A stretch of DNA of 64,000 nucleotides from Bacteroidota bacterium. GTDB lineage: Bacteria > Bacteroidota > Bacteroidia > Chitinophagales > Chitinophagaceae. The notes below the pieces were generated by a model. That model was not told the DNA's origin. It saw nothing but the letters and a program-made list of their open reading frames with translations, and ran no database searches. The stretch lies in contig JABDHF010000008.1 in assembly GCA_013285595.1 (NCBI GenBank), forward strand, positions 1 through 64,000. Direction: 5' to 3'. Below, piece by piece: positions 1 to 64,000 of the stretch. The position numbers and the translations under genes were made by a program. Each line of letters opens with the position of its first letter. The first letter of the stretch is position 1.

Positions 1-2
1 AA

Positions 3-188
3 AGCCTTTTTTCCGACATAATAAATTACCGCCGTGGATTATCTAAAGATGTGATCCGCAAATTATCTGAACGATTTAAAGTCTCGCAGGAACTCTTTAA
101 CAGAACTTACAAATTAGTGTCTCCACTGAATTCGCATTTAAAAGATGCAAGTGTGATGAATACGAGGAAAGGGCTTTCTGCTGCTTAA
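3..188 (+). CDS. HigA-like HTH antitoxin, C-terminal part (truncated by window edge)
   Basis: Open frame that enters from the left edge and ends at TAA 186-188, so only the last 61 codons are visible. The residues read INYRRGLSKDVIRKLSERF followed by KVSQELFNR, which matches the second half of the helix-turn-helix plus tail of HigA/COG5499 antitoxin-type regulators; the end has the conserved-looking VSPLNSHLKDASVMN stretch. In that family the protein binds its own operator and neutralises a HigB-type RNase encoded just upstream, which would lie outside the window. Function is inferred from family resemblance only. The next gene is on the opposite strand and converges on it. Confidence 0.65.
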   Translation, partial: SLFSDIINYRRGLSKDVIRKLSERFKVSQELFNRTYKLVSPLNSHLKDASVMNTRKGLSAA

Positions 189-197
189 CCAATTCTT

Positions 198-1781
198 TTA
201 CCTTAAATAGCTCGTAGGCGAAGGATTAACCTTTGGCAATGGCTTCCGCGGCATCATATCATTCCGCATGGCGGTGTTGTAGACAAATGAGGCCATGATG
301 ATGGATGCCTGCATGAGGTCGTTTGCGCTGATGCGGTCGTAGGAGTCCATGTTGGTGTGGTGGGTGCGGGTACCATAGTCGAGGCCGTCCTGTATGAACT
401 GGAAGCCGGGGATGCCTACTTCGTCGAAAGAAATATGGTCTGTAGAGCCGGTGTTCTTCGTAGTGATGGTGCTTGCGCCGAGGTCTGCAAAAGGCGCCAG
501 CCATGCTTCGAATATGGGGCGCAGCTCATCATTGCCCTGCATGTAGATGCCCCTTATTTTACCGCCACCATTATCAAGGTTATAGTAGGCCGATACTTTC
601 TCGTGAGCAGGTTTTAGCTTCATGGTAAGCCTGTCTCCGAAGTGGTTTTTCACATAACCCCTTGAGCCAAGCAGCCCCTGCTCTTCACCACTCCATAGCA
701 CTATGCGTATGGTGCGGCGTGGCTTTACGCCTAGCGCTTTCAGTATGCGCACTGCTTCCATGGCTACTGCTGTGCCAGCTCCGTTGTCTGTTGCTCCGGT
801 AGCTGCATGCCAGCTATCCATGTGGCCGCCAAGTATTACTAGCTCATCTTTCAGGTCTGGGTCTGTGCCGGGGATCTCGCCCACTACATTGTTCTCAATA
901 GAATCGTCTGTGTAGAAGGTTGTTTTGGTATCCATCTCCAGGGCTACTTCTTTTCCTGTTTCCAGCAGGCGCACTATCCGGCCTATATGCTCGCTGCCCA
1001 TTTCCATTTCGGGTAGTACGGGTTTTGCATCCCATGCGCGCGATGCGCCGTTTGACGTAAATACAGTGCCCATGGTGCCACGCCCAGAGCTAATAACTGC
1101 TGTAGCTCCTTCGCTGTACAGGAATGAATCTATTGACTTCCTGAGCGCCATAATGTTTGCACGGCCCATGTCTGCAGGTTTAGGTAGCTGGCTAAGGTTG
1201 GTAGGGCCTTCGTCGAGGTGCGGGTCTGATGCCAGGGTCTTTAACTCATCGTCAGTAAGGCGTTTTGCGTCGCCGGTAAAGTTTGGCTTTGTTTCGCTGC
1301 TTGCCGGCTGCATCACTACTATCTTCCCTTTTAGCTTGCCTGCATATTTTGCCATGTCGTCGGCCTTGTCAATTTTCACCAGTATGGCATCTGCTTTTAT
1401 AAGGCCATTGGTGCCGGGGGTCCATGCTTTAGGCACGGCTATCAACTGCTGGTAGTATGGGGCAGCCATGGCTACATAACTCTTGTTTATTTCCCACCCT
1501 TTGCCAAAGCCACCCCATGGCTCTATCGTGGCATTTAGGCCCCAGCTTTCCAGCTTTTCTTTCGCCCATTTTTCTGCATGCTTCATGCCGGGGGAGCCGG
1601 TAAGCCTTGGGCCATTCACGTCCGTCAGCTCAAATAAAGTGCCCATCACCTTAGAGTCGTTAAACCCTTCGTTCCTGATCTTGCCGATCATGTGGGTGTT
1701 CACTCTTTCGTTATTATCCCCTTTAAAAGATATGCAGAGAAATGCAAGTGCTGCTATAAGAATACTGGCCGTGTATTTCAT
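198..1781 (-). CDS. secreted M28 family zinc aminopeptidase/carboxypeptidase Q-like
   Basis: 527 aa with an N-terminal signal-type hydrophobic stretch (residues 3-19), so probably exported to periplasm or surface. The C-terminal half carries the M28 metal site: GGHMDSWH (H320, D322), then ATDNGAGT (D332) and the catalytic WSGEEQGLLGS (E366/E367). The middle part (about 130-290) fits the PA-like insert seen in carboxypeptidase Q-type enzymes. Expected role is removal of terminal residues from peptides for nutrition. ATG start. It is transcribed alone; the upstream neighbour htpG is on the same strand but a stem-loop lies between them. Confidence 0.88.
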   Translation of the reverse strand: MKYTASILIAALAFLCISFKGDNNERVNTHMIGKIRNEGFNDSKVMGTLFELTDVNGPRLTGSPGMKHAEKWAKEKLESWGLNATIEPWGGFGKGWEINKSYVAMAAPYYQQLIAVPKAWTPGTNGLIKADAILVKIDKADDMAKYAGKLKGKIVVMQPASSETKPNFTGDAKRLTDDELKTLASDPHLDEGPTNLSQLPKPADMGRANIMALRKSIDSFLYSEGATAVISSGRGTMGTVFTSNGASRAWDAKPVLPEMEMGSEHIGRIVRLLETGKEVALEMDTKTTFYTDDSIENNVVGEIPGTDPDLKDELVILGGHMDSWHAATGATDNGAGTAVAMEAVRILKALGVKPRRTIRIVLWSGEEQGLLGSRGYVKNHFGDRLTMKLKPAHEKVSAYYNLDNGGGKIRGIYMQGNDELRPIFEAWLAPFADLGASTITTKNTGSTDHISFDEVGIPGFQFIQDGLDYGTRTHHTNMDSYDRISANDLMQASIIMASFVYNTAMRNDMMPRKPLPKVNPSPTSYLR

Positions 1782-1862
1782 GAAATGATGTATTTAACCG
1801 AAAAGTAAATAAAAAAACAGACACCAGCTAATAAGCCGAGGGGAACTTACAGGTGAAATAAA

Positions 1863-1890
1863 CAAGCCCCCGGCATGTACCAGGGGCTTG
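1863..1890 (-). terminator. stem-loop, probable terminator of htpG
   Basis: CAAGCCCC (1863-1870) pairs perfectly with GGGGCTTG (1883-1890) around a 12-base loop, between the htpG stop and the start of the M28 gene. On the minus strand it is followed only by a short T-rich stretch (TTTATTT), so termination strength is uncertain. Confidence 0.6.
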
Positions 1891-1917
1891 CGTAAAGACC
1901 AGTTTAATTTTGATCCT

Positions 1918-3813
1918 TTATATCAGTTCAATAGACCTGTTTACAAACTCAGTGAGGTCTGCGCCGGTAAGCATGCCTTGCGACAGCAGTGCGAGGTCAA
2001 ACGCCTGCTTTGCAAGCCTTGTCTGCTCCTGCTCCGTGCCTGCGCTAAGTATGCGACCTATTAATTTGTTATTGGCATTGATGGCTACTTTGTAGCTGTC
2101 TGGTATATTACCGTAGAAGCTCATTCCGCCACCGCCCATGGCTGCCATGTCTTTCATGCGGCGCATGAATTCGTCCATGGTCACGGTTACCGGCAGTTCA
2201 TCGGGGCTAAGGCCTTCTACCTCTACCTTCATAGTAGCGCGGTTGATCGCCTTTTCAAAGATGCCCTTTACTTTATCCGATTGCTCTTCAGTAAGCACCG
2301 ATTCTATCTTCTCATCTTTTATTATCAGCTTGTCTATTACATCGGCATCTACGCGTTTCAGCTTGGTTTTGTCCAGCTTGCGTTCCAGGATGTTTACAAA
2401 GTGGTTGTCAATAGGCGAGTTCATCAGCAACACATCGTAACCCTTCCTGTTAGCCGATTGTATAAACGTGTCCTGCTTGTCAGGGTCATTGGTGTAAAGA
2501 TATACCAGCGCGCCGTCTTTATCCGTTTGTACCGTCTCTACTTTAGTTTTATATTCAGATAGAGTAGATAATTCTTTTTTGGTATTGGTGAGCAGCGCAA
2601 AGTCCTTTGCCTTATCATAAAACTTCTCTTCGCTGATCATACCGTACTTTACAAACAGGCCAATGTCGCTCCACTTTTCTTCATAGCTTTTGCGGTCATT
2701 CTTAAACAGCTCTGCCAGCTTATCGGCCACCTTGCGGGTGATGTAGCTGTTTATCTTCTTCACATTACTGTCTGCTTGCAAAAAGCTGCGGGATACGTTC
2801 AGCGGAATATCCGGTGAATCTATAACGCCATGCAAAAGCATCAGGAACTCCGGCACAATATCTTTCACCTCATCGGTAATAAATACCTGGCGGGAAAAGA
2901 GCTTTATTTTATTGCGCTGCAACTCAAAGTCATTCTTAACCTTAGGGAAGTAGAGCACACCGGTGAGGTTAAACGGATAGTCTACATTCAGGTGAATCCA
3001 GAAAAGCGGTTCTTCGCTCATCGGGTACAACTCCCTGTAGAAGGCAAGGTAGTCTTCGTCTTTCAGGTCGGTGGGCGTCTTTGTCCAGATAGGGGTAGTG
3101 TTGTTGATGATGTTATCAACTTCTATTTCCTTTGGTGTTTTTTCGTCGTCTGCCTTTTCTTCTTCAGTATCTGCCGGTGCATATTCTTTTTTAGTGCCGA
3201 ACTTTATGGGTATGGGGAGGAACCTGCAATATTTATCGAGTATGCCTTGCAGTTTATACTCATCAAGAAACTCTTCAGAATCTGCGTTGATGTGCAATAT
3301 GATCTCTGTGCCTCTTGTAGTGCGGGTGCCTTCTGTTATCTCAAATTCTGTGCTGCCATCGCATATCCAGTGTGCAGGTTCTGCGCCATCCTGGTAAGAG
3401 AGGGTTTGTATCTCCACCTGGTCGGCCACCATAAACGCGGAGTAGAAGCCGAGGCCAAATTTTCCTATCAGTTCGTTAGCGTCTTTTGCATCTTTAAATT
3501 TTTCTACAAATTCTTCAGCGCCGGAGAAAGCGATCTGGTTGATGTATTTTTTGATCTCCTCAGCCGTCATACCGATACCATTATCGGATATGGTGATGGT
3601 TTTCTTTTCTTTATCGAAAGCTACCTGCACCAGTGGCTCGCCAATGCTGCCATTGTACTGGCCAAGGGCTGCCAGGCGCTTTATCTTTTGCACGGCGTCT
3701 ACGGCGTTCGATACCAGCTCACGAAGAAATATCTCGTTGTCAGAGTATAAAAACTTCTTGATGATAGGAAAGATGTTCTCGGTATGAATGGATATGTTGC
3801 CTTTTTCTTGCAT
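1918..3813 (-). CDS. htpG: molecular chaperone HtpG (Hsp90 family)
   Basis: 631 aa, the usual bacterial HtpG length. Cytosolic ATP-dependent chaperone that works as a dimer with DnaK on late folding steps. The GHKL ATPase is at the N terminus: ELVSNAVDA (Asn/Asp around 36-39), DNGIGM (77-82) and GKFGLGFYSAF (117-127). The middle domain with its FSRQVFI and SRSFLQAD blocks and the C-terminal dimerisation part follow. A lysine/glutamate-rich linker (about 215-230) lies between the N and middle domains. ATG start at the 3813 end. Monocistronic by spacing: 117 bases to the PAS gene upstream, with a stem-loop after the stop. Confidence 0.97.
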   Translation of the reverse strand: MQEKGNISIHTENIFPIIKKFLYSDNEIFLRELVSNAVDAVQKIKRLAALGQYNGSIGEPLVQVAFDKEKKTITISDNGIGMTAEEIKKYINQIAFSGAEEFVEKFKDAKDANELIGKFGLGFYSAFMVADQVEIQTLSYQDGAEPAHWICDGSTEFEITEGTRTTRGTEIILHINADSEEFLDEYKLQGILDKYCRFLPIPIKFGTKKEYAPADTEEEKADDEKTPKEIEVDNIINNTTPIWTKTPTDLKDEDYLAFYRELYPMSEEPLFWIHLNVDYPFNLTGVLYFPKVKNDFELQRNKIKLFSRQVFITDEVKDIVPEFLMLLHGVIDSPDIPLNVSRSFLQADSNVKKINSYITRKVADKLAELFKNDRKSYEEKWSDIGLFVKYGMISEEKFYDKAKDFALLTNTKKELSTLSEYKTKVETVQTDKDGALVYLYTNDPDKQDTFIQSANRKGYDVLLMNSPIDNHFVNILERKLDKTKLKRVDADVIDKLIIKDEKIESVLTEEQSDKVKGIFEKAINRATMKVEVEGLSPDELPVTVTMDEFMRRMKDMAAMGGGGMSFYGNIPDSYKVAINANNKLIGRILSAGTEQEQTRLAKQAFDLALLSQGMLTGADLTEFVNRSIELI

Positions 3814-3930
3814 AGGTTATATTTTATTATAGTTTATCAATAGCCAACAATCTATATTCCAAACTTTTTTATTTGCCAAATTGACAGACAAATCCATGCT
3901 GTAGCTCTATATGGGATAGTGGGCGGGGCC

Positions 3931-4566
3931 TTATGATTCTATTTCGTTAGATTTTCTGACAACTTCTCTCACGGTGGCGTCCAGCTCATATATCACTTTT
4001 GCCAGGCCTTCCATTATTTCCATATTGAGCGGGTCGGCAGGATCTTTGTAATTAAATAGCTGCTCCAGCCCCATAATGGTGGCAACAGAGCCGCGCACTT
4101 TATGCGATTCTATATAGGCTATCTCTCTTAGCGCCGCATTCTGTTCTTCAATTTTCATCAGGTGCTTTCTTTGTTCGGTAATATCGCGGGCAAAGCAACT
4201 GACGCCGGCAACAATACCATTATCAAAAACAGGATTGAAGCTAACGGTAGTATATCGCAGGTCATCCCCAACTTTCATATCCTCTACCGACTTAAATGCT
4301 CTACCATTCAGCGCAAGCTGGTAGCACATTTCAAACTTTTCAGAGTAACTTTTGTTGAGGCCATTATATAGTACATGGTCGCCGTTGGTAAGTTCTTTAC
4401 CTATGAAGTGAGCTACCCATTGTTTGAACGACTGGTTGCACTCTATTATCACGTAGTTAGTATCTACCAGCCATATAGGATCGTCGGTGTTATTTATCAG
4501 CAGGCGGAGGTTATTTTCGCCGTTGATTATAGTGTTGATCCCGCCTTTGTGGCCGTTCGTTTCCAT
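3931..4566 (-). CDS. PAS domain protein ending in a DHp-like helix, no ATPase domain
   Basis: 211 aa, cytosolic, no membrane segment. A PAS/PAC sensory domain spans about 20-135 (IWLVDTNYVIIECNQSF, ending DITEQRKHLMKI), followed by ESHKVRGSVATIMGL, where His155 sits as in the dimerisation/phosphoacceptor helix of histidine kinases. The reading frame then stops after one more helix: no N, G1 or G2 boxes of a HATPase are present. The last 200 residues of the 599-aa protein at 33481-35280 are clearly related. It starts 22 bases after the cytochrome gene on the same strand, so the two may be co-transcribed. Could be a phosphotransfer partner or a signalling scaffold; the function is unproven. Confidence 0.8.
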   Translation of the reverse strand: METNGHKGGINTIINGENNLRLLINNTDDPIWLVDTNYVIIECNQSFKQWVAHFIGKELTNGDHVLYNGLNKSYSEKFEMCYQLALNGRAFKSVEDMKVGDDLRYTTVSFNPVFDNGIVAGVSCFARDITEQRKHLMKIEEQNAALREIAYIESHKVRGSVATIMGLEQLFNYKDPADPLNMEIMEGLAKVIYELDATVREVVRKSNEIES

Positions 4567-4588
4567 GGTCAGAAAAATGATACTAAAG

Positions 4589-5959
4589 CTACAATGTTTT
4601 TAAATACTCAATAACAGCCTTTCGTTCGAACCCGCTTAGTTTGTCTCCGAAGTAGTGGCCATAGTTGCCGTAGCCGGGCAAGGTAGTGTTGTACACCGTT
4701 TTACCACCGGGTTTGTCATAAGATCGGTATAGCCATCCTACCTGTTGATAGTCGTAGGCTGTAGTGTCAAAATCCCTGCTCCAGTACTTAGGCCTCAGCT
4801 TGCTGTTGAGCAATGCTTCGAGGGTAGGCACAGAGCCATTGTGCAGGTAGGGCGCGGTTATCCATATTCCATCCAGTGGTGGCGCTACATAGCCATTGCC
4901 AGGCTCCAGCTTTGCAGGGTAAGGCTCTTGTGCGAACCAGCTTTTGTTAAACCAGTCGATGAACGGTTTTTGCTGCTGGTTGGCCTTAAATAGCAGGGAG
5001 TCTGTTTTTATAATGCTGCCGGGTATCAGCAGGTTTGGATAGGTAGTTTCGCTGCCATAAGTGCCATGGCATTCGCGGCAGTTGTTTATAAACACTGCCT
5101 TTCCCTGGCTGGCCAATTCTTTATCTACCGGGTATGGATAAGGTGGTGGCTGCAGCGACCTGATGTATGCCAGCACATCGCCAAAGTGGCCGAATACCTC
5201 GCGGGCTTCCGACGAGTCGCTTACGGTGAGTATGTTGCTCAGCATTAAGAACTTACCAAAGTCGCCGCGCCCGAAGCCGTTGTAAAACATAGCATTCTTT
5301 TTCTTCAGCAGCCACCATGCGGGCACATCAGTAGGTATCACATCGGGTGGAATGGCTAATAACGCTGTATCGCTCCATACAAGTGTTTGTGGATCGCGGT
5401 GGGCTACAAGCAGTGCGGCTAAACGGTCTGCGGGGTTTACGCCCCGAACCTCAGTTTCCATGTCAGGGTTTACGGTATTGTACGACTGCAGCAGCGACCG
5501 TATTGCCTTATACTTTTTAGGTGCAGATACCTGCCATGCCTTCAGCATATTTACGCCCTTGGTCTTTTGCCTTATGTTGCTGAAATCTGCCGAGGCATTA
5601 CCAAGCCCCATATATAGCTTGCCATCAAACACCTGCGCGTGGCACTGCAGGCAGGTGGGTATTACAATGGCAATGCTATCGGCATTGGTTACTACATTAT
5701 AGCCATGGTCTACATTGGCGGCTTTCCCTTTTCTGCCCAGGTAATTATCACCTTTGCCATTTGCAAAAATGAAAAAATCATAAGGCACACCGCTCTTTAA
5801 AAAATCGCCGGTGATTAAATATTCATAGCCTTTTGCAGAGTCGCCGGCTCTCTGTGCGCTTGCGGGAATGAAGGCCGGCGCCTCGGTATTTTTCCTGTCA
5901 AAGGCAACCAGCAGGGCGCAAAAGATAATTAAGGATAGTATTACGGCTATTTTTCTCAT
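4589..5959 (-). CDS. di-haem c-type cytochrome, exported
   Basis: 456 aa with an N-terminal hydrophobic signal/anchor (about 3-20). Two haem-binding motifs are visible: CLQCH (C103, C106, H107) and CRECH (C294, C297, H298). The second half (GSIIKTDSLLF, then the WITAPYLHNGSVPTLEALL block) resembles the C-terminal domain of di-haem peroxidase-like and RoxA-type cytochromes, where the conserved YLHNGSVPTL segment recurs. Periplasmic electron-transfer or oxidative role is expected; the substrate cannot be read from the sequence. ATG start; the PAS protein follows after 22 bases. Confidence 0.85.
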   Translation of the reverse strand: MRKIAVILSLIIFCALLVAFDRKNTEAPAFIPASAQRAGDSAKGYEYLITGDFLKSGVPYDFFIFANGKGDNYLGRKGKAANVDHGYNVVTNADSIAIVIPTCLQCHAQVFDGKLYMGLGNASADFSNIRQKTKGVNMLKAWQVSAPKKYKAIRSLLQSYNTVNPDMETEVRGVNPADRLAALLVAHRDPQTLVWSDTALLAIPPDVIPTDVPAWWLLKKKNAMFYNGFGRGDFGKFLMLSNILTVSDSSEAREVFGHFGDVLAYIRSLQPPPYPYPVDKELASQGKAVFINNCRECHGTYGSETTYPNLLIPGSIIKTDSLLFKANQQQKPFIDWFNKSWFAQEPYPAKLEPGNGYVAPPLDGIWITAPYLHNGSVPTLEALLNSKLRPKYWSRDFDTTAYDYQQVGWLYRSYDKPGGKTVYNTTLPGYGNYGHYFGDKLSGFERKAVIEYLKTL

Positions 5960-6110
5960 TTGTTTAACTATTCCAAATTTACTTAAATAATGACGTATTT
6001 ATTTGCTTAGTAATGAGTTAGCTATTTCAGTGGGATTATCTTTTTTCTACCCCGTGAAAATATCCGCAAATCTCAGTGTTTTACCCGTATTTAATCCCGG
6101 AAATAGGTTT

Positions 6111-6118
6111 TAGGTTTG
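6111..6118 (+). promoter_or_regulatory. Bacteroidota -7 promoter box (TAGGTTTG)
   Basis: Exact match to TAnnTTTG, about 50 bases before the ATG of the 6169 gene. A clear -33 TTTG is not seen at the usual distance. Confidence 0.5.
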
Positions 6119-6168
6119 CATCAGAGTTCAAAGAGATACTTATCCCACACACCTAAAAAACGAAAACA

Positions 6169-6648
6169 ATGACAGCATTAAATTACCAGGAAGCGCAACT
6201 AATGGCAGGCTTCCCCAGCAACATGGTTCCATCGCCACAAGGATGGGTGACAACCGGCATCCACGTCATTAACCTCAACGCCGAAAAAGTAAAGTCGGAT
6301 GAGGCGCTTAGTACCTACGATGCAAACTTAACCAAGGCCGCAAAGCGGACAGAACAGTTGATAGACGCACTTAACGAAGGCTTGTCGGTTGAAGTGTCTG
6401 TTTCTTATATGCGCGTGGAAAAAGATACCATGTTTCATTTTCTGCTGCTGATCAGTGAAGATGATTTTCATTCGCCCAAAATAGTAGCGGCCCGCTTGCT
6501 GGCAGAGAAATTTGCTAAAACAGAAGGTTACGATATCAGGTTTGCCTTTGCCATAGAATCAGAAAACAGGATGAGCCATACAATGAGATTTGGCGGATAT
6601 AAGCTGATGTTTAAAGGTGCGCCAAAATGCAAAATGGAGACCCATTAG
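6169..6648 (+). CDS. conserved hypothetical protein, first of two tandem paralogues
   Basis: 159 aa, no signal peptide or membrane segment, so probably cytosolic. I do not recognise a family. It shares a long alignable body with the gene at 6966: both have PSPQGWVTT/SPIGWVTT near residue 25, RTEQLIDAL, VSVSYMR/VPVSYMR, FHFLLLIS/FHILLLIS, SPKI.AARLLA.K.AKT and YDIRF.FA.ESEN. Strong conservation of this alpha/beta-looking core in a duplicated pair argues that both are real genes. ATG start supported by a -7 box about 50 bases upstream. The two genes are 317 bases apart. Confidence 0.75.
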   Translation: MTALNYQEAQLMAGFPSNMVPSPQGWVTTGIHVINLNAEKVKSDEALSTYDANLTKAAKRTEQLIDALNEGLSVEVSVSYMRVEKDTMFHFLLLISEDDFHSPKIVAARLLAEKFAKTEGYDIRFAFAIESENRMSHTMRFGGYKLMFKGAPKCKMETH

Positions 6649-6965
6649 TAGTATTGAAGCGCCCGGCTTGGTTATTAAAGGCAATTTCGTAATAAACGGA
6701 TTATAGCAGTGCAATTTTTAAATTGTGCCGTTCCGTTATATAGCGGGGTGGTTTTAATCTTTTTGGCGCCGGCAGTTTCTTTGCGGGGTTTATTAGTGGT
6801 TTTCTGTGGTCGAAGATCTGATTATTTCAAAGGATAAATAATATAATAAGTGGTATGTCGTTAAAGTTAAATTAACAAAACGGCCATGCAATATTATAGG
6901 GCCTTTGATTACTTTTGGATAGGGCTTTTCTTCACTAACCATGATTCAATTCTAAATTCAATTTT
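6649..6965. other. intergenic spacer between the paralogues
   Basis: AT-rich, no convincing ORF. A short inverted repeat (CAATTT/AAATTG around 6712-6727) is too weak to call a terminator. Nothing else recognisable. Confidence 0.4.
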
Positions 6966-7445
6966 ATGGATTTGCCAATACAAAAAACTAACCACACATC
7001 CAGCCGCGAATTGGAGAACCAAATGATATCTCCCATAGGCTGGGTAACTACCACACTTAAGAATAAGAACCTTAATAAAGCCGAGAGCGCACCACAGGAA
7101 GACGAGGCATTTATCAATCATAATCTGCCACTGGCAGCAACGAGGGCAGAGCAACTGATAGATGCACTGGACGAGGAGTTGACGATACCGGTGCCAGTAT
7201 CATATATGCGGATTGAGACCGGCTCATTATTTCATATATTACTGCTGATAAGCAGGGAAGATTTTCTTTCGCCTAAGATACAGGCTGCGCGCCTGCTGGC
7301 AGATAAATATGCAAAGACCGATGGCAATTACGACATACGTTTTTCGTTTGCAGTAGAGTCTGAAAACCTGATCAATACTCATTCTAAATTTAACGAGTAC
7401 AGGCTGATGCACGTAAGAAATTCAGGAGCTGCAACTGAAGAATAA
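6966..7445 (+). CDS. conserved hypothetical protein, second of two tandem paralogues
   Basis: 159 aa, the same length as the 6169 product and alignable along nearly its whole length (RAEQLIDALDEEL, SYMRIETGSLFHILLLIS, SPKIQAARLLADKYAKT, YDIRFSFAVESEN). Divergence is considerable, so the duplication is old rather than recent. No known domain recognised; cytosolic by absence of signal or membrane segments. ATG start. A strong intrinsic terminator follows 32 bases after the stop. Expression together with the 6169 copy is possible but the 317-base spacer allows an own promoter. Confidence 0.75.
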   Translation: MDLPIQKTNHTSSRELENQMISPIGWVTTTLKNKNLNKAESAPQEDEAFINHNLPLAATRAEQLIDALDEELTIPVPVSYMRIETGSLFHILLLISREDFLSPKIQAARLLADKYAKTDGNYDIRFSFAVESENLINTHSKFNEYRLMHVRNSGAATEE

Positions 7446-7477
7446 GTAAGAATATCTGGTCATAGAGAGTTTATTAG

Positions 7478-7507
7478 GGATAACGCATAGCGCGTTATCC
7501 TTTTTTG
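7478..7507 (+). terminator. intrinsic terminator of the 6966 gene
   Basis: GGATAACGC (7478-7486) and GCGTTATCC (7492-7500) form a perfect 9-bp stem with loop ATAGC, followed directly by a run of T. Separates the paralogues from recA. Confidence 0.9.
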
Positions 7508-7662
7508 TTCGTTACCTGTATAGAAATAATGTTTTCTTAACCGGGTTACCCACAAAAAGAACGATAAGAGCCCCTGAACACGGCTACAGGCAGATGTTTT
7601 ATCTATTTTTAAAATTGTGGATATCTTCTTTTTTAAAAAGGAGCGGGTGTGTATTTTTCAAG

Positions 7663-7670
7663 TAATTTTG
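7663..7670 (+). promoter_or_regulatory. -7 promoter box (TAATTTTG) of recA
   Basis: Exact TAnnTTTG match 11 bases before the ATG at 7682. Transcription would start near 7675, which rules out the in-frame GTG at 7649 as translation start. No LexA-type palindrome was recognised here. Confidence 0.55.
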
Positions 7671-7681
7671 ATAAAAGTTTT

Positions 7682-8695
7682 ATGGCAAAAATAGCAAGTA
7701 ATATGGCAGACGATAAATTAAAGGTTTTGAAACTGGCGCTCGACAAGATCGAGAAGGACTATGGGAAAGGATCGGTAATGATGCTGGGAGATAAGCAGAA
7801 AGATGTGATGGACGTGATCAGCACAGGCTCTATAGGGCTCGATGTGGCGCTGGGCGTAGGTGGCCTGCCACGTGGCCGTATCATAGAGATATACGGGCCG
7901 GAATCTTCAGGTAAAACAACAGTAGCTATACATACTATTGCACAGGCCCAGAAAAAGGGCGGCATTTGTGCTATAATCGACGCAGAACACGCATTCGATG
8001 CAAGCTATGCCCGCAAGCTGGGTGTAGATGTGGATAGCCTTATCATTTCGCAGCCGGACTATGGTGAGCAAGGGCTGGAAATAGCCGACCGCCTTATATC
8101 GTCTGGCGCGGTAGACGTGGTAGTAATAGACTCTGTAGCGGCGCTGGTGCCAAAGGGAGAGCTGGAAGGTGAAATGGGCGAAAGCAAAATGGGCTTGCAG
8201 GCACGCCTGATGAGCCAGGCGCTCAGGAAGCTCACGGCTACCATATCGCGCACAGGCTGCTGCTGTATCTTCATTAACCAGCTGCGTGAGAAGATTGGTG
8301 TTATGTTCGGCAACCCGGAGACTACTACAGGTGGCAATGCGCTTAAATTCTACGCGTCTGTTCGTCTGGATATTCGCCGGATCAGCCAGATAAAAGATGG
8401 TGATGTAGCCAGCGGTAACCGTACCCGTGTGAAGGTGGTAAAGAACAAGGTAGCGCCGCCATTCAGGCAGGTGGAGTTTGATATAATATTTGGCGAAGGT
8501 ATCAGCAAGGTAGGCGAAATCATAGATATGGGTGTGGACCTGGGTATACTGCAGAAAAGTGGTTCATGGTTTAGCTACGGCGAAAGCAAAGTGGGCCAGG
8601 GGCGCGATGCAGTAAAGCAATTCCTGTTTGATAACCCGGAGATGATGGAAGAAATGGAAGCCCGCATCAGGGAAGCGCTGCAGGTAGTAGCATAG
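7682..8695 (+). CDS. recA: recombinase RecA
   Basis: 337 aa from the chosen ATG. DNA-dependent ATPase that forms filaments on single-stranded DNA for homologous recombination and SOS signalling. Walker A is GPESSGKTT near residue 72, Walker B is [10 protein letters not shown], and the L2 region [19 protein letters not shown] with the following [17 protein letters not shown] block is diagnostic. The frame is open back to a GTG at 7649, but the promoter box overlaps that stretch, so ATG 7682 or ATG 7703 ([10 protein letters not shown]) is the real start. Monocistronic: terminator before, 165-base spacer after. Confidence 0.97.
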
Positions 8696-8860
8696 TTTGT
8701 ATAAATTTTTAATCAGGGATCTGTAATTGATCGTTTGGATATTAACTTCCAACATTAATTATGGATCCCTGGTTGCATTTGAGAGGCCAAATTCCGCATT
8801 TGCGATTTAAAATCCTAAATTGCAATCCTAAACCGCAGGTATAATTCTACATTTTTGAAT

Positions 8861-9691
8861 ATGATGTCACCGGAGCAGTTCTTCGAACTGATGCTTAAAG
8901 AACTGGAAGTGCACACCGAAATGCAGCCCTACTACAAATTTCTGGGTAAAAAGTCTTCGTGGCATTTTCGGCGGAATTATTTTTTGCAAAGGCTGCGCTA
9001 TATAAAAAAGTACATAATTGACGGCAATACTAATAAGCAGGCGCTATCCATCTGGGACTGTGGCTCGGGTTACGGCACTACCTGCCTTTTCCTGGCTATG
9101 AACGGTATCAAAACTTTTGGCACTACCCTGGAGTTTTACTACGATACCGTACAGAAACGAATGGAATACTGGAGCAGGTATGGTGATACATCTTTATTTA
9201 CCTGCACCTACGAAAACCTGTTCGACAATCAGCCACCGGCAAATAGCTTTGACTGGATAATAGTACAGGACACCCTGCACCACCTGGAGCCTATTGACGA
9301 TGCGCTGCAAATATTCAACAGTAGTTTGAAAAAAAATGGCAAGATATTGTCTATAGAGGAGAACGGTAACAACCTGATACAACGGCTGAAACTGTATAAA
9401 TACCGTGGCAACAAGCGCATCATTACCATATGGGATGAGAAGCTGCAAAAAGATATACTCATAGGCAACGAGAACATCCGCAGCCTGGCCACATGGCAGC
9501 GCCTTTTTGAAAAGAATCACTTTCGTGTGCAGGACGATAGTGTGCAGTATATCCGGTATTTCCTGCCCGTGTCGTACCGCTTTTCAGCTCCAGAAAAACT
9601 ATTGGAAAAAGAACAAAGAATACAAACCGGAAAAGGGTTTAAACGAGAGTATTTTTTCTTCGGGCTAAATTTTATTGCAGGAAAAAAATAA
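8861..9691 (+). CDS. class I SAM-dependent methyltransferase
   Basis: 276 aa from ATG 8861 (a TTG two codons upstream is also in frame). SAM-binding motif I is WDCGSGYGTT near residue 65; motif IV is WIIVQDTLHHLEPIDDAL, and the order and spacing fit the Methyltransf_11/25 fold. The N-terminal 55 residues are basic and aromatic (SSWHFRRNYFLQRLRYIKKY). Substrate unknown; small-molecule or lipid methylation is as likely as anything. No membrane segment. The small lipoprotein gene follows 26 bases downstream on the same strand and may be co-transcribed. Confidence 0.85.
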   Translation: MMSPEQFFELMLKELEVHTEMQPYYKFLGKKSSWHFRRNYFLQRLRYIKKYIIDGNTNKQALSIWDCGSGYGTTCLFLAMNGIKTFGTTLEFYYDTVQKRMEYWSRYGDTSLFTCTYENLFDNQPPANSFDWIIVQDTLHHLEPIDDALQIFNSSLKKNGKILSIEENGNNLIQRLKLYKYRGNKRIITIWDEKLQKDILIGNENIRSLATWQRLFEKNHFRVQDDSVQYIRYFLPVSYRFSAPEKLLEKEQRIQTGKGFKREYFFFGLNFIAGKK

Positions 9692-9717
9692 TACACAATC
9701 TGCTAAATGATATTGTT

Positions 9718-10245
9718 ATGAATCGCTTTATTTTGGTAGTTATTTGCTCTATTATTCTTGGCGGTATCATTACCTGTAAAAAAAAGAATAGTAGTGCGCC
9801 GGTTCCATTGTGTACCACCTGCAGCACCGCTTTGGTAGCGCACAAAGCCGATAGCACGGGCCTTTATTATTTTTTGCCCACGGCATTTACACCCAACGGG
9901 GATGGCATAAACGACCTCTTCCGTGTAGAATATAGTGGACTGAACATAGACAGCTCCAGCCTGACAATATGGGATGCTAAAGGTAAAGGAGTATATACGG
10001 GAGGTATCACCCAAAGCTGGAATGGGGTGGATTTCTCAGGTAATAAATGCCCTGCTGGCAAATACAATGTATACATGAAGCTAAAGACGACAAGCGGACA
10101 GTCGGTAACGGCATGTACCTGCATCACCATACTTGCATTCAATGGAAGCTGCATTGATACCAAGAGGGTCACGTACTATTTTGAAGATCAGTTAGACCCT
10201 GCGAATGGTTTTGTGTACCCTACAAATGAAACGCTTTGTCCGTAA
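9718..10245 (+). CDS. small lipoprotein with a gliding-motility-type C-terminal domain
   Basis: 175 aa. Signal peptide with lipobox-like IITC (Cys about residue 20) followed by KKKNSS, so a lipid-anchored protein is expected. The rest is almost only the domain seen at the end of T9SS type B cargo: FLPTAFTPNGDGINDLFRV, then LTIWDAKGKGVY, WNGVDFSGNKCPAGKY and a beta-strand tail. Normally this domain caps a large adhesin or enzyme; here no cargo precedes it. The segment after the domain (RVTYYFEDQ) is an unusual extension. It might be secreted through T9SS, or be a lipoprotein that reuses the fold. Confidence 0.75.
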   Translation: MNRFILVVICSIILGGIITCKKKNSSAPVPLCTTCSTALVAHKADSTGLYYFLPTAFTPNGDGINDLFRVEYSGLNIDSSSLTIWDAKGKGVYTGGITQSWNGVDFSGNKCPAGKYNVYMKLKTTSGQSVTACTCITILAFNGSCIDTKRVTYYFEDQLDPANGFVYPTNETLCP

Positions 10246-10253
10246 CGGAGGTG

Positions 10254-11918
10254 TTATATCTCCACAGAAGTAAACTCAAATTTTTCCCCGTCGAATAACC
10301 CTTTGTCGCTAAGCTTTAGCGATGGTATTACCAGCAACGCCATAAACGATAGCGTCATAAAAGGCGCATGGAGCGCAGTACCCAGCTCCCTGGTTATGTC
10401 GTTTAGCTTAGTATATGCTGCCGCTGCATCGTAGCCATTCTCTAACGACATAAGGCCAGCAACAGGCAACGGCATACAAGTAACATCAGCGCTATTCCTT
10501 GCAACGGCAAGGCCACCCTGGTGATATATCAAAGCGTTTGCCGCCGCGCAAATAGAGTCATCGTCTACGCCAACCGAAATGATATTATGGCAGTCATGCG
10601 CAACAGTAGATGCCAGTGCCCCATGCGTTAACCCGAAATTCTTAATAAACGCTACAGCTACAGGCGCATTGGCATAGCGGTTTATAACGGCGACCTTCAA
10701 TATGTCACGGTCAGGGTCGCTTACTATATAGGCATCTTCCACCTTTGCCGGCAATTGCAATGCTTTAGTGATCAGTTGCCCTTCTATGGCTTCAATTACT
10801 TTTATTACAGGTGCAGCAGATCTTGCTTTGACTTTAAATGCACCGGCATCTTGCTTATGAGCATGAAAATTGTTGATGGGCTTTGCGGTAACATCTGGCA
10901 GTAATGATCTGCCTTGCTCCGCTACTAATTGCCCGTTTATGTAGGTCTGCAGTATGTCAAAATTTTCAAGGTTATTTACCACTATAAAGTCTGCCGCATC
11001 TTTTTCTCGCAGCAATCCCACAGGCAACTTGTAGTGCAACACGGGATGTACACATGCTGCGCTCAGCACATCGTACAGGTCGTAGCCTTTATTCAGTGAG
11101 CGTTTTACAAGGCTATTAATATGATACAACAACAGCTCATCAGGGTGTTTATCATCACTGCAAAACATTACTTTATCCGGGTGTGATCGAAGGAGGTCCG
11201 CAAGCGCTTCATAGTTCCTCGCAGCGCTACCTTCACGGATAAGAATGTGCATCCCGGCTTTAATTTTATCAAGCGCCTCATCGAGCGTAAAACATTCATG
11301 ATCTGTGCTTATGCCAGCAGCAGCATATCTTGCAGCCACGTCGCCTTTCAGCCCGGGTGCATGCCCGTCAATAGGTTTCCCTACACGTTTTGCAGCCTCA
11401 ATTTTAGCCATCACTTCAGGGTCGTTATGCAGCACACCGGGGTAGTTCATCATTTCGCTCAGGTACCATATATCGGGGCTGCGTAGCAATTCCTCAACGG
11501 CGCTGGCATCAAGTGTTGCGCCTGCACTTTCAAAATTTGTAGCCGGTACACAAGATGGCGCACCAAAGAAGAATTTGAACTGCGAAAGCTTGCTGTTGTC
11601 TATCATGTACTGCACACCTTTCAAGCCATTTACATTGGCTATCTCATGTGGGTCAGACACTGTGGCTACTGTGCCATGGATCACCGCGATCTGTGCAAAC
11701 GCAGTGGGTACCAGCATAGAGCTTTCTATGTGTATATGCGCATCTACAAAACCCGGAAGAATGTATTGGTCGGGGGCTGTTTCAATTTCTGTAATGGCAG
11801 TAATTATACCTTTTTCTACAGTTATTTCTGCCGGGTAAGTACGTCTTTGAAAAAGGTCTATTAGCTTACCAGAGATGGTAAATGATCGCTCTGTTATTTC
11901 AGGTGTAGCTGTTTCCAT
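10254..11918 (-). CDS. ade: adenine deaminase
   Basis: 554 aa, typical length. Converts adenine to hypoxanthine and ammonia in purine salvage. Amidohydrolase-fold metal site: GFVDAHIHIESSM with H61 and H63, later IDGHAPGL, and CSDDKHPDEL carrying the late Asp; the C-terminal adenine deaminase domain follows with FGLTHGALASTVAHDCHN. ATG start. It begins 19 bases after the truncated haemoglobin gene on the same strand, so they probably share a transcript, although no functional link is obvious. Confidence 0.95.
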   Translation of the reverse strand: METATPEITERSFTISGKLIDLFQRRTYPAEITVEKGIITAITEIETAPDQYILPGFVDAHIHIESSMLVPTAFAQIAVIHGTVATVSDPHEIANVNGLKGVQYMIDNSKLSQFKFFFGAPSCVPATNFESAGATLDASAVEELLRSPDIWYLSEMMNYPGVLHNDPEVMAKIEAAKRVGKPIDGHAPGLKGDVAARYAAAGISTDHECFTLDEALDKIKAGMHILIREGSAARNYEALADLLRSHPDKVMFCSDDKHPDELLLYHINSLVKRSLNKGYDLYDVLSAACVHPVLHYKLPVGLLREKDAADFIVVNNLENFDILQTYINGQLVAEQGRSLLPDVTAKPINNFHAHKQDAGAFKVKARSAAPVIKVIEAIEGQLITKALQLPAKVEDAYIVSDPDRDILKVAVINRYANAPVAVAFIKNFGLTHGALASTVAHDCHNIISVGVDDDSICAAANALIYHQGGLAVARNSADVTCMPLPVAGLMSLENGYDAAAAYTKLNDITRELGTALHAPFMTLSFMALLVIPSLKLSDKGLFDGEKFEFTSVEI

Positions 11919-11937
11919 AGTGAGGTTGATCGTAGGC

Positions 11938-12333
11938 TTATTGTATCATATTCCCATTGCGCGACATTTCTACCTTCATGTTTATGAGGCCAGCCATAAG
12001 CTTGGCGCGCTCTTTGGCCTCATCTGCTTTTTCGCCGGCAAACAGTGTGTCAATATTCTCACCCCATAGCTCCAGCCACCTGTCGAAGTGCTCCTTTTCC
12101 AGCTTTATTTTTGAGTCAATATCCACATGTTTTCTCGTAGGGTTGCCGGCATACCCCGGAGTGGTAAACAGTACCATATCCCAAAACTGGTACATAACGG
12201 GCAGGTGATGGCCCCAGTTGTCTCCAATGATCTCGTTGAAAATGAACCCGATCTTGTCGTCCTTCTTTACCTTGTCGTAAAACGAATTGATCAGCAGCTC
12301 TATATCGCCCCTGTTTTCGATGTCTTTTTTCAT
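11938..12333 (-). CDS. group III truncated haemoglobin
   Basis: 131 aa cytosolic haem protein. The sequence follows the group III (trHb P) pattern: WGHHLPVMYQFWDMVLF in the E-helix region and the F-helix EKEHFDRWLELW with proximal His82, and the family lacks the glycine motifs of groups I and II. Roles proposed for the family are oxygen or peroxide chemistry and protection from nitric oxide; nothing here discriminates. ade lies 19 bases downstream. feoA is divergent on the other strand, an iron-related neighbour. Confidence 0.92.
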   Translation of the reverse strand: MKKDIENRGDIELLINSFYDKVKKDDKIGFIFNEIIGDNWGHHLPVMYQFWDMVLFTTPGYAGNPTRKHVDIDSKIKLEKEHFDRWLELWGENIDTLFAGEKADEAKERAKLMAGLINMKVEMSRNGNMIQ

Positions 12334-12415
12334 AACTGTGCCTGGTCTTATAGAGGGTTAAGGTACTATATATTTGTAAAATATGCCCGTACACGACCAT
12401 TGCCAGCCAGTTTGT

Positions 12416-12447
12416 TTTGGCATTAGCAGGTAACTATAGTAATTTTG
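12416..12447 (+). promoter_or_regulatory. complete Bacteroidota promoter of feoA, nearly leaderless
   Basis: TTTG at 12416-12419, a 20-base spacer and TAATTTTG at 12440-12447 match both elements of the sigma-AB-type consensus. The feoA ATG begins only 4 bases after the -7 box, so the transcript would have little or no 5' leader. A second exact box, TATATTTG at 12369-12376, lies about 80 bases further upstream. Confidence 0.65.
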
Positions 12448-12451
12448 CACC

Positions 12452-12709
12452 ATGAATGTGCAGGAAGAACATGCGGTGCGCCTATCTCACTTACCTACAG
12501 GTACCAAAGCTGTTATCAAAAGCCACGACGAAAGCGATTTCCAGCTCACGTTAATGGAAATGGGCTGCATACCCGGTGAGCCGGTATGGGTGGAAATGAT
12601 AGCCCCTATGGGCGACCCAATGGCCATACAAATAGCAGGCTATTACCTCAGCATCCGTAAAAAAGATGCAGACCGGATATGGGTAGTTGCGACTGGGGGT
12701 AAAAAGTAA
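12452..12709 (+). CDS. feoA: FeoA family protein
   Basis: 85 aa, a single SH3-like FeoA domain: LSHLPTGTKAVIKSH, LTLMEMGCIPGEPVWV, then MGDPMAIQIAGYYLSIRKKDA. FeoA is a small cytosolic partner that modulates the ferrous iron permease FeoB. No FeoB is adjacent: downstream lies a toxin-antitoxin remnant. In many Bacteroidota feoA stands directly before feoB, so this copy has either been separated or acts in trans. ATG start fixed by the promoter 4 bases upstream. Confidence 0.9.
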   Translation: MNVQEEHAVRLSHLPTGTKAVIKSHDESDFQLTLMEMGCIPGEPVWVEMIAPMGDPMAIQIAGYYLSIRKKDADRIWVVATGGKK

Positions 12710-12757
12710 CCGAATTGTATGTTGTAGAAAATACTTATTTAACATAAAATAGCATTT

Positions 12758-12940
12758 ATGGTTTTAGTACTTAAAGACGGAGCGAACAAAAGGGAAATTG
12801 AGGCTATTGAAAAGAAGCTTTCTAAAGGTGCTTCATCGGGATTTAATGCTAAAAAATATAATGGTGTTTTAAAAATTAAGGGTGACGCATTAGAAATTCA
12901 AAAACAGCTACGCAGTGAATGGGAGAGAGATTTTAGTTGA
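12758..12940 (+). CDS. small antitoxin-like protein paired with the broken VapC
   Basis: 60 aa, charged, no recognisable DNA-binding fold (GANKREIEAIEKKL, later GDALEIQKQLRSEWERDFS). Its last 26 bases overlap the start of a PIN-domain toxin frame, the classic antitoxin-toxin layout. The C-terminal tail SEWERD is echoed in the antitoxin at 40279-40524 (NEWERD), suggesting a common toxin-binding tail. Because the toxin is interrupted by a stop codon this antitoxin may now be an orphan. ATG start. Confidence 0.7.
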   Translation: MVLVLKDGANKREIEAIEKKLSKGASSGFNAKKYNGVLKIKGDALEIQKQLRSEWERDFS

Positions 12941-13289
12941 CACTAATATTATCATTTACTTATTGCAGGGCAACGATACTTTAGAAGAAATTCTGCAAGG
13001 CAAGCGTTTGCATGTTTCTTTTATAACTGAACTAGAATTATTTGGTTTGCAATCTGCAACAAACGGGTCTGAATAAAAAATAGAAGCATTGCTACAAGAT
13101 TGTTTTATCGTGCCGATGGATGATGGCATCAAGCATCAATATAAGATTTTAAGAAAATCACATAAGCTGAAATTAGTAGATTGTCTGATAGCAGCTACTG
13201 CTTTGTCTTTAAACATACCAATAATTACAGCGGATAAACAATTTAGTACAATAAAACCTCTAAAATTAATTCAGTACGAAAAATATTAA
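12915..13289 (+). pseudogene. VapC-type PIN-domain RNase toxin, interrupted by an in-frame TAA
   Basis: Reading from GTG 12915 gives a PIN domain: ILVDTNIIIYLL (first Asp), FITELELFG (Glu), then TAA at 13074-13076, and in the same frame IEALLQDCFIVPMD, LVDCLIAATALSL (Asp) and IITADKQFST (Asp), ending at 13289. All four acidic metal-binding positions survive, total length 124 codons fits the family, and there is no frameshift, so a single nonsense change (for example GAA to TAA) explains it. The downstream half is open from 13089 but lacks the first active-site residues. Family function: magnesium-dependent RNase inhibiting translation. Probably inactive unless the stop is read through. Confidence 0.85.
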
Positions 13290-13319
13290 GCTATCAAGTT
13301 TTTGCTCTTTTGAAATTAT

Positions 13320-13760
13320 ATGATAGCCCTCGACCTCTCCACCATTCAATTAAAGCTCAAACAATCAGAAGGCAAAACCCTCGTGTTTGACCCCATCCGC
13401 AAAAAATGGCTCGTGCTCACACCGGAAGAGCATGTAAGGCAATACATACTTCAATACCTGGTGGAAACCATGCAATATCCCGCATCGCTCCTGGCAGTAG
13501 AGAAAACAATAAAGGTGGGTACTTTAAATAAGCGGTTCGATATAGTGGTGTACAGCCGCGAGCATATACCATGGATGCTTGTAGAGTGTAAAGCGCCGGG
13601 GGTAGAAGTGACCGAGAAAACCCTGCACCAGCTACTCAGCTACCAGCGCACCGTTCAATGCAGTTACTGGCTACTTACCAATGGCCACCAAACCTTTTGT
13701 GCCGATGCCTGCGATGTGCAGCACATACAATGGCTTACATCACTTCCTGCCTATCAGTGA
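13320..13760 (+). CDS. HsdR N-terminal-like nuclease-fold protein
   Basis: 146 aa. It resembles the stand-alone type I restriction R-subunit N-terminal domain (HSDR_N) common in Bacteroidota: TPEEHVRQYILQYLV, then FDIVVYSREHIPWMLVECKAP, where D...(E)xK is the PD-(D/E)xK-type site, and LLSYQRTVQCSYWLLTNG. No helicase, specificity or methylase genes are nearby, so it is not part of a restriction cluster; the role of these single-domain proteins is unknown. ATG start. Its end overlaps the end of the convergent protease gene by 21 bases. Confidence 0.82.
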   Translation: MIALDLSTIQLKLKQSEGKTLVFDPIRKKWLVLTPEEHVRQYILQYLVETMQYPASLLAVEKTIKVGTLNKRFDIVVYSREHIPWMLVECKAPGVEVTEKTLHQLLSYQRTVQCSYWLLTNGHQTFCADACDVQHIQWLTSLPAYQ

Positions 13761-15383
13761 TAAATAATGGTCACTGCTGAACAGGCCCAGGGCTTTATTC
13801 ACCGCATCATCATCTTTCAGGCTTATGGTATAGTAGCCATTGTCGCGAAATAGCAACCGCGCCAGCTGTGCCTTAATCTGCAGCTTAAAGTAATCGTTAT
13901 TTGCAGGCTTTGATAACTCTTTTAATGCTGCCTTGCGCACATCCGTGCCGAGATTGACAAGATACTTATCTGCTATTTGCGACTGCGCATTGAACGAGGT
14001 GCTGAACTCGGCAATGTCCTTAAACTTCAGCTGTTTCCTGTTCTCTATAAAGTAGTCCCATACAGCGGTCTTCAATTCCTGGCTATAGATCATACTTTGC
14101 AGCGCAGCAGATAACCGCGATGTGTCGTAAGGAATAAACACATCGGGCTTTATGCCACCACCGCCATATACTACACGGTGGGTAGAGGTATAAAATGGCG
14201 TTGTGTCGGCCTGCACAGAATCGCCACGCACAAGCTCCCCCGTCTCAAAGCGCTTTTCAAAGTCCTCCATATAGGCCTCTTTGCCATTGGCAAAAGACCG
14301 CTGTATGCAGCGGCCCGATGGTGTGTAGTATTTAGCCACTGTAAGCCGCAGTGCGGCGCCATTGGGCAGGTCGTACTGCTCCTGCACCAAACCCTTACCA
14401 AACGACCGCCTGCCAATGATCACGCCCCTGTCCCAGTCCTGCACCGCACCGGAGAGTATTTCGCTGGCCGATGCAGAACCCTCATCAATAAGTATCGCCA
14501 GCTTTCCTTTCTCAAACAGCCCCTTGCCCGATGCCCTGTATTCCGTCTTTGCCGTATGAGTGCCCTTGGTATAAACGATGAGCTTATTATCGTCCAGCAG
14601 GTCATCAGCTATAGACGTGGCCGCATCGAGATAGCCACCGGGATTATCGCGCAGGTCTATGATCAGCTGCTGTGCACCCTGCGATTGCAGCTTCTTCAGC
14701 GCCGCACTAAATTCATCGTAAGTAGTAGCTGTAAATCGGTTGATCTTAATAAAGCCTGTAGCCGCATTGAGCATTATACTTGCTTCTACGCTATAGGTAG
14801 GTATAATATCGCGGGTGATGGGTATTTGCTTTATACCACTACCGATTGATTGCTTCAAGGTAACAGATACATTGCTGTGCTGCTTACCCTTTAGCAAGTG
14901 TACTATGCTGTCAGCGGTTATGCTTACCCCCGCCACCAGTTTATTATCCACCTTTATCACCTGGTCGCCTATCTCTATACCCGCATGATTGGCAGGGCCA
15001 TTATCTATCACGCCTGTTACCGCAAGAGTATCCCTCACTACAGAGAACTCTACGCCAATACCAGAGAACCCGCCATCAAGGTCATCATTTACACTTTGCA
15101 ATTCATCGGCAGGGATGTATACCGTATGCGGGTCTAGCGACTTAAGAATACCTGAGATAGCGTCTTTGTAAAGCTGATTGGTATTTACCGTATCTACATA
15201 TTTTTCGTTCACCAGGTCTATAAGCTCCTCCAACTTATCATTCTGGCGAATGACCGTAACTATGTTGCGTTTATTGCGCAGCGTATCGCGCAGATTAAAC
15301 CCTATGATGATGCCAACGACCAGTACTACCGAGAAAAAAAGTGGGGTCCATACGTCTCGTCTATCCCTTTTATTTACGTCCAT
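13740..15383 (-). CDS. S41 family C-terminal processing protease
   Basis: 547 aa. N-terminal membrane anchor (about 13-31), then a PDZ domain (about 105-190; GFSGIGVEF, IDNGPANHAGI) and the tail-specific protease domain: IDLRDNPGG, EGSASASEILSG with Ser305, and GRRSFGKGLVQEQ with Lys330 and Gln334, matching the Ser/Lys/Gln spacing of Prc/CtpA. Periplasmic; expected to trim or degrade exported proteins from the C terminus. Long C-terminal region (about 400-547) as in Bacteroidota members. ATG start; 3' end overlaps the HsdR-N-like gene. Confidence 0.93.
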   Translation of the reverse strand: MDVNKRDRRDVWTPLFFSVVLVVGIIIGFNLRDTLRNKRNIVTVIRQNDKLEELIDLVNEKYVDTVNTNQLYKDAISGILKSLDPHTVYIPADELQSVNDDLDGGFSGIGVEFSVVRDTLAVTGVIDNGPANHAGIEIGDQVIKVDNKLVAGVSITADSIVHLLKGKQHSNVSVTLKQSIGSGIKQIPITRDIIPTYSVEASIMLNAATGFIKINRFTATTYDEFSAALKKLQSQGAQQLIIDLRDNPGGYLDAATSIADDLLDDNKLIVYTKGTHTAKTEYRASGKGLFEKGKLAILIDEGSASASEILSGAVQDWDRGVIIGRRSFGKGLVQEQYDLPNGAALRLTVAKYYTPSGRCIQRSFANGKEAYMEDFEKRFETGELVRGDSVQADTTPFYTSTHRVVYGGGGIKPDVFIPYDTSRLSAALQSMIYSQELKTAVWDYFIENRKQLKFKDIAEFSTSFNAQSQIADKYLVNLGTDVRKAALKELSKPANNDYFKLQIKAQLARLLFRDNGYYTISLKDDDAVNKALGLFSSDHYLSLIGRK

Positions 15384-15473
15384 TTTCAGAAAACTGCTTA
15401 TAAAGGTACAGCAATGGCATTATGGAAAAGCAAAACAGGCAGACAGGGAAGAATTATAAAAGGGAATGCATGC

Positions 15474-16244
15474 TTAGTAGTCAAGCGCCAGCCTGATACC
15501 GAGGTTCCACTGACTTGTGCCCGGTGTAACCCGGCTGCGGTATACAGAGCGGCATATAACATCGTCATCATAGTAAGAGCCACCGCGCACTACCTTTTTC
15601 TCACCTTTCTCCGGGCCTTTAGGGTTTACAGCGTCTATGGTACCTTTATAGTAGTCGTCCTGGTACCAGTCCTCGCACCACTCCGCTACATTGCCCGACA
15701 TATCGAAGATGCTAAGCTCGTTAGCTTTCTTCTGCCCTATAGGGTGGGTGGTAGTATTAGGGCGGCCATACCATGCCACTTCTGTTATCTTGTCGCTGCC
15801 GGCATACTTGTTTTTCTCAGTATACTTACCGCCACGCGCCGCATACTCCCACTCTGCTTCGGTAGGCAGGCGGTATTTTTTACCGGTCTTGTCGTTCAGC
15901 TTTTTTATGAATGCCTGCGCATCGTCCCAACTCAGCTTTACCACAGGGCAGTTATCACAGTCTTTATTGCCATAATTAACGCCTATATATGCCGGCGGAT
16001 AAACACCCATCAGCGATTTATACTGTGCATTCGTCACTTCAAATTTGCCTATATAGTAGCTGCCCACATTCACCCGGTGCAGGGGTTTTTCGTTGTCATA
16101 TTCAGGCGCCAGGTATTCATGGTCGTCGCAGCCCATAAAATAATTGCCGCCCTTTACAAATACCATTTGAATGTTCGCATACTCCTGGCAAAATGAAGGA
16201 AGGCTTAATAAAACCAATATCACAAACAGCGCTGCTTTTTTCAT
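15474..16244 (-). CDS. secreted formylglycine-generating-enzyme-like (SUMF1) protein
   Basis: 256 aa from the ATG at 16244; a TTG three codons earlier is also in frame but less likely. Signal peptide, then the FGE-sulfatase fold: FVKGGNYFMGC, EVTNAQYKSLMG, RLPTEAEWEYAARGG, GNVAEWCEDWY, VVRGGSYYDDDVICRSVYR and LGIRLAL. True FGE uses two cysteines in a CxxxxC arrangement near the end; here the second position is Tyr (CRSVYR), so sulfatase maturation is unlikely. Secreted members such as GldJ/GldK act in gliding and T9SS, and a structural role of that sort fits better. No sulfatase gene is adjacent. Confidence 0.85.
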   Translation of the reverse strand: MKKAALFVILVLLSLPSFCQEYANIQMVFVKGGNYFMGCDDHEYLAPEYDNEKPLHRVNVGSYYIGKFEVTNAQYKSLMGVYPPAYIGVNYGNKDCDNCPVVKLSWDDAQAFIKKLNDKTGKKYRLPTEAEWEYAARGGKYTEKNKYAGSDKITEVAWYGRPNTTTHPIGQKKANELSIFDMSGNVAEWCEDWYQDDYYKGTIDAVNPKGPEKGEKKVVRGGSYYDDDVICRSVYRSRVTPGTSQWNLGIRLALDY

Positions 16245-16372
16245 AAAACTCAAAACCGGATTTTATACATTTATTACAGATACGATTGGCGAATATACAA
16301 ATTATAGGTAGCAAACCTATGCTGTGAAGACGTTAAAAAATAAGGCAAAATCAGAAATTAAGATTGCAAAGG

Positions 16373-16576
16373 CTATAGTTTAAAATCATCATACACTTCT
16401 TTAAGGTCTGAAAGAAAAAGAGGGTCTCGTACAGCCAATCTCATCTGTGCCATTTTATCCGTGTTCGCTGGCGGTATAGTATCAACCGTTACCCACACCT
16501 CTTTATTCTTAAAAGTATCGGGCAATGTGATGATAACCTGTGTATCGGTTACTTTAAATAATTTGCTGTAGGTCAT
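16373..16576 (-). CDS. small antitoxin-like protein without a visible toxin
   Basis: 67 aa. The first half (VTDTQVIITLPDTFKNKEVW) resembles the N-terminal part of the VapB-like antitoxin at 40279-40524 (LDISVLLPETYVGKQVHV). The second half ends DPLFLSDLKEVYDDFKL, a tail seen in small Bacteroidota antitoxins. No toxin frame follows on the minus strand within the next 100 bases. The gene sits in an AT-rich patch with the HNH-like gene between a tRNA and the core genome. ATG start. Confidence 0.6.
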   Translation of the reverse strand: MTYSKLFKVTDTQVIITLPDTFKNKEVWVTVDTIPPANTDKMAQMRLAVRDPLFLSDLKEVYDDFKL

Positions 16577-16626
16577 AAATTTTATTAGAAATAAATCAAA
16601 TTATGCTTAATGGAATAATAGGTTAA

Positions 16627-17454
16627 TTAAGAATACGAGTTTGCCGAAACAATAAGTTCATTAATTTTCTTATGTCTATATTCAATAAAATCCATAACTC
16701 CATCAATGTTACCCACAATTGTAGGCTCAGGAAAATTATTAATATCCCATTCTTCGTTTATGTTGTCAAGATTAAATTGTAAATTATGTGGAAGCCGTAC
16801 GCAGACTTTCTCGTAATATTTTTCTACTATTTGGATTAATAGTTTTCTGAGATTACTTGTGTGATCAGTTGGCTTGAGTAAAGTGTTTGGGATCCAAATT
16901 GTATTAACGCAACTAGTATAAAGCCCCGCAAATAGATTCTTTTCATCAGATTTATTAAATCCTTTTAATTCATAATTATTCCGTGATTTATAATCTTTGT
17001 GGTCGACAATGTGCGCAAGGGAATAGTTATTAGGATTTGTTCTGTTATACTTGGTACCCCTCAAAACATATGACCAAATTTCCTTTGGAAATGAATTGTC
17101 GTCAAGTAATAAGCAGTTACCACCTTTTGCAGTTTTGGGATTGATTCCAAAACTTGAGATTTCTTTTGTTCCAGAATGTCTACGAATCCCAGGAAATGCA
17201 ACTGGAGAGTCTTTCCATAAATAAATTTCGGGATTGATCCCTAGCTTTTTAAACTGAACCGACCATTCAGATAAATTTCTATTATTGTCATCGACAATTA
17301 TCTTTACAATATCAGGCGAAATAATTTTTATATATGGCAGCAAAATCCTTGCGAATAAAATTTCTTCCTCATTGCTTGGAGTTTTCCAATCAGGCCATTT
17401 TTTCTGCTTTTTTAACTTAGTTTCAGACATTGTAGAAATAGTATCAAGTTCCAT
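16627..17454 (-). CDS. putative HNH-like nuclease, possibly acquired
   Basis: 275 aa, no signal or membrane segment. I do not recognise a named family. Residues 145-152 (SLAHIVDH: H148, D151, H152) and 180-184 (TSCVN: N184) have the order of an HNH/beta-beta-alpha metal site, which is the only functional clue. Composition is clearly more AT-rich than surrounding genes and codon choice differs (many ATT/AAA/TTA). It lies immediately on the 3' side of tRNA-Leu(GAG), a typical integration position, with the lone antitoxin-like gene beyond it. A degradative or defence function is possible but unproven. ATG start. Confidence 0.6.
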   Translation of the reverse strand: MELDTISTMSETKLKKQKKWPDWKTPSNEEEILFARILLPYIKIISPDIVKIIVDDNNRNLSEWSVQFKKLGINPEIYLWKDSPVAFPGIRRHSGTKEISSFGINPKTAKGGNCLLLDDNSFPKEIWSYVLRGTKYNRTNPNNYSLAHIVDHKDYKSRNNYELKGFNKSDEKNLFAGLYTSCVNTIWIPNTLLKPTDHTSNLRKLLIQIVEKYYEKVCVRLPHNLQFNLDNINEEWDINNFPEPTIVGNIDGVMDFIEYRHKKINELIVSANSYS

Positions 17455-17536
17455 ATGCTTATCTCAAATTTTCTTAAAGCAAAAGAGCGAAAGCCACATC
17501 GCTCTACGCTCTGTTTCTTTCGCTCTCATCTTAAAG

Positions 17537-17621
17537 TGCGGCAGAGGAGATTCGAACTCCCACGCCCATGACAGGCGCTACCACCTCAAAGTAGTGCGTC
17601 TACCAATTTCGCCACCGCCGC
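17537..17621 (-). tRNA. tRNA-Leu, anticodon GAG
   Basis: 85-nt class II tRNA. Acceptor arms GCGGCGG/CTGCCGC with one G-T pair, D-arm with AATTGGTAGACGC, anticodon stem CTACT/GGTAG around loop TTGAGGT (anticodon GAG, 17585-17587 on the plus strand), a variable arm (CGCCTGTCATGGGCG), and T-loop GTTCGAATC. Discriminator is A; CCA is not encoded. Decodes CUU/CUC. Confidence 0.97.
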
Positions 17622-17633
17622 ATTGAGGGGATG

Positions 17634-17641
17634 CAAAAGTA
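17634..17641 (-). promoter_or_regulatory. -7 promoter box (TACTTTTG) of tRNA-Leu
   Basis: Exact TAnnTTTG on the minus strand 12 bases before the mature tRNA 5' end. Confidence 0.6.
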
Positions 17642-17724
17642 TAAAGAAAAAGCCTAAATCCCTAAAAGGGTCTTCCCTCATTTTTTGAGTCGGTTCCACG
17701 GAACCCACTCGCATTAGTACTCCC

Positions 17725-17732
17725 TACATTTG
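17725..17732 (+). promoter_or_regulatory. -7 promoter box (TACATTTG) of a short transcription unit
   Basis: Exact TAnnTTTG reading away from the tRNA. No clear -33 element. A strong hairpin follows about 65 bases downstream, so it would give a transcript of about 100 bases. Confidence 0.5.
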
Positions 17733-17737
17733 TAAAA

Positions 17738-17843
17738 GAAAAATACACATCGCCATGCAAAGACTGAACTAGGAAGGCTTCTATAATAATTACGTAGAAA
17801 CCACGTCAGCACACCTTTTTCTGGTGTCAGACGTGGTTTTGTT
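17738..17843 (+). ncRNA. candidate small RNA or orphan attenuator leader
   Basis: Between the -7 box and a terminator-like hairpin: AAACCACGTC (17798-17807) pairs with GACGTGGTTT (17830-17839), with an inner ACACC/GGTGT stem and a T-rich loop, followed by TGTT. It contains a five-codon ORF (MQRLN, stop) at 17755-17772, the form of a leader peptide, but no biosynthetic gene follows. The frame after that stop stays open as EGFYNNYVETTSAHLFLV and onward to TGA, which may be chance. No known RNA family recognised. Confidence 0.4.
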
Positions 17844-17876
17844 AAGTGTATTAAAAATATGATGAAAAAACATGTA

Positions 17877-17900
17877 GGAGCAATCCCTTGCGGTTGCCCC
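17877..17900 (+). repeat. REP-like hairpin
   Basis: GGAGCAA and TTGCCCC flank TCCCTTGCGG, giving a hairpin with one A-C mismatch. The form (GGGCAATCCCTTGCGGTTGCCC-like) resembles intergenic palindromes scattered through Bacteroidota genomes. Confidence 0.45.
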
Positions 17901-18011
17901 GCTCAATGCCGGACAAAGACCCGGAAAACTATTATTCACCCAATTTGTATTGCATCTCCCGTGATAAATAATATTATAGATAATTTACTTATCATTTTTA
18001 TAAATAGCAGA

Positions 18012-18470
18012 GCATCAGAGCACATGAAAAATATACCCGACTCCTCCCCGAAAAGAGACCTGAAACCCGCTACAGGCAAGGGTTTTGAAAATATAAAAAC
18101 AAAGATAAAATTAATTTATGCAAAGAAACGATCCCTTGGCGAGCTTAAAAACTAGACACGAAAAATTGCGCCTCTTCGCGAAACTTTCTCATGGCATCAG
18201 AGCACATGAAAAATATACCCGACTCCTCCCCGAAAAACGACCTCAAAACCTTGCCCATACTGCGTTTGATTTTTCATATCATAAAAATATACTGCTATCA
18301 AAAAAGTAGAATCTGGGCACCATCGCTTACAACTGCTATGCAGTATCCCCCCTTGAGCATAGCATTGTGCGTTGGCGAAGGGGGGCAAGGGGGATGTTCT
18401 TCAAAATGAGGGTACCCGCTCCCCCAAAATCACACATAAACCCGCTACTGGTACCACTCTTATTTTTCCA
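18012..18470 (+). repeat. dispersed 182/192-bp repeat, two degenerate units
   Basis: A 43-bp perfect direct repeat starts at 18012 and 18194 (offset 182), each ending in ACTCCTCCCCGAAAA. The second unit continues through CTATCAAAAAAGTA, CCTTGAGCATAGC, TTGTGCGTTGGCGAAG and GATGTTCTTCAAAA, all in the same order as the reverse complement of the 192-bp tandem array at 27578-28211. Open frames here (about 17859-18155 and 18118-18409) fall inside the repeat and are not called as genes. The remaining spacer up to 18627 shows nothing else. Confidence 0.8.
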
Positions 18471-18627
18471 CTATTAAAATAAATAATAAATACATATAAA
18501 GAACTAAGCAACCACCTATCTCCGTAGAAACACGTAGACAAAATACCAACTTCCCCTCATATAGCGATCCGGTAAATGTGGTGAACTTTGCATTCATAAA
18601 TTCATTGTTCAGCCAAATCACATTTAT

Positions 18628-19923
18628 ATGAAAAAGTATGCGTTAATGATCGCCCTTCTGGTTTCCCTGCATAGCCTCGGCCAGTCGTGGCAAGCCACCC
18701 ACCTTACATCGGTAACCTACTTGCCCATAGTTATGGAAAACCATAATGGCACACTCTATGCCACCGTGTTCAACTCCGTTACCGCAACCCTGAACAAACT
18801 AAATGCCGACAATGCCAGCTGGACCACCATATCCACAGGTGCAGATATCACCGTGCCCCGGTTCATGAAAAGCGCCGGCAGCAAAATGTACATGACAACG
18901 GTCAACTCCGGCGTGTACTCCATGGTGTACCATACTACCGATGGCTCCAGCTTTACGCTCGATACTGTGGGTCTGCCACATTCCTTTGGTGGCGTCACGC
19001 TCATCACCCGGATACAGTATTATAAAGGCAAAGTAATTGTAGCTATGTCGGGCAATGGCTACTACCTCAAAGACACTGCCGATGCCGCATGGCACAGCAT
19101 AAACTGTCCTACTGCCTTTAATGCCCCGTCCGATCCGCTCACTTATTTTAACGACACCCTGTATGCCTACGACAATAGCGGCGCAGACATCTTTTATGTA
19201 TCAGGCGATTGGGGTATGAACTGGACAGCGCGCACCACCAACCTCCCCACCGACTACAGCTGCAACCTGCTGGTAGCCGATGAGGTAACAGGCAGGCTAT
19301 ATGCCGCAGGCGCATGGAGCAGCGCTGCAATGTATGGACTGAAATACTCCGACGACCACGGCGTCACATGGACCACCTCAACCGCTGCCGCACCATTTAT
19401 GTCGCTCAACTATATGCACTCACAACAGCATATCACCGCCATCTACGCTCACGACCCCACAGTATACCTCGCCCTCGAAAACAACGCCGACAACACAGCG
19501 CCCGATATCATAGGCTCTACCTCTGGCCTCGCCAATCTTGCCTACGACACCGTTGGGTTGCCTGCCGCAGGCGGCGCTGCCAACGGCTTTAACTTCCTCA
19601 TGTACCAGGGCAAACTGGCATTAGCGCTCAATGTGATAGATGTGTATCTGAAAGGTGTACCTAACTATATAAATGAACCAATGGCTCAAAAGAATAATTT
19701 TTCCCTTTACCCAAACCCATGCACAGACCGCCTCATCATCAGCTCAAAGAACAATGCCACACCGTCTGAAATAAAAATATTGGACTGCACCGGCAAAGTA
19801 GTGCGCACACTTACCGGCGATACAAAGCAAATAGACGTCACCCGCCTGCCAGCAGGCACGTATCTCGTTACATTTGTTTACGACGGTAAAGCGAGTGAGA
19901 TACAGCAGTTTGTGAAAGAGTAG
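18628..19923 (+). CDS. secreted beta-propeller-like protein with T9SS type A sorting domain
   Basis: 431 aa. Signal peptide (about 1-19, ending SLGQS). The body has repeated strand motifs and Asp/Gly loops of sialidase/BNR-type propellers (HTTDGSSFTLDTVGLP, YSDDHGVTWTTST). The C-terminal 80 residues are a Por secretion sorting domain: FSLYPNPCTDRLIIS, IKILDCTGKVVRTL, IDVTRLPAGTYLV, ending QQFVKE. Expected to cross the outer membrane by T9SS and be released or anchored to the surface. ATG start; monocistronic, with a terminator after the stop. Confidence 0.88.
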   Translation: MKKYALMIALLVSLHSLGQSWQATHLTSVTYLPIVMENHNGTLYATVFNSVTATLNKLNADNASWTTISTGADITVPRFMKSAGSKMYMTTVNSGVYSMVYHTTDGSSFTLDTVGLPHSFGGVTLITRIQYYKGKVIVAMSGNGYYLKDTADAAWHSINCPTAFNAPSDPLTYFNDTLYAYDNSGADIFYVSGDWGMNWTARTTNLPTDYSCNLLVADEVTGRLYAAGAWSSAAMYGLKYSDDHGVTWTTSTAAAPFMSLNYMHSQQHITAIYAHDPTVYLALENNADNTAPDIIGSTSGLANLAYDTVGLPAAGGAANGFNFLMYQGKLALALNVIDVYLKGVPNYINEPMAQKNNFSLYPNPCTDRLIISSKNNATPSEIKILDCTGKVVRTLTGDTKQIDVTRLPAGTYLVTFVYDGKASEIQQFVKE

Positions 19924-19945
19924 CAGGGACTTTGAAGATATAGAG

Positions 19946-19975
19946 AAATGCAAGTTTACGACTTGCATTTTTTGT
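19946..19975 (+). terminator. intrinsic terminator of the T9SS cargo gene
   Basis: AAATGCAAGT (19946-19955) and ACTTGCATTT (19961-19970), loop TTACG, followed by a T-rich tail. Confidence 0.88.
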
Positions 19976-20128
19976 ATTTTGCAACGGCTGTAGGTACGAA
20001 GCCTTCTGTTTATTGAGAGATTAAAATCTTGCCATCGCTGAAACTTTAACCATCATGGGAACACTGTTTGCTCACTTCAATTTTCTATTCGTTTCTTTGT
20101 TTTATCGTTTAATATCATATTTTTGGCA

Positions 20129-20136
20129 TAATTTTG
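20129..20136 (+). promoter_or_regulatory. -7 promoter box (TAATTTTG) of the 20151 module
   Basis: Exact TAnnTTTG, 14 bases before the ATG at 20151. Confidence 0.5.
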
Positions 20137-20150
20137 TTTAATATTCTTAT

Positions 20151-20612
20151 ATGAATACCACCATACCAAATACACAAATTCAAAAAAGGGCTGAGTGGTT
20201 CGACAACCTGATCGCTACGTTACGTACTCACGAATTACAGCTTGAAACCAATACTGCCCCCGCTGAATTAGTTGAATTCTATAAAAATTTGATGGGCAAT
20301 AATATAGACGAATTATTAAAAACAAATAAAGCGTTAACTCAGCAACATTTTGTTAGCAAAATAATTCTTGAATTCTTAAAATTGTTAGACAAAACTTTAC
20401 CTAGAAAACTGGCATTTGATTTCAATGATTCTGAAGTTTTAGTTTGGGCTGAGATTGATGATAATAATGATCAGCAGGAAAAGCTCATAGTTCGGGCTGA
20501 ATCAAAAATAAACGCTTTATTCCACGCCTACGGTTTTGATATGGAAACAATGATTGTCGAAGAAAGTGACAATCTCCCAATTCCTAATCATTATAAGGTA
20601 TTCAAATCTTAG
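20151..20612 (+). CDS. hypothetical protein, first gene of an AT-rich two-gene module
   Basis: 153 aa, cytosolic. N-terminal helical part (KRAEWFDNLIATLRTHELQL), and a C-terminal part with strands, LAFDFNDSEVLVWAEIDDND and a helix IVRAESKINALFHAYGFDME followed by MIVEESDNLPIPNHYKVF. The latter resembles small adaptor or sensor partners of HEPN proteins rather than an active nucleotidyltransferase: the GSxxxG and DxD motifs of MNT enzymes are missing. The HEPN-like gene starts 8 bases after the stop (or overlaps it). AT-rich relative to neighbours, which suggests transfer. Function not known. Confidence 0.65.
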   Translation: MNTTIPNTQIQKRAEWFDNLIATLRTHELQLETNTAPAELVEFYKNLMGNNIDELLKTNKALTQQHFVSKIILEFLKLLDKTLPRKLAFDFNDSEVLVWAEIDDNNDQQEKLIVRAESKINALFHAYGFDMETMIVEESDNLPIPNHYKVFKS

Positions 20613-20619
20613 TTCTCCT

Positions 20620-21102
20620 TTGGCAAATTTCGAAGAACACATTACTCAATGTAAAAGCAATCTTGCTTTTTTGTCGTGTGTGAATCAACAAATAAAAAAT
20701 TATCTTGATTGGCAGGTAACGGTGTGTTTTTATACAGCATTACATTTGGCCAATGCTCATTTAAGTAAACATGGCCTGCAATATCGCAAACACCACGACG
20801 TGAATTATGCTTTAAACCCCGATGTTGCTATATCTGTTTCAAAACTACCCCACGATGAATATGATTCATACATTGCATTACAACGATTAAGTAGGCGTAG
20901 CAGATATCTTGTTAATGAGAAGGATATGGAAAGCAGCGCAGCCTTTCTTACTTACGATAAACATGTAGCTAAAGCAATCCGACATCTCGATAAACTAATA
21001 ACTTATTTTGCTTCTACCTATAAACTGGATTTAAAACCAATTGACTTTTCTTGTGCAGATCTGAAAAAAACTGAAGGACTTAGGTTCTTTATAATAAAGT
21101 AA
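20620..21102 (+). CDS. HEPN-like domain protein, second gene of the module
   Basis: 160 aa from TTG 20620; another in-frame TTG at 20554 would add 22 residues overlapping the first gene. No in-frame ATG exists before the conserved part. Mostly helical, with CKSNLAFLSCVNQQIKNYL, DWQVTVCFYTALHLANAHLSKHG, QYRKHHDVN and LSRRSRYLV, a layout that resembles HEPN proteins; the R-H combination in YRKHHDVN may correspond to an Rx4-6H-type site but the spacing is not canonical. HEPN proteins often act as RNases in toxin-antitoxin or abortive infection systems. Pairing with the 20151 gene suggests such a module; this is inference. Confidence 0.6.
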   Translation: MANFEEHITQCKSNLAFLSCVNQQIKNYLDWQVTVCFYTALHLANAHLSKHGLQYRKHHDVNYALNPDVAISVSKLPHDEYDSYIALQRLSRRSRYLVNEKDMESSAAFLTYDKHVAKAIRHLDKLITYFASTYKLDLKPIDFSCADLKKTEGLRFFIIK

Positions 21103-21174
21103 TACCCATGGTTAAAATTTGGGTTAATAACGCGTATAGAGATGACTACTGTACTTGCTTTGTTTAAATAATTG

Positions 21175-22311
21175 CTACCTCCTCAGTATTATTCTAAACG
21201 TAGTCCCCCTCCCCACCTCAGACTGCTTCACGAACAGTGAGCCGTGATGGTACTTCTCTATAATGCGGCGGGAGAGCGATAGGCCCAGTCCCCAGCCGCG
21301 TTTCTTAGTAGTAAAGCCAGGGGTAAATACACGCTTTACCTGGTGCCCCGGTATGCCCTTGCCATTGTCCTGTACGTCTACCCATACCTGCTGGGGTGTA
21401 TTGGTTACCGTAATGTCTATCTTGCCTTCGCCGGCCATAGCGTCCAGTGCATTGCGTATCAGGTTTTCCATCACCCAGTCAAATATGGGTCCGCTTATAT
21501 TCACGGGTATTTCTGCCTCTGTGTTGTGCAGGGAGATGATCACTTTCTTGGGTGCGCGCTTCTGCATGTATTCTACTATGCCCTCCAGGCGCAATACCAG
21601 GTTTTCTTCTTCCAGCTGCGGTGCGCTGCCTACCTTGCTAAACCGGTCTGCAACCAGCTTTAGCCTGTCCAGGTCTTTCTGCATTTCTATGGCAGCTTCG
21701 CTATTGGGGTCTTCCTCCCGCAGCAGTTCCAGCCACCCCTCTATAGAGCTCAGTGGCGTACCCAGCTGGTGCGCCGTCTCTTTCGACAGGCCTACCCACA
21801 CCTGGTTTTGCAGGCTGCGGTTGGCTGCGCTCAGGGCTATAACCACCACCGCCAAAAACAGCATGATAATACCCAGCTGCACATAAGGGAAATACCTCAG
21901 CTGCGTCAGCAGGTACGACTCGCCATAATACACATAGTTCTTGCCCGTACCATAGTCGGCAGGTATAGGCGGGTGCAGCCGCTTAAACTCTTCCAGTTTT
22001 TCCACAACCACCCTTCCGGGACTGATAGCATGTACTGTGTCAATATTTTTAGAATCTATAATGCGTATCTTCTCATCAGTAACTATAAGCGGTATGGTGG
22101 TATTCTGGGTAATGATGGTGCTGGCAAATGCAGTTTCCTGGTCGTTTTTAGAGGTTACCAGTGTTTTTAGGGCGGCGGCAAGCTCCTCTACCTTTTTCTT
22201 TTCCTCATCGGCCAGTTTACCGGCCAGTTGGTTAGTATAATACAGCGAGGCGCCTACAATAAAGACGGCAATAAGTGCCAGATATGTTTTCCAATTTAAA
22301 TATTGCCGCAT
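21175..22311 (-). CDS. membrane sensor histidine kinase
   Basis: 378 aa. Two membrane segments (about 9-27 and 140-163) enclose a periplasmic sensor of about 110 residues. Then SKETAHQLGTPLSSIEGW with the phosphoacceptor His, and a complete HATPase: NLIRNALDAM (N box), DVQDNGKGIPG (G1), GWGLGLSLSRRIIEKYH (G2). Autophosphorylates and passes phosphate to a response regulator. No regulator gene is adjacent; the nearest OmpR-type regulator is at 29297. ATG start. Divergent from the small membrane protein gene at 22402. Confidence 0.9.
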   Translation of the reverse strand: MRQYLNWKTYLALIAVFIVGASLYYTNQLAGKLADEEKKKVEELAAALKTLVTSKNDQETAFASTIITQNTTIPLIVTDEKIRIIDSKNIDTVHAISPGRVVVEKLEEFKRLHPPIPADYGTGKNYVYYGESYLLTQLRYFPYVQLGIIMLFLAVVVIALSAANRSLQNQVWVGLSKETAHQLGTPLSSIEGWLELLREEDPNSEAAIEMQKDLDRLKLVADRFSKVGSAPQLEEENLVLRLEGIVEYMQKRAPKKVIISLHNTEAEIPVNISGPIFDWVMENLIRNALDAMAGEGKIDITVTNTPQQVWVDVQDNGKGIPGHQVKRVFTPGFTTKKRGWGLGLSLSRRIIEKYHHGSLFVKQSEVGRGTTFRIILRR

Positions 22312-22372
22312 AGTTCGCCCTCCGAATAACGATGGAAAGGTAAAAATATTATGATTTTGAAGGAATTACTAT

Positions 22373-22380
22373 TATTTTTG
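22373..22380 (+). promoter_or_regulatory. -7 promoter box (TATTTTTG)
   Basis: Exact TAnnTTTG 21 bases before ATG 22402. It decides against the upstream in-frame ATG at 22351 as the start of the small membrane protein. Confidence 0.5.
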
Positions 22381-22401
22381 CGACGGAAATTAACAATATT
22401 C

Positions 22402-22620
22402 ATGGATAGCCAACATAACAACAAGGGACAAGAGATCGATAACCCGGCAGACATTGAGCTTAATAAGCCCTCCAAATCGCGCTTTTTATTCTTACTTAGT
22501 TTCTTCGGCTTTTTCATTTTTGCATGGGCAGGGTGCTACAATCTTTATGAGCATAAGTATCAGAAGAATGACAACATGACTGTTCCTGATAATACCCTTT
22601 ACGAACCTAAGTATAAATAA
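22402..22620 (+). CDS. small single-pass membrane protein
   Basis: 72 aa from ATG 22402. Charged N-terminal half, one hydrophobic segment (FLFLLSFFGFFIFAWAGCYNL, about 29-48) and a short polar tail ending PKYK. No family recognised. The frame also opens at 22351, but the promoter box at 22373 makes the later ATG the start. The GT2 gene begins 16 bases after the stop, so the two are probably co-transcribed and the protein might assist an envelope process. Confidence 0.6.
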   Translation: MDSQHNNKGQEIDNPADIELNKPSKSRFLFLLSFFGFFIFAWAGCYNLYEHKYQKNDNMTVPDNTLYEPKYK

Positions 22621-22636
22621 TCAGTAGCTCCCCGCT

Positions 22637-23686
22637 ATGATCGAGTGCCATAAGGATACTGCTGTTGTAATATTAAGCTACAATGGCACTAAATGGCATG
22701 AGTTATTTTTGCCCAAAATAGTAGAAGAAGCACATACCGGCTATGAAGTAATAGTCGTTGACAACGCATCTACCGACGATACGCTGCAATACGTACAAGA
22801 GAACTTCCCCTCGATAAAGACCCTGCAAATAGCGGTTAACTTTGGCTTTGCCAATGGCTATTACGAGGCGCTGAAGCAAATAACGGCGAAATACTACATA
22901 CTGCTCAGTGCCGACTTTGAGGTGACCGAAGGATGGTTCCCGCCGCTGCACGAAGCTATGGAGCGAGACGAAATGCTGGCCGCCTGCCAGCCCAAAATAC
23001 GCTACTGGCGCAATAAGGAGTGCTTTGAATATGCAGGTGCAGGCGGCGGCTTCATGGATAAGTTTGGCTACATGTTTTGTCGCGGCCGCATCTTCTTCGA
23101 CCTTGAGGAAGACAAAGGCCAGTACAACGATAATGTAGAAGTATTTTGGGCCTCCGGCGGGTGCCTGGTGGTGCGTGCCGATATCTACCATAAATTAGGT
23201 GGCCTGGACAACGATCTGTATGCACATATGGAAGAAATAGACCTCTGCTGGCGCATAAAGAATGCAGGCTATAAGATAGGCTACATCTCTAAATCGTTAG
23301 TATACCACGTGGGTGGCAGCGTTATCAGCTACGGAAGCCCGCAGAAGCTATACTATAACTTCCGCAATAACCTGGTGCTGCTCACGAAGAATGAGAAGGG
23401 CGCAAAGTTGCTGTGGCTGTTCCCGCTGCGGCTGTTGCTCGATGGCCTGGCCGGGGCACGGTTGTTCTTTACCGGCAACTTTAAGCAGACCTTTACCATA
23501 ATGAAGGCGCACTTCCATTTCTACCGCGACATAGGTAAATGGCTGGGCAAGCGCCGCGAGAATAAGAAGTTTATAACCGTGCGCAACGAGGTAGGCATCT
23601 ACACCCGCAGCATTGTATGGGACTACTTTCTGCTGCGCCGCAAGAAGTTTACCGACCTGCGCTGGGCGCCAAAAAAGCTGGACTGA
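22637..23686 (+). CDS. glycosyltransferase family 2
   Basis: 349 aa. GT-A fold donor-binding region: VVILSYNGTKW, VIVVDNASTDDTL (42-50), NFGFANGYYEALK and the metal-site-like LLSADFEV. After the catalytic domain (ASGGCLVVRADIYHKLGG, MEEIDLCWRIKNAGYKIGY, VYHVGGSVI) comes a C-terminal basic helical region that may touch the membrane. This subtype resembles rhamnosyl or dTDP-sugar transferases of surface polysaccharide synthesis. The sugar donor cannot be told. ATG start; follows the small membrane gene by 16 bases. Confidence 0.92.
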   Translation: MIECHKDTAVVILSYNGTKWHELFLPKIVEEAHTGYEVIVVDNASTDDTLQYVQENFPSIKTLQIAVNFGFANGYYEALKQITAKYYILLSADFEVTEGWFPPLHEAMERDEMLAACQPKIRYWRNKECFEYAGAGGGFMDKFGYMFCRGRIFFDLEEDKGQYNDNVEVFWASGGCLVVRADIYHKLGGLDNDLYAHMEEIDLCWRIKNAGYKIGYISKSLVYHVGGSVISYGSPQKLYYNFRNNLVLLTKNEKGAKLLWLFPLRLLLDGLAGARLFFTGNFKQTFTIMKAHFHFYRDIGKWLGKRRENKKFITVRNEVGIYTRSIVWDYFLLRRKKFTDLRWAPKKLD

Positions 23687-23791
23687 TTTTTTAGTACACA
23701 ATCAGGCAAAGCTTTATCTTTATAACGATTATTGCAACATACCGGCTTATCAGCTAATGAGCTAATCCACAAATCAGCTAATCAGGAAAAT

Positions 23792-24199
23792 ATGGCACTC
23801 TTCGCACAACTTGGGAATTATAAGAATTTCGGGCTTTTTGTAATGCGCGTGGGCGTAGGGGTAATGCTGTTTATGCACGGCCTGCCAAAGCTTACTGGTG
23901 GCCCGGCAAAGTGGGAGGCGCTGGGCCATAGCATGGCCAACCTGCACATTACAGTGGTGCCGGTTTTCTGGGGCTTTATGTCGGCGATCACTGAGTGCAT
24001 AGGTGGCTTGTTTTGTGTGCTGGGGTTATGGTTTAGGCTGGTGAGCATATTGATGGTGATCAATTTCATAGTTGCCATTGTGAAACTGAATATGGGTGGC
24101 AGCACTATTATGGAATCTGCCGAAGCGATAGAGCTATGCTTCGTTTTCTTTGGCTTTATATTTCTTGGCGCAGGCGCTTATTCTGTTGACAAGAGCTAA
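23792..24199 (+). CDS. DoxX family membrane protein
   Basis: 135 aa from ATG 23792, which has an AGGAAAA-type ribosome site just upstream; the frame is open further upstream through a short AGCTAAT repeat but that stretch is not conserved-looking. Four membrane helices: FGLFVMRVGVGVMLFMHG with the DoxX-type HGLPKL, then the segments around ITECIGGLFCVLG, ILMVINFIVAIV and IELCFVFFGFIFLG. DoxX proteins are poorly defined; roles in redox balance or quinone-linked complexes have been proposed. Monocistronic by spacing. Confidence 0.88.
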   Translation: MALFAQLGNYKNFGLFVMRVGVGVMLFMHGLPKLTGGPAKWEALGHSMANLHITVVPVFWGFMSAITECIGGLFCVLGLWFRLVSILMVINFIVAIVKLNMGGSTIMESAEAIELCFVFFGFIFLGAGAYSVDKS

Positions 24200-24546
24200 C
24201 CTCTTTAATGGTTATTGTAAATGATCAATGGTTAACGCTGCATTTTGGAATAGCCATGCTTGTTGTCCGTGCATAATGAAATACGCCCGCACCTATTAGA
24301 GTACGAGCGTAGATAACAAAACTTATCTTTTATATCTTCATGGTAGCTGCATAAAAATTCCATGCCAAAGGGCAATGTGACTATTAGAAATAACAGGCCT
24401 TACGGGTTTCTTAGCTTACATCGCAGGGTAGTTTAGTGGTCATATTATTAAATGTCGGGCACCGCGTTCTTTGTACGAAGGGGCAATGCTAGAGGCAGAT
24501 GGCCCTTACGATTTCTGTAAGCTTTTCCAGCAGGTCGAGGCTGTGG
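24200..24546. other. intergenic spacer between convergent genes
   Basis: No ORF of note. A weak hairpin (AGATAA 24311-24316 with TTATCT 24323-24328 and trailing T) could end the DoxX transcript. Nothing else recognised. Confidence 0.35.
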
Positions 24547-25578
24547 TTAAACGCCTGCGCTAACCTTTTCTGTAGTGAGTTGTTTATAAGAGGGTACATG
24601 AGTCTTAATGATCTTTTCTATGATCTCTGCAGTTATATCGGGATAGTTGACTTGAATGCGCTGTCCGTTTTCCAGCCACTCGCGGATGGTGCCGTAATAC
24701 TTTTCATCCAGCGTCTTTATTACGGTAGCACCCATGGCTGCGGCGCCGGCGGCATTACAATGCTGCTCATACTGGGTGAGCATAGGTATCACCAATACCT
24801 TTTTGCCCAGGTACATAGCCTCGGCCGGGCCTTCAAAGCCAGCGCCGCATAGTACACCTGTGCTCTTTGCCATACTTTCTATAAATGCCCGGTTATCAAT
24901 TTTGGTTACAGAGACATTGCCTGATATAAATGGCGCTTTGTTATGCTTGGAAAATACTTCCCACCTGGCATTATTAAATTGTGAGAGGTGCTTTACAATT
25001 GTGGCATCGTCGTAAGCCGGGAGGTATACGGTATAGTGCCCTTCATCGACCGGTATTATCTCACGGATCTCTTTGCGGATAACCGGGGTAAATATATTTT
25101 CCCCGAAGGCTTTAAAGTGAAAGCCATAGGCTGCGGTAACGGGGGCATAGCGCTGTAGTACCAGCTTGCCCATAGGGTCGCCGGCATCGGGCTTTGGGGC
25201 ATTTTTGTGGAGCACGGCGCACTGGTGGCTTACGGATATACATGGCAAGTTCTTGCGTTTACATGCCCATGCAGAAACCGGCTCGAAATCGTTGATGACC
25301 AGGTCGTAATCCTCTACCGGGAATTCTTTAATGTCTTTGAGCAGGCGGAATAGCTTCAGTTTTTTGGCTGTGTCTATAATGTCTACACCACCGCTTTTGC
25401 CGAAGATGAAGCTCATGCCATACATGCGGAACTTAACCGGGAAGGGCACATCTACATCGGCCTGTATGCCGCTTATCAGCACATCTACATCACCGTACTT
25501 TGCCAGTTCGGGATACACATCTCTTGCCCTGCTCAGGTGGCCGTTACCGGTTCCCTGTATGCCAAATAATATTTTCAA
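24547..25578 (-). CDS. MurG-like glycosyltransferase (TIGR00661 type)
   Basis: 343 aa, GT-B fold. N-terminal GTGNGHLSRARDVY at 9-22 matches the glycine-rich loop, and the C-terminal donor site contains CGAGFEGPAEAMYLGKKVLVIP. The sequence follows the TIGR00661 conserved family of uncharacterised glycosyltransferases. No in-frame ATG upstream, so TTG at 25578 is the start. It lies 34 bases after the LpxH-like gene on the same strand, a likely pair, which suggests envelope glycolipid work. Confidence 0.85.
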   Translation of the reverse strand: MKILFGIQGTGNGHLSRARDVYPELAKYGDVDVLISGIQADVDVPFPVKFRMYGMSFIFGKSGGVDIIDTAKKLKLFRLLKDIKEFPVEDYDLVINDFEPVSAWACKRKNLPCISVSHQCAVLHKNAPKPDAGDPMGKLVLQRYAPVTAAYGFHFKAFGENIFTPVIRKEIREIIPVDEGHYTVYLPAYDDATIVKHLSQFNNARWEVFSKHNKAPFISGNVSVTKIDNRAFIESMAKSTGVLCGAGFEGPAEAMYLGKKVLVIPMLTQYEQHCNAAGAAAMGATVIKTLDEKYYGTIREWLENGQRIQVNYPDITAEIIEKIIKTHVPSYKQLTTEKVSAGV

Positions 25579-25612
25579 ATTGCGGTTAGTTTAAAACTCA
25601 TGATCTTCGACT

Positions 25613-26515
25613 CTATGCTGCTTCTATAGCTGCGCCCAGGTTTTCTTCTTCAGTGTTCAGTTCGCTGCCTTTGTTGGGTTTCATGTTAAGCTCTAGCATC
25701 AGGCTGGCCATCATAGCTTTGGCAGATTCTTTGCCTTGCTTCTTTTTGTTGATGTCTATGGCCTGCGCCACGAGGTCTTCATTGTAGTTGTATATCGACC
25801 ACTTAGAATCGGAATATTCAAGGGCTGTAAGGTTTTCTATCCAGTCGCCGGAGTTCATGTAGGTGATGTGGCCGTGCCGGGTATTCACATCCTTTATTTC
25901 CGGGTGGTGTATGTGGCCGCAAATCACATAGTCGTAACTATTTTCAGCGGCTATGTCACAAACGGTATCCTCGAAATTATTGATGAACTTAACTGCACCC
26001 TTTACACTATTCTTTACTTTTTTGGAAAGGGATATGTTGCCACGCCCCATTTTGCGGGAGATGTAATTTACGAAGCTATTGATGAGGATAAGCATATCAT
26101 AGCCAATGGCGCCCAGCTTGGCGAGCCACCTGCTATGCTGCATCACCACATCGAAAACGTCTCCATGAAATATCCACACGCGTGAATTGTCGATCTTGAG
26201 GGACAGCTTATTGGTTATCTTGAGTGACCCGAGCTGGAACCCTTTGAAACGCCGGAGCATCTCATCGTGGTTGCCGGGAATGTAGTATACGGGGGTGTCT
26301 TTGGCTATGAGGCCTATGAGGTGCTTTACCACCATCATATGGGTTGCGGGCCAGTACCGTTTGCTGAACTGCCAGACGTCGATAATGTCGCCGTTAAGAA
26401 CTACCGCCTTGGGTTTGATACTTTTAAGATACCTGAGGAGTTCGGTTGCGTGGCATCCGTAAGTGCCCAGGTGTATATCTGAAAGCACCACAATGTCCAC
26501 CTCTCTTTTTGCCAT
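25613..26515 (-). CDS. LpxH-like UDP-2,3-diacylglucosamine diphosphatase family metallophosphatase
   Basis: 300 aa. Complete calcineurin-like dimetal site: DIHLG (13-17), NGDIID (41-46), GNHDE (81-85), FHGDVFD (117-123) and GHIHHPE (200-206). The region RWLAKLGAIGYDMLILIN fits the membrane-touching insertion of LpxH/YbbF-type enzymes, which hydrolyse UDP-diacylglucosamine in lipid A synthesis. Related Bacteroidota paralogues of unsure substrate exist, so the exact reaction is inferred. ATG start; a glycosyltransferase gene follows 34 bases downstream. Confidence 0.87.
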   Translation of the reverse strand: MAKREVDIVVLSDIHLGTYGCHATELLRYLKSIKPKAVVLNGDIIDVWQFSKRYWPATHMMVVKHLIGLIAKDTPVYYIPGNHDEMLRRFKGFQLGSLKITNKLSLKIDNSRVWIFHGDVFDVVMQHSRWLAKLGAIGYDMLILINSFVNYISRKMGRGNISLSKKVKNSVKGAVKFINNFEDTVCDIAAENSYDYVICGHIHHPEIKDVNTRHGHITYMNSGDWIENLTALEYSDSKWSIYNYNEDLVAQAIDINKKKQGKESAKAMMASLMLELNMKPNKGSELNTEEENLGAAIEAA

Positions 26516-26695
26516 TTATTCCCTTCGACGAAGCATTTGGTTACACAAAGGGACAACTTTAATATGAAAAGATGGTTATTCGATTGTTAATTTAATATGA
26601 ATTAACAGGCATTGGCTTAAAACTCAAAGCCCTCCCGTAAGACTACGGAAAGGCCCATTTAACTCAAACAGAGTTCAAATGTGTTGCATATTAAT

Positions 26696-27217
26696 TTAGT
26701 TGTAGTTTACTGTTACCGGTACGCCTGTTGCGTTAGTGTAGGTGCCAGCAGTTTGTGCTGCGGCTACGTTAAGCGTTGCACCTACAGTAAGTGTTTGTGC
26801 GCCACCTGAGCTTAGAAGGCCTGTGCCTGATGGGCTGCTGGTAAAGTTAGTAACGTTCATGTTATGAGTAGATCCGTCTGTTATTACTACGGTACCAGGT
26901 AAGGTGATGATGTAAGAGTAGTTGCCCTGGCCTGTTACGTTAAAGCTTGCAGCAGTTACGGTACCTGTAGTAGCTGGAAGAGTAACACCACCTGCACCAC
27001 CTGTAGTACGAGTACCAGCCGGAGCAAGAACTGTAGTACCAGCCAGTGTAGCAGAAACGGCTACGTTACCGAAGTTCATATCTACTGTCTTAGAGATAGC
27101 GATAGGAGTGATGATTGTTGCAGAGGCAGAAGCTGTTGCTGTAGCCTGTGCGAAAGAAGCGTTAGCGCCTGTGATGATGATTGCTGCTGTTGCGAAGAAT
27201 TTTGCGATGTTTTTCAT
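26696..27217 (-). CDS. DUF4402 secreted protein, copy A
   Basis: 173 aa with signal peptide (cleavage after about NASFA), then a small, Thr/Gly/Ala-rich beta protein typical of DUF4402 (ITPIAISKTVDMNFGNVAV, GTVTAASFNVTGQGNYSY, TVGATLNVAAAQTAGTY). It differs from copy B (28498-29019) at only about five residues. Similarity continues about 85 bases upstream of the ATG, so the promoter was copied too. Role unknown; DUF4402 proteins are predicted extracellular or pilus-like beta domains. ATG at 27217. Unlike copy B it has no strong terminator. Confidence 0.9.
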   Translation of the reverse strand: MKNIAKFFATAAIIITGANASFAQATATASASATIITPIAISKTVDMNFGNVAVSATLAGTTVLAPAGTRTTGGAGGVTLPATTGTVTAASFNVTGQGNYSYIITLPGTVVITDGSTHNMNVTNFTSSPSGTGLLSSGGAQTLTVGATLNVAAAQTAGTYTNATGVPVTVNYN

Positions 27218-27577
27218 TTTGTTTGTTTTTAGAAGTTTGAGTGAGTTTGTTTATCGTTGTTTGATAGGTATATTACCAACGACGTGCCAAACTATTAACT
27301 AATTGATTTTCAATTGATTATTAACTTGGCACAATATCAATTATTCCATATCAAGGACATAGGTTCTATAAAATGGATTATTCCATAAAATGATCGCCAG
27401 GAAGAGGTGTGAGCTTAGGCTTTTGTGCTTTCATGAACTTGCCTATTTATAATTGCTATGCTATAAATATGTGATCCTTTCAGAATCATGACATGCTTAC
27501 ACATGGACTTTAGAACTATGTTCGCGCGTTGCAAACGCGCCGCCGGTGCATCCGCGAAACATTCGTGGACGAGAGAA
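27218..27577. other. spacer between DUF4402 copy A and the tandem repeat
   Basis: The first 85 bases are the duplicated upstream region shared with copy B, including TTTGGCACGTCGTTGG (minus strand). The rest shows no ORF I would support. Confidence 0.4.
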
Positions 27578-28211
27578 TTGGAAGGCTTGCCTAGCTTGGC
27601 TTTAAGGCCTGTTTTCGGGGAGGAGTAGGCCTTGTGTTGAAGAATATCCCTCTTGCCTCCTTCGCTAACGCACAAGGCTGTGCTCAAGGGGGAATGTTGT
27701 AGTGCATTTATAAGGTGTGGCACCCTGACCGTACTTTTTTGATAGCGATTCATTTTTCTTGTATGAAAGTTGGAAGGCTTGCCTAGCTTGATTTTAAGGC
27801 TTGTTTTCGGGGAGGAGTAGGCCTTGTTTTGAAGAATACCCTCCTTACTCTCTTCGCTAACGCACAAGGCTGTGCTCAAGAGGGAATGTTGTAGTGCATT
27901 TATAAGGTGTGGTACCCTGACCGTACTTTTTTGATAGCGATTCATTTTTCTTGTATGAAAGTTGGAAGGCTTGCCTAGCTTGATTTTAAGGCCTGTTTTC
28001 GGGGAGGAGTAGGCCTTGTTTTGAAGAATACCCCCCTTACTCTCTTCGCTAACGCACAAGGCTGTGCTCAAGAGGGAATGCTGTGGCGCATTTATAAGGT
28101 GCGGAGCACTGATCGTACTTTTTTGATGGTGGTTCATTTTTCTTGTATGAAAATTGGAAGGCTTGCCTAGTATGGTTTTGGGGCCTGTTTTCGGGGAGGA
28201 GGAGGCCATAT
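27578..28211. repeat. 192-bp tandem repeat array, 3.3 units
   Basis: TTGGAAGGC recurs at 27578, 27770, 27962 and 28154, exactly 192 bases apart, with near-identical units between. Each unit holds TTTTCGGGGAGGAGTAGGCC, TTCGCTAACGCACAAGGC, TGTGCTCAAG, GTACTTTTTTGAT and a CATTTTTCTTGTATGAAA end. The unit is homologous, in inverted orientation, to the repeat at 18194-18470. Because 192 is a multiple of three, an open frame runs through the array on the minus strand (27415-28209), but this follows from repetition and is not taken as a gene. Confidence 0.92.
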
Positions 28212-28430
28212 TTTTTTGTGCTATCGCGCTGTGAAAGACAGTGTATAGTTGCAGTGTGTGATATTTGAATCATGTAAACGAAATTTTATATAGTATCGCA
28301 TTAAGTATAAAGTTAGGGTGGATAAATGCGAGTGTTATCGTGTGTGAGCGATGTCGGGTTTCGGCACACCGTACGGCTTCTATTTTTTTGCAACAACTGA
28401 AAACCGATATTTGAGATTGCTCTAAAACAC
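28212..28430. other. spacer after the tandem repeat
   Basis: No ORF supported; contains ordinary AT-rich DNA up to the terminator at 28431. Confidence 0.35.
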
Positions 28431-28459
28431 AAAAAACGCTGCTCCACGCAGCGTTTTTT
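28431..28459 (-). terminator. bidirectional-type intrinsic terminator of DUF4402 copy B
   Basis: AAAAAACGCTGC (28431-28442) pairs perfectly with GCAGCGTTTTTT (28448-28459), loop TCCAC, 38 bases beyond the stop of copy B. T/A tracts on both sides allow termination in both directions. Confidence 0.92.
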
Positions 28460-28497
28460 AGATTGGGGTTGAAAATGGTTATTAGAGGTCAATCTGA

Positions 28498-29019
28498 TTA
28501 GTTGTAGTTAACTGTTACCGGTACACCTGTAGCGTTGGTGTAGGTACCGGCTGTTTGTGCTGCTGCTACGTTGAGGGTTGCACCTACAGTAAGTGTTTGA
28601 GCGCCGCCTGAGCTTAAAAGGCCGGTTCCTGATGGGCTGCTGGTAAAGTTGGTCACGTTCATGTTGTGTGAAGCGCCGTCTGTTATTGCTACGGTACCGG
28701 GTAATGTGATGATGTAAGAGTAGTTGCCCTGGCCTGTAACGTTAAAGCTTGCAGCAGTTACGGTACCTGTAGTAGCCGGCAGTGTAACACCACCTGCACC
28801 ACCTGTGGTACGAGTGCCAGCCGGAGCAAGAACTGTAGTACCAGCCAGTGTAGCCGAAACCGCTACGTTACCGAAGTTCATATCTACCGTTTTAGAGATG
28901 GCGATAGGAGTGATGATGGTAGCAGAGGCAGAAGCTGTTGCTGTAGCCTGGGCGAAAGATGCGTTAGTGCCAGTGATGATGATTGCTGCTGTTGCGAAGA
29001 ATTTTACGATGTTTTTCAT
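28498..29019 (-). CDS. DUF4402 secreted protein, copy B
   Basis: 173 aa from ATG 29019; the frame is open further upstream (to 29118), but that part lies in the conserved promoter region and is not protein-like. Signal peptide, then the same DUF4402 body as copy A with about five substitutions (for example NIVKFF for NIAKFF, TVAITDGASHN for TVVITDGSTHN). Cleanly terminated by the stem-loop at 28431. Two copies separated by a repeat array look like a segmental duplication that could be kept for dosage. Function unknown. Confidence 0.9.
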   Translation of the reverse strand: MKNIVKFFATAAIIITGTNASFAQATATASASATIITPIAISKTVDMNFGNVAVSATLAGTTVLAPAGTRTTGGAGGVTLPATTGTVTAASFNVTGQGNYSYIITLPGTVAITDGASHNMNVTNFTSSPSGTGLLSSGGAQTLTVGATLNVAAAQTAGTYTNATGVPVTVNYN

Positions 29020-29296
29020 TTGTTTGTTTTTTAGAAGTTTGAGTTGAGTTTGTTTGTTTCGTTGTTTGATAGGTATATAACCAACGACGTGCCAAACTAT
29101 TAACTTGCTGAAAATCAATCACTTATTTTTTTACATGATTGCAAATATTCCATTTATTGGACAATTTTTCTTTAAAAAGGAATTAATCTATAATATAGAT
29201 CAGATAAATAAGAAAAGCGTGGCTATGGGAACAATTTTTATAAGATATTAGATTGAAGCATTATCAGTAATTTTATAACCTGAAAGTCATTAAGTT
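29020..29296. other. divergent intergenic region
   Basis: Holds the upstream region of DUF4402 copy B (minus) and of the response regulator (plus). No further ORF or repeat seen. Confidence 0.4.
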
Positions 29297-30007
29297 ATGT
29301 TACCGAAACAAACCAAAGCATCGTTATTAATAGCCGAAGACGAAGAGAGCCTTCGTGAAGGGCTGAAACTGAACCTGGAACTGGAAGGATATGAAGTGAC
29401 GACGGTAGATAACGGGCCAGGAGTGATAAAAATGGTGAAAAATGAATATTTTGATCTTATAGTATTAGATATAATGCTGCCCGATATGGATGGCATCACC
29501 GTATGTGAGACCATAAGGATGCAGCATAACGATGTGCCGATATTGTTCTTGTCGGCCCGGAACAGTGGAGCAGACCGTGTGCTGGGACTGAAAAAGGGTG
29601 GGGATGACTACCTGACCAAGCCCTTTAACCTGGAAGAGCTGCTGCTGCGCGTAGATAAGCTGGTAACCAAGAATAAGAAGATAAAAGAACCGCAAACTGT
29701 AGGTGATACCTATGAATTTGACGGATGCAAAATAGACTTTGCCGCGCATGAATGTGTGGACAAGAATAAAAAGACGCAGGAGCTGAGCAAGAAAGAAGCA
29801 GCACTGCTAAAACTGCTGATAGAGCATGAGGGTGAAGTAGTATCTCGTGAGCAGATATTGCAGATAGTATGGGGCTATAACGTATACCCTACTACACGCA
29901 CCATAGATAACTTTATCCTGAACTTCCGTAAATTCTTTGAAAAGGATAGCCGTAACCCTAAGCACTTCCATTCGATACGTGGGATAGGGTATAAGTTTAC
30001 GAAGTAA
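29297..30007 (+). CDS. OmpR/PhoB-family response regulator
   Basis: 236 aa. Receiver domain at the N terminus: IAEDEE acidic pocket (14-16), phosphoacceptor Asp58 in LIVLDIMLPD, LSAR (T/S switch) and Lys108 in YLTKPF. C-terminal winged helix (about 140-233) ends with RTIDNFILNFRKFFE and HSIRGIGYKF. Binds DNA on phosphorylation. No kinase gene is adjacent, so the partner must be encoded elsewhere; the orphan kinase at 21175 is one candidate in this window. ATG start. Confidence 0.95.
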   Translation: MLPKQTKASLLIAEDEESLREGLKLNLELEGYEVTTVDNGPGVIKMVKNEYFDLIVLDIMLPDMDGITVCETIRMQHNDVPILFLSARNSGADRVLGLKKGGDDYLTKPFNLEELLLRVDKLVTKNKKIKEPQTVGDTYEFDGCKIDFAAHECVDKNKKTQELSKKEAALLKLLIEHEGEVVSREQILQIVWGYNVYPTTRTIDNFILNFRKFFEKDSRNPKHFHSIRGIGYKFTK

Positions 30008-30024
30008 CAAAAAGCGACAACAAT

Positions 30025-30261
30025 TTACATTGCCACTGCCTCAAACTGCTTGCTAAGCGTGCAGCTGTCGGGATGATAAATGTGCTGTATGCTATCGCAG
30101 GTAAACCTGGCTTCGTTGTAATGATCGTAGTACATGGAACCTGCCCTGTAAATTGTGTCCTGGTTGTTTACGTGGCATGTGCATACATACTCATACCTTC
30201 CTTTACACCCATGCGCAATCATAGCAAAAAGCAGTAAGGCGGCATACCCGTGTAGTTTCAT
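30025..30261 (-). CDS. small cysteine-rich lipoprotein
   Basis: 78 aa. Signal peptide ending in lipobox-like IAHGC, so Cys19 would be lipidated. The mature part (about 60 residues) has five further cysteines (YVCTCHVN, FTCDSI, DSCTL), suggesting disulfides in the periplasm or on the surface. No family recognised. It converges on the response regulator gene with 17 bases between stops. ATG start. Confidence 0.6.
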   Translation of the reverse strand: MKLHGYAALLLFAMIAHGCKGRYEYVCTCHVNNQDTIYRAGSMYYDHYNEARFTCDSIQHIYHPDSCTLSKQFEAVAM

Positions 30262-30408
30262 ATACCGAAGATAGGAAGTACTTTTTATTTTAGGCTCTTA
30301 CCCCTAAACACAAGGGAGTAATTTTCCCGAATGTGTAACTATTTTCAAGACAATAAACAATAGCTTTAATACTACAATCTTTTTTGCTGATCATGTAAAA
30401 GCGCCTTA

Positions 30409-31410
30409 TTGAAACTGCCTGTATCCCTTTTATTGGTTTTACCACTTTTTGTTGCGTGGGGCTTTAGTTCTTGCCATACTTCCCGCCCGAGGGAGGGGAG
30501 CTATTATATTTATGTGAAGACAAGCAGGAATGCTAAGCTCATTTACCGCAAGGAATATGATGGGCTTGTGTGGCGGAGGGGCGTATACAAATTGCGTGAG
30601 GATTCGGTAATGAATGTAAGAGGAAAGCAGGCACTGATAGCGGTGCCTGACAGTGATGTGGCAGTGCCGGTAACAGTGCGCAGGAATGGTAAGGAAGGTA
30701 CGGTGTATATACAGCCCATACATGATTTCTTTATAAAGCCGGATGATAAAAAGTACACCTTTCCACGTAAGGTGTTTGTGGATATCAATGATTCCGGTAG
30801 GGCATTTTACCGATATAGACGCAGCACCCTACTGGTGCAACAAAACGCTGTGCCAAAGTGGAGTATGGACTTTACCCCTCCTATAATTAACGGGTTTGGG
30901 TATGGGCTGAAGGACATGGCCGCCATAAGCATAGTGGGGTCTTGTATTGCGCTCAATCGTAATTACGGACGAGGGCGGTCGGTATCGTTTGAGGTGGGCG
31001 GTATCTTGCCTATGCCAAAATCAGGCCCTAGTGAAATTACGGCATACACTCCTTACAAATACAATAAGATCAGTGGGTGGTTTGTGAGTGTGAAAGAGAT
31101 ATGGACACTAGCCAGATGTGAACTGGGTTGTGGCGCGTATTTTGGCGGCCACTATAGCAAAAGCTATTATAACACGTTGTACAGCGATGGAGATTCATTA
31201 GGATATTCGAGAAACGGTTATGGCATTGGTTTATGCGCGTCGGCATATTTTCGCATTACGAGCTACTTAGCTATAGGTGGTGAGTTTCAGCCGCAGCTTA
31301 TTTCCATTGATAGGTCGGTATCTCTGGGTTTTGAGTCGGCATATGATTTTGGTTTTAAATTACGGGTGGGGAGGCGACGAGGTGCGGGTAGGGATAGGAT
31401 GCATTATTAG
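30409..31410 (+). CDS. lipoprotein with beta-barrel-like C-terminal region
   Basis: 333 aa. Starts at TTG 30409 (no in-frame ATG); signal peptide with lipobox-like FSSC (Cys about 22). N-terminal part is a small beta domain (YYIYVKTSRNAKLIYRKEYD, a PEGA-like carboxypeptidase-regulatory look). From about residue 175 alternating aromatic/hydrophobic strands (SVSFEVGGILP, GLCASAYFRITSYLAIGGEFQP, SVSLGFESAYDFGFKLRVG) suggest a barrel or outer-membrane association. No specific function recognised. The gene ends just before the palindrome at 31462. Confidence 0.65.
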   Translation: MKLPVSLLLVLPLFVAWGFSSCHTSRPREGSYYIYVKTSRNAKLIYRKEYDGLVWRRGVYKLREDSVMNVRGKQALIAVPDSDVAVPVTVRRNGKEGTVYIQPIHDFFIKPDDKKYTFPRKVFVDINDSGRAFYRYRRSTLLVQQNAVPKWSMDFTPPIINGFGYGLKDMAAISIVGSCIALNRNYGRGRSVSFEVGGILPMPKSGPSEITAYTPYKYNKISGWFVSVKEIWTLARCELGCGAYFGGHYSKSYYNTLYSDGDSLGYSRNGYGIGLCASAYFRITSYLAIGGEFQPQLISIDRSVSLGFESAYDFGFKLRVGRRRGAGRDRMHY

Positions 31411-31461
31411 TAGGGGCTTTGCGTTGCGAGTGGAGACCTTTGCGAGTGATAACCTTCGCGA

Positions 31462-31489
31462 GTGGAGACGCAATGCATTGCGTCTCTAC
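31462..31489. repeat. 28-base near-perfect palindrome (REP-like)
   Basis: Core 31465-31486 is a perfect 22-base palindrome with arms GAGACGCAATG/CATTGCGTCTC; three more pairs on each side include one G-T. Resembles the GTAGAGACG-type intergenic palindromes known across Bacteroidota and cyanobacteria. It overlaps the stop codon of the next gene and is preceded by three GCGAGTG repeats. Confidence 0.75.
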
Positions 31490-31812
31490 CAGGCGAGGTC
31501 GGGGTCGTTGCTTTCGTTTTTAACCTTGTTGTCTATACGGCTTTGTATCTTTTGCAACTGGCGGTCGTAGACGAGGCGGGCTATTTTATGGGCAACGTGT
31601 TCGTCATTAAGTATTGCTGTTAGCTTTTTCTCTGAAATATCGAGGCGGTACATTGCCTGGAAGAATGTCTCCGGGCCGCGCTCCAGCAGTAGTACTACTT
31701 TATCGGCGAGTACTTTTAGTATTGCATCCTCATACAGCGTTTCGGGTAACTGGATATCCCAGTCGCCCTTTAGTGCTGATGCTGTTTCTTCTAAAATGTT
31801 GCCTTTGATCAT
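31486..31812 (-). CDS. conserved hypothetical protein next to glyQS
   Basis: 108 aa, cytosolic, helical: LPETLYEDAILKVLADKVVLLLERGPETFFQAMYRLD then ISEKKLTAILND and AHKIARLVYDRQLQKIQSR. I do not recognise a named domain, but charged, regular helices and position 26 bases after glyQS suggest a real co-transcribed gene. The stop codon lies in the REP-like palindrome. ATG start. Confidence 0.7.
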   Translation of the reverse strand: MIKGNILEETASALKGDWDIQLPETLYEDAILKVLADKVVLLLERGPETFFQAMYRLDISEKKLTAILNDEHVAHKIARLVYDRQLQKIQSRIDNKVKNESNDPDLAW

Positions 31813-31838
31813 AACTATCCTAAGATGGTGTTCAACTC

Positions 31839-33269
31839 TTAGAACATCTTTATTTTGTCCAATATCATATCCTTAACACTGGCAAGCGATATACGTTCTT
31901 GCGTCATGCTGTCGCGATAGCGGATGGTTACGGTCTGGTCTTCTTTGGTCTGGTGGTCTATGGTGATGCAGAATGGTGTGCCTATAGCATCTTGCCTGCG
32001 GTAGCGCTTGCCTATGCTGTCTTTCTCTTCGTAAAAACACTTGAAGTGCGGCTTGCACGCTGTTATCAAGTCTCTTGCTATTTCGGGCAGGCCGTCTTTT
32101 TTTGTGAGTGGCAATACTGCCAGCTTTATAGGCGCCAGCATGGGCGGGAAGCGCAGCACTACACGACTATCGGGCTTGTCGTCGGTTGTCAGGTCTTGCT
32201 CTTCGTAAGCTTCGCTGAGTATCATCATTACCGTACGGTCGAGGCCTATGGATGTTTCTACCACGTAAGGCACGTAGTGCTGGTTGATGTCGGTATCAAA
32301 GTAAGTGAGCTTCTTGCCGCTAAATTGCTGGTGTTGTTTCAGGTCGAAGTCGGTGCGGCTGTGTATGCCTTCTACTTCTTTAAAGCCCATGGGGAAGTCG
32401 TACTCTATATCGCAGGCCATATCGGCATAGTGCGCCAGTTTCACATGGTCGTGAAACTTGTACTTGTCTGGTGATATGCCGAGGCTGAGGTGCCACTTCA
32501 TGCGGGTTTCTTTCCAGTGCTCGTACCATTCTTTTTGTGTGCCTGGCTTTACGAAGAACTGCATCTCCATCTGCTCGAACTCGCGCATGCGGAATATGAA
32601 TCCGCGCGCCACAATTTCGTTACGGAAAGCCTTACCTGTCTGTGCTATCCCAAAGGGTATTTTCATACGCCCTGTTTTCTGCACATTGAGGAAGTTGACG
32701 AAGATACCCTGTGCTGTTTCGGGACGCAGGTATATTACGTTGGCTTCCTCTGCTACAGAGCCTATCTCGGTAGAGAACATGAGGTTGAACTGGCGCACAT
32801 CGGTCCAGTTGCAGGTGCCGCTTACTCCGCAATTTATTTTGTTATCAGTGATCAGCGTTTTTATCCCTGCAAAGTCGTTGGCAGCGAGCAGCTGATCCAT
32901 CTGCTGTAGTAGCGCATCTCCTTTTTCTTTATCTAAAGTTTCGGCAAAGCCCTCTATCAGGTGATCTACACGGTAGCGTTTCTGGCTATCCTTATTGTCG
33001 ATCATCGGGTCGCTGAAGTTATCTACGTGGCCGCTGGCTTTCCATACTGTGGGGTGCATGAATATGGCGGCGTCTATGCCTACTATATTATCCTGCATCT
33101 GGGTCATGCTCTTCCACCAGTAGTCGCGGATGTTCTTTTTTAGTTCAGAGCCGTACTGGCCATAGTCGTATACAGCGCTCAGGCCGTCGTATATTTCGCT
33201 TGATTGAAAAACAAATCCATACTCTTTGCAGTGCGCTATAATATTTTGCAGCTTATTGTCATTTGCCAT
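31839..33269 (-). CDS. glyQS: glycyl-tRNA synthetase (class II, GlyQS type)
   Basis: 476 aa, single-chain enzyme charging tRNA-Gly. Class II motifs: motif 2 is FRNEIVARGFIFRMREFEQMEMQFF (about 220-245), motif 3 SIGLDRTVMMIL, and the C-terminal anticodon-binding domain begins PIKLAVLPLTKKDG. YLRPETAQGIFVNF is the typical glycyl site. ATG start. Monocistronic or with the small hypothetical gene 26 bases downstream. Confidence 0.97.
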   Translation of the reverse strand: MANDNKLQNIIAHCKEYGFVFQSSEIYDGLSAVYDYGQYGSELKKNIRDYWWKSMTQMQDNIVGIDAAIFMHPTVWKASGHVDNFSDPMIDNKDSQKRYRVDHLIEGFAETLDKEKGDALLQQMDQLLAANDFAGIKTLITDNKINCGVSGTCNWTDVRQFNLMFSTEIGSVAEEANVIYLRPETAQGIFVNFLNVQKTGRMKIPFGIAQTGKAFRNEIVARGFIFRMREFEQMEMQFFVKPGTQKEWYEHWKETRMKWHLSLGISPDKYKFHDHVKLAHYADMACDIEYDFPMGFKEVEGIHSRTDFDLKQHQQFSGKKLTYFDTDINQHYVPYVVETSIGLDRTVMMILSEAYEEQDLTTDDKPDSRVVLRFPPMLAPIKLAVLPLTKKDGLPEIARDLITACKPHFKCFYEEKDSIGKRYRRQDAIGTPFCITIDHQTKEDQTVTIRYRDSMTQERISLASVKDMILDKIKMF

Positions 33270-33480
33270 AATGCCGGCAAAAATAGCTTATAAATTGAAA
33301 TGTGGGATCATCTGAGAGATTAATGATGCGTCAAGCGTTTTTTGAGACCGCGGCTACCGAAATTATAGGTGATAGAGAATTATGGTCACAGGAGCCGTGA
33401 ATCTGCATAATTTGCAAAATTGTTTATCTTTCGCAAATTTCTTGTTCTAACCAAACAGCGGGCGACTGCAGAATAATTTA

Positions 33481-35280
33481 ATGAAAAACAGAATATTATT
33501 CATCCAGGACGATGAAGTGAAAGATGTATTGCTGCTAAAATACCTGGCTGATCTAAATTATTCGAGCGATCAAATACGCAAATGCGCTACCATAACGCAA
33601 GCCATTGAGTTTTCCCCCGAAGATATTGACCTGATCATGCTGTATGTGCCGGCAAATGATAGCGCTAACATAACAGGAATGCCTGCGCTAAAGCGCCAGT
33701 TTATTAGTGTGCCGGTGATCATATTGACAGATGGGGATGACATAGACATACAGATAAGGGCTATAAATGAAGGGGCGCAGGAGGTAATGGTATATGGCGC
33801 TTTTGATAGTGCGAAGCTGAAGACAAGTATAACACTGGCCAAGACGAGAAAATGCTATTCGCTGAGAATGAAAAGTGCGCTGGAGGAGTATCAACGGCAT
33901 TTTGATAATGGCCCCATACCTATGTGTATAGTGGACTCGAAAACAATGAAGTTCCTGGTAGTAAATAATGCCGCGGTACAAAAATATGGGTATAGCAAGG
34001 AAGAATTCACCGATATGTCGATATCAGACATCAGGCCTGCGGAGGATATAGGGCCGATGATGGAGCTGATAAAAGGCAAAAAGGAAGAATACCTGGATGC
34101 CGGATACTGGCGACATCTAAAGAAAAACGGCGAGGTATTTTATGTGCATATTTATTCCCACGCTATTGTTTTCGATAATACACCTGCGCGGCTTAGCTTT
34201 ATAGTGGATGTACATGAAAAGCTGCAGGCTGATAAGCAAAACAAGGAACTGAATGCACTGATAAAAGAGCAAAAAGAACAGCTGGATGAAATACTGTACT
34301 CTATAAACGACGCGATATGGTCGAGAAGGGCTGATACTAATGAGCTAATCTATGCAAACAACGCTTACCATAAGCTATATGACTATACGCCGGAAAATAT
34401 AGAGACCGACAATGACTTTGTTTTGGACCGAATATACCCGGAGGACCGGGAAATACTGTTGGGCGGCATGAGGGATGTAAGGGCGGAAGGGAAAACAGAG
34501 ATCGTGTACCGGTTTTATCATAAAGACGGCAGCCTTAGAACGCTGAAGGCTACCGCGATATACAAAAAAGGAATAAATGGCAAGCCGGATACTGTAGATG
34601 GCATAACTACCGACATCTCGAAAGAGAAGGAATTGTATGATGCTATACGGAATAGTGAACACAAGCTGCTATCTACTATCAACAATACCAAGGACCTGAT
34701 ATGGACGGTGGATACTAACCTGAGGATCATCTTCTGCAATAAGCCCTACCAGGACCACTTTTATAAAATTGCCGGCGTGGTGCTGGAGGAAGGCGACTAC
34801 GCACTGGGTAACTGGCACTCAGAGGCATTTATTACCAAGCGGAAGAAAGAGTACGAAAGGGCGCTGAACGGGGAAAGCTTTACTACCGTAATAGAAGAGA
34901 AAACAAAGGACGGGATACAATATAACGAGATAAGCTCTAACCCTGTTTTCGACCATCATGGCAAGATCATTGGGGTTAACTGCATAGTGAGGGATGTGAC
35001 AGAGCAACGGATGCAGCTGCTGAAAATACAGCGGCAGAACGATATGCTGAAGGAAATAGCATGGATACAATCGCACAAGGTGCGCGGGCCGGTAGCTAGT
35101 ATACTGGGGCTGATATCGCTGGTGAAGCACGAGCAGGAAACACCGCATAATACAGAAATAATAGAAATGCTGCGCAATGCTACAAACGAGCTGGATACTA
35201 TAATAAGGGAAGTGGTAGCCAAAACGAATGATATAGACTACAGCTATACCTACCTGCCATCTGTAAAGACGGGGCAATGA
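33481..35280 (+). CDS. REC-PAS-PAS-PAS protein ending in DHp-like helix, no ATPase domain
   Basis: 599 aa, cytosolic. Receiver-like domain (about 1-120; ILFIQDDEV and LIMLYVPAN, with the phosphoacceptor Asp position unclear), then three PAS domains (about 135-250, 265-390, 400-515; the last two end in DITTDIS- and VTEQRMQLLK-type linkers). The tail IQSHKVRGPVASILGL carries His532 in a phosphoacceptor-like helix, but the frame stops at 599 without HATPase boxes. The C-terminal third is homologous to the whole 211-aa protein at 3931. A phosphorelay or dimeric sensor is likely; how it signals is open. ATG start. Confidence 0.85.
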   Translation: MKNRILFIQDDEVKDVLLLKYLADLNYSSDQIRKCATITQAIEFSPEDIDLIMLYVPANDSANITGMPALKRQFISVPVIILTDGDDIDIQIRAINEGAQEVMVYGAFDSAKLKTSITLAKTRKCYSLRMKSALEEYQRHFDNGPIPMCIVDSKTMKFLVVNNAAVQKYGYSKEEFTDMSISDIRPAEDIGPMMELIKGKKEEYLDAGYWRHLKKNGEVFYVHIYSHAIVFDNTPARLSFIVDVHEKLQADKQNKELNALIKEQKEQLDEILYSINDAIWSRRADTNELIYANNAYHKLYDYTPENIETDNDFVLDRIYPEDREILLGGMRDVRAEGKTEIVYRFYHKDGSLRTLKATAIYKKGINGKPDTVDGITTDISKEKELYDAIRNSEHKLLSTINNTKDLIWTVDTNLRIIFCNKPYQDHFYKIAGVVLEEGDYALGNWHSEAFITKRKKEYERALNGESFTTVIEEKTKDGIQYNEISSNPVFDHHGKIIGVNCIVRDVTEQRMQLLKIQRQNDMLKEIAWIQSHKVRGPVASILGLISLVKHEQETPHNTEIIEMLRNATNELDTIIREVVAKTNDIDYSYTYLPSVKTGQ

Positions 35281-36054
35281 TCAGAACCGCTCTGCCATGC
35301 CTAAGCCAAAGAGTGCGTAATCATATATTGCGGGGTCTTTAGGGTTAAGCTCTTTTAGGTGGGCTGTAAGCTGAAGTGCATTCGCCCAATTTGATTTTAT
35401 ATTGTCTATCAGCCCAAGCCGCTCTGCTACACGGGCTACATGCACATCGAGCGGGCATACCAGCTGTGCGGGTGTCATCTTTTTCCAGATGCCGAAATCT
35501 ACCCCTTTGTTGTCGTGGCGCACCATCCAGCGCAGGTACATATTCAGACGCTTGCAGGCGGAGTTGCGTGTGGGCGTGGCTATGTGCTTGCGTGTACGCT
35601 CAGGGTGCTCCAGTGAAAAGAAGTAATTGTGAAAATGGATGAGGGCTTCGCCTACATTGTGTTCCTTATATTTTTTGGCCGGTACAAAGGCGTTTTCAAG
35701 AGAGTCGTGCTGCTGATAATGATGTTGCAGGAATGCTATGAAGTAAAGCAGGTCGGTAGCATTGAAAGTGCGGTGCGCGAAGTGTATGAACTTCTTTAAG
35801 TCAGTGTCTTTATGATGCACAATGAAGTCGTGGGGCTTGTTGTCCATCCAGCCCATCAGCTTGTTGCAATTGTTGATGATTGTGGTGCGATTGCCCCAGG
35901 CAAGCACCGCAGCGAAAAGGCCTGATATTTCTATATCCTGCTTCTTTGTAAAGGAGTGGGGTATAACAACAGGGTCTTTCTCTATAAAAGATGGCTGATT
36001 GTATATGGCCACTTTTTCGTCAAGAAATTGTTTTAGCTGCTTTGCGCTCTCCAT
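35281..36054 (-). CDS. TIGR02757 family protein
   Basis: 257 aa. Helical, cytosolic, with conserved-looking blocks LFAAVLAWGNRTTIINNCNKLM, HRTFNATDLLYFIAFLQHHY, CKRLNMYLRWMVRHDNKG and CPLDVHVARVAERLGL, the signature of the TIGR02757/DUF2400 family found widely in Bacteroidota and resembling HhH base-excision glycosylase folds. No enzymatic activity is established. Its stop abuts the stop of the PAS protein and it is divergent from the DUF4421 gene. ATG start. Confidence 0.88.
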   Translation of the reverse strand: MESAKQLKQFLDEKVAIYNQPSFIEKDPVVIPHSFTKKQDIEISGLFAAVLAWGNRTTIINNCNKLMGWMDNKPHDFIVHHKDTDLKKFIHFAHRTFNATDLLYFIAFLQHHYQQHDSLENAFVPAKKYKEHNVGEALIHFHNYFFSLEHPERTRKHIATPTRNSACKRLNMYLRWMVRHDNKGVDFGIWKKMTPAQLVCPLDVHVARVAERLGLIDNIKSNWANALQLTAHLKELNPKDPAIYDYALFGLGMAERF

Positions 36055-36143
36055 TGGTGTATAATTGCAAGACGGTAAAGTTATGGCTGTGGCACGAAAG
36101 TATTGAATGCTCGTACACCATAACTTGCTATCTTTATAATGGT

Positions 36144-37211
36144 ATGGCTATTTTGAAACGGATAATACTCTTGACCCTTATTATTTTCCATTTTACGAGT
36201 GCGCAGGGGCAGATAGTACTGATACGGCACGCCAATAAAGATACAGCATACATTGGGGAGTATTACAGTAATAACCTCGTTATCCGCGGATTTGAAAATA
36301 CCAAGTTCAACAATTTTAAATTTATAGACGGGCCTGATAAACTGATCTTTAAGCCTAATGACCATAATGTTTTCGGTATTGGGTTTAACTATAAGTTTAT
36401 TGGCTTCAACATTGGCGTGTATGCCCCGGCTACGGGCAAGAGCTTTGACGTATATGGCAAAACAAAACGGCTGGATGTGCAGCCGCATATGTATATACAC
36501 AGGTTTGTTATCGATCTTTATGCGCAGTACTATCATGGGTATTATCTTGCCAATGCCAACGCCATCAGGAATAGTACATTGAATGATGATGTAGAAAAAA
36601 GACCTGACATAGATACCCGGAATTTAAACCTTGTGGTACAATACGTGTTCAACGATAAGAGATTCTCTTACAACGCTGCTTTTTACCAGAATGAACGCCA
36701 GATAAAAAGTGCGGGGTCTTTTATTATTGGTGGCGGCATTTATCATACTGATATTAGTGGAGACTCGGCATTAACACCGGCAAATCTCAGCTATGCTAAC
36801 TTTTTCAATAATTATAGGTTTAATGCCTGCCATAATACCGGCCTGGGATTCAATGGCGGGTATGCCTATACGCTGGTGATCAAAAAGTACTTCTTCCTGA
36901 CAGAGGTGATAACAGCGGGTGCAGATATTAACAGGGTATCGCTTTCGGCCCCTGGCAGCGAGGTGCAAAAAACGGATGCAGGCCTTAGCCTTAATGCAAA
37001 GCTGGCTGCAGGGTATAACTCAGACAACTACTTTGTGGGCGTTACTTATATGCGCGTGGTAACTGAAGATCATTCGCTGGCGCCAGATAGCTGGCAAGAG
37101 GTGAATACCGGTAACTTCAGGCTTACCGTTGCAAAAAGGATTCGGTTGAAGAAGGCGCTTCCTTTACCGCTTCCTCCTCTACCGAAGACTGACCTGATTA
37201 AGATAGAGTAG
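36144..37211 (+). CDS. DUF4421 outer-membrane protein
   Basis: 355 aa from ATG 36144; the frame continues upstream to 35991 across the divergent TIGR02757 gene start but that stretch is not a signal peptide. Signal peptide ILLTLIIFHFTSAQG, then a barrel-like sequence with alternating aromatic strands (GIGFNYKFIGFNIGVYAP, FVIDLYAQYYHGYYL, AGYNSDNYFVGVTYMRVV) typical of DUF4421. Outer-membrane location and unknown role. It is followed by the two hairpins between convergent genes. Confidence 0.85.
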   Translation: MAILKRIILLTLIIFHFTSAQGQIVLIRHANKDTAYIGEYYSNNLVIRGFENTKFNNFKFIDGPDKLIFKPNDHNVFGIGFNYKFIGFNIGVYAPATGKSFDVYGKTKRLDVQPHMYIHRFVIDLYAQYYHGYYLANANAIRNSTLNDDVEKRPDIDTRNLNLVVQYVFNDKRFSYNAAFYQNERQIKSAGSFIIGGGIYHTDISGDSALTPANLSYANFFNNYRFNACHNTGLGFNGGYAYTLVIKKYFFLTEVITAGADINRVSLSAPGSEVQKTDAGLSLNAKLAAGYNSDNYFVGVTYMRVVTEDHSLAPDSWQEVNTGNFRLTVAKRIRLKKALPLPLPPLPKTDLIKIE

Positions 37212-37241
37212 GGATTATCTAACGGGGTTTTAAAATTACCC

Positions 37242-37304
37242 TAACAGGGCTTTTGGCTAAAGCCTGTTATCGTATCATTCGTAACCCCGACCTAAAGGCC
37301 GGGG
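37242..37304. terminator. two hairpins between convergent genes
   Basis: TAACAGG (37242-37248) pairs with CCTGTTA (37263-37269), with near pairing of the inner GCTTT/AAAGC. A second, CCCCGACC (37285-37292) with GGCCGGGG (37297-37304), has one mismatch and loop TAAA. Neither has a clear T tract; they may act as terminators of the converging genes or be REP-like. Confidence 0.45.
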
Positions 37305-37340
37305 CAACTAAAAAGAGTGTGGTTTAATTTACTAACTATA

Positions 37341-38609
37341 TTAGAAGACTTCACCGATATTTACAAACAAGCCACTGGAGCCGCCCAGGCCAAAGCCATA
37401 ATCGAGGGCTACATTGGTTCTTGAAAACTTATTGAACCTTATACGCAGGCCGGCTCCCCAGCCGGGTGCTACTGTCTCAAACCTGCTTGATGCTTCTTCG
37501 GTAAACGACTGAGCGTTTGCAAATACAACCCCGCCGAGCAATCCATTGTTCGTTAAGCGAAAGCGGTATTCCCCTTCCAGGTACACCATATTTTCGCCGC
37601 GAAACCGACCTTGTATATATCCACGGCCTGTATTGCTATAGGGGTCGCCGCCTGTGTTGGGTAGCATCAGGTAGGGTGGTTTGCCGCTAAGGGTGAGCCA
37701 TTCATAGTTCCAGAATGCCAGTACATTATTTGAGTTGGCTGGAAAAGGAATATATTTTCTGAGGTCTATGGTCAGTGACCTCCATGTATTGGTGTTGCCG
37801 AATATGATGAGGTTAGGCCGGTAAACGACATTTACAAAGTTGCCGTGCTGGGCATTTACGGGGTTTGACCGGGTATCGTACAGGAAATTAAAGGTAAACC
37901 CTGATGCAAATTCGGTGGCTGAGTCTCCATAGTTTTTAAAATCAGTATGGTTATTAGGCGGATTCAGCTCTTTTATATCCCAGTAATAATCGAGGTTATA
38001 GCCGATACCGGCATATACATTTTCAGCTACTTTTCTTAACACTGCCTGGTGCAGGTGAATAGTAGAATAAGTAATGAGATAACCGTCGCTTAAAGATGTA
38101 TGACCGCCCAGGCCATAAGTATAAGATGGGAAGTAGAGAAAGCGCCAGTCTATAGATATGTTGTATTTATTTCCCTTGGTCCAAAGGTTTGTTTGCACCG
38201 GCAGTATGATCTGGTTATGAACGGTATAGGTTAAGCTGGACAATATGGTAGATGTATTGGCATCGGGGTGGGTGTAAAATGTAGCGTTGCCTGCCAGCAA
38301 GCCTGCAAAGCCGGTTTGCAAAGTATATCCCGCCGCTGGTACCACAGATACACGCAGTTTCTTCGACTTGATATCACCCGTATCTACCCTTTTACCAATG
38401 CCTTTGTGCGCTATGTTGCGCACAATGTCTATAATGTCAAGTTCGTTATTGTATTTATTTTGTAATACGCTGCTCCCGGCAGCGCTGTCTGCAACTGGTG
38501 TTGCGCTGCTGTCGGCCTGGGCAAGTCCGGTAACTGATGAAAATAGCCACAATAATATCGTGGCTAGCTGTAAGGTGATTTTCAATCGGGCAAAAATTTT
38601 GTTATGCAC
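37341..38609 (-). CDS. BamA/TamA-like outer-membrane barrel protein without POTRA domains
   Basis: 422 aa, GTG start at 38609. Signal peptide, a short linker (about 25-90) and then a surface-antigen (D15) barrel: FNFLYDTRSNPVNAQHGNFVNV is the typical loop-strand, GRGYIQGRFRGENMVYLEGEYRF and the carboxy end GFGLGGSSGLFVNIGEVF. There are no N-terminal POTRA repeats of the kind that define BamA/TamA, so it is probably a porin-like or lipid-translocating relative. Substrate unknown. Confidence 0.85.
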   Translation of the reverse strand: MHNKIFARLKITLQLATILLWLFSSVTGLAQADSSATPVADSAAGSSVLQNKYNNELDIIDIVRNIAHKGIGKRVDTGDIKSKKLRVSVVPAAGYTLQTGFAGLLAGNATFYTHPDANTSTILSSLTYTVHNQIILPVQTNLWTKGNKYNISIDWRFLYFPSYTYGLGGHTSLSDGYLITYSTIHLHQAVLRKVAENVYAGIGYNLDYYWDIKELNPPNNHTDFKNYGDSATEFASGFTFNFLYDTRSNPVNAQHGNFVNVVYRPNLIIFGNTNTWRSLTIDLRKYIPFPANSNNVLAFWNYEWLTLSGKPPYLMLPNTGGDPYSNTGRGYIQGRFRGENMVYLEGEYRFRLTNNGLLGGVVFANAQSFTEEASSRFETVAPGWGAGLRIRFNKFSRTNVALDYGFGLGGSSGLFVNIGEVF

Positions 38610-38780
38610 TATAAGCCACTACTATATCTATGCCACTAGCCAGAAACTCTATTTTTGACTTATAAAGACCACAAAGGTTAAAATATAAATCCTAACACTA
38701 TCATAATTTCACATTATTTATCATTTGTTTATTTGTTTTAGCCTCGTAATGCTTATTTTGTAGCTGATAAATAATATAAA

Positions 38781-39332
38781 ATGCTGGAAGTAAACTTTAC
38801 CCCATTCCCCGTTTTGAATACAGAGCGGCTAACCCTAAGGCCTGTTAGCCTTGACGATGCTAAGGAGCTGTTTTTTCTGCGTAGCGATGAAAGTGTGATG
38901 AAGTACATAGACCGGCCAAGGGCAAAAACGGCAGAGGATATATTCCTGTTTGTAGAGAAAGTGAACAATAACCTGGCTAATAACGATGGGATATTGTGGG
39001 GTATTACAATTAAAGATGACCCAACACTTATAGGCAGCATCGGGTTTCATTATTTGATGAAAGAGAACTATCGTGCGGAGATAGGCTACGTTATGCATCC
39101 TTCACAGCATGGTAAAGGCATAATGCAGGAGGCTGCACGGGCTGTTTTAGATCATGGCTTTAACATAATGGGGTTACATTCCGTAGAGGCACATATAAAC
39201 CCTGAGAATGCGGCATCTGCCAAAATGCTGGAGCGCATCGGCTTTGTGCGCGAAGCATACTTTAAAGAGAACTATTTCTGGGATGGTAGATTTCTGGATT
39301 CTGTGGTGTATTCGCTGATAAAGCAAGACTAG
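38781..39332 (+). CDS. GNAT N-acetyltransferase (RimJ/RimL-like)
   Basis: 183 aa. Acetyl-CoA-binding region HYLMKENYRAEIGYVMHPSQHGKGIMQEA contains the Q/R-x-x-G-x-A-like loop (QHGKGIMQ), then HSVEAHINPENAASAKMLERIGFVREA, the hallmark of RimL-type acetyltransferases that modify ribosomal proteins or small molecules. Substrate not known. ATG start. Its last 4 bases overlap the convergent acetyltransferase gene. Confidence 0.9.
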   Translation: MLEVNFTPFPVLNTERLTLRPVSLDDAKELFFLRSDESVMKYIDRPRAKTAEDIFLFVEKVNNNLANNDGILWGITIKDDPTLIGSIGFHYLMKENYRAEIGYVMHPSQHGKGIMQEAARAVLDHGFNIMGLHSVEAHINPENAASAKMLERIGFVREAYFKENYFWDGRFLDSVVYSLIKQD

Positions 39333-39901
39333 CTGAAAGAGAATAAGGAGCTCCAGTAAAATACTTTGTTTTCGTCCCATTCTTTGCGGGTGATGCGGTA
39401 GAGATCATATTTGGCGCCTTTGCACACCGCACCTGTCTCCGTAAGCTGCATACCATTGCGGATGGCTACTTTTTTAGATTCTGTGTTATCGGGGTCTATA
39501 AGGGAGATAACAGAGTCGGCAAGGTCATTCTCAAAAGCATAATCCCTGAACCTGCGGGCTGCTTCGGTAGCATAACCTTTACCCCAGTAACGTGGCAACA
39601 GGTGGTACCCTACTTCTATTTCCTGCTTGCCATTTACTTCCTGCAGCAGCAGGCCGCACTTGCCTACGAACTCGTTTGTTTCTTTATCTATTAGCGCCTG
39701 CAGGCCATACCTGTTTTCCCGGTATCTCTGCAGTGAGAGATCTATCGACGCCTGGGCCATTTCTTCGGGTGTTTTGCCTTCAAAAGCGGTAAACCTTGTA
39801 GCTATAGGATCTTTGCAGTATTCAACCCATATTGCCACATCTTCCTGCGTTAAAAAGCGGGTTATCAGCCGGGGTGTCTCCAGGTGGTCGGTGTATGTCA
39901 T
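39329..39901 (-). CDS. GNAT N-acetyltransferase (second)
   Basis: 190 aa. Same superfamily as the converging gene but not a close copy: IEVGYHLLPRYWGKGYATEAARRFRDYA (acetyl-CoA loop WGKGYATEA) and LIDPDNTESKKVAIRNGMQLTETG. It starts 18 bases after the VapC gene on the minus strand, so the antitoxin, toxin and acetyltransferase may share a transcript; GNAT enzymes can themselves act in toxin-antitoxin units, but here the pairing may be incidental. ATG start. Confidence 0.9.
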   Translation of the reverse strand: MTYTDHLETPRLITRFLTQEDVAIWVEYCKDPIATRFTAFEGKTPEEMAQASIDLSLQRYRENRYGLQALIDKETNEFVGKCGLLLQEVNGKQEIEVGYHLLPRYWGKGYATEAARRFRDYAFENDLADSVISLIDPDNTESKKVAIRNGMQLTETGAVCKGAKYDLYRITRKEWDENKVFYWSSLFSFS

Positions 39902-39919
39902 AATTAGTTTTAGGGCGTG

Positions 39920-40297
39920 TTATATATCCCACGCATTTATTGTTTTTAAACCCTGCAAGTTATTAAAATCGGCGGTATTTCTGGTAATTAGTACACGATC
40001 GTATACAATTGCCGTAGCTGCGATGATCGCATCAGGAAGTTTGATTCTATAAGACTTCCGAAGCGTAATCGTAGTATCAATGATCGTTTTGTTTATCTCA
40101 ATAACATTCGCCAGTGTTATAAACTCCGCCATTTGTAAGGTTGCATTTTTATAGCCTAGAAATTCTATATAACTGACAAATGAAATTGTAAAATCTTCAT
40201 TGATAGTATTTGCAATGAAGTCAAGTCCTTTTTCAGGGATCTTTTTTGTTTGGGCATCTACAAGAGTATTTGTGTCGATTAAATATCTCTTTCCCAT
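39920..40297 (-). CDS. vapC: VapC-type PIN-domain RNase toxin
   Basis: 125 aa, intact. Acidic site: YLIDTNTLVDA (Asp8), SYIEFLG (Glu), KLPDAIIAATAIV (Asp) and TRNTADFNNL (Asp). Family function is metal-dependent RNA cleavage; the partner antitoxin holds it inactive. Overlaps the antitoxin gene by 19 bases. It is alignable with the pseudogene at 12915 and shows what an intact frame of this family looks like. ATG start. Confidence 0.9.
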   Translation of the reverse strand: MGKRYLIDTNTLVDAQTKKIPEKGLDFIANTINEDFTISFVSYIEFLGYKNATLQMAEFITLANVIEINKTIIDTTITLRKSYRIKLPDAIIAATAIVYDRVLITRNTADFNNLQGLKTINAWDI

Positions 40298-40524
40298 TCA
40301 TTGCGGCTTTGAATAATGTATTGCTGGAGCTTTTCGCCCTCTTCTTCACTTAACGTTCCAAAAAAATCTGACGGTTTTTTTTTTAATGGCACAGATGCTA
40401 CGGCATTATTTACTTCGTCGTCAGTATAAAAAAGCACATGAACTTGTTTGCCGACATAAGTTTCTGGCAACAAGACAGAAATATCAAGGTTTGCTTTTTC
40501 GGGTGTTATAATTGTTTGCACCAT
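40279..40524 (-). CDS. VapB-like antitoxin
   Basis: 81 aa. N-terminal beta-rich part LDISVLLPETYVGKQVHVLF, then a charged region and the C-terminal tail QQYIIQSRNEWERDI, whose last residues resemble the tail of the antitoxin at 12758-12940. Expected to bind and block the PIN toxin that overlaps it by 19 bases, and to repress the operon. ATG start. Confidence 0.78.
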   Translation of the reverse strand: MVQTIITPEKANLDISVLLPETYVGKQVHVLFYTDDEVNNAVASVPLKKKPSDFFGTLSEEEGEKLQQYIIQSRNEWERDI

Positions 40525-40629
40525 CCTGCAAATTTAAGAAATATTGGAGCCGCACCTTCATATGCATAATGAAATATTATGAACATAGTGAATTTTTGTA
40601 TATGCCCGCAGGCCAATGTTGTTCACAAA

Positions 40630-40658
40630 AAAACCATCACACATTAGGTGATGGTTTT
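40630..40658 (-). terminator. intrinsic terminator of the nrdJ gene
   Basis: AAAACCATCAC (40630-40640) and GTGATGGTTTT (40648-40658), loop ACATTAG; on the minus strand it runs into a T tract. 34 bases beyond the nrdJ stop. Confidence 0.9.
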
Positions 40659-40691
40659 CTCTTTTTAGTCAATTAGCCTTATGCCAGTCTG

Positions 40692-43600
40692 TTAACTACA
40701 TCCTGTGGTTGTTCCGCAGTTAGGACACATATAGCAGGTGCCGTTGCGCATAGTAATGTTGCCGCAGTTGCGACAGGCAGGCGCATCGGCGCTGGTGCCC
40801 ATTAGTTTCTTAAGCTCTGCGTTATTTGCGTTCACGGCTACAGGCACGGGGGCTGGCGCCAGGTTTGCCTTTGGTTTTTGTGCTTGTGTTGGCTGCTGCG
40901 TTTGTGGTGCGGTAACCCGTACCTGCGACAGTTCCTGCTGCAGTGCATCCATTTCCTGCTGGTGCGTGCGCCTGTTTGGGTCTGGAACGTGTACCAGATC
41001 GTCACGATCGAGGTATTCATAAGCCAGCAGGCGGAATACGTAATCGAGCACCGACGTAGCATTCTTTATGTTCGGGTGCTCTACAATGCCTGATGGCTCA
41101 AAGCGGGAGAACGCGAACTTATCTACATACTCTTCCAGCGGCACACCATATTGCAGGCCTACCGATATAGCTATAGCAAAGCTATTGAGCAGGCTTCTCA
41201 TAGTAGCGCCCTCTTTGGCCATGTCTATGAATATTTCGCCCAGGGTACCATCTCCATATTCACCTGTACGCAGGAATATGGCCTGGCCACCTACTTTGCC
41301 TTTTATGGTGTAGCCACGGCGTTTTGCAGGCAGCTGCTTACGCTCTACAATACGGCTCAGCTCGCGTTTCAGCTGCGTATCAGGGCTTTCCTGTACGCGC
41401 CTGTTCACTTCTTCCAGCAGCTCACCCACGGTCAGCTTGCTCATGTCTATGATCTGGCTGGTTTCGGCCGGAGCTTCTTCTTTGGTTGTTTCTTTCTTTT
41501 CTTTTTTATCGCTCTTGTTGCTCAGTGGCTGGCTTAGTTTAGAACCATCGCGGTAAAGCGCGCAGGCCTTAAGGCCCAGCTGCCAACTGAGATAGTAGCA
41601 ATCTTTTATTTCTTCAATAGCAGCTTCATTTGGCAGATTGATGGTCTTGGAAATAGCGCCGCTGATAAATGGCTGCACTGCACCCATCATGCGTATATGG
41701 CCGTGTGCGTGTATATAGCGCTGGCCCTTCTTGCCGCATTTATTAGCGCAGTCGAATACAGGAAGGTGCTCGTCTTTCAGGAATGGCGCACCTTCTACGG
41801 TCATTGTGCCGCAGGCGTAGTCGTTGGCTGCATCCATCTCTGCATCAGAGAAGCCTAATGATTCCAGCAGGTTAAAGTCTGGTGCAAAGTATTGCTCCGG
41901 CTTAAAGCCGAGGCGCTGCAAGCATTCTTCGCCCAGGTTATATACGTTGAATACAAACCCTATTTCGAATGCGCTTTCTACAGCCACATCCAGCTTCTTC
42001 AGCTCTTCGGCTATAAAGCCTTTTTCGCTCAGGCTCTGGTGATTGATAAATGGAGCGCCTGCAAATGTGCCATGTCCTTTGGCATACTTCACAATAGCGT
42101 CCATCTGCTCAGGGCTATAGCCCAGCTTCTTGAGCGCTGCAGGTATAGACTGGTTAATGATCTTAAAATAACCACCGCCTGAAAGCTTTTTGAATTTCAC
42201 CAATGCAAAATCAGGCTCTACGCCGGTAGTATCACAATCCATTACCAGGCCTATAGTGCCTGTAGGCGCTATAACGGTTGCCTGTGCATTGCGGTAGCCA
42301 AACTTTTCGCCCAGCTGCACTGCCTCATCCCATGCGCGGGTAGCGGCTTTCAGCAGGTAATCAGGGCAGTATTTTGCATTGATACCCACTGGTTTTATTT
42401 CTATACCTTCGAAAGCATCAGCAGCATCATAAGCGGCTGCACGGTGATTGCGCATCACGCGCATCATGTGCTCTTTATTTTCTTCGTAGCGAGGGAATGC
42501 GCCCAGGCAACGCGCCATTTCTGCAGATGTTTTGTAGGATACGCCGTTCATTATGGCCGTGATGGCTCCTGTAATAGCGCGGGCTTCTTCACTGTCGTAA
42601 GCCAGGCCGCTTACCATGAGCATAGAGCCGAGGTTAGCATAGCCAAGGCCGAGTGTGCGGTAATCGTAGCTAAGCTGTGCTACTTCTGGTGAAGGGAACT
42701 GCGCCATAAGCACAGATACCTCCAGCACCACTGTCCACAGGCGCACCATGTATTCAAAGCCTGTTACATCAAATGTGCTGGTTTCTTCATCGAAGAAACG
42801 GCGGAGGTTGAGTGATGCGAGGTTACATGCGGTATTGTCCAGGAACATGTATTCAGAGCAAGGGTTAGAAGCCCGGATGCTGCCACCTTCAGGGCATGTG
42901 TGCCATTCGTTGATAGTAGTATCGTACTGTGTGCCCGGATCTGCACAACGCCATGCTGCATAAGATATTTTTTCCCACAGTTCTTTGGCAGGTATGGTCT
43001 TCATTACCTTGCCAGTGCTGCGTGCGGTCATTTCCCAGTCTGCATTGTTATCAAGCGCATGGAAAAATGAGTTTGGCACACGTACTGAGTTATTAGAGTT
43101 CTGGCCAGATACTGTTTTGTATGCTTCTCCTTCGTAGTCTGATGCATAGCCTGCAGCTATCAGTGCGGCTACTTTCTTTTCTTCTTCTACCTTCCAGTCT
43201 ATAAAGTCAATTACTTCAGGGTGGTCAAGGTCCAGGCATACCATTTTGGCTGCACGCCTTGTGGTACCGCCGCTCTTGATAGCGCCGGCCGCCCTGTCGC
43301 CAATTTTCAGGAAGCTCATCAGCCCGCTCGATGTGCCGCCGCCACTCAGCTTTTCACCTTCGGCCCTGATGTTAGAATAGTTTGTGCCCACGCCAGAGCC
43401 GTATTTGAAGATACGGGCCTCGCGCACCCACAGGTCCATGATGCCGCCCTCGTTTACCAGGTCGTCATCTACGCTTAGTATAAAGCAGGCGTGTGGCTGC
43501 GGGCGCTCATAAGCATTTAGTGAGCGTTCCAGTTTGTTAGTGCGCGGGTCTACGTAGTAGTGACCCTGTGCTTTGCCATCTATGCCATAGCTGTTGTACA

Positions 43601-44024
43601 GGCCGGTATTGAACCACTGAGGTGAGTTAGGTGCGCAGCTTTGCATCATGATGCTATAAACCAGCTCATCATAAAATACCTGCGCATCTTTTTTATTGCC
43701 GAAGTAGCCATAATTCTCGCCCCATGTGCGCCAGCAGTCTGCAAGGCGGTGGGCTACCTGCTTAATAGAAGTTTCGCGGCCCAGGCTGCCATCAGCTTGC
43801 GGCACGCCCGCTTTGCGGAAGTATTTTTGCGCCAGTATGTCCGTAGCTATCTGCGACCAGTGTTTTGGCACCTCCACATTGGTCATTTCAAATACCTTTT
43901 CGCCGTTAGGGTTACGGATAACTGAAGTACGGTAATCGTACTCAAACATATCGAACGGGCTTACTCCTTCTTTTGTGTAATGACGGTCGAAGGAAAGGCC
44001 CTTGATTGTAGTTGTAGCGCTCAT
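40692..44024 (-). CDS. nrdJ: vitamin B12-dependent (class II) ribonucleotide reductase
   Basis: 1110 aa from ATG 44024; a TTG two codons earlier is less likely. Reduces ribonucleotides to deoxyribonucleotides using adenosylcobalamin. Core: [52 protein letters not shown] (active-site Cys/Glu), [21 protein letters not shown]. A TSCPD domain lies near residues 900-1000, and the C terminus has paired cysteines ([21 protein letters not shown]), a zinc ribbon that could serve as the reducing tail. No B12 riboswitch was recognised upstream. A good terminator follows. Confidence 0.95.
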   Translation of the reverse strand: [1110 protein letters not shown]

Positions 44025-44435
44025 CGGCAAATATTATTTAAGAGTTAAAAACGTCCTTTGTGAGGACAGCTAAATTATTATAAAACGAGGCCGTTTTAGA
44101 ATAAAAGAAACTAACATATCGTGGATAACCGATGAACATCAAGCGGGTAAATACGGATGATTTTTAATGTAATATTATTAACAATTTTCTTCTTGGAATT
44201 GTGAATAAAGTTACTATATTTTAGCGTGACTGCCAAAAAATGGCACCGGTCCTATCTACTATAATTCAATACCATGGCTGCTTTCGTTAAATTTTAACAT
44301 TAAGTACAGCTATGGATTTTTATGTATAAAAGGCAAAGTTGTAAAAATCATACTTTAAGACTTTCTTAAGGAAAATTTAAACTTAAAATATCTGGATAAC
44401 TGATATTAAGCCTAATTTTGCCCTTTCAAAGCTTT
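44025..44435. other. divergent intergenic region with the 44436 promoter
   Basis: Contains TAATTTTG at 44413-44420 (exact -7 box for the 44436 gene) and a small GTCCT/AGGAC hairpin in the nrdJ leader (minus, about 44053-44067). I see no other ORF or RNA element. Confidence 0.45.
44413..44420 (+). promoter_or_regulatory. -7 promoter box (TAATTTTG)
   Basis: Exact match 15 bases before ATG 44436; it overlaps an upstream in-frame start and so argues for the later ATG. Confidence 0.5.
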
Positions 44436-44846
44436 ATGGAAAGTAATTATAATAAGAAATCATTGGTAACCCGGTCTGCATGGATCGGGCTTGCAGTTTT
44501 CTTTTTAGTTTTTTCCTGCCCGGTTAAAAAATATATACGCCTTCAGTTATACAAGCAGCACCCTTTAAAAGAAACTTCATCTGCACCGCAGCAATATTCT
44601 ATCAAGGAGATCAAAGAACGCAGCGTTGTGGATAAGCAGGAAATATCGCAGATAATATCGCTGTTCGTTCAAAACCGTGTTTCTGATCATCCTGATTTCA
44701 TTCCCTTTTATATTGCAGCCTTTTTATCCTTTGCGCTCTTCTATATTTTTAAGAGAGACGAAGAAACATATATAATCAGCGACCCGAGCCCGGGAAGCCC
44801 AGGCGATCTTCCGCTATATCTTAAGTTGCGCCACTTACAGGTCTGA
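44436..44846 (+). CDS. small membrane protein before the RND operon
   Basis: 136 aa from ATG 44436. One membrane segment near the N terminus (TRSAWIGLAVFFLVFSC, about 14-31) and a second near 90-105 (FIPFYIAAFLSFALFYIF), a helical loop between (SIKEIKERSVVDKQEISQ) and a short cytosolic tail. No family recognised. It precedes the pump gene by 152 bases on the same strand and could belong to the same locus, but no terminator or overlap settles that. Confidence 0.6.
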   Translation: MESNYNKKSLVTRSAWIGLAVFFLVFSCPVKKYIRLQLYKQHPLKETSSAPQQYSIKEIKERSVVDKQEISQIISLFVQNRVSDHPDFIPFYIAAFLSFALFYIFKRDEETYIISDPSPGSPGDLPLYLKLRHLQV

Positions 44847-44998
44847 TACCACTTGATTTCCGATGCTTAAAATGCTTTGCGGTTGCTACTGCATTGTCGT
44901 TTGGCCCGTTTCAGAATTTTGTATTATTCATCTGCATTTATGCTGTGAATGATGCAATGATCACCATGTAAGTTCATAGTTCAATTTATTAAAAAATC

Positions 44999-47900
44999 AT
45001 GTGGATAGTTAGATTTGCTTTAAGGAGGCCTTATACAGTAGGGGTTATGGCCTTTCTTATTCTAATGATGGGGATAATGGCTGTCAGGTCGATGATGGTG
45101 GACATATTCCCTGTAATTGATATTCCCGTTGTATCTGTTATCTGGACCTATCCGGGCCTTTCAGCTTCTGAGATGGAGAAGAAAGTAGTATACCTCAGTG
45201 AGCGCGGTATATCATCGTCGGTAAATGGGGTGGAACGTATAGAGTCGCAGTCGCAGCCGGGGATAGGGATATTAAGAATATACTTTGAGAAGGGCACCGA
45301 TATTGGTGCGGCTATTGCGCAGATGTCAGCAGTATCAGGTACTGCCATACATGGTATGCCGCCTGGCATACAGCTGCCGGTGATCCTGCAGTTTAATGCT
45401 ACCAATGTGCCCGTGGCGCAGATAACCATGTCTAGCAAAACGCTGGGCGAGGATAAGATATTCGACTACGCGCTCAATTTTATACGCCTGCGCCTCTTCA
45501 CCATTCCGGGCCTTTCTACACCTGCGCCATTTGGTGGCAAGCAGCGAGAAATAGTGGTGGATGCAGACCCTAAGGCGCTTACGGCATACGGCTTATCGCC
45601 GGTAGACCTGCTTACCGCTCTGCAAAACTCAAACCTGATCATCCCCGCAGGTACGGCGCGCATAGGCACACGCGAATACAATGTGCAGCTGAACTCCAGC
45701 CCCGATGCGGTTAAGGAATTTGAAAAGATACCGATAAAATCAGTTAACGGCCAGATAGTGCTGATGGGCCAGGTGGCCAAGGTATCTGATGGCTTTGCTG
45801 ACCAAACTAATGTAGTGCGCGTAGACCGTAAGCGAGCGGCTTACCTGTCGATACTTAAGAAATCAAATGCGTCAACCCTAATGGTGGTGGAAGCCGCAAA
45901 GGCAATGATACCAGTGATCAAAGAAACTGCACCTGATGGCCTTGACCTGAAAGTAGATTTTGACCAGTCGGTGTTTGTGGAGAACTCTATTGAGAGTGTA
46001 CTGCACGAGGCTATCATCGGTGCTATACTTGTTTCGCTGATGATCATGTTTTTCCTGGGCAGCTGGCGCAGCATGGTCATTGTTTGTACCTCTATACCGC
46101 TGTCAATTCTCGTGGCGCTTATTGTACTAAAAATAACCGGCAACTCTCTGAACATCATGACGCTTGGCGGCCTTTCACTGGCAATAGGTATGCTGGTTGA
46201 CGATGCCACGGTAGAGGTTGAGAATATCCATCGAAACCGGGGGCTGGGAAAACCCCTTACTATAGCCATACTTGATGGCGCACAGCAGATAGCCGTGCCG
46301 GCGCTGATGGCTACGCTTGCCATCTGTATCGTGTTCTTCCCTGTAGTGCTGCTAAATGGCCCATCAAAATATCTATTCCAGGCCATGGCGCTTTCGGTGG
46401 TTATATCTATGATGGCGTCTTACATTTTATCGCGTACGCTGGTGCCGGTACTGGCGCGTATGCTTATGGCCAGTGAGCATCATGGCGACGAACCACCTGT
46501 AGACGGCACTCGTTTTAACATGTTCTCTTTCAAATTCAACAAAGAGCGCGACCGCCGCTTTGGTAAATTCACAGACCGCTACGGGCGCGTGCTGCACAGC
46601 TTTTTAAAGAACAGGCCGGCGGTGCTTATTATCACGCTTATAGTAATGGTGATATCTGTGCTGCTTGTTAAAGTTATTGGTACGGATTTCTTCCCTAACA
46701 CCGATACCGGTATGATGAAGATACATTTCAGGGCGCCAATAGGATCGCGGATAGAAGAGACAGAACGGCTTGTAGACTCTGCTGAAGGCCGCATCAAAAA
46801 TATAATAGGCCAGAAAGATATAAGCGTTATCAACGACATGATAGGCGTGCCCCTGTTCTACAACCTCGCATTTGTGCAAACCGATAACACCAGCAGCATG
46901 GATGCCGACATTCTTATATCGCTGAACAAAGACCACAAACCTACCAATGAATATGTGCGGCAGATACGTAAAGACCTTAACGAGCATTTTCCGGGTTGTG
47001 CTATTTATTTTCAGTCGGCAGATATTGTGAGCCAGGTATTGAACTTCGGAACATCGGCGCCAATAGATATTCAGCTGATGAACAACAATTACGACACCTC
47101 ATTCAAATATGCAGTGAAGCTCAAAAACGCCATACGCACCATTCCCGGGGCTGCCGATGTGAACATAAAGCAGATACTCGACTATCCTACCATGATGTTT
47201 AATGTGAACAGGGAGCGTGCGCAGGAATTAGGGCTTTCCCAAAAAGATGTTGCCAACTCTATGCTCGTAGCCTTGTCTTCAAACGCCACAGTAGCGCCAT
47301 CGTTCTACATAAACCCGGCCAACAATGTGAATTACAATGTGGCCGTAAAAGTGCCATTCAATGAGCTTAATTCTATCAACAACATATTGAACACACCGGT
47401 AACCAGCAGCAGCCCTGCACCTGGCGCGGGTAATCTTTCTGATGCGCCATCGGCGCCAACGCAGACGCTCAGTAACCTTGCTTCTGTAAGCTATCAAAAC
47501 CAGTACGACGTTATTAATCACTACACCGTACAGCGTGTTATGGATATTACAGCTAACGTTGATGGCCGTGATATGGGCTCTGTAGCTGATGATATAGAAA
47601 AGAAGATAGCCGCTATGGGTCAACTACCGGTAGGCATGCACATCTACATGCGCGGCCAGCCAGAGGTGATGAACAGCACCTTTAAAACACTCGGCCTCGG
47701 GCTTATCATATCGGTGATACTGGTGTACTTGCTTATGGTTATTTTGTTCCAGACCTGGCTCGATCCATTCATCATTCTTTTTGCTGTGCCGGGTGCATTT
47801 GTGGGCATCCTCTGGATGCTGGCTTTAACCGGTACTACTATAAATACGGTATCGCTTATGGGGGCTATTGTGGCGGTGGGTATTGCGGTATCTAACTCTA

Positions 47901-48292
47901 TATTGCTGGTGAGCTTTGCTAATGAGGTGAGAGTGGAAAAAGGGCTAAATGCCGTAGAAGCCGCACTGGAAGCCGGCAGAACCAGGCTGCGCCCTGTACT
48001 GATGACTGCCCTTGCCATGATACTGGGCATGATACCTATGGCGCTGGGCACTGGTGCGGGTGGTGAGCAGAACGCACCACTTGGCCGCGCTGTGATGGGT
48101 GGCCTTATTGTAGCTACGGTGGTTACTTTATTCATAGTACCGGTCATTTATTCGCTGTTAAGAAAGAACGCGCCGGAACGTAATAAGCTTGATGAACAGT
48201 TCAGGCTGGAAACCATGCGCTACGACGAGATAGAAGGCGAGCATACGGTATTGGTGCCTGAAGTATCTGTAAACACTAATGAACAACATTAA
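44999..48292 (+). CDS. RND efflux transporter permease
   Basis: 1097 aa, proton-driven inner-membrane pump of the HAE/AcrB type. N-terminal RPYTVGVMAFLILMMGIMAVRSM, the first periplasmic half, GSWRSMVIVCTSIPLSILVALI, the proton-relay motif GGLSLAIGMLVDDATVEVENIHRNRG (Asp pair in TM4), and later GTTINTVSLMGAIVAVGIAVSNSILLVSFANE with GGLIVATVVTLFIVPVIYSL. Substrate range cannot be read: hydrophobic drugs are possible, and there is no metal signature (Cys/Met-rich) of CusA. Followed by adaptor (22 bases) and TolC (8 bases), a complete tripartite operon. Confidence 0.95.
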   Translation: MWIVRFALRRPYTVGVMAFLILMMGIMAVRSMMVDIFPVIDIPVVSVIWTYPGLSASEMEKKVVYLSERGISSSVNGVERIESQSQPGIGILRIYFEKGTDIGAAIAQMSAVSGTAIHGMPPGIQLPVILQFNATNVPVAQITMSSKTLGEDKIFDYALNFIRLRLFTIPGLSTPAPFGGKQREIVVDADPKALTAYGLSPVDLLTALQNSNLIIPAGTARIGTREYNVQLNSSPDAVKEFEKIPIKSVNGQIVLMGQVAKVSDGFADQTNVVRVDRKRAAYLSILKKSNASTLMVVEAAKAMIPVIKETAPDGLDLKVDFDQSVFVENSIESVLHEAIIGAILVSLMIMFFLGSWRSMVIVCTSIPLSILVALIVLKITGNSLNIMTLGGLSLAIGMLVDDATVEVENIHRNRGLGKPLTIAILDGAQQIAVPALMATLAICIVFFPVVLLNGPSKYLFQAMALSVVISMMASYILSRTLVPVLARMLMASEHHGDEPPVDGTRFNMFSFKFNKERDRRFGKFTDRYGRVLHSFLKNRPAVLIITLIVMVISVLLVKVIGTDFFPNTDTGMMKIHFRAPIGSRIEETERLVDSAEGRIKNIIGQKDISVINDMIGVPLFYNLAFVQTDNTSSMDADILISLNKDHKPTNEYVRQIRKDLNEHFPGCAIYFQSADIVSQVLNFGTSAPIDIQLMNNNYDTSFKYAVKLKNAIRTIPGAADVNIKQILDYPTMMFNVNRERAQELGLSQKDVANSMLVALSSNATVAPSFYINPANNVNYNVAVKVPFNELNSINNILNTPVTSSSPAPGAGNLSDAPSAPTQTLSNLASVSYQNQYDVINHYTVQRVMDITANVDGRDMGSVADDIEKKIAAMGQLPVGMHIYMRGQPEVMNSTFKTLGLGLIISVILVYLLMVILFQTWLDPFIILFAVPGAFVGILWMLALTGTTINTVSLMGAIVAVGIAVSNSILLVSFANEVRVEKGLNAVEAALEAGRTRLRPVLMTALAMILGMIPMALGTGAGGEQNAPLGRAVMGGLIVATVVTLFIVPVIYSLLRKNAPERNKLDEQFRLETMRYDEIEGEHTVLVPEVSVNTNEQH

Positions 48293-48314
48293 TCAACATT
48301 GAAAATCTATAGTT

Positions 48315-49430
48315 ATGAGCACAAATAAAAACAATGGTTCTTTTCGCATCTGGCTGGGCGGCGGGTGTATAGTAGCTGTTGCTGCAATAGGGTTAATATC
48401 TATGTTGCTGAAACGGAAAGAGCTGCTTGCCAAAGAAACGAACATTAAAGTAAGCGAGATAAAGAATGGCCCATCGGTGAAAGCTATTAAAGCGGGCATG
48501 TCGGGCGCAGAGAAAGGGCTGGTGCTTATTGGCGAGGCACGGCCATTTCAGAGTGTGACGCTGTATGCAAAGACCAGCGGCTACATGAATAAGATACTGG
48601 TAGACAAAGGTGATAAGGTAAGAGATGGGCAACTGCTCGCCACCATCCTGTCGCCAGAGGTAGATCAGTCTTATAAAGCAGCCATTGCCGACCTGGAGAA
48701 TAAAAAGAAAATACAGAAGCGCGACCAGGCGCTGGTACAGAAAGACTACATATCGAAAGAAGATGCAGAAGCCTCTGAAACAGCGGTACAGGTGGCCGAA
48801 GCGCAGGTGCAATCGCTAAAAGAGCAGATGCTGTATAAGAATATCATAGCGCCGTTTGCAGGTACTGTAACGGCACGCTTTGCAGATGCCGGTGCGCTGG
48901 TGCAGAACGCCACTAACTCGCAAACAAGCGCACAGCCGGTAGTAACCATATCGCAGCTGGATAAGATACGCATCTATGTGTATGTGGCGCAGGGCGATGC
49001 TGCATTTCTGAAAGAAGGCTACCCGGTAACCATCACTATGACCGAAAGGCCTGCTTTGAAAATACCAGCTACCATCACCCGCATAGCTGGCGAGCTGGAC
49101 CCAAAGACCCGCATGATGCTAACTGAAATAGACATTCCAAATACTGATAAGGATAACCAGATAATCCCGGGCAGTTATCTACAGGTGAATTTTAAAGCCC
49201 CTGAAATGAAATACCTGACTATACCGTCTGAAGCGCTGATGATAAGGGGCGGCAAGCCTTATGTGCCGGTCATTAATGCCAATAACGAGATACATTATCA
49301 GCCTGTAGTAGTGAATAACAATGATGGGGTGCATGTATCTATTGCCAGCGGTGTTAACACTGGCGATGTGGTAGGCATTAATGTAAGCCCGGAGCTGCCT
49401 GAAGGACAAAAAGTAAGTGTACAATTATAA
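48315..49430 (+). CDS. RND efflux periplasmic adaptor (membrane fusion protein)
   Basis: 371 aa. N-terminal anchor (about 13-33), then the beta-lipoyl/coiled-coil/beta-barrel order of HlyD/AcrA: GYMNKILVDKGDKVRDGQLLATI, a coiled coil (KAAIADLENKKKIQKRDQALVQK), a second lipoyl half KNIIAPFAGTVTARFADAGALV and a barrel part with ITRIAGELDPKTRMMLTEIDI. Bridges the pump and TolC in the periplasm. ATG start, 22 bases after the pump gene. Confidence 0.95.
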   Translation: MSTNKNNGSFRIWLGGGCIVAVAAIGLISMLLKRKELLAKETNIKVSEIKNGPSVKAIKAGMSGAEKGLVLIGEARPFQSVTLYAKTSGYMNKILVDKGDKVRDGQLLATILSPEVDQSYKAAIADLENKKKIQKRDQALVQKDYISKEDAEASETAVQVAEAQVQSLKEQMLYKNIIAPFAGTVTARFADAGALVQNATNSQTSAQPVVTISQLDKIRIYVYVAQGDAAFLKEGYPVTITMTERPALKIPATITRIAGELDPKTRMMLTEIDIPNTDKDNQIIPGSYLQVNFKAPEMKYLTIPSEALMIRGGKPYVPVINANNEIHYQPVVVNNNDGVHVSIASGVNTGDVVGINVSPELPEGQKVSVQL

Positions 49431-49438
49431 AAAACTGT

Positions 49439-50812
49439 ATGAGCTATAAATTAGTGTATGCCGTAGTAATTGCGGCGCTGTTTAATACAAATATGTCGGG
49501 TGCCCAAACAGCTACGGTAAGGGTGCTAACGCTGCAGGAATGCGTAAACATGGCGATAGAAAGATCTACTGCCGTGCTAAAGGGCAATAACAATGTAGCC
49601 TATGCAGGCACGCAGATATTGGCTGCTTATGGGCAATACCTGCCCAACCTGGCGGCAGGCGCAGGCTATAACTATAACAGGGGCAATAACTTTTTCGCCT
49701 CTACGGGGCCGGAGCTAGTGAATGAGAACCGCAGCCAGTTCAACTATCAGCTTACCAGCAGTATCAACATTTTTTCCGGGTACTACAACTACTCGAACTT
49801 TAAGGCCGCTAAGCTGAGCAAGGATATATCTAACCTGACCCTGGAACTGGCCAAGCAGCAGATAGAGCTGGACATAACGCAGTCGTATCTGCAGGTAATA
49901 CTTGATAGAAAAATAGTAGGCCTTGACAGTAGTAACCTTGCTACATCGCTCAAGCGCGAAGACCAGCTTACAGTGCTTACCGATGTAGGCCGTAAAGCAA
50001 AGACCGACCTTTATCAGCAGCAGGCACAAACAAGCAGTAACAAGCTGTTGCTGATAAATGCCATCAGCCGTATGGAGAACGATAAGATACTGCTGTTTCA
50101 GAAACTACGCATTGACTCCACTGATAATTATGAAATAGCAGATATAGCCATTGATGACAACCCAAATGCTGCACGCTATGGCAATAAAGATGAGCTGCTG
50201 CAAGAGGCATTGCAAAACAGGGCAGACCTGCAATCGGCACAGCTAACAACCCAAATGACAGACTGGAACATAAAGAAGTACAGGAGCGGGTACCTGCCAC
50301 AGGTAAGCCTGGCAGCAGGCTTTTTCAACAACGGCGCCTACTTCAACTCCCTGAGTGTAAATGGCGAAAGCGCTGATGTAGGTAGCCAGCAAACAATACC
50401 TACCCAGTTATATAAATACACCTACGGTACTGTAGGTATTAATGCTACGTGGAATATCTTTGATAAGTACTTTACAAAATCAAATGTAGCTGGTGCAAAA
50501 ATAGCAGCAGACAATGCCCGGATAGACCTGCAGGATACTAGGACAGGAGTGCTCTCAAACATACGCCAGGCGCATAACGACTACCGGAATGCGGTGCAGC
50601 AAATGGAAACAGTTGGGGTAGGGTACAACGCAGCACAAAAGGCATACGAAGCAGTAAGCGGGCAATATAAAGAGGGCGCTACAGACTTCATCACGGAGTC
50701 GAACGCGCAATTGGTATTCCTGCAGGCTGCTCAAAACAAAATACAGACATCTGTAAATATGATGCTCCAGAAAAAGATACTTGACTTCTATGCGGGAACT
50801 ATAAAGAACTAG
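49439..50812 (+). CDS. TolC family outer-membrane efflux channel
   Basis: 457 aa. Signal peptide (cleavage near SGAQT), then two repeated long helix pairs and strand segments of TolC: LTLQECVNMAIERSTAVLKGNNNV, YNYQLTSSINIFSGYYN, YGTVGINATWNIFDKYF, and coiled QYKEGATDFITESNAQLVFLQAAQNKIQ. Forms the outer-membrane exit of the pump encoded just before it (8-base spacing). ATG start. Convergent with the M23 peptidase gene; the stops are 8 bases apart. Confidence 0.95.
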   Translation: MSYKLVYAVVIAALFNTNMSGAQTATVRVLTLQECVNMAIERSTAVLKGNNNVAYAGTQILAAYGQYLPNLAAGAGYNYNRGNNFFASTGPELVNENRSQFNYQLTSSINIFSGYYNYSNFKAAKLSKDISNLTLELAKQQIELDITQSYLQVILDRKIVGLDSSNLATSLKREDQLTVLTDVGRKAKTDLYQQQAQTSSNKLLLINAISRMENDKILLFQKLRIDSTDNYEIADIAIDDNPNAARYGNKDELLQEALQNRADLQSAQLTTQMTDWNIKKYRSGYLPQVSLAAGFFNNGAYFNSLSVNGESADVGSQQTIPTQLYKYTYGTVGINATWNIFDKYFTKSNVAGAKIAADNARIDLQDTRTGVLSNIRQAHNDYRNAVQQMETVGVGYNAAQKAYEAVSGQYKEGATDFITESNAQLVFLQAAQNKIQTSVNMMLQKKILDFYAGTIKN

Positions 50813-50819
50813 TGATACC

Positions 50820-52559
50820 TCATCGGGTAAAGGTTAGGTGATAACTGCTTGCATTGCCATTCTCATCTTCTGCGGTAAACACCAGCTGGTGTTTGCCTTT
50901 AGGGCAATGGCCGTCGAACTTATAGAAGAACGAATCGCCATGCTGCTCAAAGCAGATCCATTTGCCATCGAGGTAGCCGCTGAATTTTTTTACTGATGTC
51001 ATATTGTCTTTTGCGTCAAACGTCATCTGCTTTACTCTGCTGAGATTTGCTCCGTTCTTTTGCATAGACCATATTACAGGAGCTGTTGTATCAATATCCA
51101 GCCAGTAAGTGCCGAAATTCCGGACACGTGCTTTGTACCAACCATTTTCTATTTGGGTAGCCGCTCTGCCATCTTCATCTTTGTCGTCGCTATACATCGT
51201 TACCACCTTTTTTTCAAGACCGGCGGGTATAGCTCTTCCGGGCTTTAAGTGTAAGTCAAAATAGGTATGTACAGGTAGCCACGGCTGACCTAATTTTACT
51301 TTAGCAGAATATCCGTTTTCACTTTTAAGTGTTTCGTTACGAAACCAAATGTCTTCATAAAGGGCCTTATCATCAAGCGTAAAAACAATATTGCTGTCAA
51401 TGCAAATGTTCTGTTTATTCGCGTAAAAACGCCTGCAGCCCATTGGTTTATCAGTATTTGTACGCTTCATCGTTTTGCCAGATGATGCATAAAAGCTAAT
51501 ACGGCTTTCGTTTGCTTTATCATCTGCAATAACGATCGCAACCTTGTGCACTTTATCTTTCAGGTCTATCATTCCCTTGCCTGCATTGAGGTTGCTATAT
51601 ATACGGTCTAAGCGATTGCCTGGCAAAAGATACAGACGTTGTATCCATTTATGGTGTTGCTGTTTCGTTCCATAGTCTGTATATGCGTTAATATACCGTG
51701 TTTCATCATAGCCTATATCATCAAGGGTTACCTGTGCCTGCAGGCTATCGTCTACAAAAAGTTTGGTCGTGTAAAATGCGATCGTATTATCACTGCCATC
51801 CATGTAGTCATCTACGTTTATCCCAATGCCGATATTCCCGGGCGCCAAATAAACAGTATCTCCAATGACCTCATACCCTGTAGCAACGGCTTTTACAGGT
51901 ACATACACATCTCCCTTCTTCAGCAGTGGCAATATATCTTCTTCTGCACCTTCCGTACGAAAAGCAACCTCCGCAGGTACCGGCGCTATCTTATCTACCA
52001 GTGGCAGCCCAAACAACTCAGGGTTTAACGGATGCTCTGTTTTAGTATTCCTGATCTCAAAATGGAGGTGCGGCGCGGTAGATGCGCCGGTGTTACCGCT
52101 CCATGCTATCTGGTCGCCTTTCTTTACCGGGAACTGGTTGGGGGTTAGTTGTATATCTACGTCCCAGTGTTTTTTATCGTACTGCTCTTTGCTTAGGTAA
52201 GCTTGTAGGGCAGGGGCAAAGTTGTTCAGGTGTGCGTAGAGCGTGGTATAGCCATTTGGGTGGGTAATGTACAGCCCGTGGCCAAAGCCACCTTTCTCCA
52301 TTTTTATACGCGATATGTAACCATCGGCGGCGGCATGTACCGGCTGGTTTTCTTTGCCCAGTGTTTTTATATCTACCCCGCTATGAAAGTGGCCCGGCCT
52401 GCATTCCCCAAAGTTGCCCGCAAGAAATATGGGTATATCCAGTGGGTTGCGGAAATAATCTTGCGGATAGCTGGGTGTGTTGGTAGGCAATTGTCCTTGT
52501 GCATAGACAACACATGAACACATTAGCAAAGCCGCTATTAATAGATATCTTCTATTCAT
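50820..52559 (-). CDS. M23 family metallopeptidase
   Basis: 579 aa from ATG 52559 (a TTG three codons upstream is also in frame). Signal peptide (1-20), then an LytM/M23 zinc site: GHFHSGVDIK with H59 and D63, and the HLHFEI box (H164, H166). The following 400 residues are beta-rich repeats of unknown role. Expected to cut peptidoglycan cross-links, or act as non-catalytic activator; the full H-D-H set points to an active enzyme. It starts 10 bases after the methyltransferase gene on the same strand. Confidence 0.9.
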   Translation of the reverse strand: MNRRYLLIAALLMCSCVVYAQGQLPTNTPSYPQDYFRNPLDIPIFLAGNFGECRPGHFHSGVDIKTLGKENQPVHAAADGYISRIKMEKGGFGHGLYITHPNGYTTLYAHLNNFAPALQAYLSKEQYDKKHWDVDIQLTPNQFPVKKGDQIAWSGNTGASTAPHLHFEIRNTKTEHPLNPELFGLPLVDKIAPVPAEVAFRTEGAEEDILPLLKKGDVYVPVKAVATGYEVIGDTVYLAPGNIGIGINVDDYMDGSDNTIAFYTTKLFVDDSLQAQVTLDDIGYDETRYINAYTDYGTKQQHHKWIQRLYLLPGNRLDRIYSNLNAGKGMIDLKDKVHKVAIVIADDKANESRISFYASSGKTMKRTNTDKPMGCRRFYANKQNICIDSNIVFTLDDKALYEDIWFRNETLKSENGYSAKVKLGQPWLPVHTYFDLHLKPGRAIPAGLEKKVVTMYSDDKDEDGRAATQIENGWYKARVRNFGTYWLDIDTTAPVIWSMQKNGANLSRVKQMTFDAKDNMTSVKKFSGYLDGKWICFEQHGDSFFYKFDGHCPKGKHQLVFTAEDENGNASSYHLTFTR

Positions 52560-52569
52560 CTGTTGCAAG

Positions 52570-53202
52570 TTACAGCGAATGGCTTATTTTCTCATAAACC
52601 CTTGCCATTACAAATCCACTTATAAAGGCTTTTTCCTCTTTTATTGTGTAGCTGTTCTGCTCAAAGGCTTCGTTTATATGCGGCAATTTTTCGGCCTCAA
52701 CGCCGCAGAATGTTCGGAAAAACAGGTACATGATCTTCAGTACAGTTCTTTGCCACCATATAGCTGTATTCTGAAAATCGCAGAATAGCCATAAGCCTTT
52801 TGTTGCAAGCGATGTATCTATCTTCAAAAAGATTACTTTAAGTGTTTCTTCACTAAAGTTGTCTAATAGAAACGGCGTGATCACTACGTCAAAATCATTA
52901 GGAAAAGAGATATCCTGTATAGGCGCGGTTACGAAAGCCACTTTATTTCCGCCCACATTTCTCGCGCTGGCAAGTGCTATCATTTTTGGTGAAATGTCTA
53001 TGAAGGTAATGGAGAGGCCTGATGGATGTATGCGGCTTAGTTCTTCCAGTATCCAGCCGGTGCCGCCGCCGGCTATAAGTATTCTTGAGTTTGGTGGGAT
53101 CTTCTTTAGCAAATATATCTGTGCATTCATGAGGGTATTGCCATAGATGATCCGTGCGAGACGGTCGTAAAAGGTGGCTATGGTATCATAACTGCGTTTC
53201 AA
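52570..53202 (-). CDS. class I SAM-dependent methyltransferase (second)
   Basis: 210 aa, TTG start at 53202 because no in-frame ATG precedes the conserved YDTIATFYDRLARIIYG block. Motif I is ILIAGGGTGWILEEL (about 40-54), followed by ITFIDISPKMIALA and DISFPNDFDVVITPFLLDNF. The length and pattern resemble quinone or lipid-type Methyltransf_11 enzymes; the substrate is unknown. Linked to the M23 gene (10 bases). Confidence 0.87.
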   Translation of the reverse strand: MKRSYDTIATFYDRLARIIYGNTLMNAQIYLLKKIPPNSRILIAGGGTGWILEELSRIHPSGLSITFIDISPKMIALASARNVGGNKVAFVTAPIQDISFPNDFDVVITPFLLDNFSEETLKVIFLKIDTSLATKGLWLFCDFQNTAIWWQRTVLKIMYLFFRTFCGVEAEKLPHINEAFEQNSYTIKEEKAFISGFVMARVYEKISHSL

Positions 53203-53229
53203 ATCGGGGAGAATAAGGGCTAAAATTAG

Positions 53230-53261
53230 AAAAGGCCCGCGGTATTGTCACGGACCTTTCA
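53230..53261 (-). terminator. probable terminator of the sigma/anti-sigma pair
   Basis: AAAGG.CCG (from 53231) pairs with CGG.CCTTT (to 53259) with one C-A mismatch, 20 bases beyond the stop at 53281. Weak T tract on the minus strand. Confidence 0.55.
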
Positions 53262-53280
53262 AAACTATAACCAGGCTTTT

Positions 53281-54447
53281 TTATTTATTGAAGATGGTAC
53301 ACTTTAGCTGCACCTGCAGGTAGTCGCGATCTATATACTTGTCCATCGGGGTCAGTATATTGTTGATGCCCTTGCGATACATAACACCTGCCTTTACTTT
53401 TTTAGTTACTGAATATTCTGTTTTGCCTATAAAGCCTACGTCGAATAAAGGCGCTACAGATACATTGTTGCGGGTTTCGGTAGATGGCGCCGGCCTGTTA
53501 TCAGCAAGTGCCTGCTCAAAGTCTGGCCCTACGCCTACCGACATGTTTCTCATCACCTTATAACCAATGCTTGGCGATACCTGTGCATAATAGAGGTTAT
53601 AGCTCTGGTTTACATTTACCAGCGGGCCTTGCTGCGGCATTGAGTTTACGGTAGTTTTATTATCCTCGGTCATGGTGCCTCTTGCTGCTGATTTTGCGCC
53701 CATCCTTGCGGCAGATGCTGCTACAGGGCTTTCCCGCATCTGTGTAGACTGTGTGTTGTTAGTGCCTGCAAAAGCTACATCGCTCTCTACAAATACTTTA
53801 TCATTGAGCATCCGGCGAACTGTTGCGCCTACTGCAAAGCCGCTGTTCTGGCTGCCACGGTTTACGCCGCCTGATAACGTAATGGTTGTCTTTACTGGTT
53901 TTAGTGGGCCTTCTTCAGGTTTAAAGGTGTTGTAGCCCTCATTTACCACTACCGCATTCTTCTTTTCCTTTTTAGGTATCAATACTTCCTTTATTGCAAA
54001 GTCGTTCTTTTTTGCAGCAATAAAGCCAACGGCATTCTCAAAGCTGATCGCGAATTTTTCTTCTACGGCAACCTTCTTATTTTTATTTGTATGAGCTTGA
54101 GTAGTATTAGTGTTGTTTGATGCGGTATATTGTTCTGTAGCCACCATAGTGGTTGCCGGCTCGTTGAGTAACATTTGTGGTTTTTCGAAATTGCCAGAGC
54201 TTACAAAAGCGGTGCTTTGGCCAGATAGGCCAGTGCCCTGCAGGTGCAGTATACTGGTAACGCCCATAGCCATAGCTACAGATGCGGCAATACCCGCCAG
54301 TGGCATCAGCCACCACATCATCACGCTACGTTTTCTCGCACGCCCGTCCATTTGCTCTGCGAGCTGGTCCCAACTACCGGGCTTGTACGCAAAGTCGCTC
54401 TGGTCAAACTTCTGTCTGACCAGTTCGTCAAACTCTTTTGGTTTCAT
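53281..54447 (-). CDS. membrane anti-sigma-like protein with beta-rich C-terminal region
   Basis: 388 aa. Cytosolic N-terminal part of about 37 residues (DELVRQKFDQSDFAYKPGSWDQLAEQM), one membrane segment (VMMWWLMPLAGIAASVAMAMGVTSIL, about 42-67), a low-complexity Thr/Asn linker and a C-terminal part with strand patterns (TTITLSGGVNRGSQNSGFAVGATV, FVESDVAFAGT, SVGVGPDFEQAL, EYSVTKKVKAGVMYRKG). The N-terminal arrangement and its overlap with the sigma gene (20 bases) fit an anti-sigma role; the C-terminal part looks barrel-like, an odd combination for one protein. ATG start. Confidence 0.75.
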   Translation of the reverse strand: MKPKEFDELVRQKFDQSDFAYKPGSWDQLAEQMDGRARKRSVMMWWLMPLAGIAASVAMAMGVTSILHLQGTGLSGQSTAFVSSGNFEKPQMLLNEPATTMVATEQYTASNNTNTTQAHTNKNKKVAVEEKFAISFENAVGFIAAKKNDFAIKEVLIPKKEKKNAVVVNEGYNTFKPEEGPLKPVKTTITLSGGVNRGSQNSGFAVGATVRRMLNDKVFVESDVAFAGTNNTQSTQMRESPVAASAARMGAKSAARGTMTEDNKTTVNSMPQQGPLVNVNQSYNLYYAQVSPSIGYKVMRNMSVGVGPDFEQALADNRPAPSTETRNNVSVAPLFDVGFIGKTEYSVTKKVKAGVMYRKGINNILTPMDKYIDRDYLQVQLKCTIFNK

Positions 54448-55009
54448 ACGTCACTTTTTGATGTTCACTTTTACCTATTTTTTTCTGGAGCAGATTTCTC
54501 GCCTGGTGCACATGCCAGTGAGATGTTCCCTCGCTTATATCTAACTGTTCTGAAATTTCTCTATGGTTATAGCCGTCAAAAACAAAAAGGTTAAACACGG
54601 TTCTTGTCATCGCCGGCAGGCACTGGATGATGTTTACCAATTCCTTAAACTCCATGCTCTCCATCGCCTCATTGCTTACAGATATATTACTTTCCTCAGC
54701 CGGTATAGAGTTCACATGCATAATAAGATCTTCCTTAAAAGCTGTGCCGCGCAGGAAGTCAAGGCATGTATTCACCATTATCCGTTGCATCCATCCGGCA
54801 AAAGAACCTGCATTTTTAAAATGATCTATTTGGGTAAATATCTTAAGAAAACCGTCGTTTAGTAGTTGTTCGGCGTCCTGCATACTCTTTGCATAGCGGG
54901 CGCACACCTTCAAAAACGTACTATAGTACGTCTTATACAGTAGCTCCTGTAATGCCCGGTCTTTTTTCCGGCACCCTGCTATTATTTCCTGTTCAGAATA
55001 TGCGGGCAT
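54428..55009 (-). CDS. ECF-type RNA polymerase sigma factor
   Basis: 193 aa. Sigma-70 region 2 (YAKSMQDAEQLLNDGFLKIFTQ, GWMQRIMVNTCLDFLR) and region 4 (FNLFVFDGYNHREISEQLDISEGTSHWHVHQARNLLQKKI, the helix-turn-helix). Directs RNA polymerase to a specific promoter set; the downstream anti-sigma-like gene overlaps by 20 bases and probably holds it at the membrane. ATG start; 653 bases of spacer upstream carry its promoter. Confidence 0.95.
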   Translation of the reverse strand: MPAYSEQEIIAGCRKKDRALQELLYKTYYSTFLKVCARYAKSMQDAEQLLNDGFLKIFTQIDHFKNAGSFAGWMQRIMVNTCLDFLRGTAFKEDLIMHVNSIPAEESNISVSNEAMESMEFKELVNIIQCLPAMTRTVFNLFVFDGYNHREISEQLDISEGTSHWHVHQARNLLQKKIGKSEHQKVTYETKRV

Positions 55010-55612
55010 AAGTATTTTTGGCTATGGTAGTGATCTGCAGCAGCTGATCATTACATTAAATTACTTAATAATTTCCATCCCGTCAAGTTTTTATAAGTGC
55101 ATCATCACACTGGTATTAGTTTTTTTACAATGATAGTATTCACAAGGGCCGGCAAACAGATCATTTCTAAATTTTAAGTTGATAGGTTTTTTATAGTTTT
55201 CATTGTTTTTTCAGCGGCAGATAAACATCAAAAAGGCGCCTTTCTTAATTTTAAATAAACCGCTTACCATAATAGACGAAAAACTAGCTCCAAATCTTGG
55301 GTCTTTTCAGAAAAATTATTTCTTTTTAACAAAACAGACCCTTCTTTAACAAATTTCCAGCGCATCCGGGTAAGGAAAAGCTCATGATCACCACCAGCTT
55401 TGAGTGTATTTAAACAAAAGCCGCATTGGTTTTTGATAGCGTTCTATAAGGTTAAATACCTTGTTAGCCTATATCCTTCAATAAATTACGTATGTAAAAC
55501 CGGGGAGGACCTCTATAATTTTCCTGTGGCAACACAATTATAATTCAATTTTATGTGCTGGCCACTTGCAAAAATAATCTAGCTGAATTGTTGTAGGTAA
55601 AGTTATATTAAT
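55010..55612. other. intergenic region upstream of the sigma factor
   Basis: About 600 bases with no ORF that I can support and no exact TAnnTTTG on the minus strand near the sigma gene. Small inverted repeat AAGGTTAAATACCTT near 55447. Autoregulation by the ECF factor is plausible but no repeated -35/-10 pair was seen. Confidence 0.4.
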
Positions 55613-55644
55613 AAGAAAAAGCCGCTGATGGGCGGCTCTTTCTT
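55613..55644 (-). terminator. intrinsic terminator of the T9SS protein gene
   Basis: AAGAAAAAGCCGC (55613-55625) pairs with GCGGCTCTTTCTT (55632-55644) around TGATGG with one mismatch; A/T flanks support termination on the minus strand, 18 bases beyond the stop at 55663. Confidence 0.8.
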
Positions 55645-55662
55645 ATTAAGAATTAAATTATA

Positions 55663-57300
55663 TTATTTCGAAAGCTGTATCTTAAAGGTGGCCTTACTGC
55701 CATCCTGTTCCCTTAATACCACGAAGTAATTGCCATCTGGCAGGTAAGAGATGTCTGTTTCCAGGCCGGTTTGGCCTAAGGCATCGGTATGCAGCAGCCC
55801 CTGGCCGGTTACATTATAAACATCAACACTCATCCGGTCTACCTGCACGCCCCAGGTTATTTTCAGCAGGCCAGAGGTAGGGTTCGGTGCTATAGAGATG
55901 TCTGTATGATTTATGCGCTTCACGTCCAGCAGCGAAACATAAAGAATATTTGAAGTGTCGGATATGCAATTGTTGTCGTCTTTTACTGCAAAATAATAGC
56001 CGAGGTGGCTGGGATGAAAATCTTTGCCAATGACCCCGGGAATCAGAACGCTATCCTCGTACCACCTGAAAGTACCAAATGAATTAGCCTGCACAATATC
56101 GCCTATAAGAGAGATCAATGGCGCTACCGGTGTGCTGTCGCGTATCATCAGGAATGGGTTAGAACTGATAGTATCGTGTGCATAGCAGCCATGGTCTGTC
56201 GCATTTACCCTAAAGGTTACCGTATCTCCGTTGGCAAAAGTAGAAGTAAATGTAGTTGTGTTGAATGCAGAAGGCACATTATTAACGTACCAGGTATAAG
56301 TTGGCGACACACCGAAGTTTGTATAAGTGCCGGTAAACGTAACTATTGAATCAAGGCAACCAGGGTTTGCACCGCCGGTTATTTCAGTTGTCACCGTATT
56401 ATTAAGATTCGGTATCACGGTCATCGTTATAACATTAGAAACGGTAGAATGATTAGTAATGCACTCATCGGGCGCTGTAAGTATGCAGTACACCAGGTTG
56501 TGATCATGCAATGTGTCCGTTATATATATAGGGCCTAATGCACTCGGGATAACGTTACTGTCTACATACCAGCTGAGATTATAGCCCAGCCCGGGAGATG
56601 TAACAGTGGCGTAGAATGTATCTGTTGCACCGGCACAAATAGGGTTGCGGGTTACGGCTACAGAAATAGTAGCAGTCAGGGAATCTTTGATAATGGGTAC
56701 ACTCTGTGAGAAAACAGTATCGTTGTAAGGAGCCGAGCAGGGAGAGTTAGAAACAACGCGGCAGGAAACCGTATCATTAAAATTAAAGAAACGGGTAAAA
56801 GTGCTGCTGTCTTCGCCTAAAATAGCCAGGCCGTCTATCATCCATTGGTAAGTAGGGGCAGTGCCACCGTTTATAGGAAAGGCGGTGAATGTTAGCAAAG
56901 ACTGGGTACAATAAGGGTTGCTGCCCGTGGTCAGCGCTATTATAACACCCGGCGCTATACTGGTTGACCGGTGGATAATAATGGTATTTGACCGGGCGCT
57001 ATCCAAGCCGGCAGAGTTTGTATAATATATCTCGCAATATATACTGTCGCCATCTACAGGCGCCGTGGTATAAAAGGTATCTATAGTAACTGTGGTAAAC
57101 ACATTGTCGACATACCAGTGGTATGATGTGGTGCTGAAAGTGTCTACGCTTTGCACCGCTGTAAAAGTAAGCTGGCTGCCTGGGCAGGTAGTATCTGTAT
57201 AGGGTGGTATAGAGATAGTGACCGTTTGATGAACCTGGGCAGACAAGAGGCTATGAATACCGAAGCTCAGCAAAAATAAAAGGGTAAATTTACGGATCAT
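55663..57300 (-). CDS. large secreted Ig-like/PKD repeat protein with T9SS type A sorting domain
   Basis: 545 aa. Signal peptide (1-21). Four or five related beta-sandwich units of about 90-100 residues, each with a Tyr/Trp-Trp core pattern (FTAVQSVDTFSTTSYHWYVDN, FTAFPINGGTAPTYQWMIDG, TFTGTYTNFGVSPTYTWYVNN), the style of surface adhesins. The end is a Por sorting domain: ISIAPNPTSGLLKITWG, VDVYNVTGQGLLHT, ISYLPDGNYFVVL, FKIQLSK. Secreted across the outer membrane by T9SS. ATG start. Confidence 0.88.
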   Translation of the reverse strand: MIRKFTLLFLLSFGIHSLLSAQVHQTVTISIPPYTDTTCPGSQLTFTAVQSVDTFSTTSYHWYVDNVFTTVTIDTFYTTAPVDGDSIYCEIYYTNSAGLDSARSNTIIIHRSTSIAPGVIIALTTGSNPYCTQSLLTFTAFPINGGTAPTYQWMIDGLAILGEDSSTFTRFFNFNDTVSCRVVSNSPCSAPYNDTVFSQSVPIIKDSLTATISVAVTRNPICAGATDTFYATVTSPGLGYNLSWYVDSNVIPSALGPIYITDTLHDHNLVYCILTAPDECITNHSTVSNVITMTVIPNLNNTVTTEITGGANPGCLDSIVTFTGTYTNFGVSPTYTWYVNNVPSAFNTTTFTSTFANGDTVTFRVNATDHGCYAHDTISSNPFLMIRDSTPVAPLISLIGDIVQANSFGTFRWYEDSVLIPGVIGKDFHPSHLGYYFAVKDDNNCISDTSNILYVSLLDVKRINHTDISIAPNPTSGLLKITWGVQVDRMSVDVYNVTGQGLLHTDALGQTGLETDISYLPDGNYFVVLREQDGSKATFKIQLSK

Positions 57301-57456
57301 AATATAAATATTTACTCCATCCAGCCGGGGAGGATAGAATTAGTTTGCGTAAAAATAATCTATTCATTTAATAATTCTAAAAGATTTTTTAAAATATCAT
57401 TTAGAAAGAAATATTTTTAAAGTTTGGATAGAGCTTTATTTTTTTATATTAAATAC

Positions 57457-57464
57457 TATATTTG
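57457..57464 (+). promoter_or_regulatory. -7 promoter box (TATATTTG) of secDF
   Basis: Exact TAnnTTTG, giving a leader of about 70 bases before the secDF ATG. Confidence 0.6.
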
Positions 57465-57466
57465 CA

Positions 57467-57502
57467 CCCCCGTACAAACGGATCATCATCCGCTTAATGG
57501 GG
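57467..57502 (+). promoter_or_regulatory. nested leader hairpin upstream of secDF
   Basis: Outer arms CCCC (57467-57470) and GGGG (57499-57502) enclose an inner hairpin CGGAT (57479-57483)/ATCCG (57488-57492). The 3' arm covers the ATG of a small ORF (57497). Might control access to that start. Confidence 0.4.
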
Positions 57503-57565
57503 ATTTTCATTATTTTATACAGATACTTTCAACGACAACCCAATGCATTTAAAAGGTTTGGTTAA
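57497..57565 (+). CDS. 22-codon leader ORF overlapping the secDF start
   Basis: ATG 57497 to TAA 57563-57565, in another frame than secDF; its 22 residues include a hydrophobic core (MGIFIILYRYFQ) and a Pro/Arg-containing end (RQPNAFKRFG). It overlaps the first eight codons of secDF, and its ATG is within the 3' arm of the leader hairpin. Several secretion-monitoring leader peptides regulate sec genes in other bacteria, which makes this worth testing. No ribosome-binding or homology evidence is available. Confidence 0.35.
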   Translation: MGIFIILYRYFQRQPNAFKRFG

Positions 57566-60500
57566 GTTTTTTACTGGCGCCCTGATACTGATATCACTGT
57601 ACCAGCTTTCTTTGACTTTAATCGTCCGGAACGAAGAAAAGAAATTACATGCGCAGGCATCGCGCATGGCAGCGGCACAGGCAGCCCCCGGCATATCGAC
57701 AGAGAGCATGGCCAAGCTCGACGACAGCCTCTATCAAACGATCACAGATAGCATGCAGGGCGAAGTTATCTTTAGCGTACCTGTACTTAAAAAGTACACT
57801 TACCAGGATGCTAAGGGTGAAGAGCTGAACCTGGGTCTGGACCTGCAGGGTGGTATGAACGTGACACTTGAGGTGGGCCTTGATGGTCTCGTTCGTTCTA
57901 TGTCGAACAACCCGCGCGATCCGGCTATGAACAAAGCTATTGCAGATGCCAATACCGCGAAAGCAAACAGCGAAGCCAACTTCATCACACTTTTCGGTGA
58001 AACTTACCAGAAAGAAAATCCGGGCGTGAACATGTCTTACCTGTTCACCAAGCCTTCTGAAAAAGAGATCACACGCGCGTCTACCAACGACCAGGTGCTT
58101 GCTAAGCTGAACAGTGAAGCTAAGGACGCCGTAAAGCGTACTTATAATGTACTGCAAACGCGTATTGATAAGTTCGGCGTATCTAACCCGAATGTAAACC
58201 TTGATGAAAAGAAAGGTATCATTACCGTAGAGCTCGCAGGTGTGCATAACCCTGAGCGTGTACGTAAATACCTGCAGGCTACTGCAAAGCTGCAGTTCTT
58301 CGAAACATACACTAACCAGGAAATAGGCCCGATGTTGGTTACTGCCAACGATGCGCTGTACAAATATCTTTCTGGTAGCGGCGAAGACAGCACATCAGCT
58401 GACTCTACTAAAAAAGCTACAGCATCTGCTACAGATACCACGGGCAAAGCAGGCAACGATACTGCCAGCCTCACTAACGTGCTGGGCAGCAAGGCCGCAG
58501 ACAACAAAACTGCCAAGACAACAGACTCTGCCCAGATAAAACAAGCAGATGCAATAAAGAAGAACCCGCTTATAGCCCTGATAATGCTGAATGCTACACA
58601 GGAAAATGGCTTTATGGCCAGCCCTGTAGTAGGCTATATAGCAAAGAAAGATACCGCTAAGCTGGACAAGTACCTGGCGCTGGATGCGGTAAAAAACAAA
58701 TTCCCGTCTAATGTGCATTTTGCTTATGGCGCAGATGACAACAAGAAGAACCGTGACCCTAATGCAAGAATACCGCTGTATGCAGTGAAAATGCCTCCGG
58801 GCGGTGTTGCAAGACTGGAAGGCGACCACATTACCAATGCACGTGCTGACTATAGCCCGCTTAACGGCCAGCCCGACGTAAACATGGAAATGGACATATC
58901 TGGCGCACGTGTGTGGAAAGATATGACCGGTAAGAGCGTAGGCGGATATGTAGCCGTGGTGCTCGATGACCGTGTTTATTCTTGCCCACGTGTAGACAAT
59001 GAAATAGCTTCAGGCAGCACAGAAATATCTGGTTCATTCACAGCAGAAGATGCGCAGGACCTTGCCAACATTCTGAAGTCTGGTAAGCTGCCGGCGCCGG
59101 CAAACATTGTGCAGGAGCAGGTAGTAGGCCCTACGCTGGGTGTTGAGAACATCAACAAAGGAATGAACTCGCTGATACTTTCGTTCGTTATCATATTCGT
59201 GCTCATGCTCGTGTATTATAATACCGGTGGCATCATCGCAGACATTTCGCTTATCCTCAACCTTATATTTACTATCGGTATTTTATCTGCGCTGCATGCC
59301 ACGCTTACCATGGCCGGTATAGCGGGCCTGGTACTTACCGTAGGTATGGCGGTGGATACGAATGTTATCATCTTTGAGCGTATTAAAGAGGAGCTTACGG
59401 CCGGCAAGTCGTACCAGCAGGCCATATCAGATGGTTATAAGCGCTCTTACGCTCCTGTGCTCGATGGTCACATCACCGTACTCATCACGTCTATCATCCT
59501 GTTCATATTCGGCCTTGGCCCTGTGCGCGGTTTCGCTACTACACAGATCATCGGTATCCTGTTATCACTGTTCTGTGGTATCCTGGTATCGCGCCTTGTT
59601 ACAGATGTGTATACTAAGCGCGAGCGTCACTTCAAGTATTTCACCGGCCTTTCAAAATCTATATTCCGTAAGGCGCACTTTAAGTTTGTTGAGGCCCGTA
59701 AGTACACCTACTGGATCACTGCCGTAGTATTGCTGCTTGGCGCCAGCACTTGGTTCGTTGGCTTTGATAAGGGCGTTGAATTCCAGGGTGGCCGTAGCTA
59801 TACAGTGAAGTTTGAGCAGAAACACCAGATAGAAGAAGTGCGCGAAAAGCTGAAGAGCTATTTCAATGGTGAGCGCCCGGTTGTAAAAACGATCGGTACC
59901 AATAACCAGCTGAACATCACCACATCTTACCTGATCACTACTCCGGGACAAGGTGTAGAGCAAAAAGTGGAAGAGAAACTGCTGGAAGGCTTAACAAAGG
60001 AAAACCTGATACCATCAGGTACTACGCTGGAACAGTTTAACAGCAAATACCTGCAGAGCTCACAAACAGTATTGCCAACGATATCTGACGACCTGAAGAA
60101 CGGCGCTATACAGGCAACCATCATTTCGCTGATAGCTATCTTCATATACATCCTGTTGCGTTTCCGCAAATGGCAGTACTCACTGGGTACCCTGTTATCA
60201 TTGTTGCACGACGTTTGTATCATCCTTGCGGTATTCTCTTTCTTCCGTGGTAAAGTACCATTCGCGTTGGAAATTGATCAGCACTTCATCGCAGCTGTAC
60301 TTACCGTAATAGGGTTCTCGATGAATGACACGGTTATCGTGTTCGACCGTATCCGTGAGTACTTCCGTAAGTCACCAGATGAAGATAAAACAAGCGTTAT
60401 CAACCGCGCTATCAACGATACCATGAGCCGTACCATTATGACATCGCTCTGCGTATTCATTACCCTGCTTATCCTCTTCATCTTTGGCGGTGAAGCAACA

Positions 60501-60659
60501 CGCGGATTCGCATTTGCAATGTTGATAGGTGTATTCACCGGCACCTACTCATCTATCTTCGTGGCAGCCCCGGTACTTGTAGACATGGACAAGAGCGGCT
60601 CCCTGAAAAAAGAAGTAGACCGCGAAGCACACGTAGAAGAACTGAAGAAACTGGCGTAA
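57543..60659 (+). CDS. secDF: protein translocase subunit SecDF (fused)
   Basis: 1038 aa. Proton-driven accessory part of the Sec translocon that pulls exported proteins through the inner membrane. SecD half: LGLDLQGGMNVTLEV, the large periplasmic P1 region with a long low-complexity insert (Ser/Thr/Ala/Lys, about 280-345), then ISGSFTAEDAQDLANIL, AGLVLTVGMAVDTNVIIFERIKEEL. The SecF half begins near residue 690 (VGFDKGVEFQGGRSYTVKF) and includes TVIGFSMNDTVIVFDRIREY. ATG 57543. Followed by a strong terminator. Confidence 0.97.
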   Translation: MHLKGLVKFFTGALILISLYQLSLTLIVRNEEKKLHAQASRMAAAQAAPGISTESMAKLDDSLYQTITDSMQGEVIFSVPVLKKYTYQDAKGEELNLGLDLQGGMNVTLEVGLDGLVRSMSNNPRDPAMNKAIADANTAKANSEANFITLFGETYQKENPGVNMSYLFTKPSEKEITRASTNDQVLAKLNSEAKDAVKRTYNVLQTRIDKFGVSNPNVNLDEKKGIITVELAGVHNPERVRKYLQATAKLQFFETYTNQEIGPMLVTANDALYKYLSGSGEDSTSADSTKKATASATDTTGKAGNDTASLTNVLGSKAADNKTAKTTDSAQIKQADAIKKNPLIALIMLNATQENGFMASPVVGYIAKKDTAKLDKYLALDAVKNKFPSNVHFAYGADDNKKNRDPNARIPLYAVKMPPGGVARLEGDHITNARADYSPLNGQPDVNMEMDISGARVWKDMTGKSVGGYVAVVLDDRVYSCPRVDNEIASGSTEISGSFTAEDAQDLANILKSGKLPAPANIVQEQVVGPTLGVENINKGMNSLILSFVIIFVLMLVYYNTGGIIADISLILNLIFTIGILSALHATLTMAGIAGLVLTVGMAVDTNVIIFERIKEELTAGKSYQQAISDGYKRSYAPVLDGHITVLITSIILFIFGLGPVRGFATTQIIGILLSLFCGILVSRLVTDVYTKRERHFKYFTGLSKSIFRKAHFKFVEARKYTYWITAVVLLLGASTWFVGFDKGVEFQGGRSYTVKFEQKHQIEEVREKLKSYFNGERPVVKTIGTNNQLNITTSYLITTPGQGVEQKVEEKLLEGLTKENLIPSGTTLEQFNSKYLQSSQTVLPTISDDLKNGAIQATIISLIAIFIYILLRFRKWQYSLGTLLSLLHDVCIILAVFSFFRGKVPFALEIDQHFIAAVLTVIGFSMNDTVIVFDRIREYFRKSPDEDKTSVINRAINDTMSRTIMTSLCVFITLLILFIFGGEATRGFAFAMLIGVFTGTYSSIFVAAPVLVDMDKSGSLKKEVDREAHVEELKKLA

Positions 60660-60682
60660 TAGCCTTTTAGAATAAAACTTGG

Positions 60683-60710
60683 AATCCCGCTCTTTGGAGC
60701 GGGATTTTTT
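60683..60710 (+). terminator. intrinsic terminator of secDF
   Basis: AATCCCGCTC (60683-60692) and GAGCGGGATT (60697-60706), loop TTTG, then a T run. Confidence 0.95.
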
Positions 60711-60736
60711 TATGTTTGAAAAGGTTTTATAGCTTT

Positions 60737-61396
60737 ATGATAATGACAAGGAAAAATACACATGCCTTATTATCGCTTTGTTTGTTAGCTATGCCCATTT
60801 TTACTTTTGGACATAAAGACAATCAGAAAATAACTGCTCAATTTAGCTTCAATCAAATTGATAGCTTAACAAATGCAACAGTCACTTGCATTGTTGCAGA
60901 TACAACATCTTTTTTAGTTGTAAATACCATGTGGTATGTTGGTAGCTATGATGAAGGAAATGCTCGCTTTGCGGCACACCAAAACCATTTTGATATATAC
61001 ATACTATATTCCAAGAACCATAAATTTTATGTTCAGAAAATTGATAATTATAGCTTTTTCAAAAAGAGAAAGATTAAGGGTGAAAAGGTAGAACGATTCT
61101 TAGTAAACGCTTTTGATAAAATGAAGAAAGAAAAACTTGCACGTAAAATTGACACCTCTTATGACGAGCATGGACAAATGAGAACATCTGTAACAATAGT
61201 GGATCATAAGCTTGTTAGGCAAGTTGAGATTATCAAAGCTAATGACACGTTGCGGTACGAATATCCAAGTGAATTTTCGGAAAATAAGAAGAATCTGACA
61301 ACGTATAAGTTCCATTTCTTTACTTGTCTGGATAAGATTGTAAACCAGATAGATAAAAAGAAGGGAAAAAGGAAAGATATTATAATTGAAAATTAA
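60737..61396 (+). CDS. secreted hypothetical protein, AT-rich
   Basis: 219 aa from ATG 60737 (ATG 60743 is equally possible; the TTG at 60716 is less so). Signal peptide THALLSLCLLAMPIFTFG. The mature part has no recognised domain; it includes ATVTCIVADTTSFLVVNTMWYVGSYDEG, a charged KKRKIKGEKVERF segment and an acidic to basic C terminus (KIVNQIDKKKGKRKDI). Distinctly more AT-rich than secDF, so possibly acquired. It sits directly after the secDF terminator and before the repeat-rich spacer. Confidence 0.65.
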   Translation: MIMTRKNTHALLSLCLLAMPIFTFGHKDNQKITAQFSFNQIDSLTNATVTCIVADTTSFLVVNTMWYVGSYDEGNARFAAHQNHFDIYILYSKNHKFYVQKIDNYSFFKKRKIKGEKVERFLVNAFDKMKKEKLARKIDTSYDEHGQMRTSVTIVDHKLVRQVEIIKANDTLRYEYPSEFSENKKNLTTYKFHFFTCLDKIVNQIDKKKGKRKDIIIEN

Positions 61397-62052
61397 TCTC
61401 CGCTCTGGTTTAACTCAGATTTTGCAGTTGAGTAAAATGTGACAGGTTGTCGTATTTTTTTACATCCTCGCCGAGTCTCCGCTTTTTCTGCGGGACTCGT
61501 CGCTACTCGCGTAGAGCATCCTACTAACCATAGCACTAGTCCATCCTGCTGTGTACCCACAAGTATTGTAGTCCAACATAATATGCCCCATAGGGGCTAC
61601 CGCTTTGTAGAAAATGATATCCTCCCCACATGTATGCCCCGTAGCGGGCTAACCAAATACACTAACAAGATATCTCCCTCGCATTCGAACCCCGTAACTT
61701 GCCCCGGAAAATAGCTGCCACCATGTCCCGGCAAAACCCATCCATAAGATCCATAGCACAGAAAAACATACCTCCTCCTCCCCAGAAACCAGCCTCAAAC
61801 CCTTTACAGGCAATGCTTTCAGTTTTCAAGGCAATTATTACCTACGTCTCGCCCGTGTTGGTGTTTTCACCAACACGGGCGCGCAAGACAGGCGCCATAA
61901 CTCATCAAACAAAACTAATGAAAAACAAGCTTCCTCCTCCCCCAAAATCGACCTCAAACCCACTACAGGCAAGGCTTTCCATTTTAGGGCCGAATATTAC
62001 CACCCAATAGCTCCCGCTCCGTTGGAGAGGGTCGGGGAGAGGTTTTTTTACC
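61397..62052. repeat. repeat-rich intergenic spacer
   Basis: No gene supported. Two GCCCC-type palindromes sit 51 bases apart (GCCCC-ATA-GGGGC at 61585-61597; a related GCCCC-GTA-GCGGGC from 61636). A perfect 14-bp-stem hairpin with TTTT loop fills 61850-61881. Two degenerate fragments of the dispersed repeat follow the pattern CCTCCTCC...CCTCAAACCC...TACAGGCAA (about 61766-61830 and 61932-61985). Open frames here (for example about 61439-62010) consist of repeat sequence. Confidence 0.7.
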
Positions 62053-62060
62053 TACCTTTG
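62053..62060 (+). promoter_or_regulatory. -7 promoter box (TACCTTTG) of the MlaE gene
   Basis: Exact TAnnTTTG with the ATG only 8 bases after it, so the leader would be very short. Confidence 0.55.
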
Positions 62061-62068
62061 CCCCCGCT

Positions 62069-62809
62069 ATGAAGAAATTTTTCGAGCATGTGGGTAAGAT
62101 CTGGCTGATGATCAGTGAAGGGTTTACCCGGCCTGAAAATATAAAGGTGTACTGGATAGAGTTTATGGAGCAGTGCAACGATATAGGCATTCGTTCCCTG
62201 CCTATTGTGCTAATTATCTCTGTGTTCCTGGGTATGGTGCTTACCATCCAGCTATCTTACCAGCTCATAAGCCCGCTGGTACCTAAAACGGTTATTGCCA
62301 CACTTGTACGCGACTCTTCCATACTGGAGCTTTGCCCTACGGTAGTGTGTATAGTGCTGGCAGGGGTTGTAGGCTCAAAAATAGCATCGGAGCTGGGTAA
62401 CATGCGCGTGAGCGAACAAATAGATGCACTCGAGATAATGGGCATAAACACCAAAACCTACCTTGTCCTCCCCAAAATTCTTGCTGCTATGATCATGGTG
62501 CCATGTCTCATCATTATTTCCATAGCCATTTGTATATGGGGCGGCTACCTGGCAGGTCTGTTTTCTCATATCCTTACCCGGCAGCAGTTTTTCCTCGGCC
62601 TTACTACGGGCTTTATGCCTTATAACCTGTTCTTTGCTATGGTGAAGGCCTTTACCTTCTCCCTTATCATAGCCATAGTACCGGCATATTATGGCTATTA
62701 CGTAGAAGGTGGCGCGCTGGAAATAGGCCAGGCATCAACAACCTCGGTGGTAGTAAGCTGTGTGCTTATTCTTTGCGCTGATTATGGCTTATCGCTCTTA
62801 CTACTATAG
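62069..62809 (+). CDS. MlaE-type ABC transporter permease
   Basis: 246 aa with five or six membrane helices (RSLPIVLIISVFLGMVLTIQLSYQL, VCIVLAGVVGSKIASELGNMRVSEQIDALEIMGINTKTYLVLPKILA, IISIAICIWGGYLAGLFS, AMVKAFTFSLIIAIVPAYYGYYVEGGALEIG). The RVSEQIDALEIMGI stretch is the MlaE/YrbE signature. Family role is phospholipid transport between membranes with an MlaF ATPase and MlaD-type partner; these may lie beyond this window since the next gene is on the opposite strand. ATG 62069. Convergent with ligD, stops 5 bases apart. Confidence 0.93.
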   Translation: MKKFFEHVGKIWLMISEGFTRPENIKVYWIEFMEQCNDIGIRSLPIVLIISVFLGMVLTIQLSYQLISPLVPKTVIATLVRDSSILELCPTVVCIVLAGVVGSKIASELGNMRVSEQIDALEIMGINTKTYLVLPKILAAMIMVPCLIIISIAICIWGGYLAGLFSHILTRQQFFLGLTTGFMPYNLFFAMVKAFTFSLIIAIVPAYYGYYVEGGALEIGQASTTSVVVSCVLILCADYGLSLLLL

Positions 62810-62814
62810 CGACG

Positions 62815-64000
62815 CTATTCCGAAAGCTTTTTGATGCACTTGCTCATATCAATGCCTTTCAGCATTACTCCTGAAAAAAGATCTCCCTTTTTTTCTATCC
62901 TGCTCGTTATGTTTTTAAAGGTAAAGTCCGATGGGTGCAGCCCGCTTTTTACCTCGCTCCATTCCAGTGGTGTGCTTACTGTTGCGCCCGGCTTTGGGCG
63001 CAGGCTGTAGGCGCAGGCCAGCGTTTGCCCCTTCCTGTTTTGCAGGAAGTCGATATAAAGGTTGCCCTTGCCCCTTTTACTCAATGAGCGCTCCAGCGTA
63101 GTGAAATCCGGCAACTGCTCCTGTGCCATCATGGCTATCATGTGGGCAAAGTCCTTAGCCTGCTCATAAGTGTACTTCGCACCCAGCGGCACATATACAT
63201 GTATACCAGTAGCGCCCGATGTTTTGGGGAAACATGCTGCTCCAGCCTTGTCCAGTATTTGCTTTATCACATTGGCAGTCTCTATCACCTGCTCAAACGT
63301 GTTATTCTCCGATGGGTCGAGATCCATCACCAGGTAGTCCGGCTTATCCAGGTCTTTAAGCCGCGAGTTCCAGGGGTTCATTTCTATGCAGCCAAGGTTG
63401 GCCAGGTAGAGCAAGGTAGGCTTATCGTTGCAGATAATGTAGTTTATATCCTTTTCTGCGCTCTCAGAATACAAGGGTATATACTTTACCCACTTAGGCG
63501 CTTTCAGCCCGGCATCCTTATGAAAAAAGCCCTTTTCATTGATTCCGTTAGGCATCCGCAATAAAGACTCCGGCCTGTCTTTCATATACTTGAGGATGTG
63601 CGGAGCTACAGTATTGTAATAGTTCACCACATCTCCCTTGGTATAGCCTTCTTCTGGCCAGAATATTTTATCCAGGTGAGTGAATTCTACTTTCTTTGTA
63701 CCGGTTAGTATCGGGGCTTCCATAGCTGCGCTTTTTACTGTTTTCGATGGCTTCTTTTTACCTGCGTCATCCTTTACTTCTTCATGCACCTCGGTGGGCG
63801 CTTTATCTATTCGCAGGCCCATAAACACAGGGTGCCGCCTGTGTCCGCTTTCTGTTACTTCAGAGTATTTCAGGTTGCACACCAGTTCAGGCTTCACCCA
63901 GGTTACGGGTGCGTTCACAGGTACCTTAGCATCAAATGGTGACTCCTCGGTTTTTAGTGCTTCCAGTTGCCGATATACGTCTTTCAGAGCCTTATCATCA
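62815..64000 (-). CDS. ligD: DNA ligase D, C-terminal part (truncated by window edge)
   Basis: The frame is open to the right edge, so only the last 395 codons are visible. Residues nearest the edge (VPVNAPVTWVKPELVCNLKYSE) belong to the end of the ATP ligase domain, and a Lys/Pro linker leads to the polymerase/primase domain: FTHLDKIFWPEEGYTKGDVVNYYN, LLRMPNGINEKGFFHKD, VMDLDPSENNTFEQV (catalytic Asp pair) and ATGIHVYVPLG, SLSKRGKGNLYIDFLQN. Acts with Ku in bacterial non-homologous end joining. Ku is not in view; it may be adjacent outside the window. Confidence 0.95.
   Translation of the reverse strand, partial: DDKALKDVYRQLEALKTEESPFDAKVPVNAPVTWVKPELVCNLKYSEVTESGHRRHPVFMGLRIDKAPTEVHEEVKDDAGKKKPSKTVKSAAMEAPILTGTKKVEFTHLDKIFWPEEGYTKGDVVNYYNTVAPHILKYMKDRPESLLRMPNGINEKGFFHKDAGLKAPKWVKYIPLYSESAEKDINYIICNDKPTLLYLANLGCIEMNPWNSRLKDLDKPDYLVMDLDPSENNTFEQVIETANVIKQILDKAGAACFPKTSGATGIHVYVPLGAKYTYEQAKDFAHMIAMMAQEQLPDFTTLERSLSKRGKGNLYIDFLQNRKGQTLACAYSLRPKPGATVSTPLEWSEVKSGLHPSDFTFKNITSRIEKKGDLFSGVMLKGIDMSKCIKKLSE

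Follow-up and report, generated by a model that had tools for sequence, protein, structure and literature searches.

To our knowledge, repeats that are dispersed in bacterial genomes usually have no known reader. One of the closest described systems is that of the REP/BIME sequences and RAYT (TnpA_REP). The repeats are high-copy, species-specific and clustered in intergenic DNA; the cognate gene bears the repeat at its end, and its 3' end can be captured in arrays (PMC2817692). The 65-bp cores described here, from the genome of an uncultured Bacteroidota bacterium, are likewise species-specific, intergenic, present in high copy number and found at the end of a cognate gene. They differ from REP sequences in three respects. 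The cognate is an HTH protein of the terminase small-subunit (TerS) type instead of an IS200/IS605-like Y1 transposase; the REP repeat is a palindrome of 20-40 nt, whereas the core has no predicted consensus fold; and the cores are direct repeats that follow one another in spacing steps of about 11 bp.

We know of terminase small subunits only in phage, satellite or gene-transfer packaging machines. The TerS proteins found here belong to the Sf6-type family, which places them close to the pac/TerS systems of headful phages (Sf6, P22, SPP1/SF6). The P22 pac lies within the terS gene (PMC9611059), as the core does here, and the SPP1/SF6 pac is described in PMC4737164 as AT runs interspersed with GC, suited to wrapping round TerS, a composition that the core has in common. 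Unlike in the phages, no phage genes were recognised by eye beside the TerS copies; there are many gene copies and well over a hundred sites in a bacterial genome, and the arrays are phased.

Two further comparisons can be made. The constant-length, variable-sequence tandem repeats of Bacillus (52 and 20-21 nt) conserve length over sequence and are species-specific, and a nucleoid role has been suggested for them in PMC8161180. The arrays described here have in contrast a conserved 65-bp core and variable spacers, with length steps of about 11 bp and an identified cognate gene. As with MITEs, gene-less copies have their ends in common with a gene-bearing form (the core at seven of eight loci, the tail at four of eight by model), but the gene is not a transposase.

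Structure of the window array

The window denotes the whole stretch of DNA that was analysed, 64,000 nt in length (contig JABDHF010000008.1). A preliminary description had reported a 192-bp tandem array with a partial fourth unit and an undrifted period, placed between two nearly identical DUF4402 genes. Tandem Repeats Finder located the array at 27578-28214 (period 192, 3.3 copies, 92% matches, 0% indels, score 1048), and an ungapped repeat finder gave spacings of 192 and 192, which bears out both the array and its exact period. With respect to unit 27770-27961, the identity was 94% for the unit at 27578, 93% for the unit at 27962 and 85% for the partial fourth unit (28154-28214). Because the copies differ among themselves, a period created by simple assembly duplication is unlikely. 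When the 192-base unit was searched in the genome, 15 places were matched, so that its occurrence nowhere else, which had been considered earlier, is excluded. Alignment of these matches revealed a conserved stretch with variable DNA between the copies. The spacing of 192 is thus real at this locus, but it is one among several in the family, and what truly repeats is a core of 65 bp. The window has the following features:

27574..28215, + strand: window array, four cores, spacings 192/192/192 (repeat finders and core profile)
27574..27639, + strand: core 1, anchor (C of CGGGGAG) at 27616
27766..27831, + strand: core 2, anchor at 27808
27958..28023, + strand: core 3, anchor at 28000
28150..28215, + strand: core 4, anchor at 28192
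28292..28340, + strand: tail-like stretch about 100 nt past the last anchor, weak (19.2 bits), end approximate
27415-28209, - strand: ORF across the window array, 264 aa, 64 residues per unit
26696..27217, - strand: DUF4402 copy A, neighbour outside the core element (PF14352, E 1.9e-26)
28498..29019, - strand: DUF4402 copy B, neighbour, identified by 97% identity to copy A
18027..18467, - strand: second core array, three cores, spacings 193 and 182
61761..61985, - strand: third core array, two cores, spacing 159

The core family in the genome

The window comes from a draft genome with a completeness of 59.6%, whose 146 contigs add up to 2.93 Mb. A model of 24 cores that used sequence only gave at least 150 matches in it, the weakest with E 1.3e-6. 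An iterated profile search was then applied to 381 kb of fetched DNA, consisting of the window and 67 stretches of about 5 kb around core clusters (shorter at contig ends). It yielded 167 cores in 73 groups: 22 groups of one core, 21 of two, 19 of three, nine of four and two of five. No group was of mixed strand (0/73). Six of the single cores sit inside TerS genes, and several arrays lie at contig ends.

Relative to the C of CGGGGAG, the core covers approximately positions -42 to +23; its edges are sharp and its near-invariant blocks are GGxTTT, TTTT, GGGGAG and TTTT. The information content by codon phase was even (0.91, 0.97 and 0.95 bits in 160 array cores), and the best frame over the arrays (-1) contained 126 stops in 6587 codons. 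This indicates that the conservation is at the DNA level. No consensus pairs were predicted by RNAalifold in 24 cores, and the AA/TT periodicity within the core was weak (P 0.015). An AT-rich stretch was seen by eye before many first cores; it is absent before the main array of the window. The spacers differ along their length and many have short pieces in common, and several of them resemble repeats that we take to be common in Bacteroidota.

Three other assignments were tried and rejected. As to an RNA family, the only Rfam hit of the window at gathering score was a tRNA (17537-17621). As to a promoter, no clear preference of gene orientation was observed among the 73 groups, with ORFs taken from a simple script: converging genes surround 18 groups, co-directional genes 18 and 17, and diverging genes 11, and for nine no neighbour was called on one side. 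As to inverted repeats at the spacer ends, GCTACGGAA/TTCCGTAGC occurred at the start of 21 spacers and at the end of 25 (3 and 8 in end-swapped controls), and at both ends in only 11 of 94.

No strong core (E 0.001) was found with the same model in 24 same-genus genomes or in 15 other genomes of the order, among the matches listed; the absence from related strains envisaged in the preliminary description therefore holds for those 24 genomes. Weak matches at E 0.01 were present in 7 of 34 other genomes of the genus, one or two in each (E 0.0017-0.0094), and 12 matches were counted in these seven at E 0.05 or better. They were mostly half-cores and were left out of the core counts. Part of them is accounted for by a palindrome, TGAAACCCTT..AAGGGTTTCA, which was seen in three loci of relatives (L173, L177 and L182) and resembles the left half of the core; it may represent a terminator or an ancestral version of the site. 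An exact 19-base core pattern matched once in GTDB contigs, in an Oscillospiraceae MAG (about two matches expected by our own estimate), and was not matched in viral contigs.

Core spacing and helical phase

The 94 core-to-core spacings gave R 0.66 at 11.2 bp, with classes near 102, 113, 126, 138, 147, 159, 169, 180, 192, 204 and 215. Since common ancestry of the spacers could mimic phasing, one spacing was taken per spacer family. Families were defined at 65% identity, a cut-off above the highest of 1500 shuffled pairs (0.64). The resulting 50 families gave R 0.64-0.66, and none of 3000 jittered sets was as high; the phasing outcome was the same at 70% identity (57 families). Looser grouping weakened the phasing, with P 0.006 at 60% (19 families) and P 0.10 at 55% (five families). 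Grouping by local similarity left 12 groups with R 0.72, which is within the 99.9% point of the null (0.81). When the 37 distinct spacing lengths were each counted once, R was 0.45 (P 0.001). Founder lengths may add to the phasing.

The fitted period was 11.16 bp (bootstrap 95% 10.96-11.32), or 11.26 if forced through zero offset, and a period scan from 2 to 40 bp had its top peak at 11.15. In-vivo helical repeats fitted from looping are given as 11.08 and 11.60 in PMC1762422. The period of 11.16 bp lies within this range and thus fits placement on the same helix face of supercoiled DNA. The distances to the next-but-one core showed a weaker phase (43 distances, R 0.41), and the core-to-tail distances were unphased (29 distances, R 0.22). 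Spacings in multiples of 3 were in excess (29 of the 50 families, P 0.0002), which the helical phase does not explain.

TerS genes that end in the core

Among the nine ORFs that overlap cores are six paralogues with the complement of the core at their end (L047, L054, L061, L062, L072 and L097). The core thus lies antisense in the 3' end of these genes, at the corresponding place in each. All five proteins tested matched PF20901, the Sf6-type terminase small subunit (E 6e-19 to 8e-22; 68.5-77.8 bits against a cut-off of 27), and the proteins also match phrog_1482. A profile of TerS matched solved structures of Sf6 gp1 over residues 3-82 (E 1e-6 to 1e-5). A monomer model of the protein was of low confidence (pLDDT 65.8, pTM 0.34), and a Foldseek search with it against the PDB gave no match at E 0.001 or better. 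No transposase catalytic domain was found in the TerS proteins, which matched PF20901 and weak HTH models only. The C-terminal parts of two proteins (P0001 and P0003) contain lysine- and alanine-rich stretches before an SSSPKT motif encoded by the core; they are reminiscent of histone H1-like tails.

The genome contains eight TerS loci, one of them frameshifted (contig C21) and one cut by the contig end (C7). The core was present in seven of the eight (E 5e-7 to 2e-10), the remaining one being the truncated locus of C7. A 48-bp tail motif was found after the last core in 26 of the 73 groups, at 66-154 nt. At three TerS loci the same motif stands upstream of the gene, at a distance of 589-632 nt from the core; it was detected upstream of TerS at four of the eight loci by model and is visible by eye at others. 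With the core at the 3' end of TerS and the tail at its 5' flank, arrays and genes have both ends in common.

PF20901 was found in none of 39 other genomes, and of the same 40 genomes one has both TerS and strong cores. Across the order, a profile of the five TerS proteins matched three other genomes of 396, with one distant match each. The nearest phage proteins (51 records) reach at most about 40% identity over the N-terminal half, and of 47 stretches of viral contigs that fitted a pattern for TerS relatives none was confirmed. Judged by eye, the neighbours of TerS at the eight loci resemble host genes. No partner TerL was seen beside them in this genome, 59.6% complete, and Terminase_6N was not found in the genome search for TerL. 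A TerL fragment (Terminase_3, PF04466, E 2e-14) was observed at L171 9732-10865 (- strand), at the end of contig C37; the gene next to it encodes 311 aa and has no family above cut-off. No multiplied orphan TerS genes or comparable repeat were recognised in the titles and abstract openings of the open-access articles searched.

TerS-like genes in further genomes

Following weak hits in one relative (G023), we came upon a further orphan gene, L183, whose 3' end resembles the core. Its product matched phrog_4151 (3e-22) and terminase small-subunit models at 2e-7 and weaker. The family was found in all 34 other genomes of the genus, with 1 to 14 matches each, and not in the genome of the window.

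In a second species (G010), each of the 11 fetched copies of a TerS-like gene of this family has three TGCGCAA motifs at its end, 11 and 92 bp apart (93 instead of 92 in one copy), and the protein scores above the Pfam threshold for Terminase_5 (26.6 against 20.3 bits). In all 10 comparisons of copies with L221, the similarity extended no further than the stop codon. The genome was sampled in 20 stretches of 20 kb placed away from the 14 listed gene copies. In these 400 kb, which hold no listed gene copy, GTGCGCAAAA was seen 20 times against 1.9 expected. Gene-end 12-mers were found 83 times against 1 for reversed k-mers, and conserved 5' coding 12-mers 25 times against 8. Same-strand TGCGCAA pairs peaked at 11, 92 and 103 bp, and 62 of the 147 motifs lay outside ORFs of at least 150 aa, in DNA that makes up 16% of the sample. 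Some of the dispersed motifs could be relics of gene ends.

A third species (G423), from which at least six TerS-like genes were fetched, showed no enrichment of GTGCGCAAAA (0 seen against 1.4 expected in 400 kb) and a mild excess of 3'-end 12-mers (42 against 13 in the control). The link between gene and motif was therefore repeated in one of the two further species sampled. Tandem repeats of other unit sequence were also observed near TerS-like genes: in G010 with units of about 125-130 bp (L217 3013-3308, L220 5008-5372 and L222 1-251), and in G423 just upstream of the gene with 3.5 copies of a 174-bp unit (L228 2889-3499). A long tandem repeat of 144-bp units in G010 (L237 18831-19999) looks coding and is unrelated to the core arrays.

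DUF4402 genes beside the array

The two genes that flank the window array are near-identical, as had been described: copy A is a PF14352 protein, with which copy B shares 97% identity along 173 aa (tblastn). Six DUF4402 matches were found at three array loci, two in the window, three at L084 (contig C51) and one at L077 (C42), and the order copy-array-copy is seen at two of them, the window and L084. The genes beside the arrays at L084 1-3826 and L077 2281-2799 are 96-100% identical to copy A of the window.

The phosphoesterase loci of 29 relatives were compared, several of which are cut by contig ends, and DUF4402 was present at none of them. In three relatives the phosphoesterase and the response regulator lie within 1.5 kb, with gaps of about 185, 377 and 824 bp against 2.8 kb here, and the array is missing as well. 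Since these outer neighbours stand close together there without DUF4402 or array, the block was probably gained in the lineage of the window. The array and DUF4402 may have been amplified together at the three loci, and the earlier suggestion that the array may have mediated, or resulted from, the duplication of the gene is partly supported. The duplication does not explain the array itself: the fetched DNA contains 73 core groups, of which this array is one, and only three of its 68 sources showed DUF4402.

Discussion

The explanation that we favour, with moderate confidence, is that the window array descends, without the gene, from an element that encodes an orphan TerS in its gene-bearing form, with the cores as putative pac-like TerS sites. 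It is suggested by the position of the core in the 3' end of TerS and by the match of the array tails to the 5' flank of TerS. The element would consist of a TerS-like gene with a site in its 3' end, together with arrays of the site that lack the gene, and from their sequence and place the cores are probably its pac-like binding sites.

Phage relatives of TerS form rings. By analogy, the TerS-like HTH protein would bind the cores as a pac-like site. Adjacent cores would lie on one face of the helix, so that one or several oligomers could bridge or wrap them into short loops, and the phase could be kept by selection for the complex or by units being gained and lost inside it. The HTH domains of phage TerS are reported to bind DNA weakly and with little sequence specificity in PMC4737164 and PMC9611059, which counts against a role as a strong operator.

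A repeat protein encoded by the array would account for the divisibility of 192 by 3, for the spacings of 29 of the 50 spacer families and for the open minus frame through the window array. This is nevertheless extremely unlikely, for no frame is open in the arrays overall, the 160 cores carry no codon-phase signal, and the 264-aa ORF has no Pfam match above cut-off. The probability of a CRISPR-like repeat-spacer array is practically negligible. Similar repeats with differing spacers on one strand per array do recall it, but the near-identical short repeats and uniform spacer length of CRISPR are not found in the core arrays: the spacers measure 12-180 nt and are found duplicated within arrays, and the cores diverge both between and within arrays. 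An origin and function of the array tied solely to the DUF4402 duplication is also very unlikely. Three loci do have DUF4402 copies beside an array, two of them in the order copy-array-copy, but the remaining core groups adjoin other genes, which contradicts this as a general account.

A doubtful but serious possibility is an ordinary non-autonomous dispersed repeat, MITE- or REP-like, moved by another enzyme, with TerS as a passenger and the spacings inherited from a few founder units. Such a repeat would be high in copy number, intergenic and restricted to the species, as the cores are. Homology of some spacers between loci (e.g. the 188-193 group), the phasing that is not significant with the loosest spacer groupings and the TerS proteins without a recognised catalytic domain also agree with it. 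However, a passenger gene does not account for the core at the corresponding place in the TerS genes. Moreover, G010 has the same link between gene and motif, with an unrelated motif and another TerS-like family, and 37 distinct lengths counted once each are still phased (P 0.001).

The TerS-derived element can be placed in a wider scheme, which we put forward as unlikely in its entirety. Phage TerS genes acquired by the genus would have become self-spreading "TerS islands", and each species would have its own multiplied gene, a site at the 3' end of this gene and scores of gene-less arrays. The ring would loop or wrap the arrays into a species-specific, chromatin-like network, or would mark the genome for gene-transfer particles, and the 11-bp quantisation would be the footprint of the complex.

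Sequence evidence from one species points to a cognate gene for a dispersed repeat, and so does that from a second species, in which the sequences are different. For terminase small subunits, an orphan, multiplied gene with cognate sites throughout the genome would represent a new fate. The pattern of the spacings reads as a record of DNA twist and same-face binding in an uncultured organism, and the old question of the role of long intergenic repeat arrays becomes directly testable.
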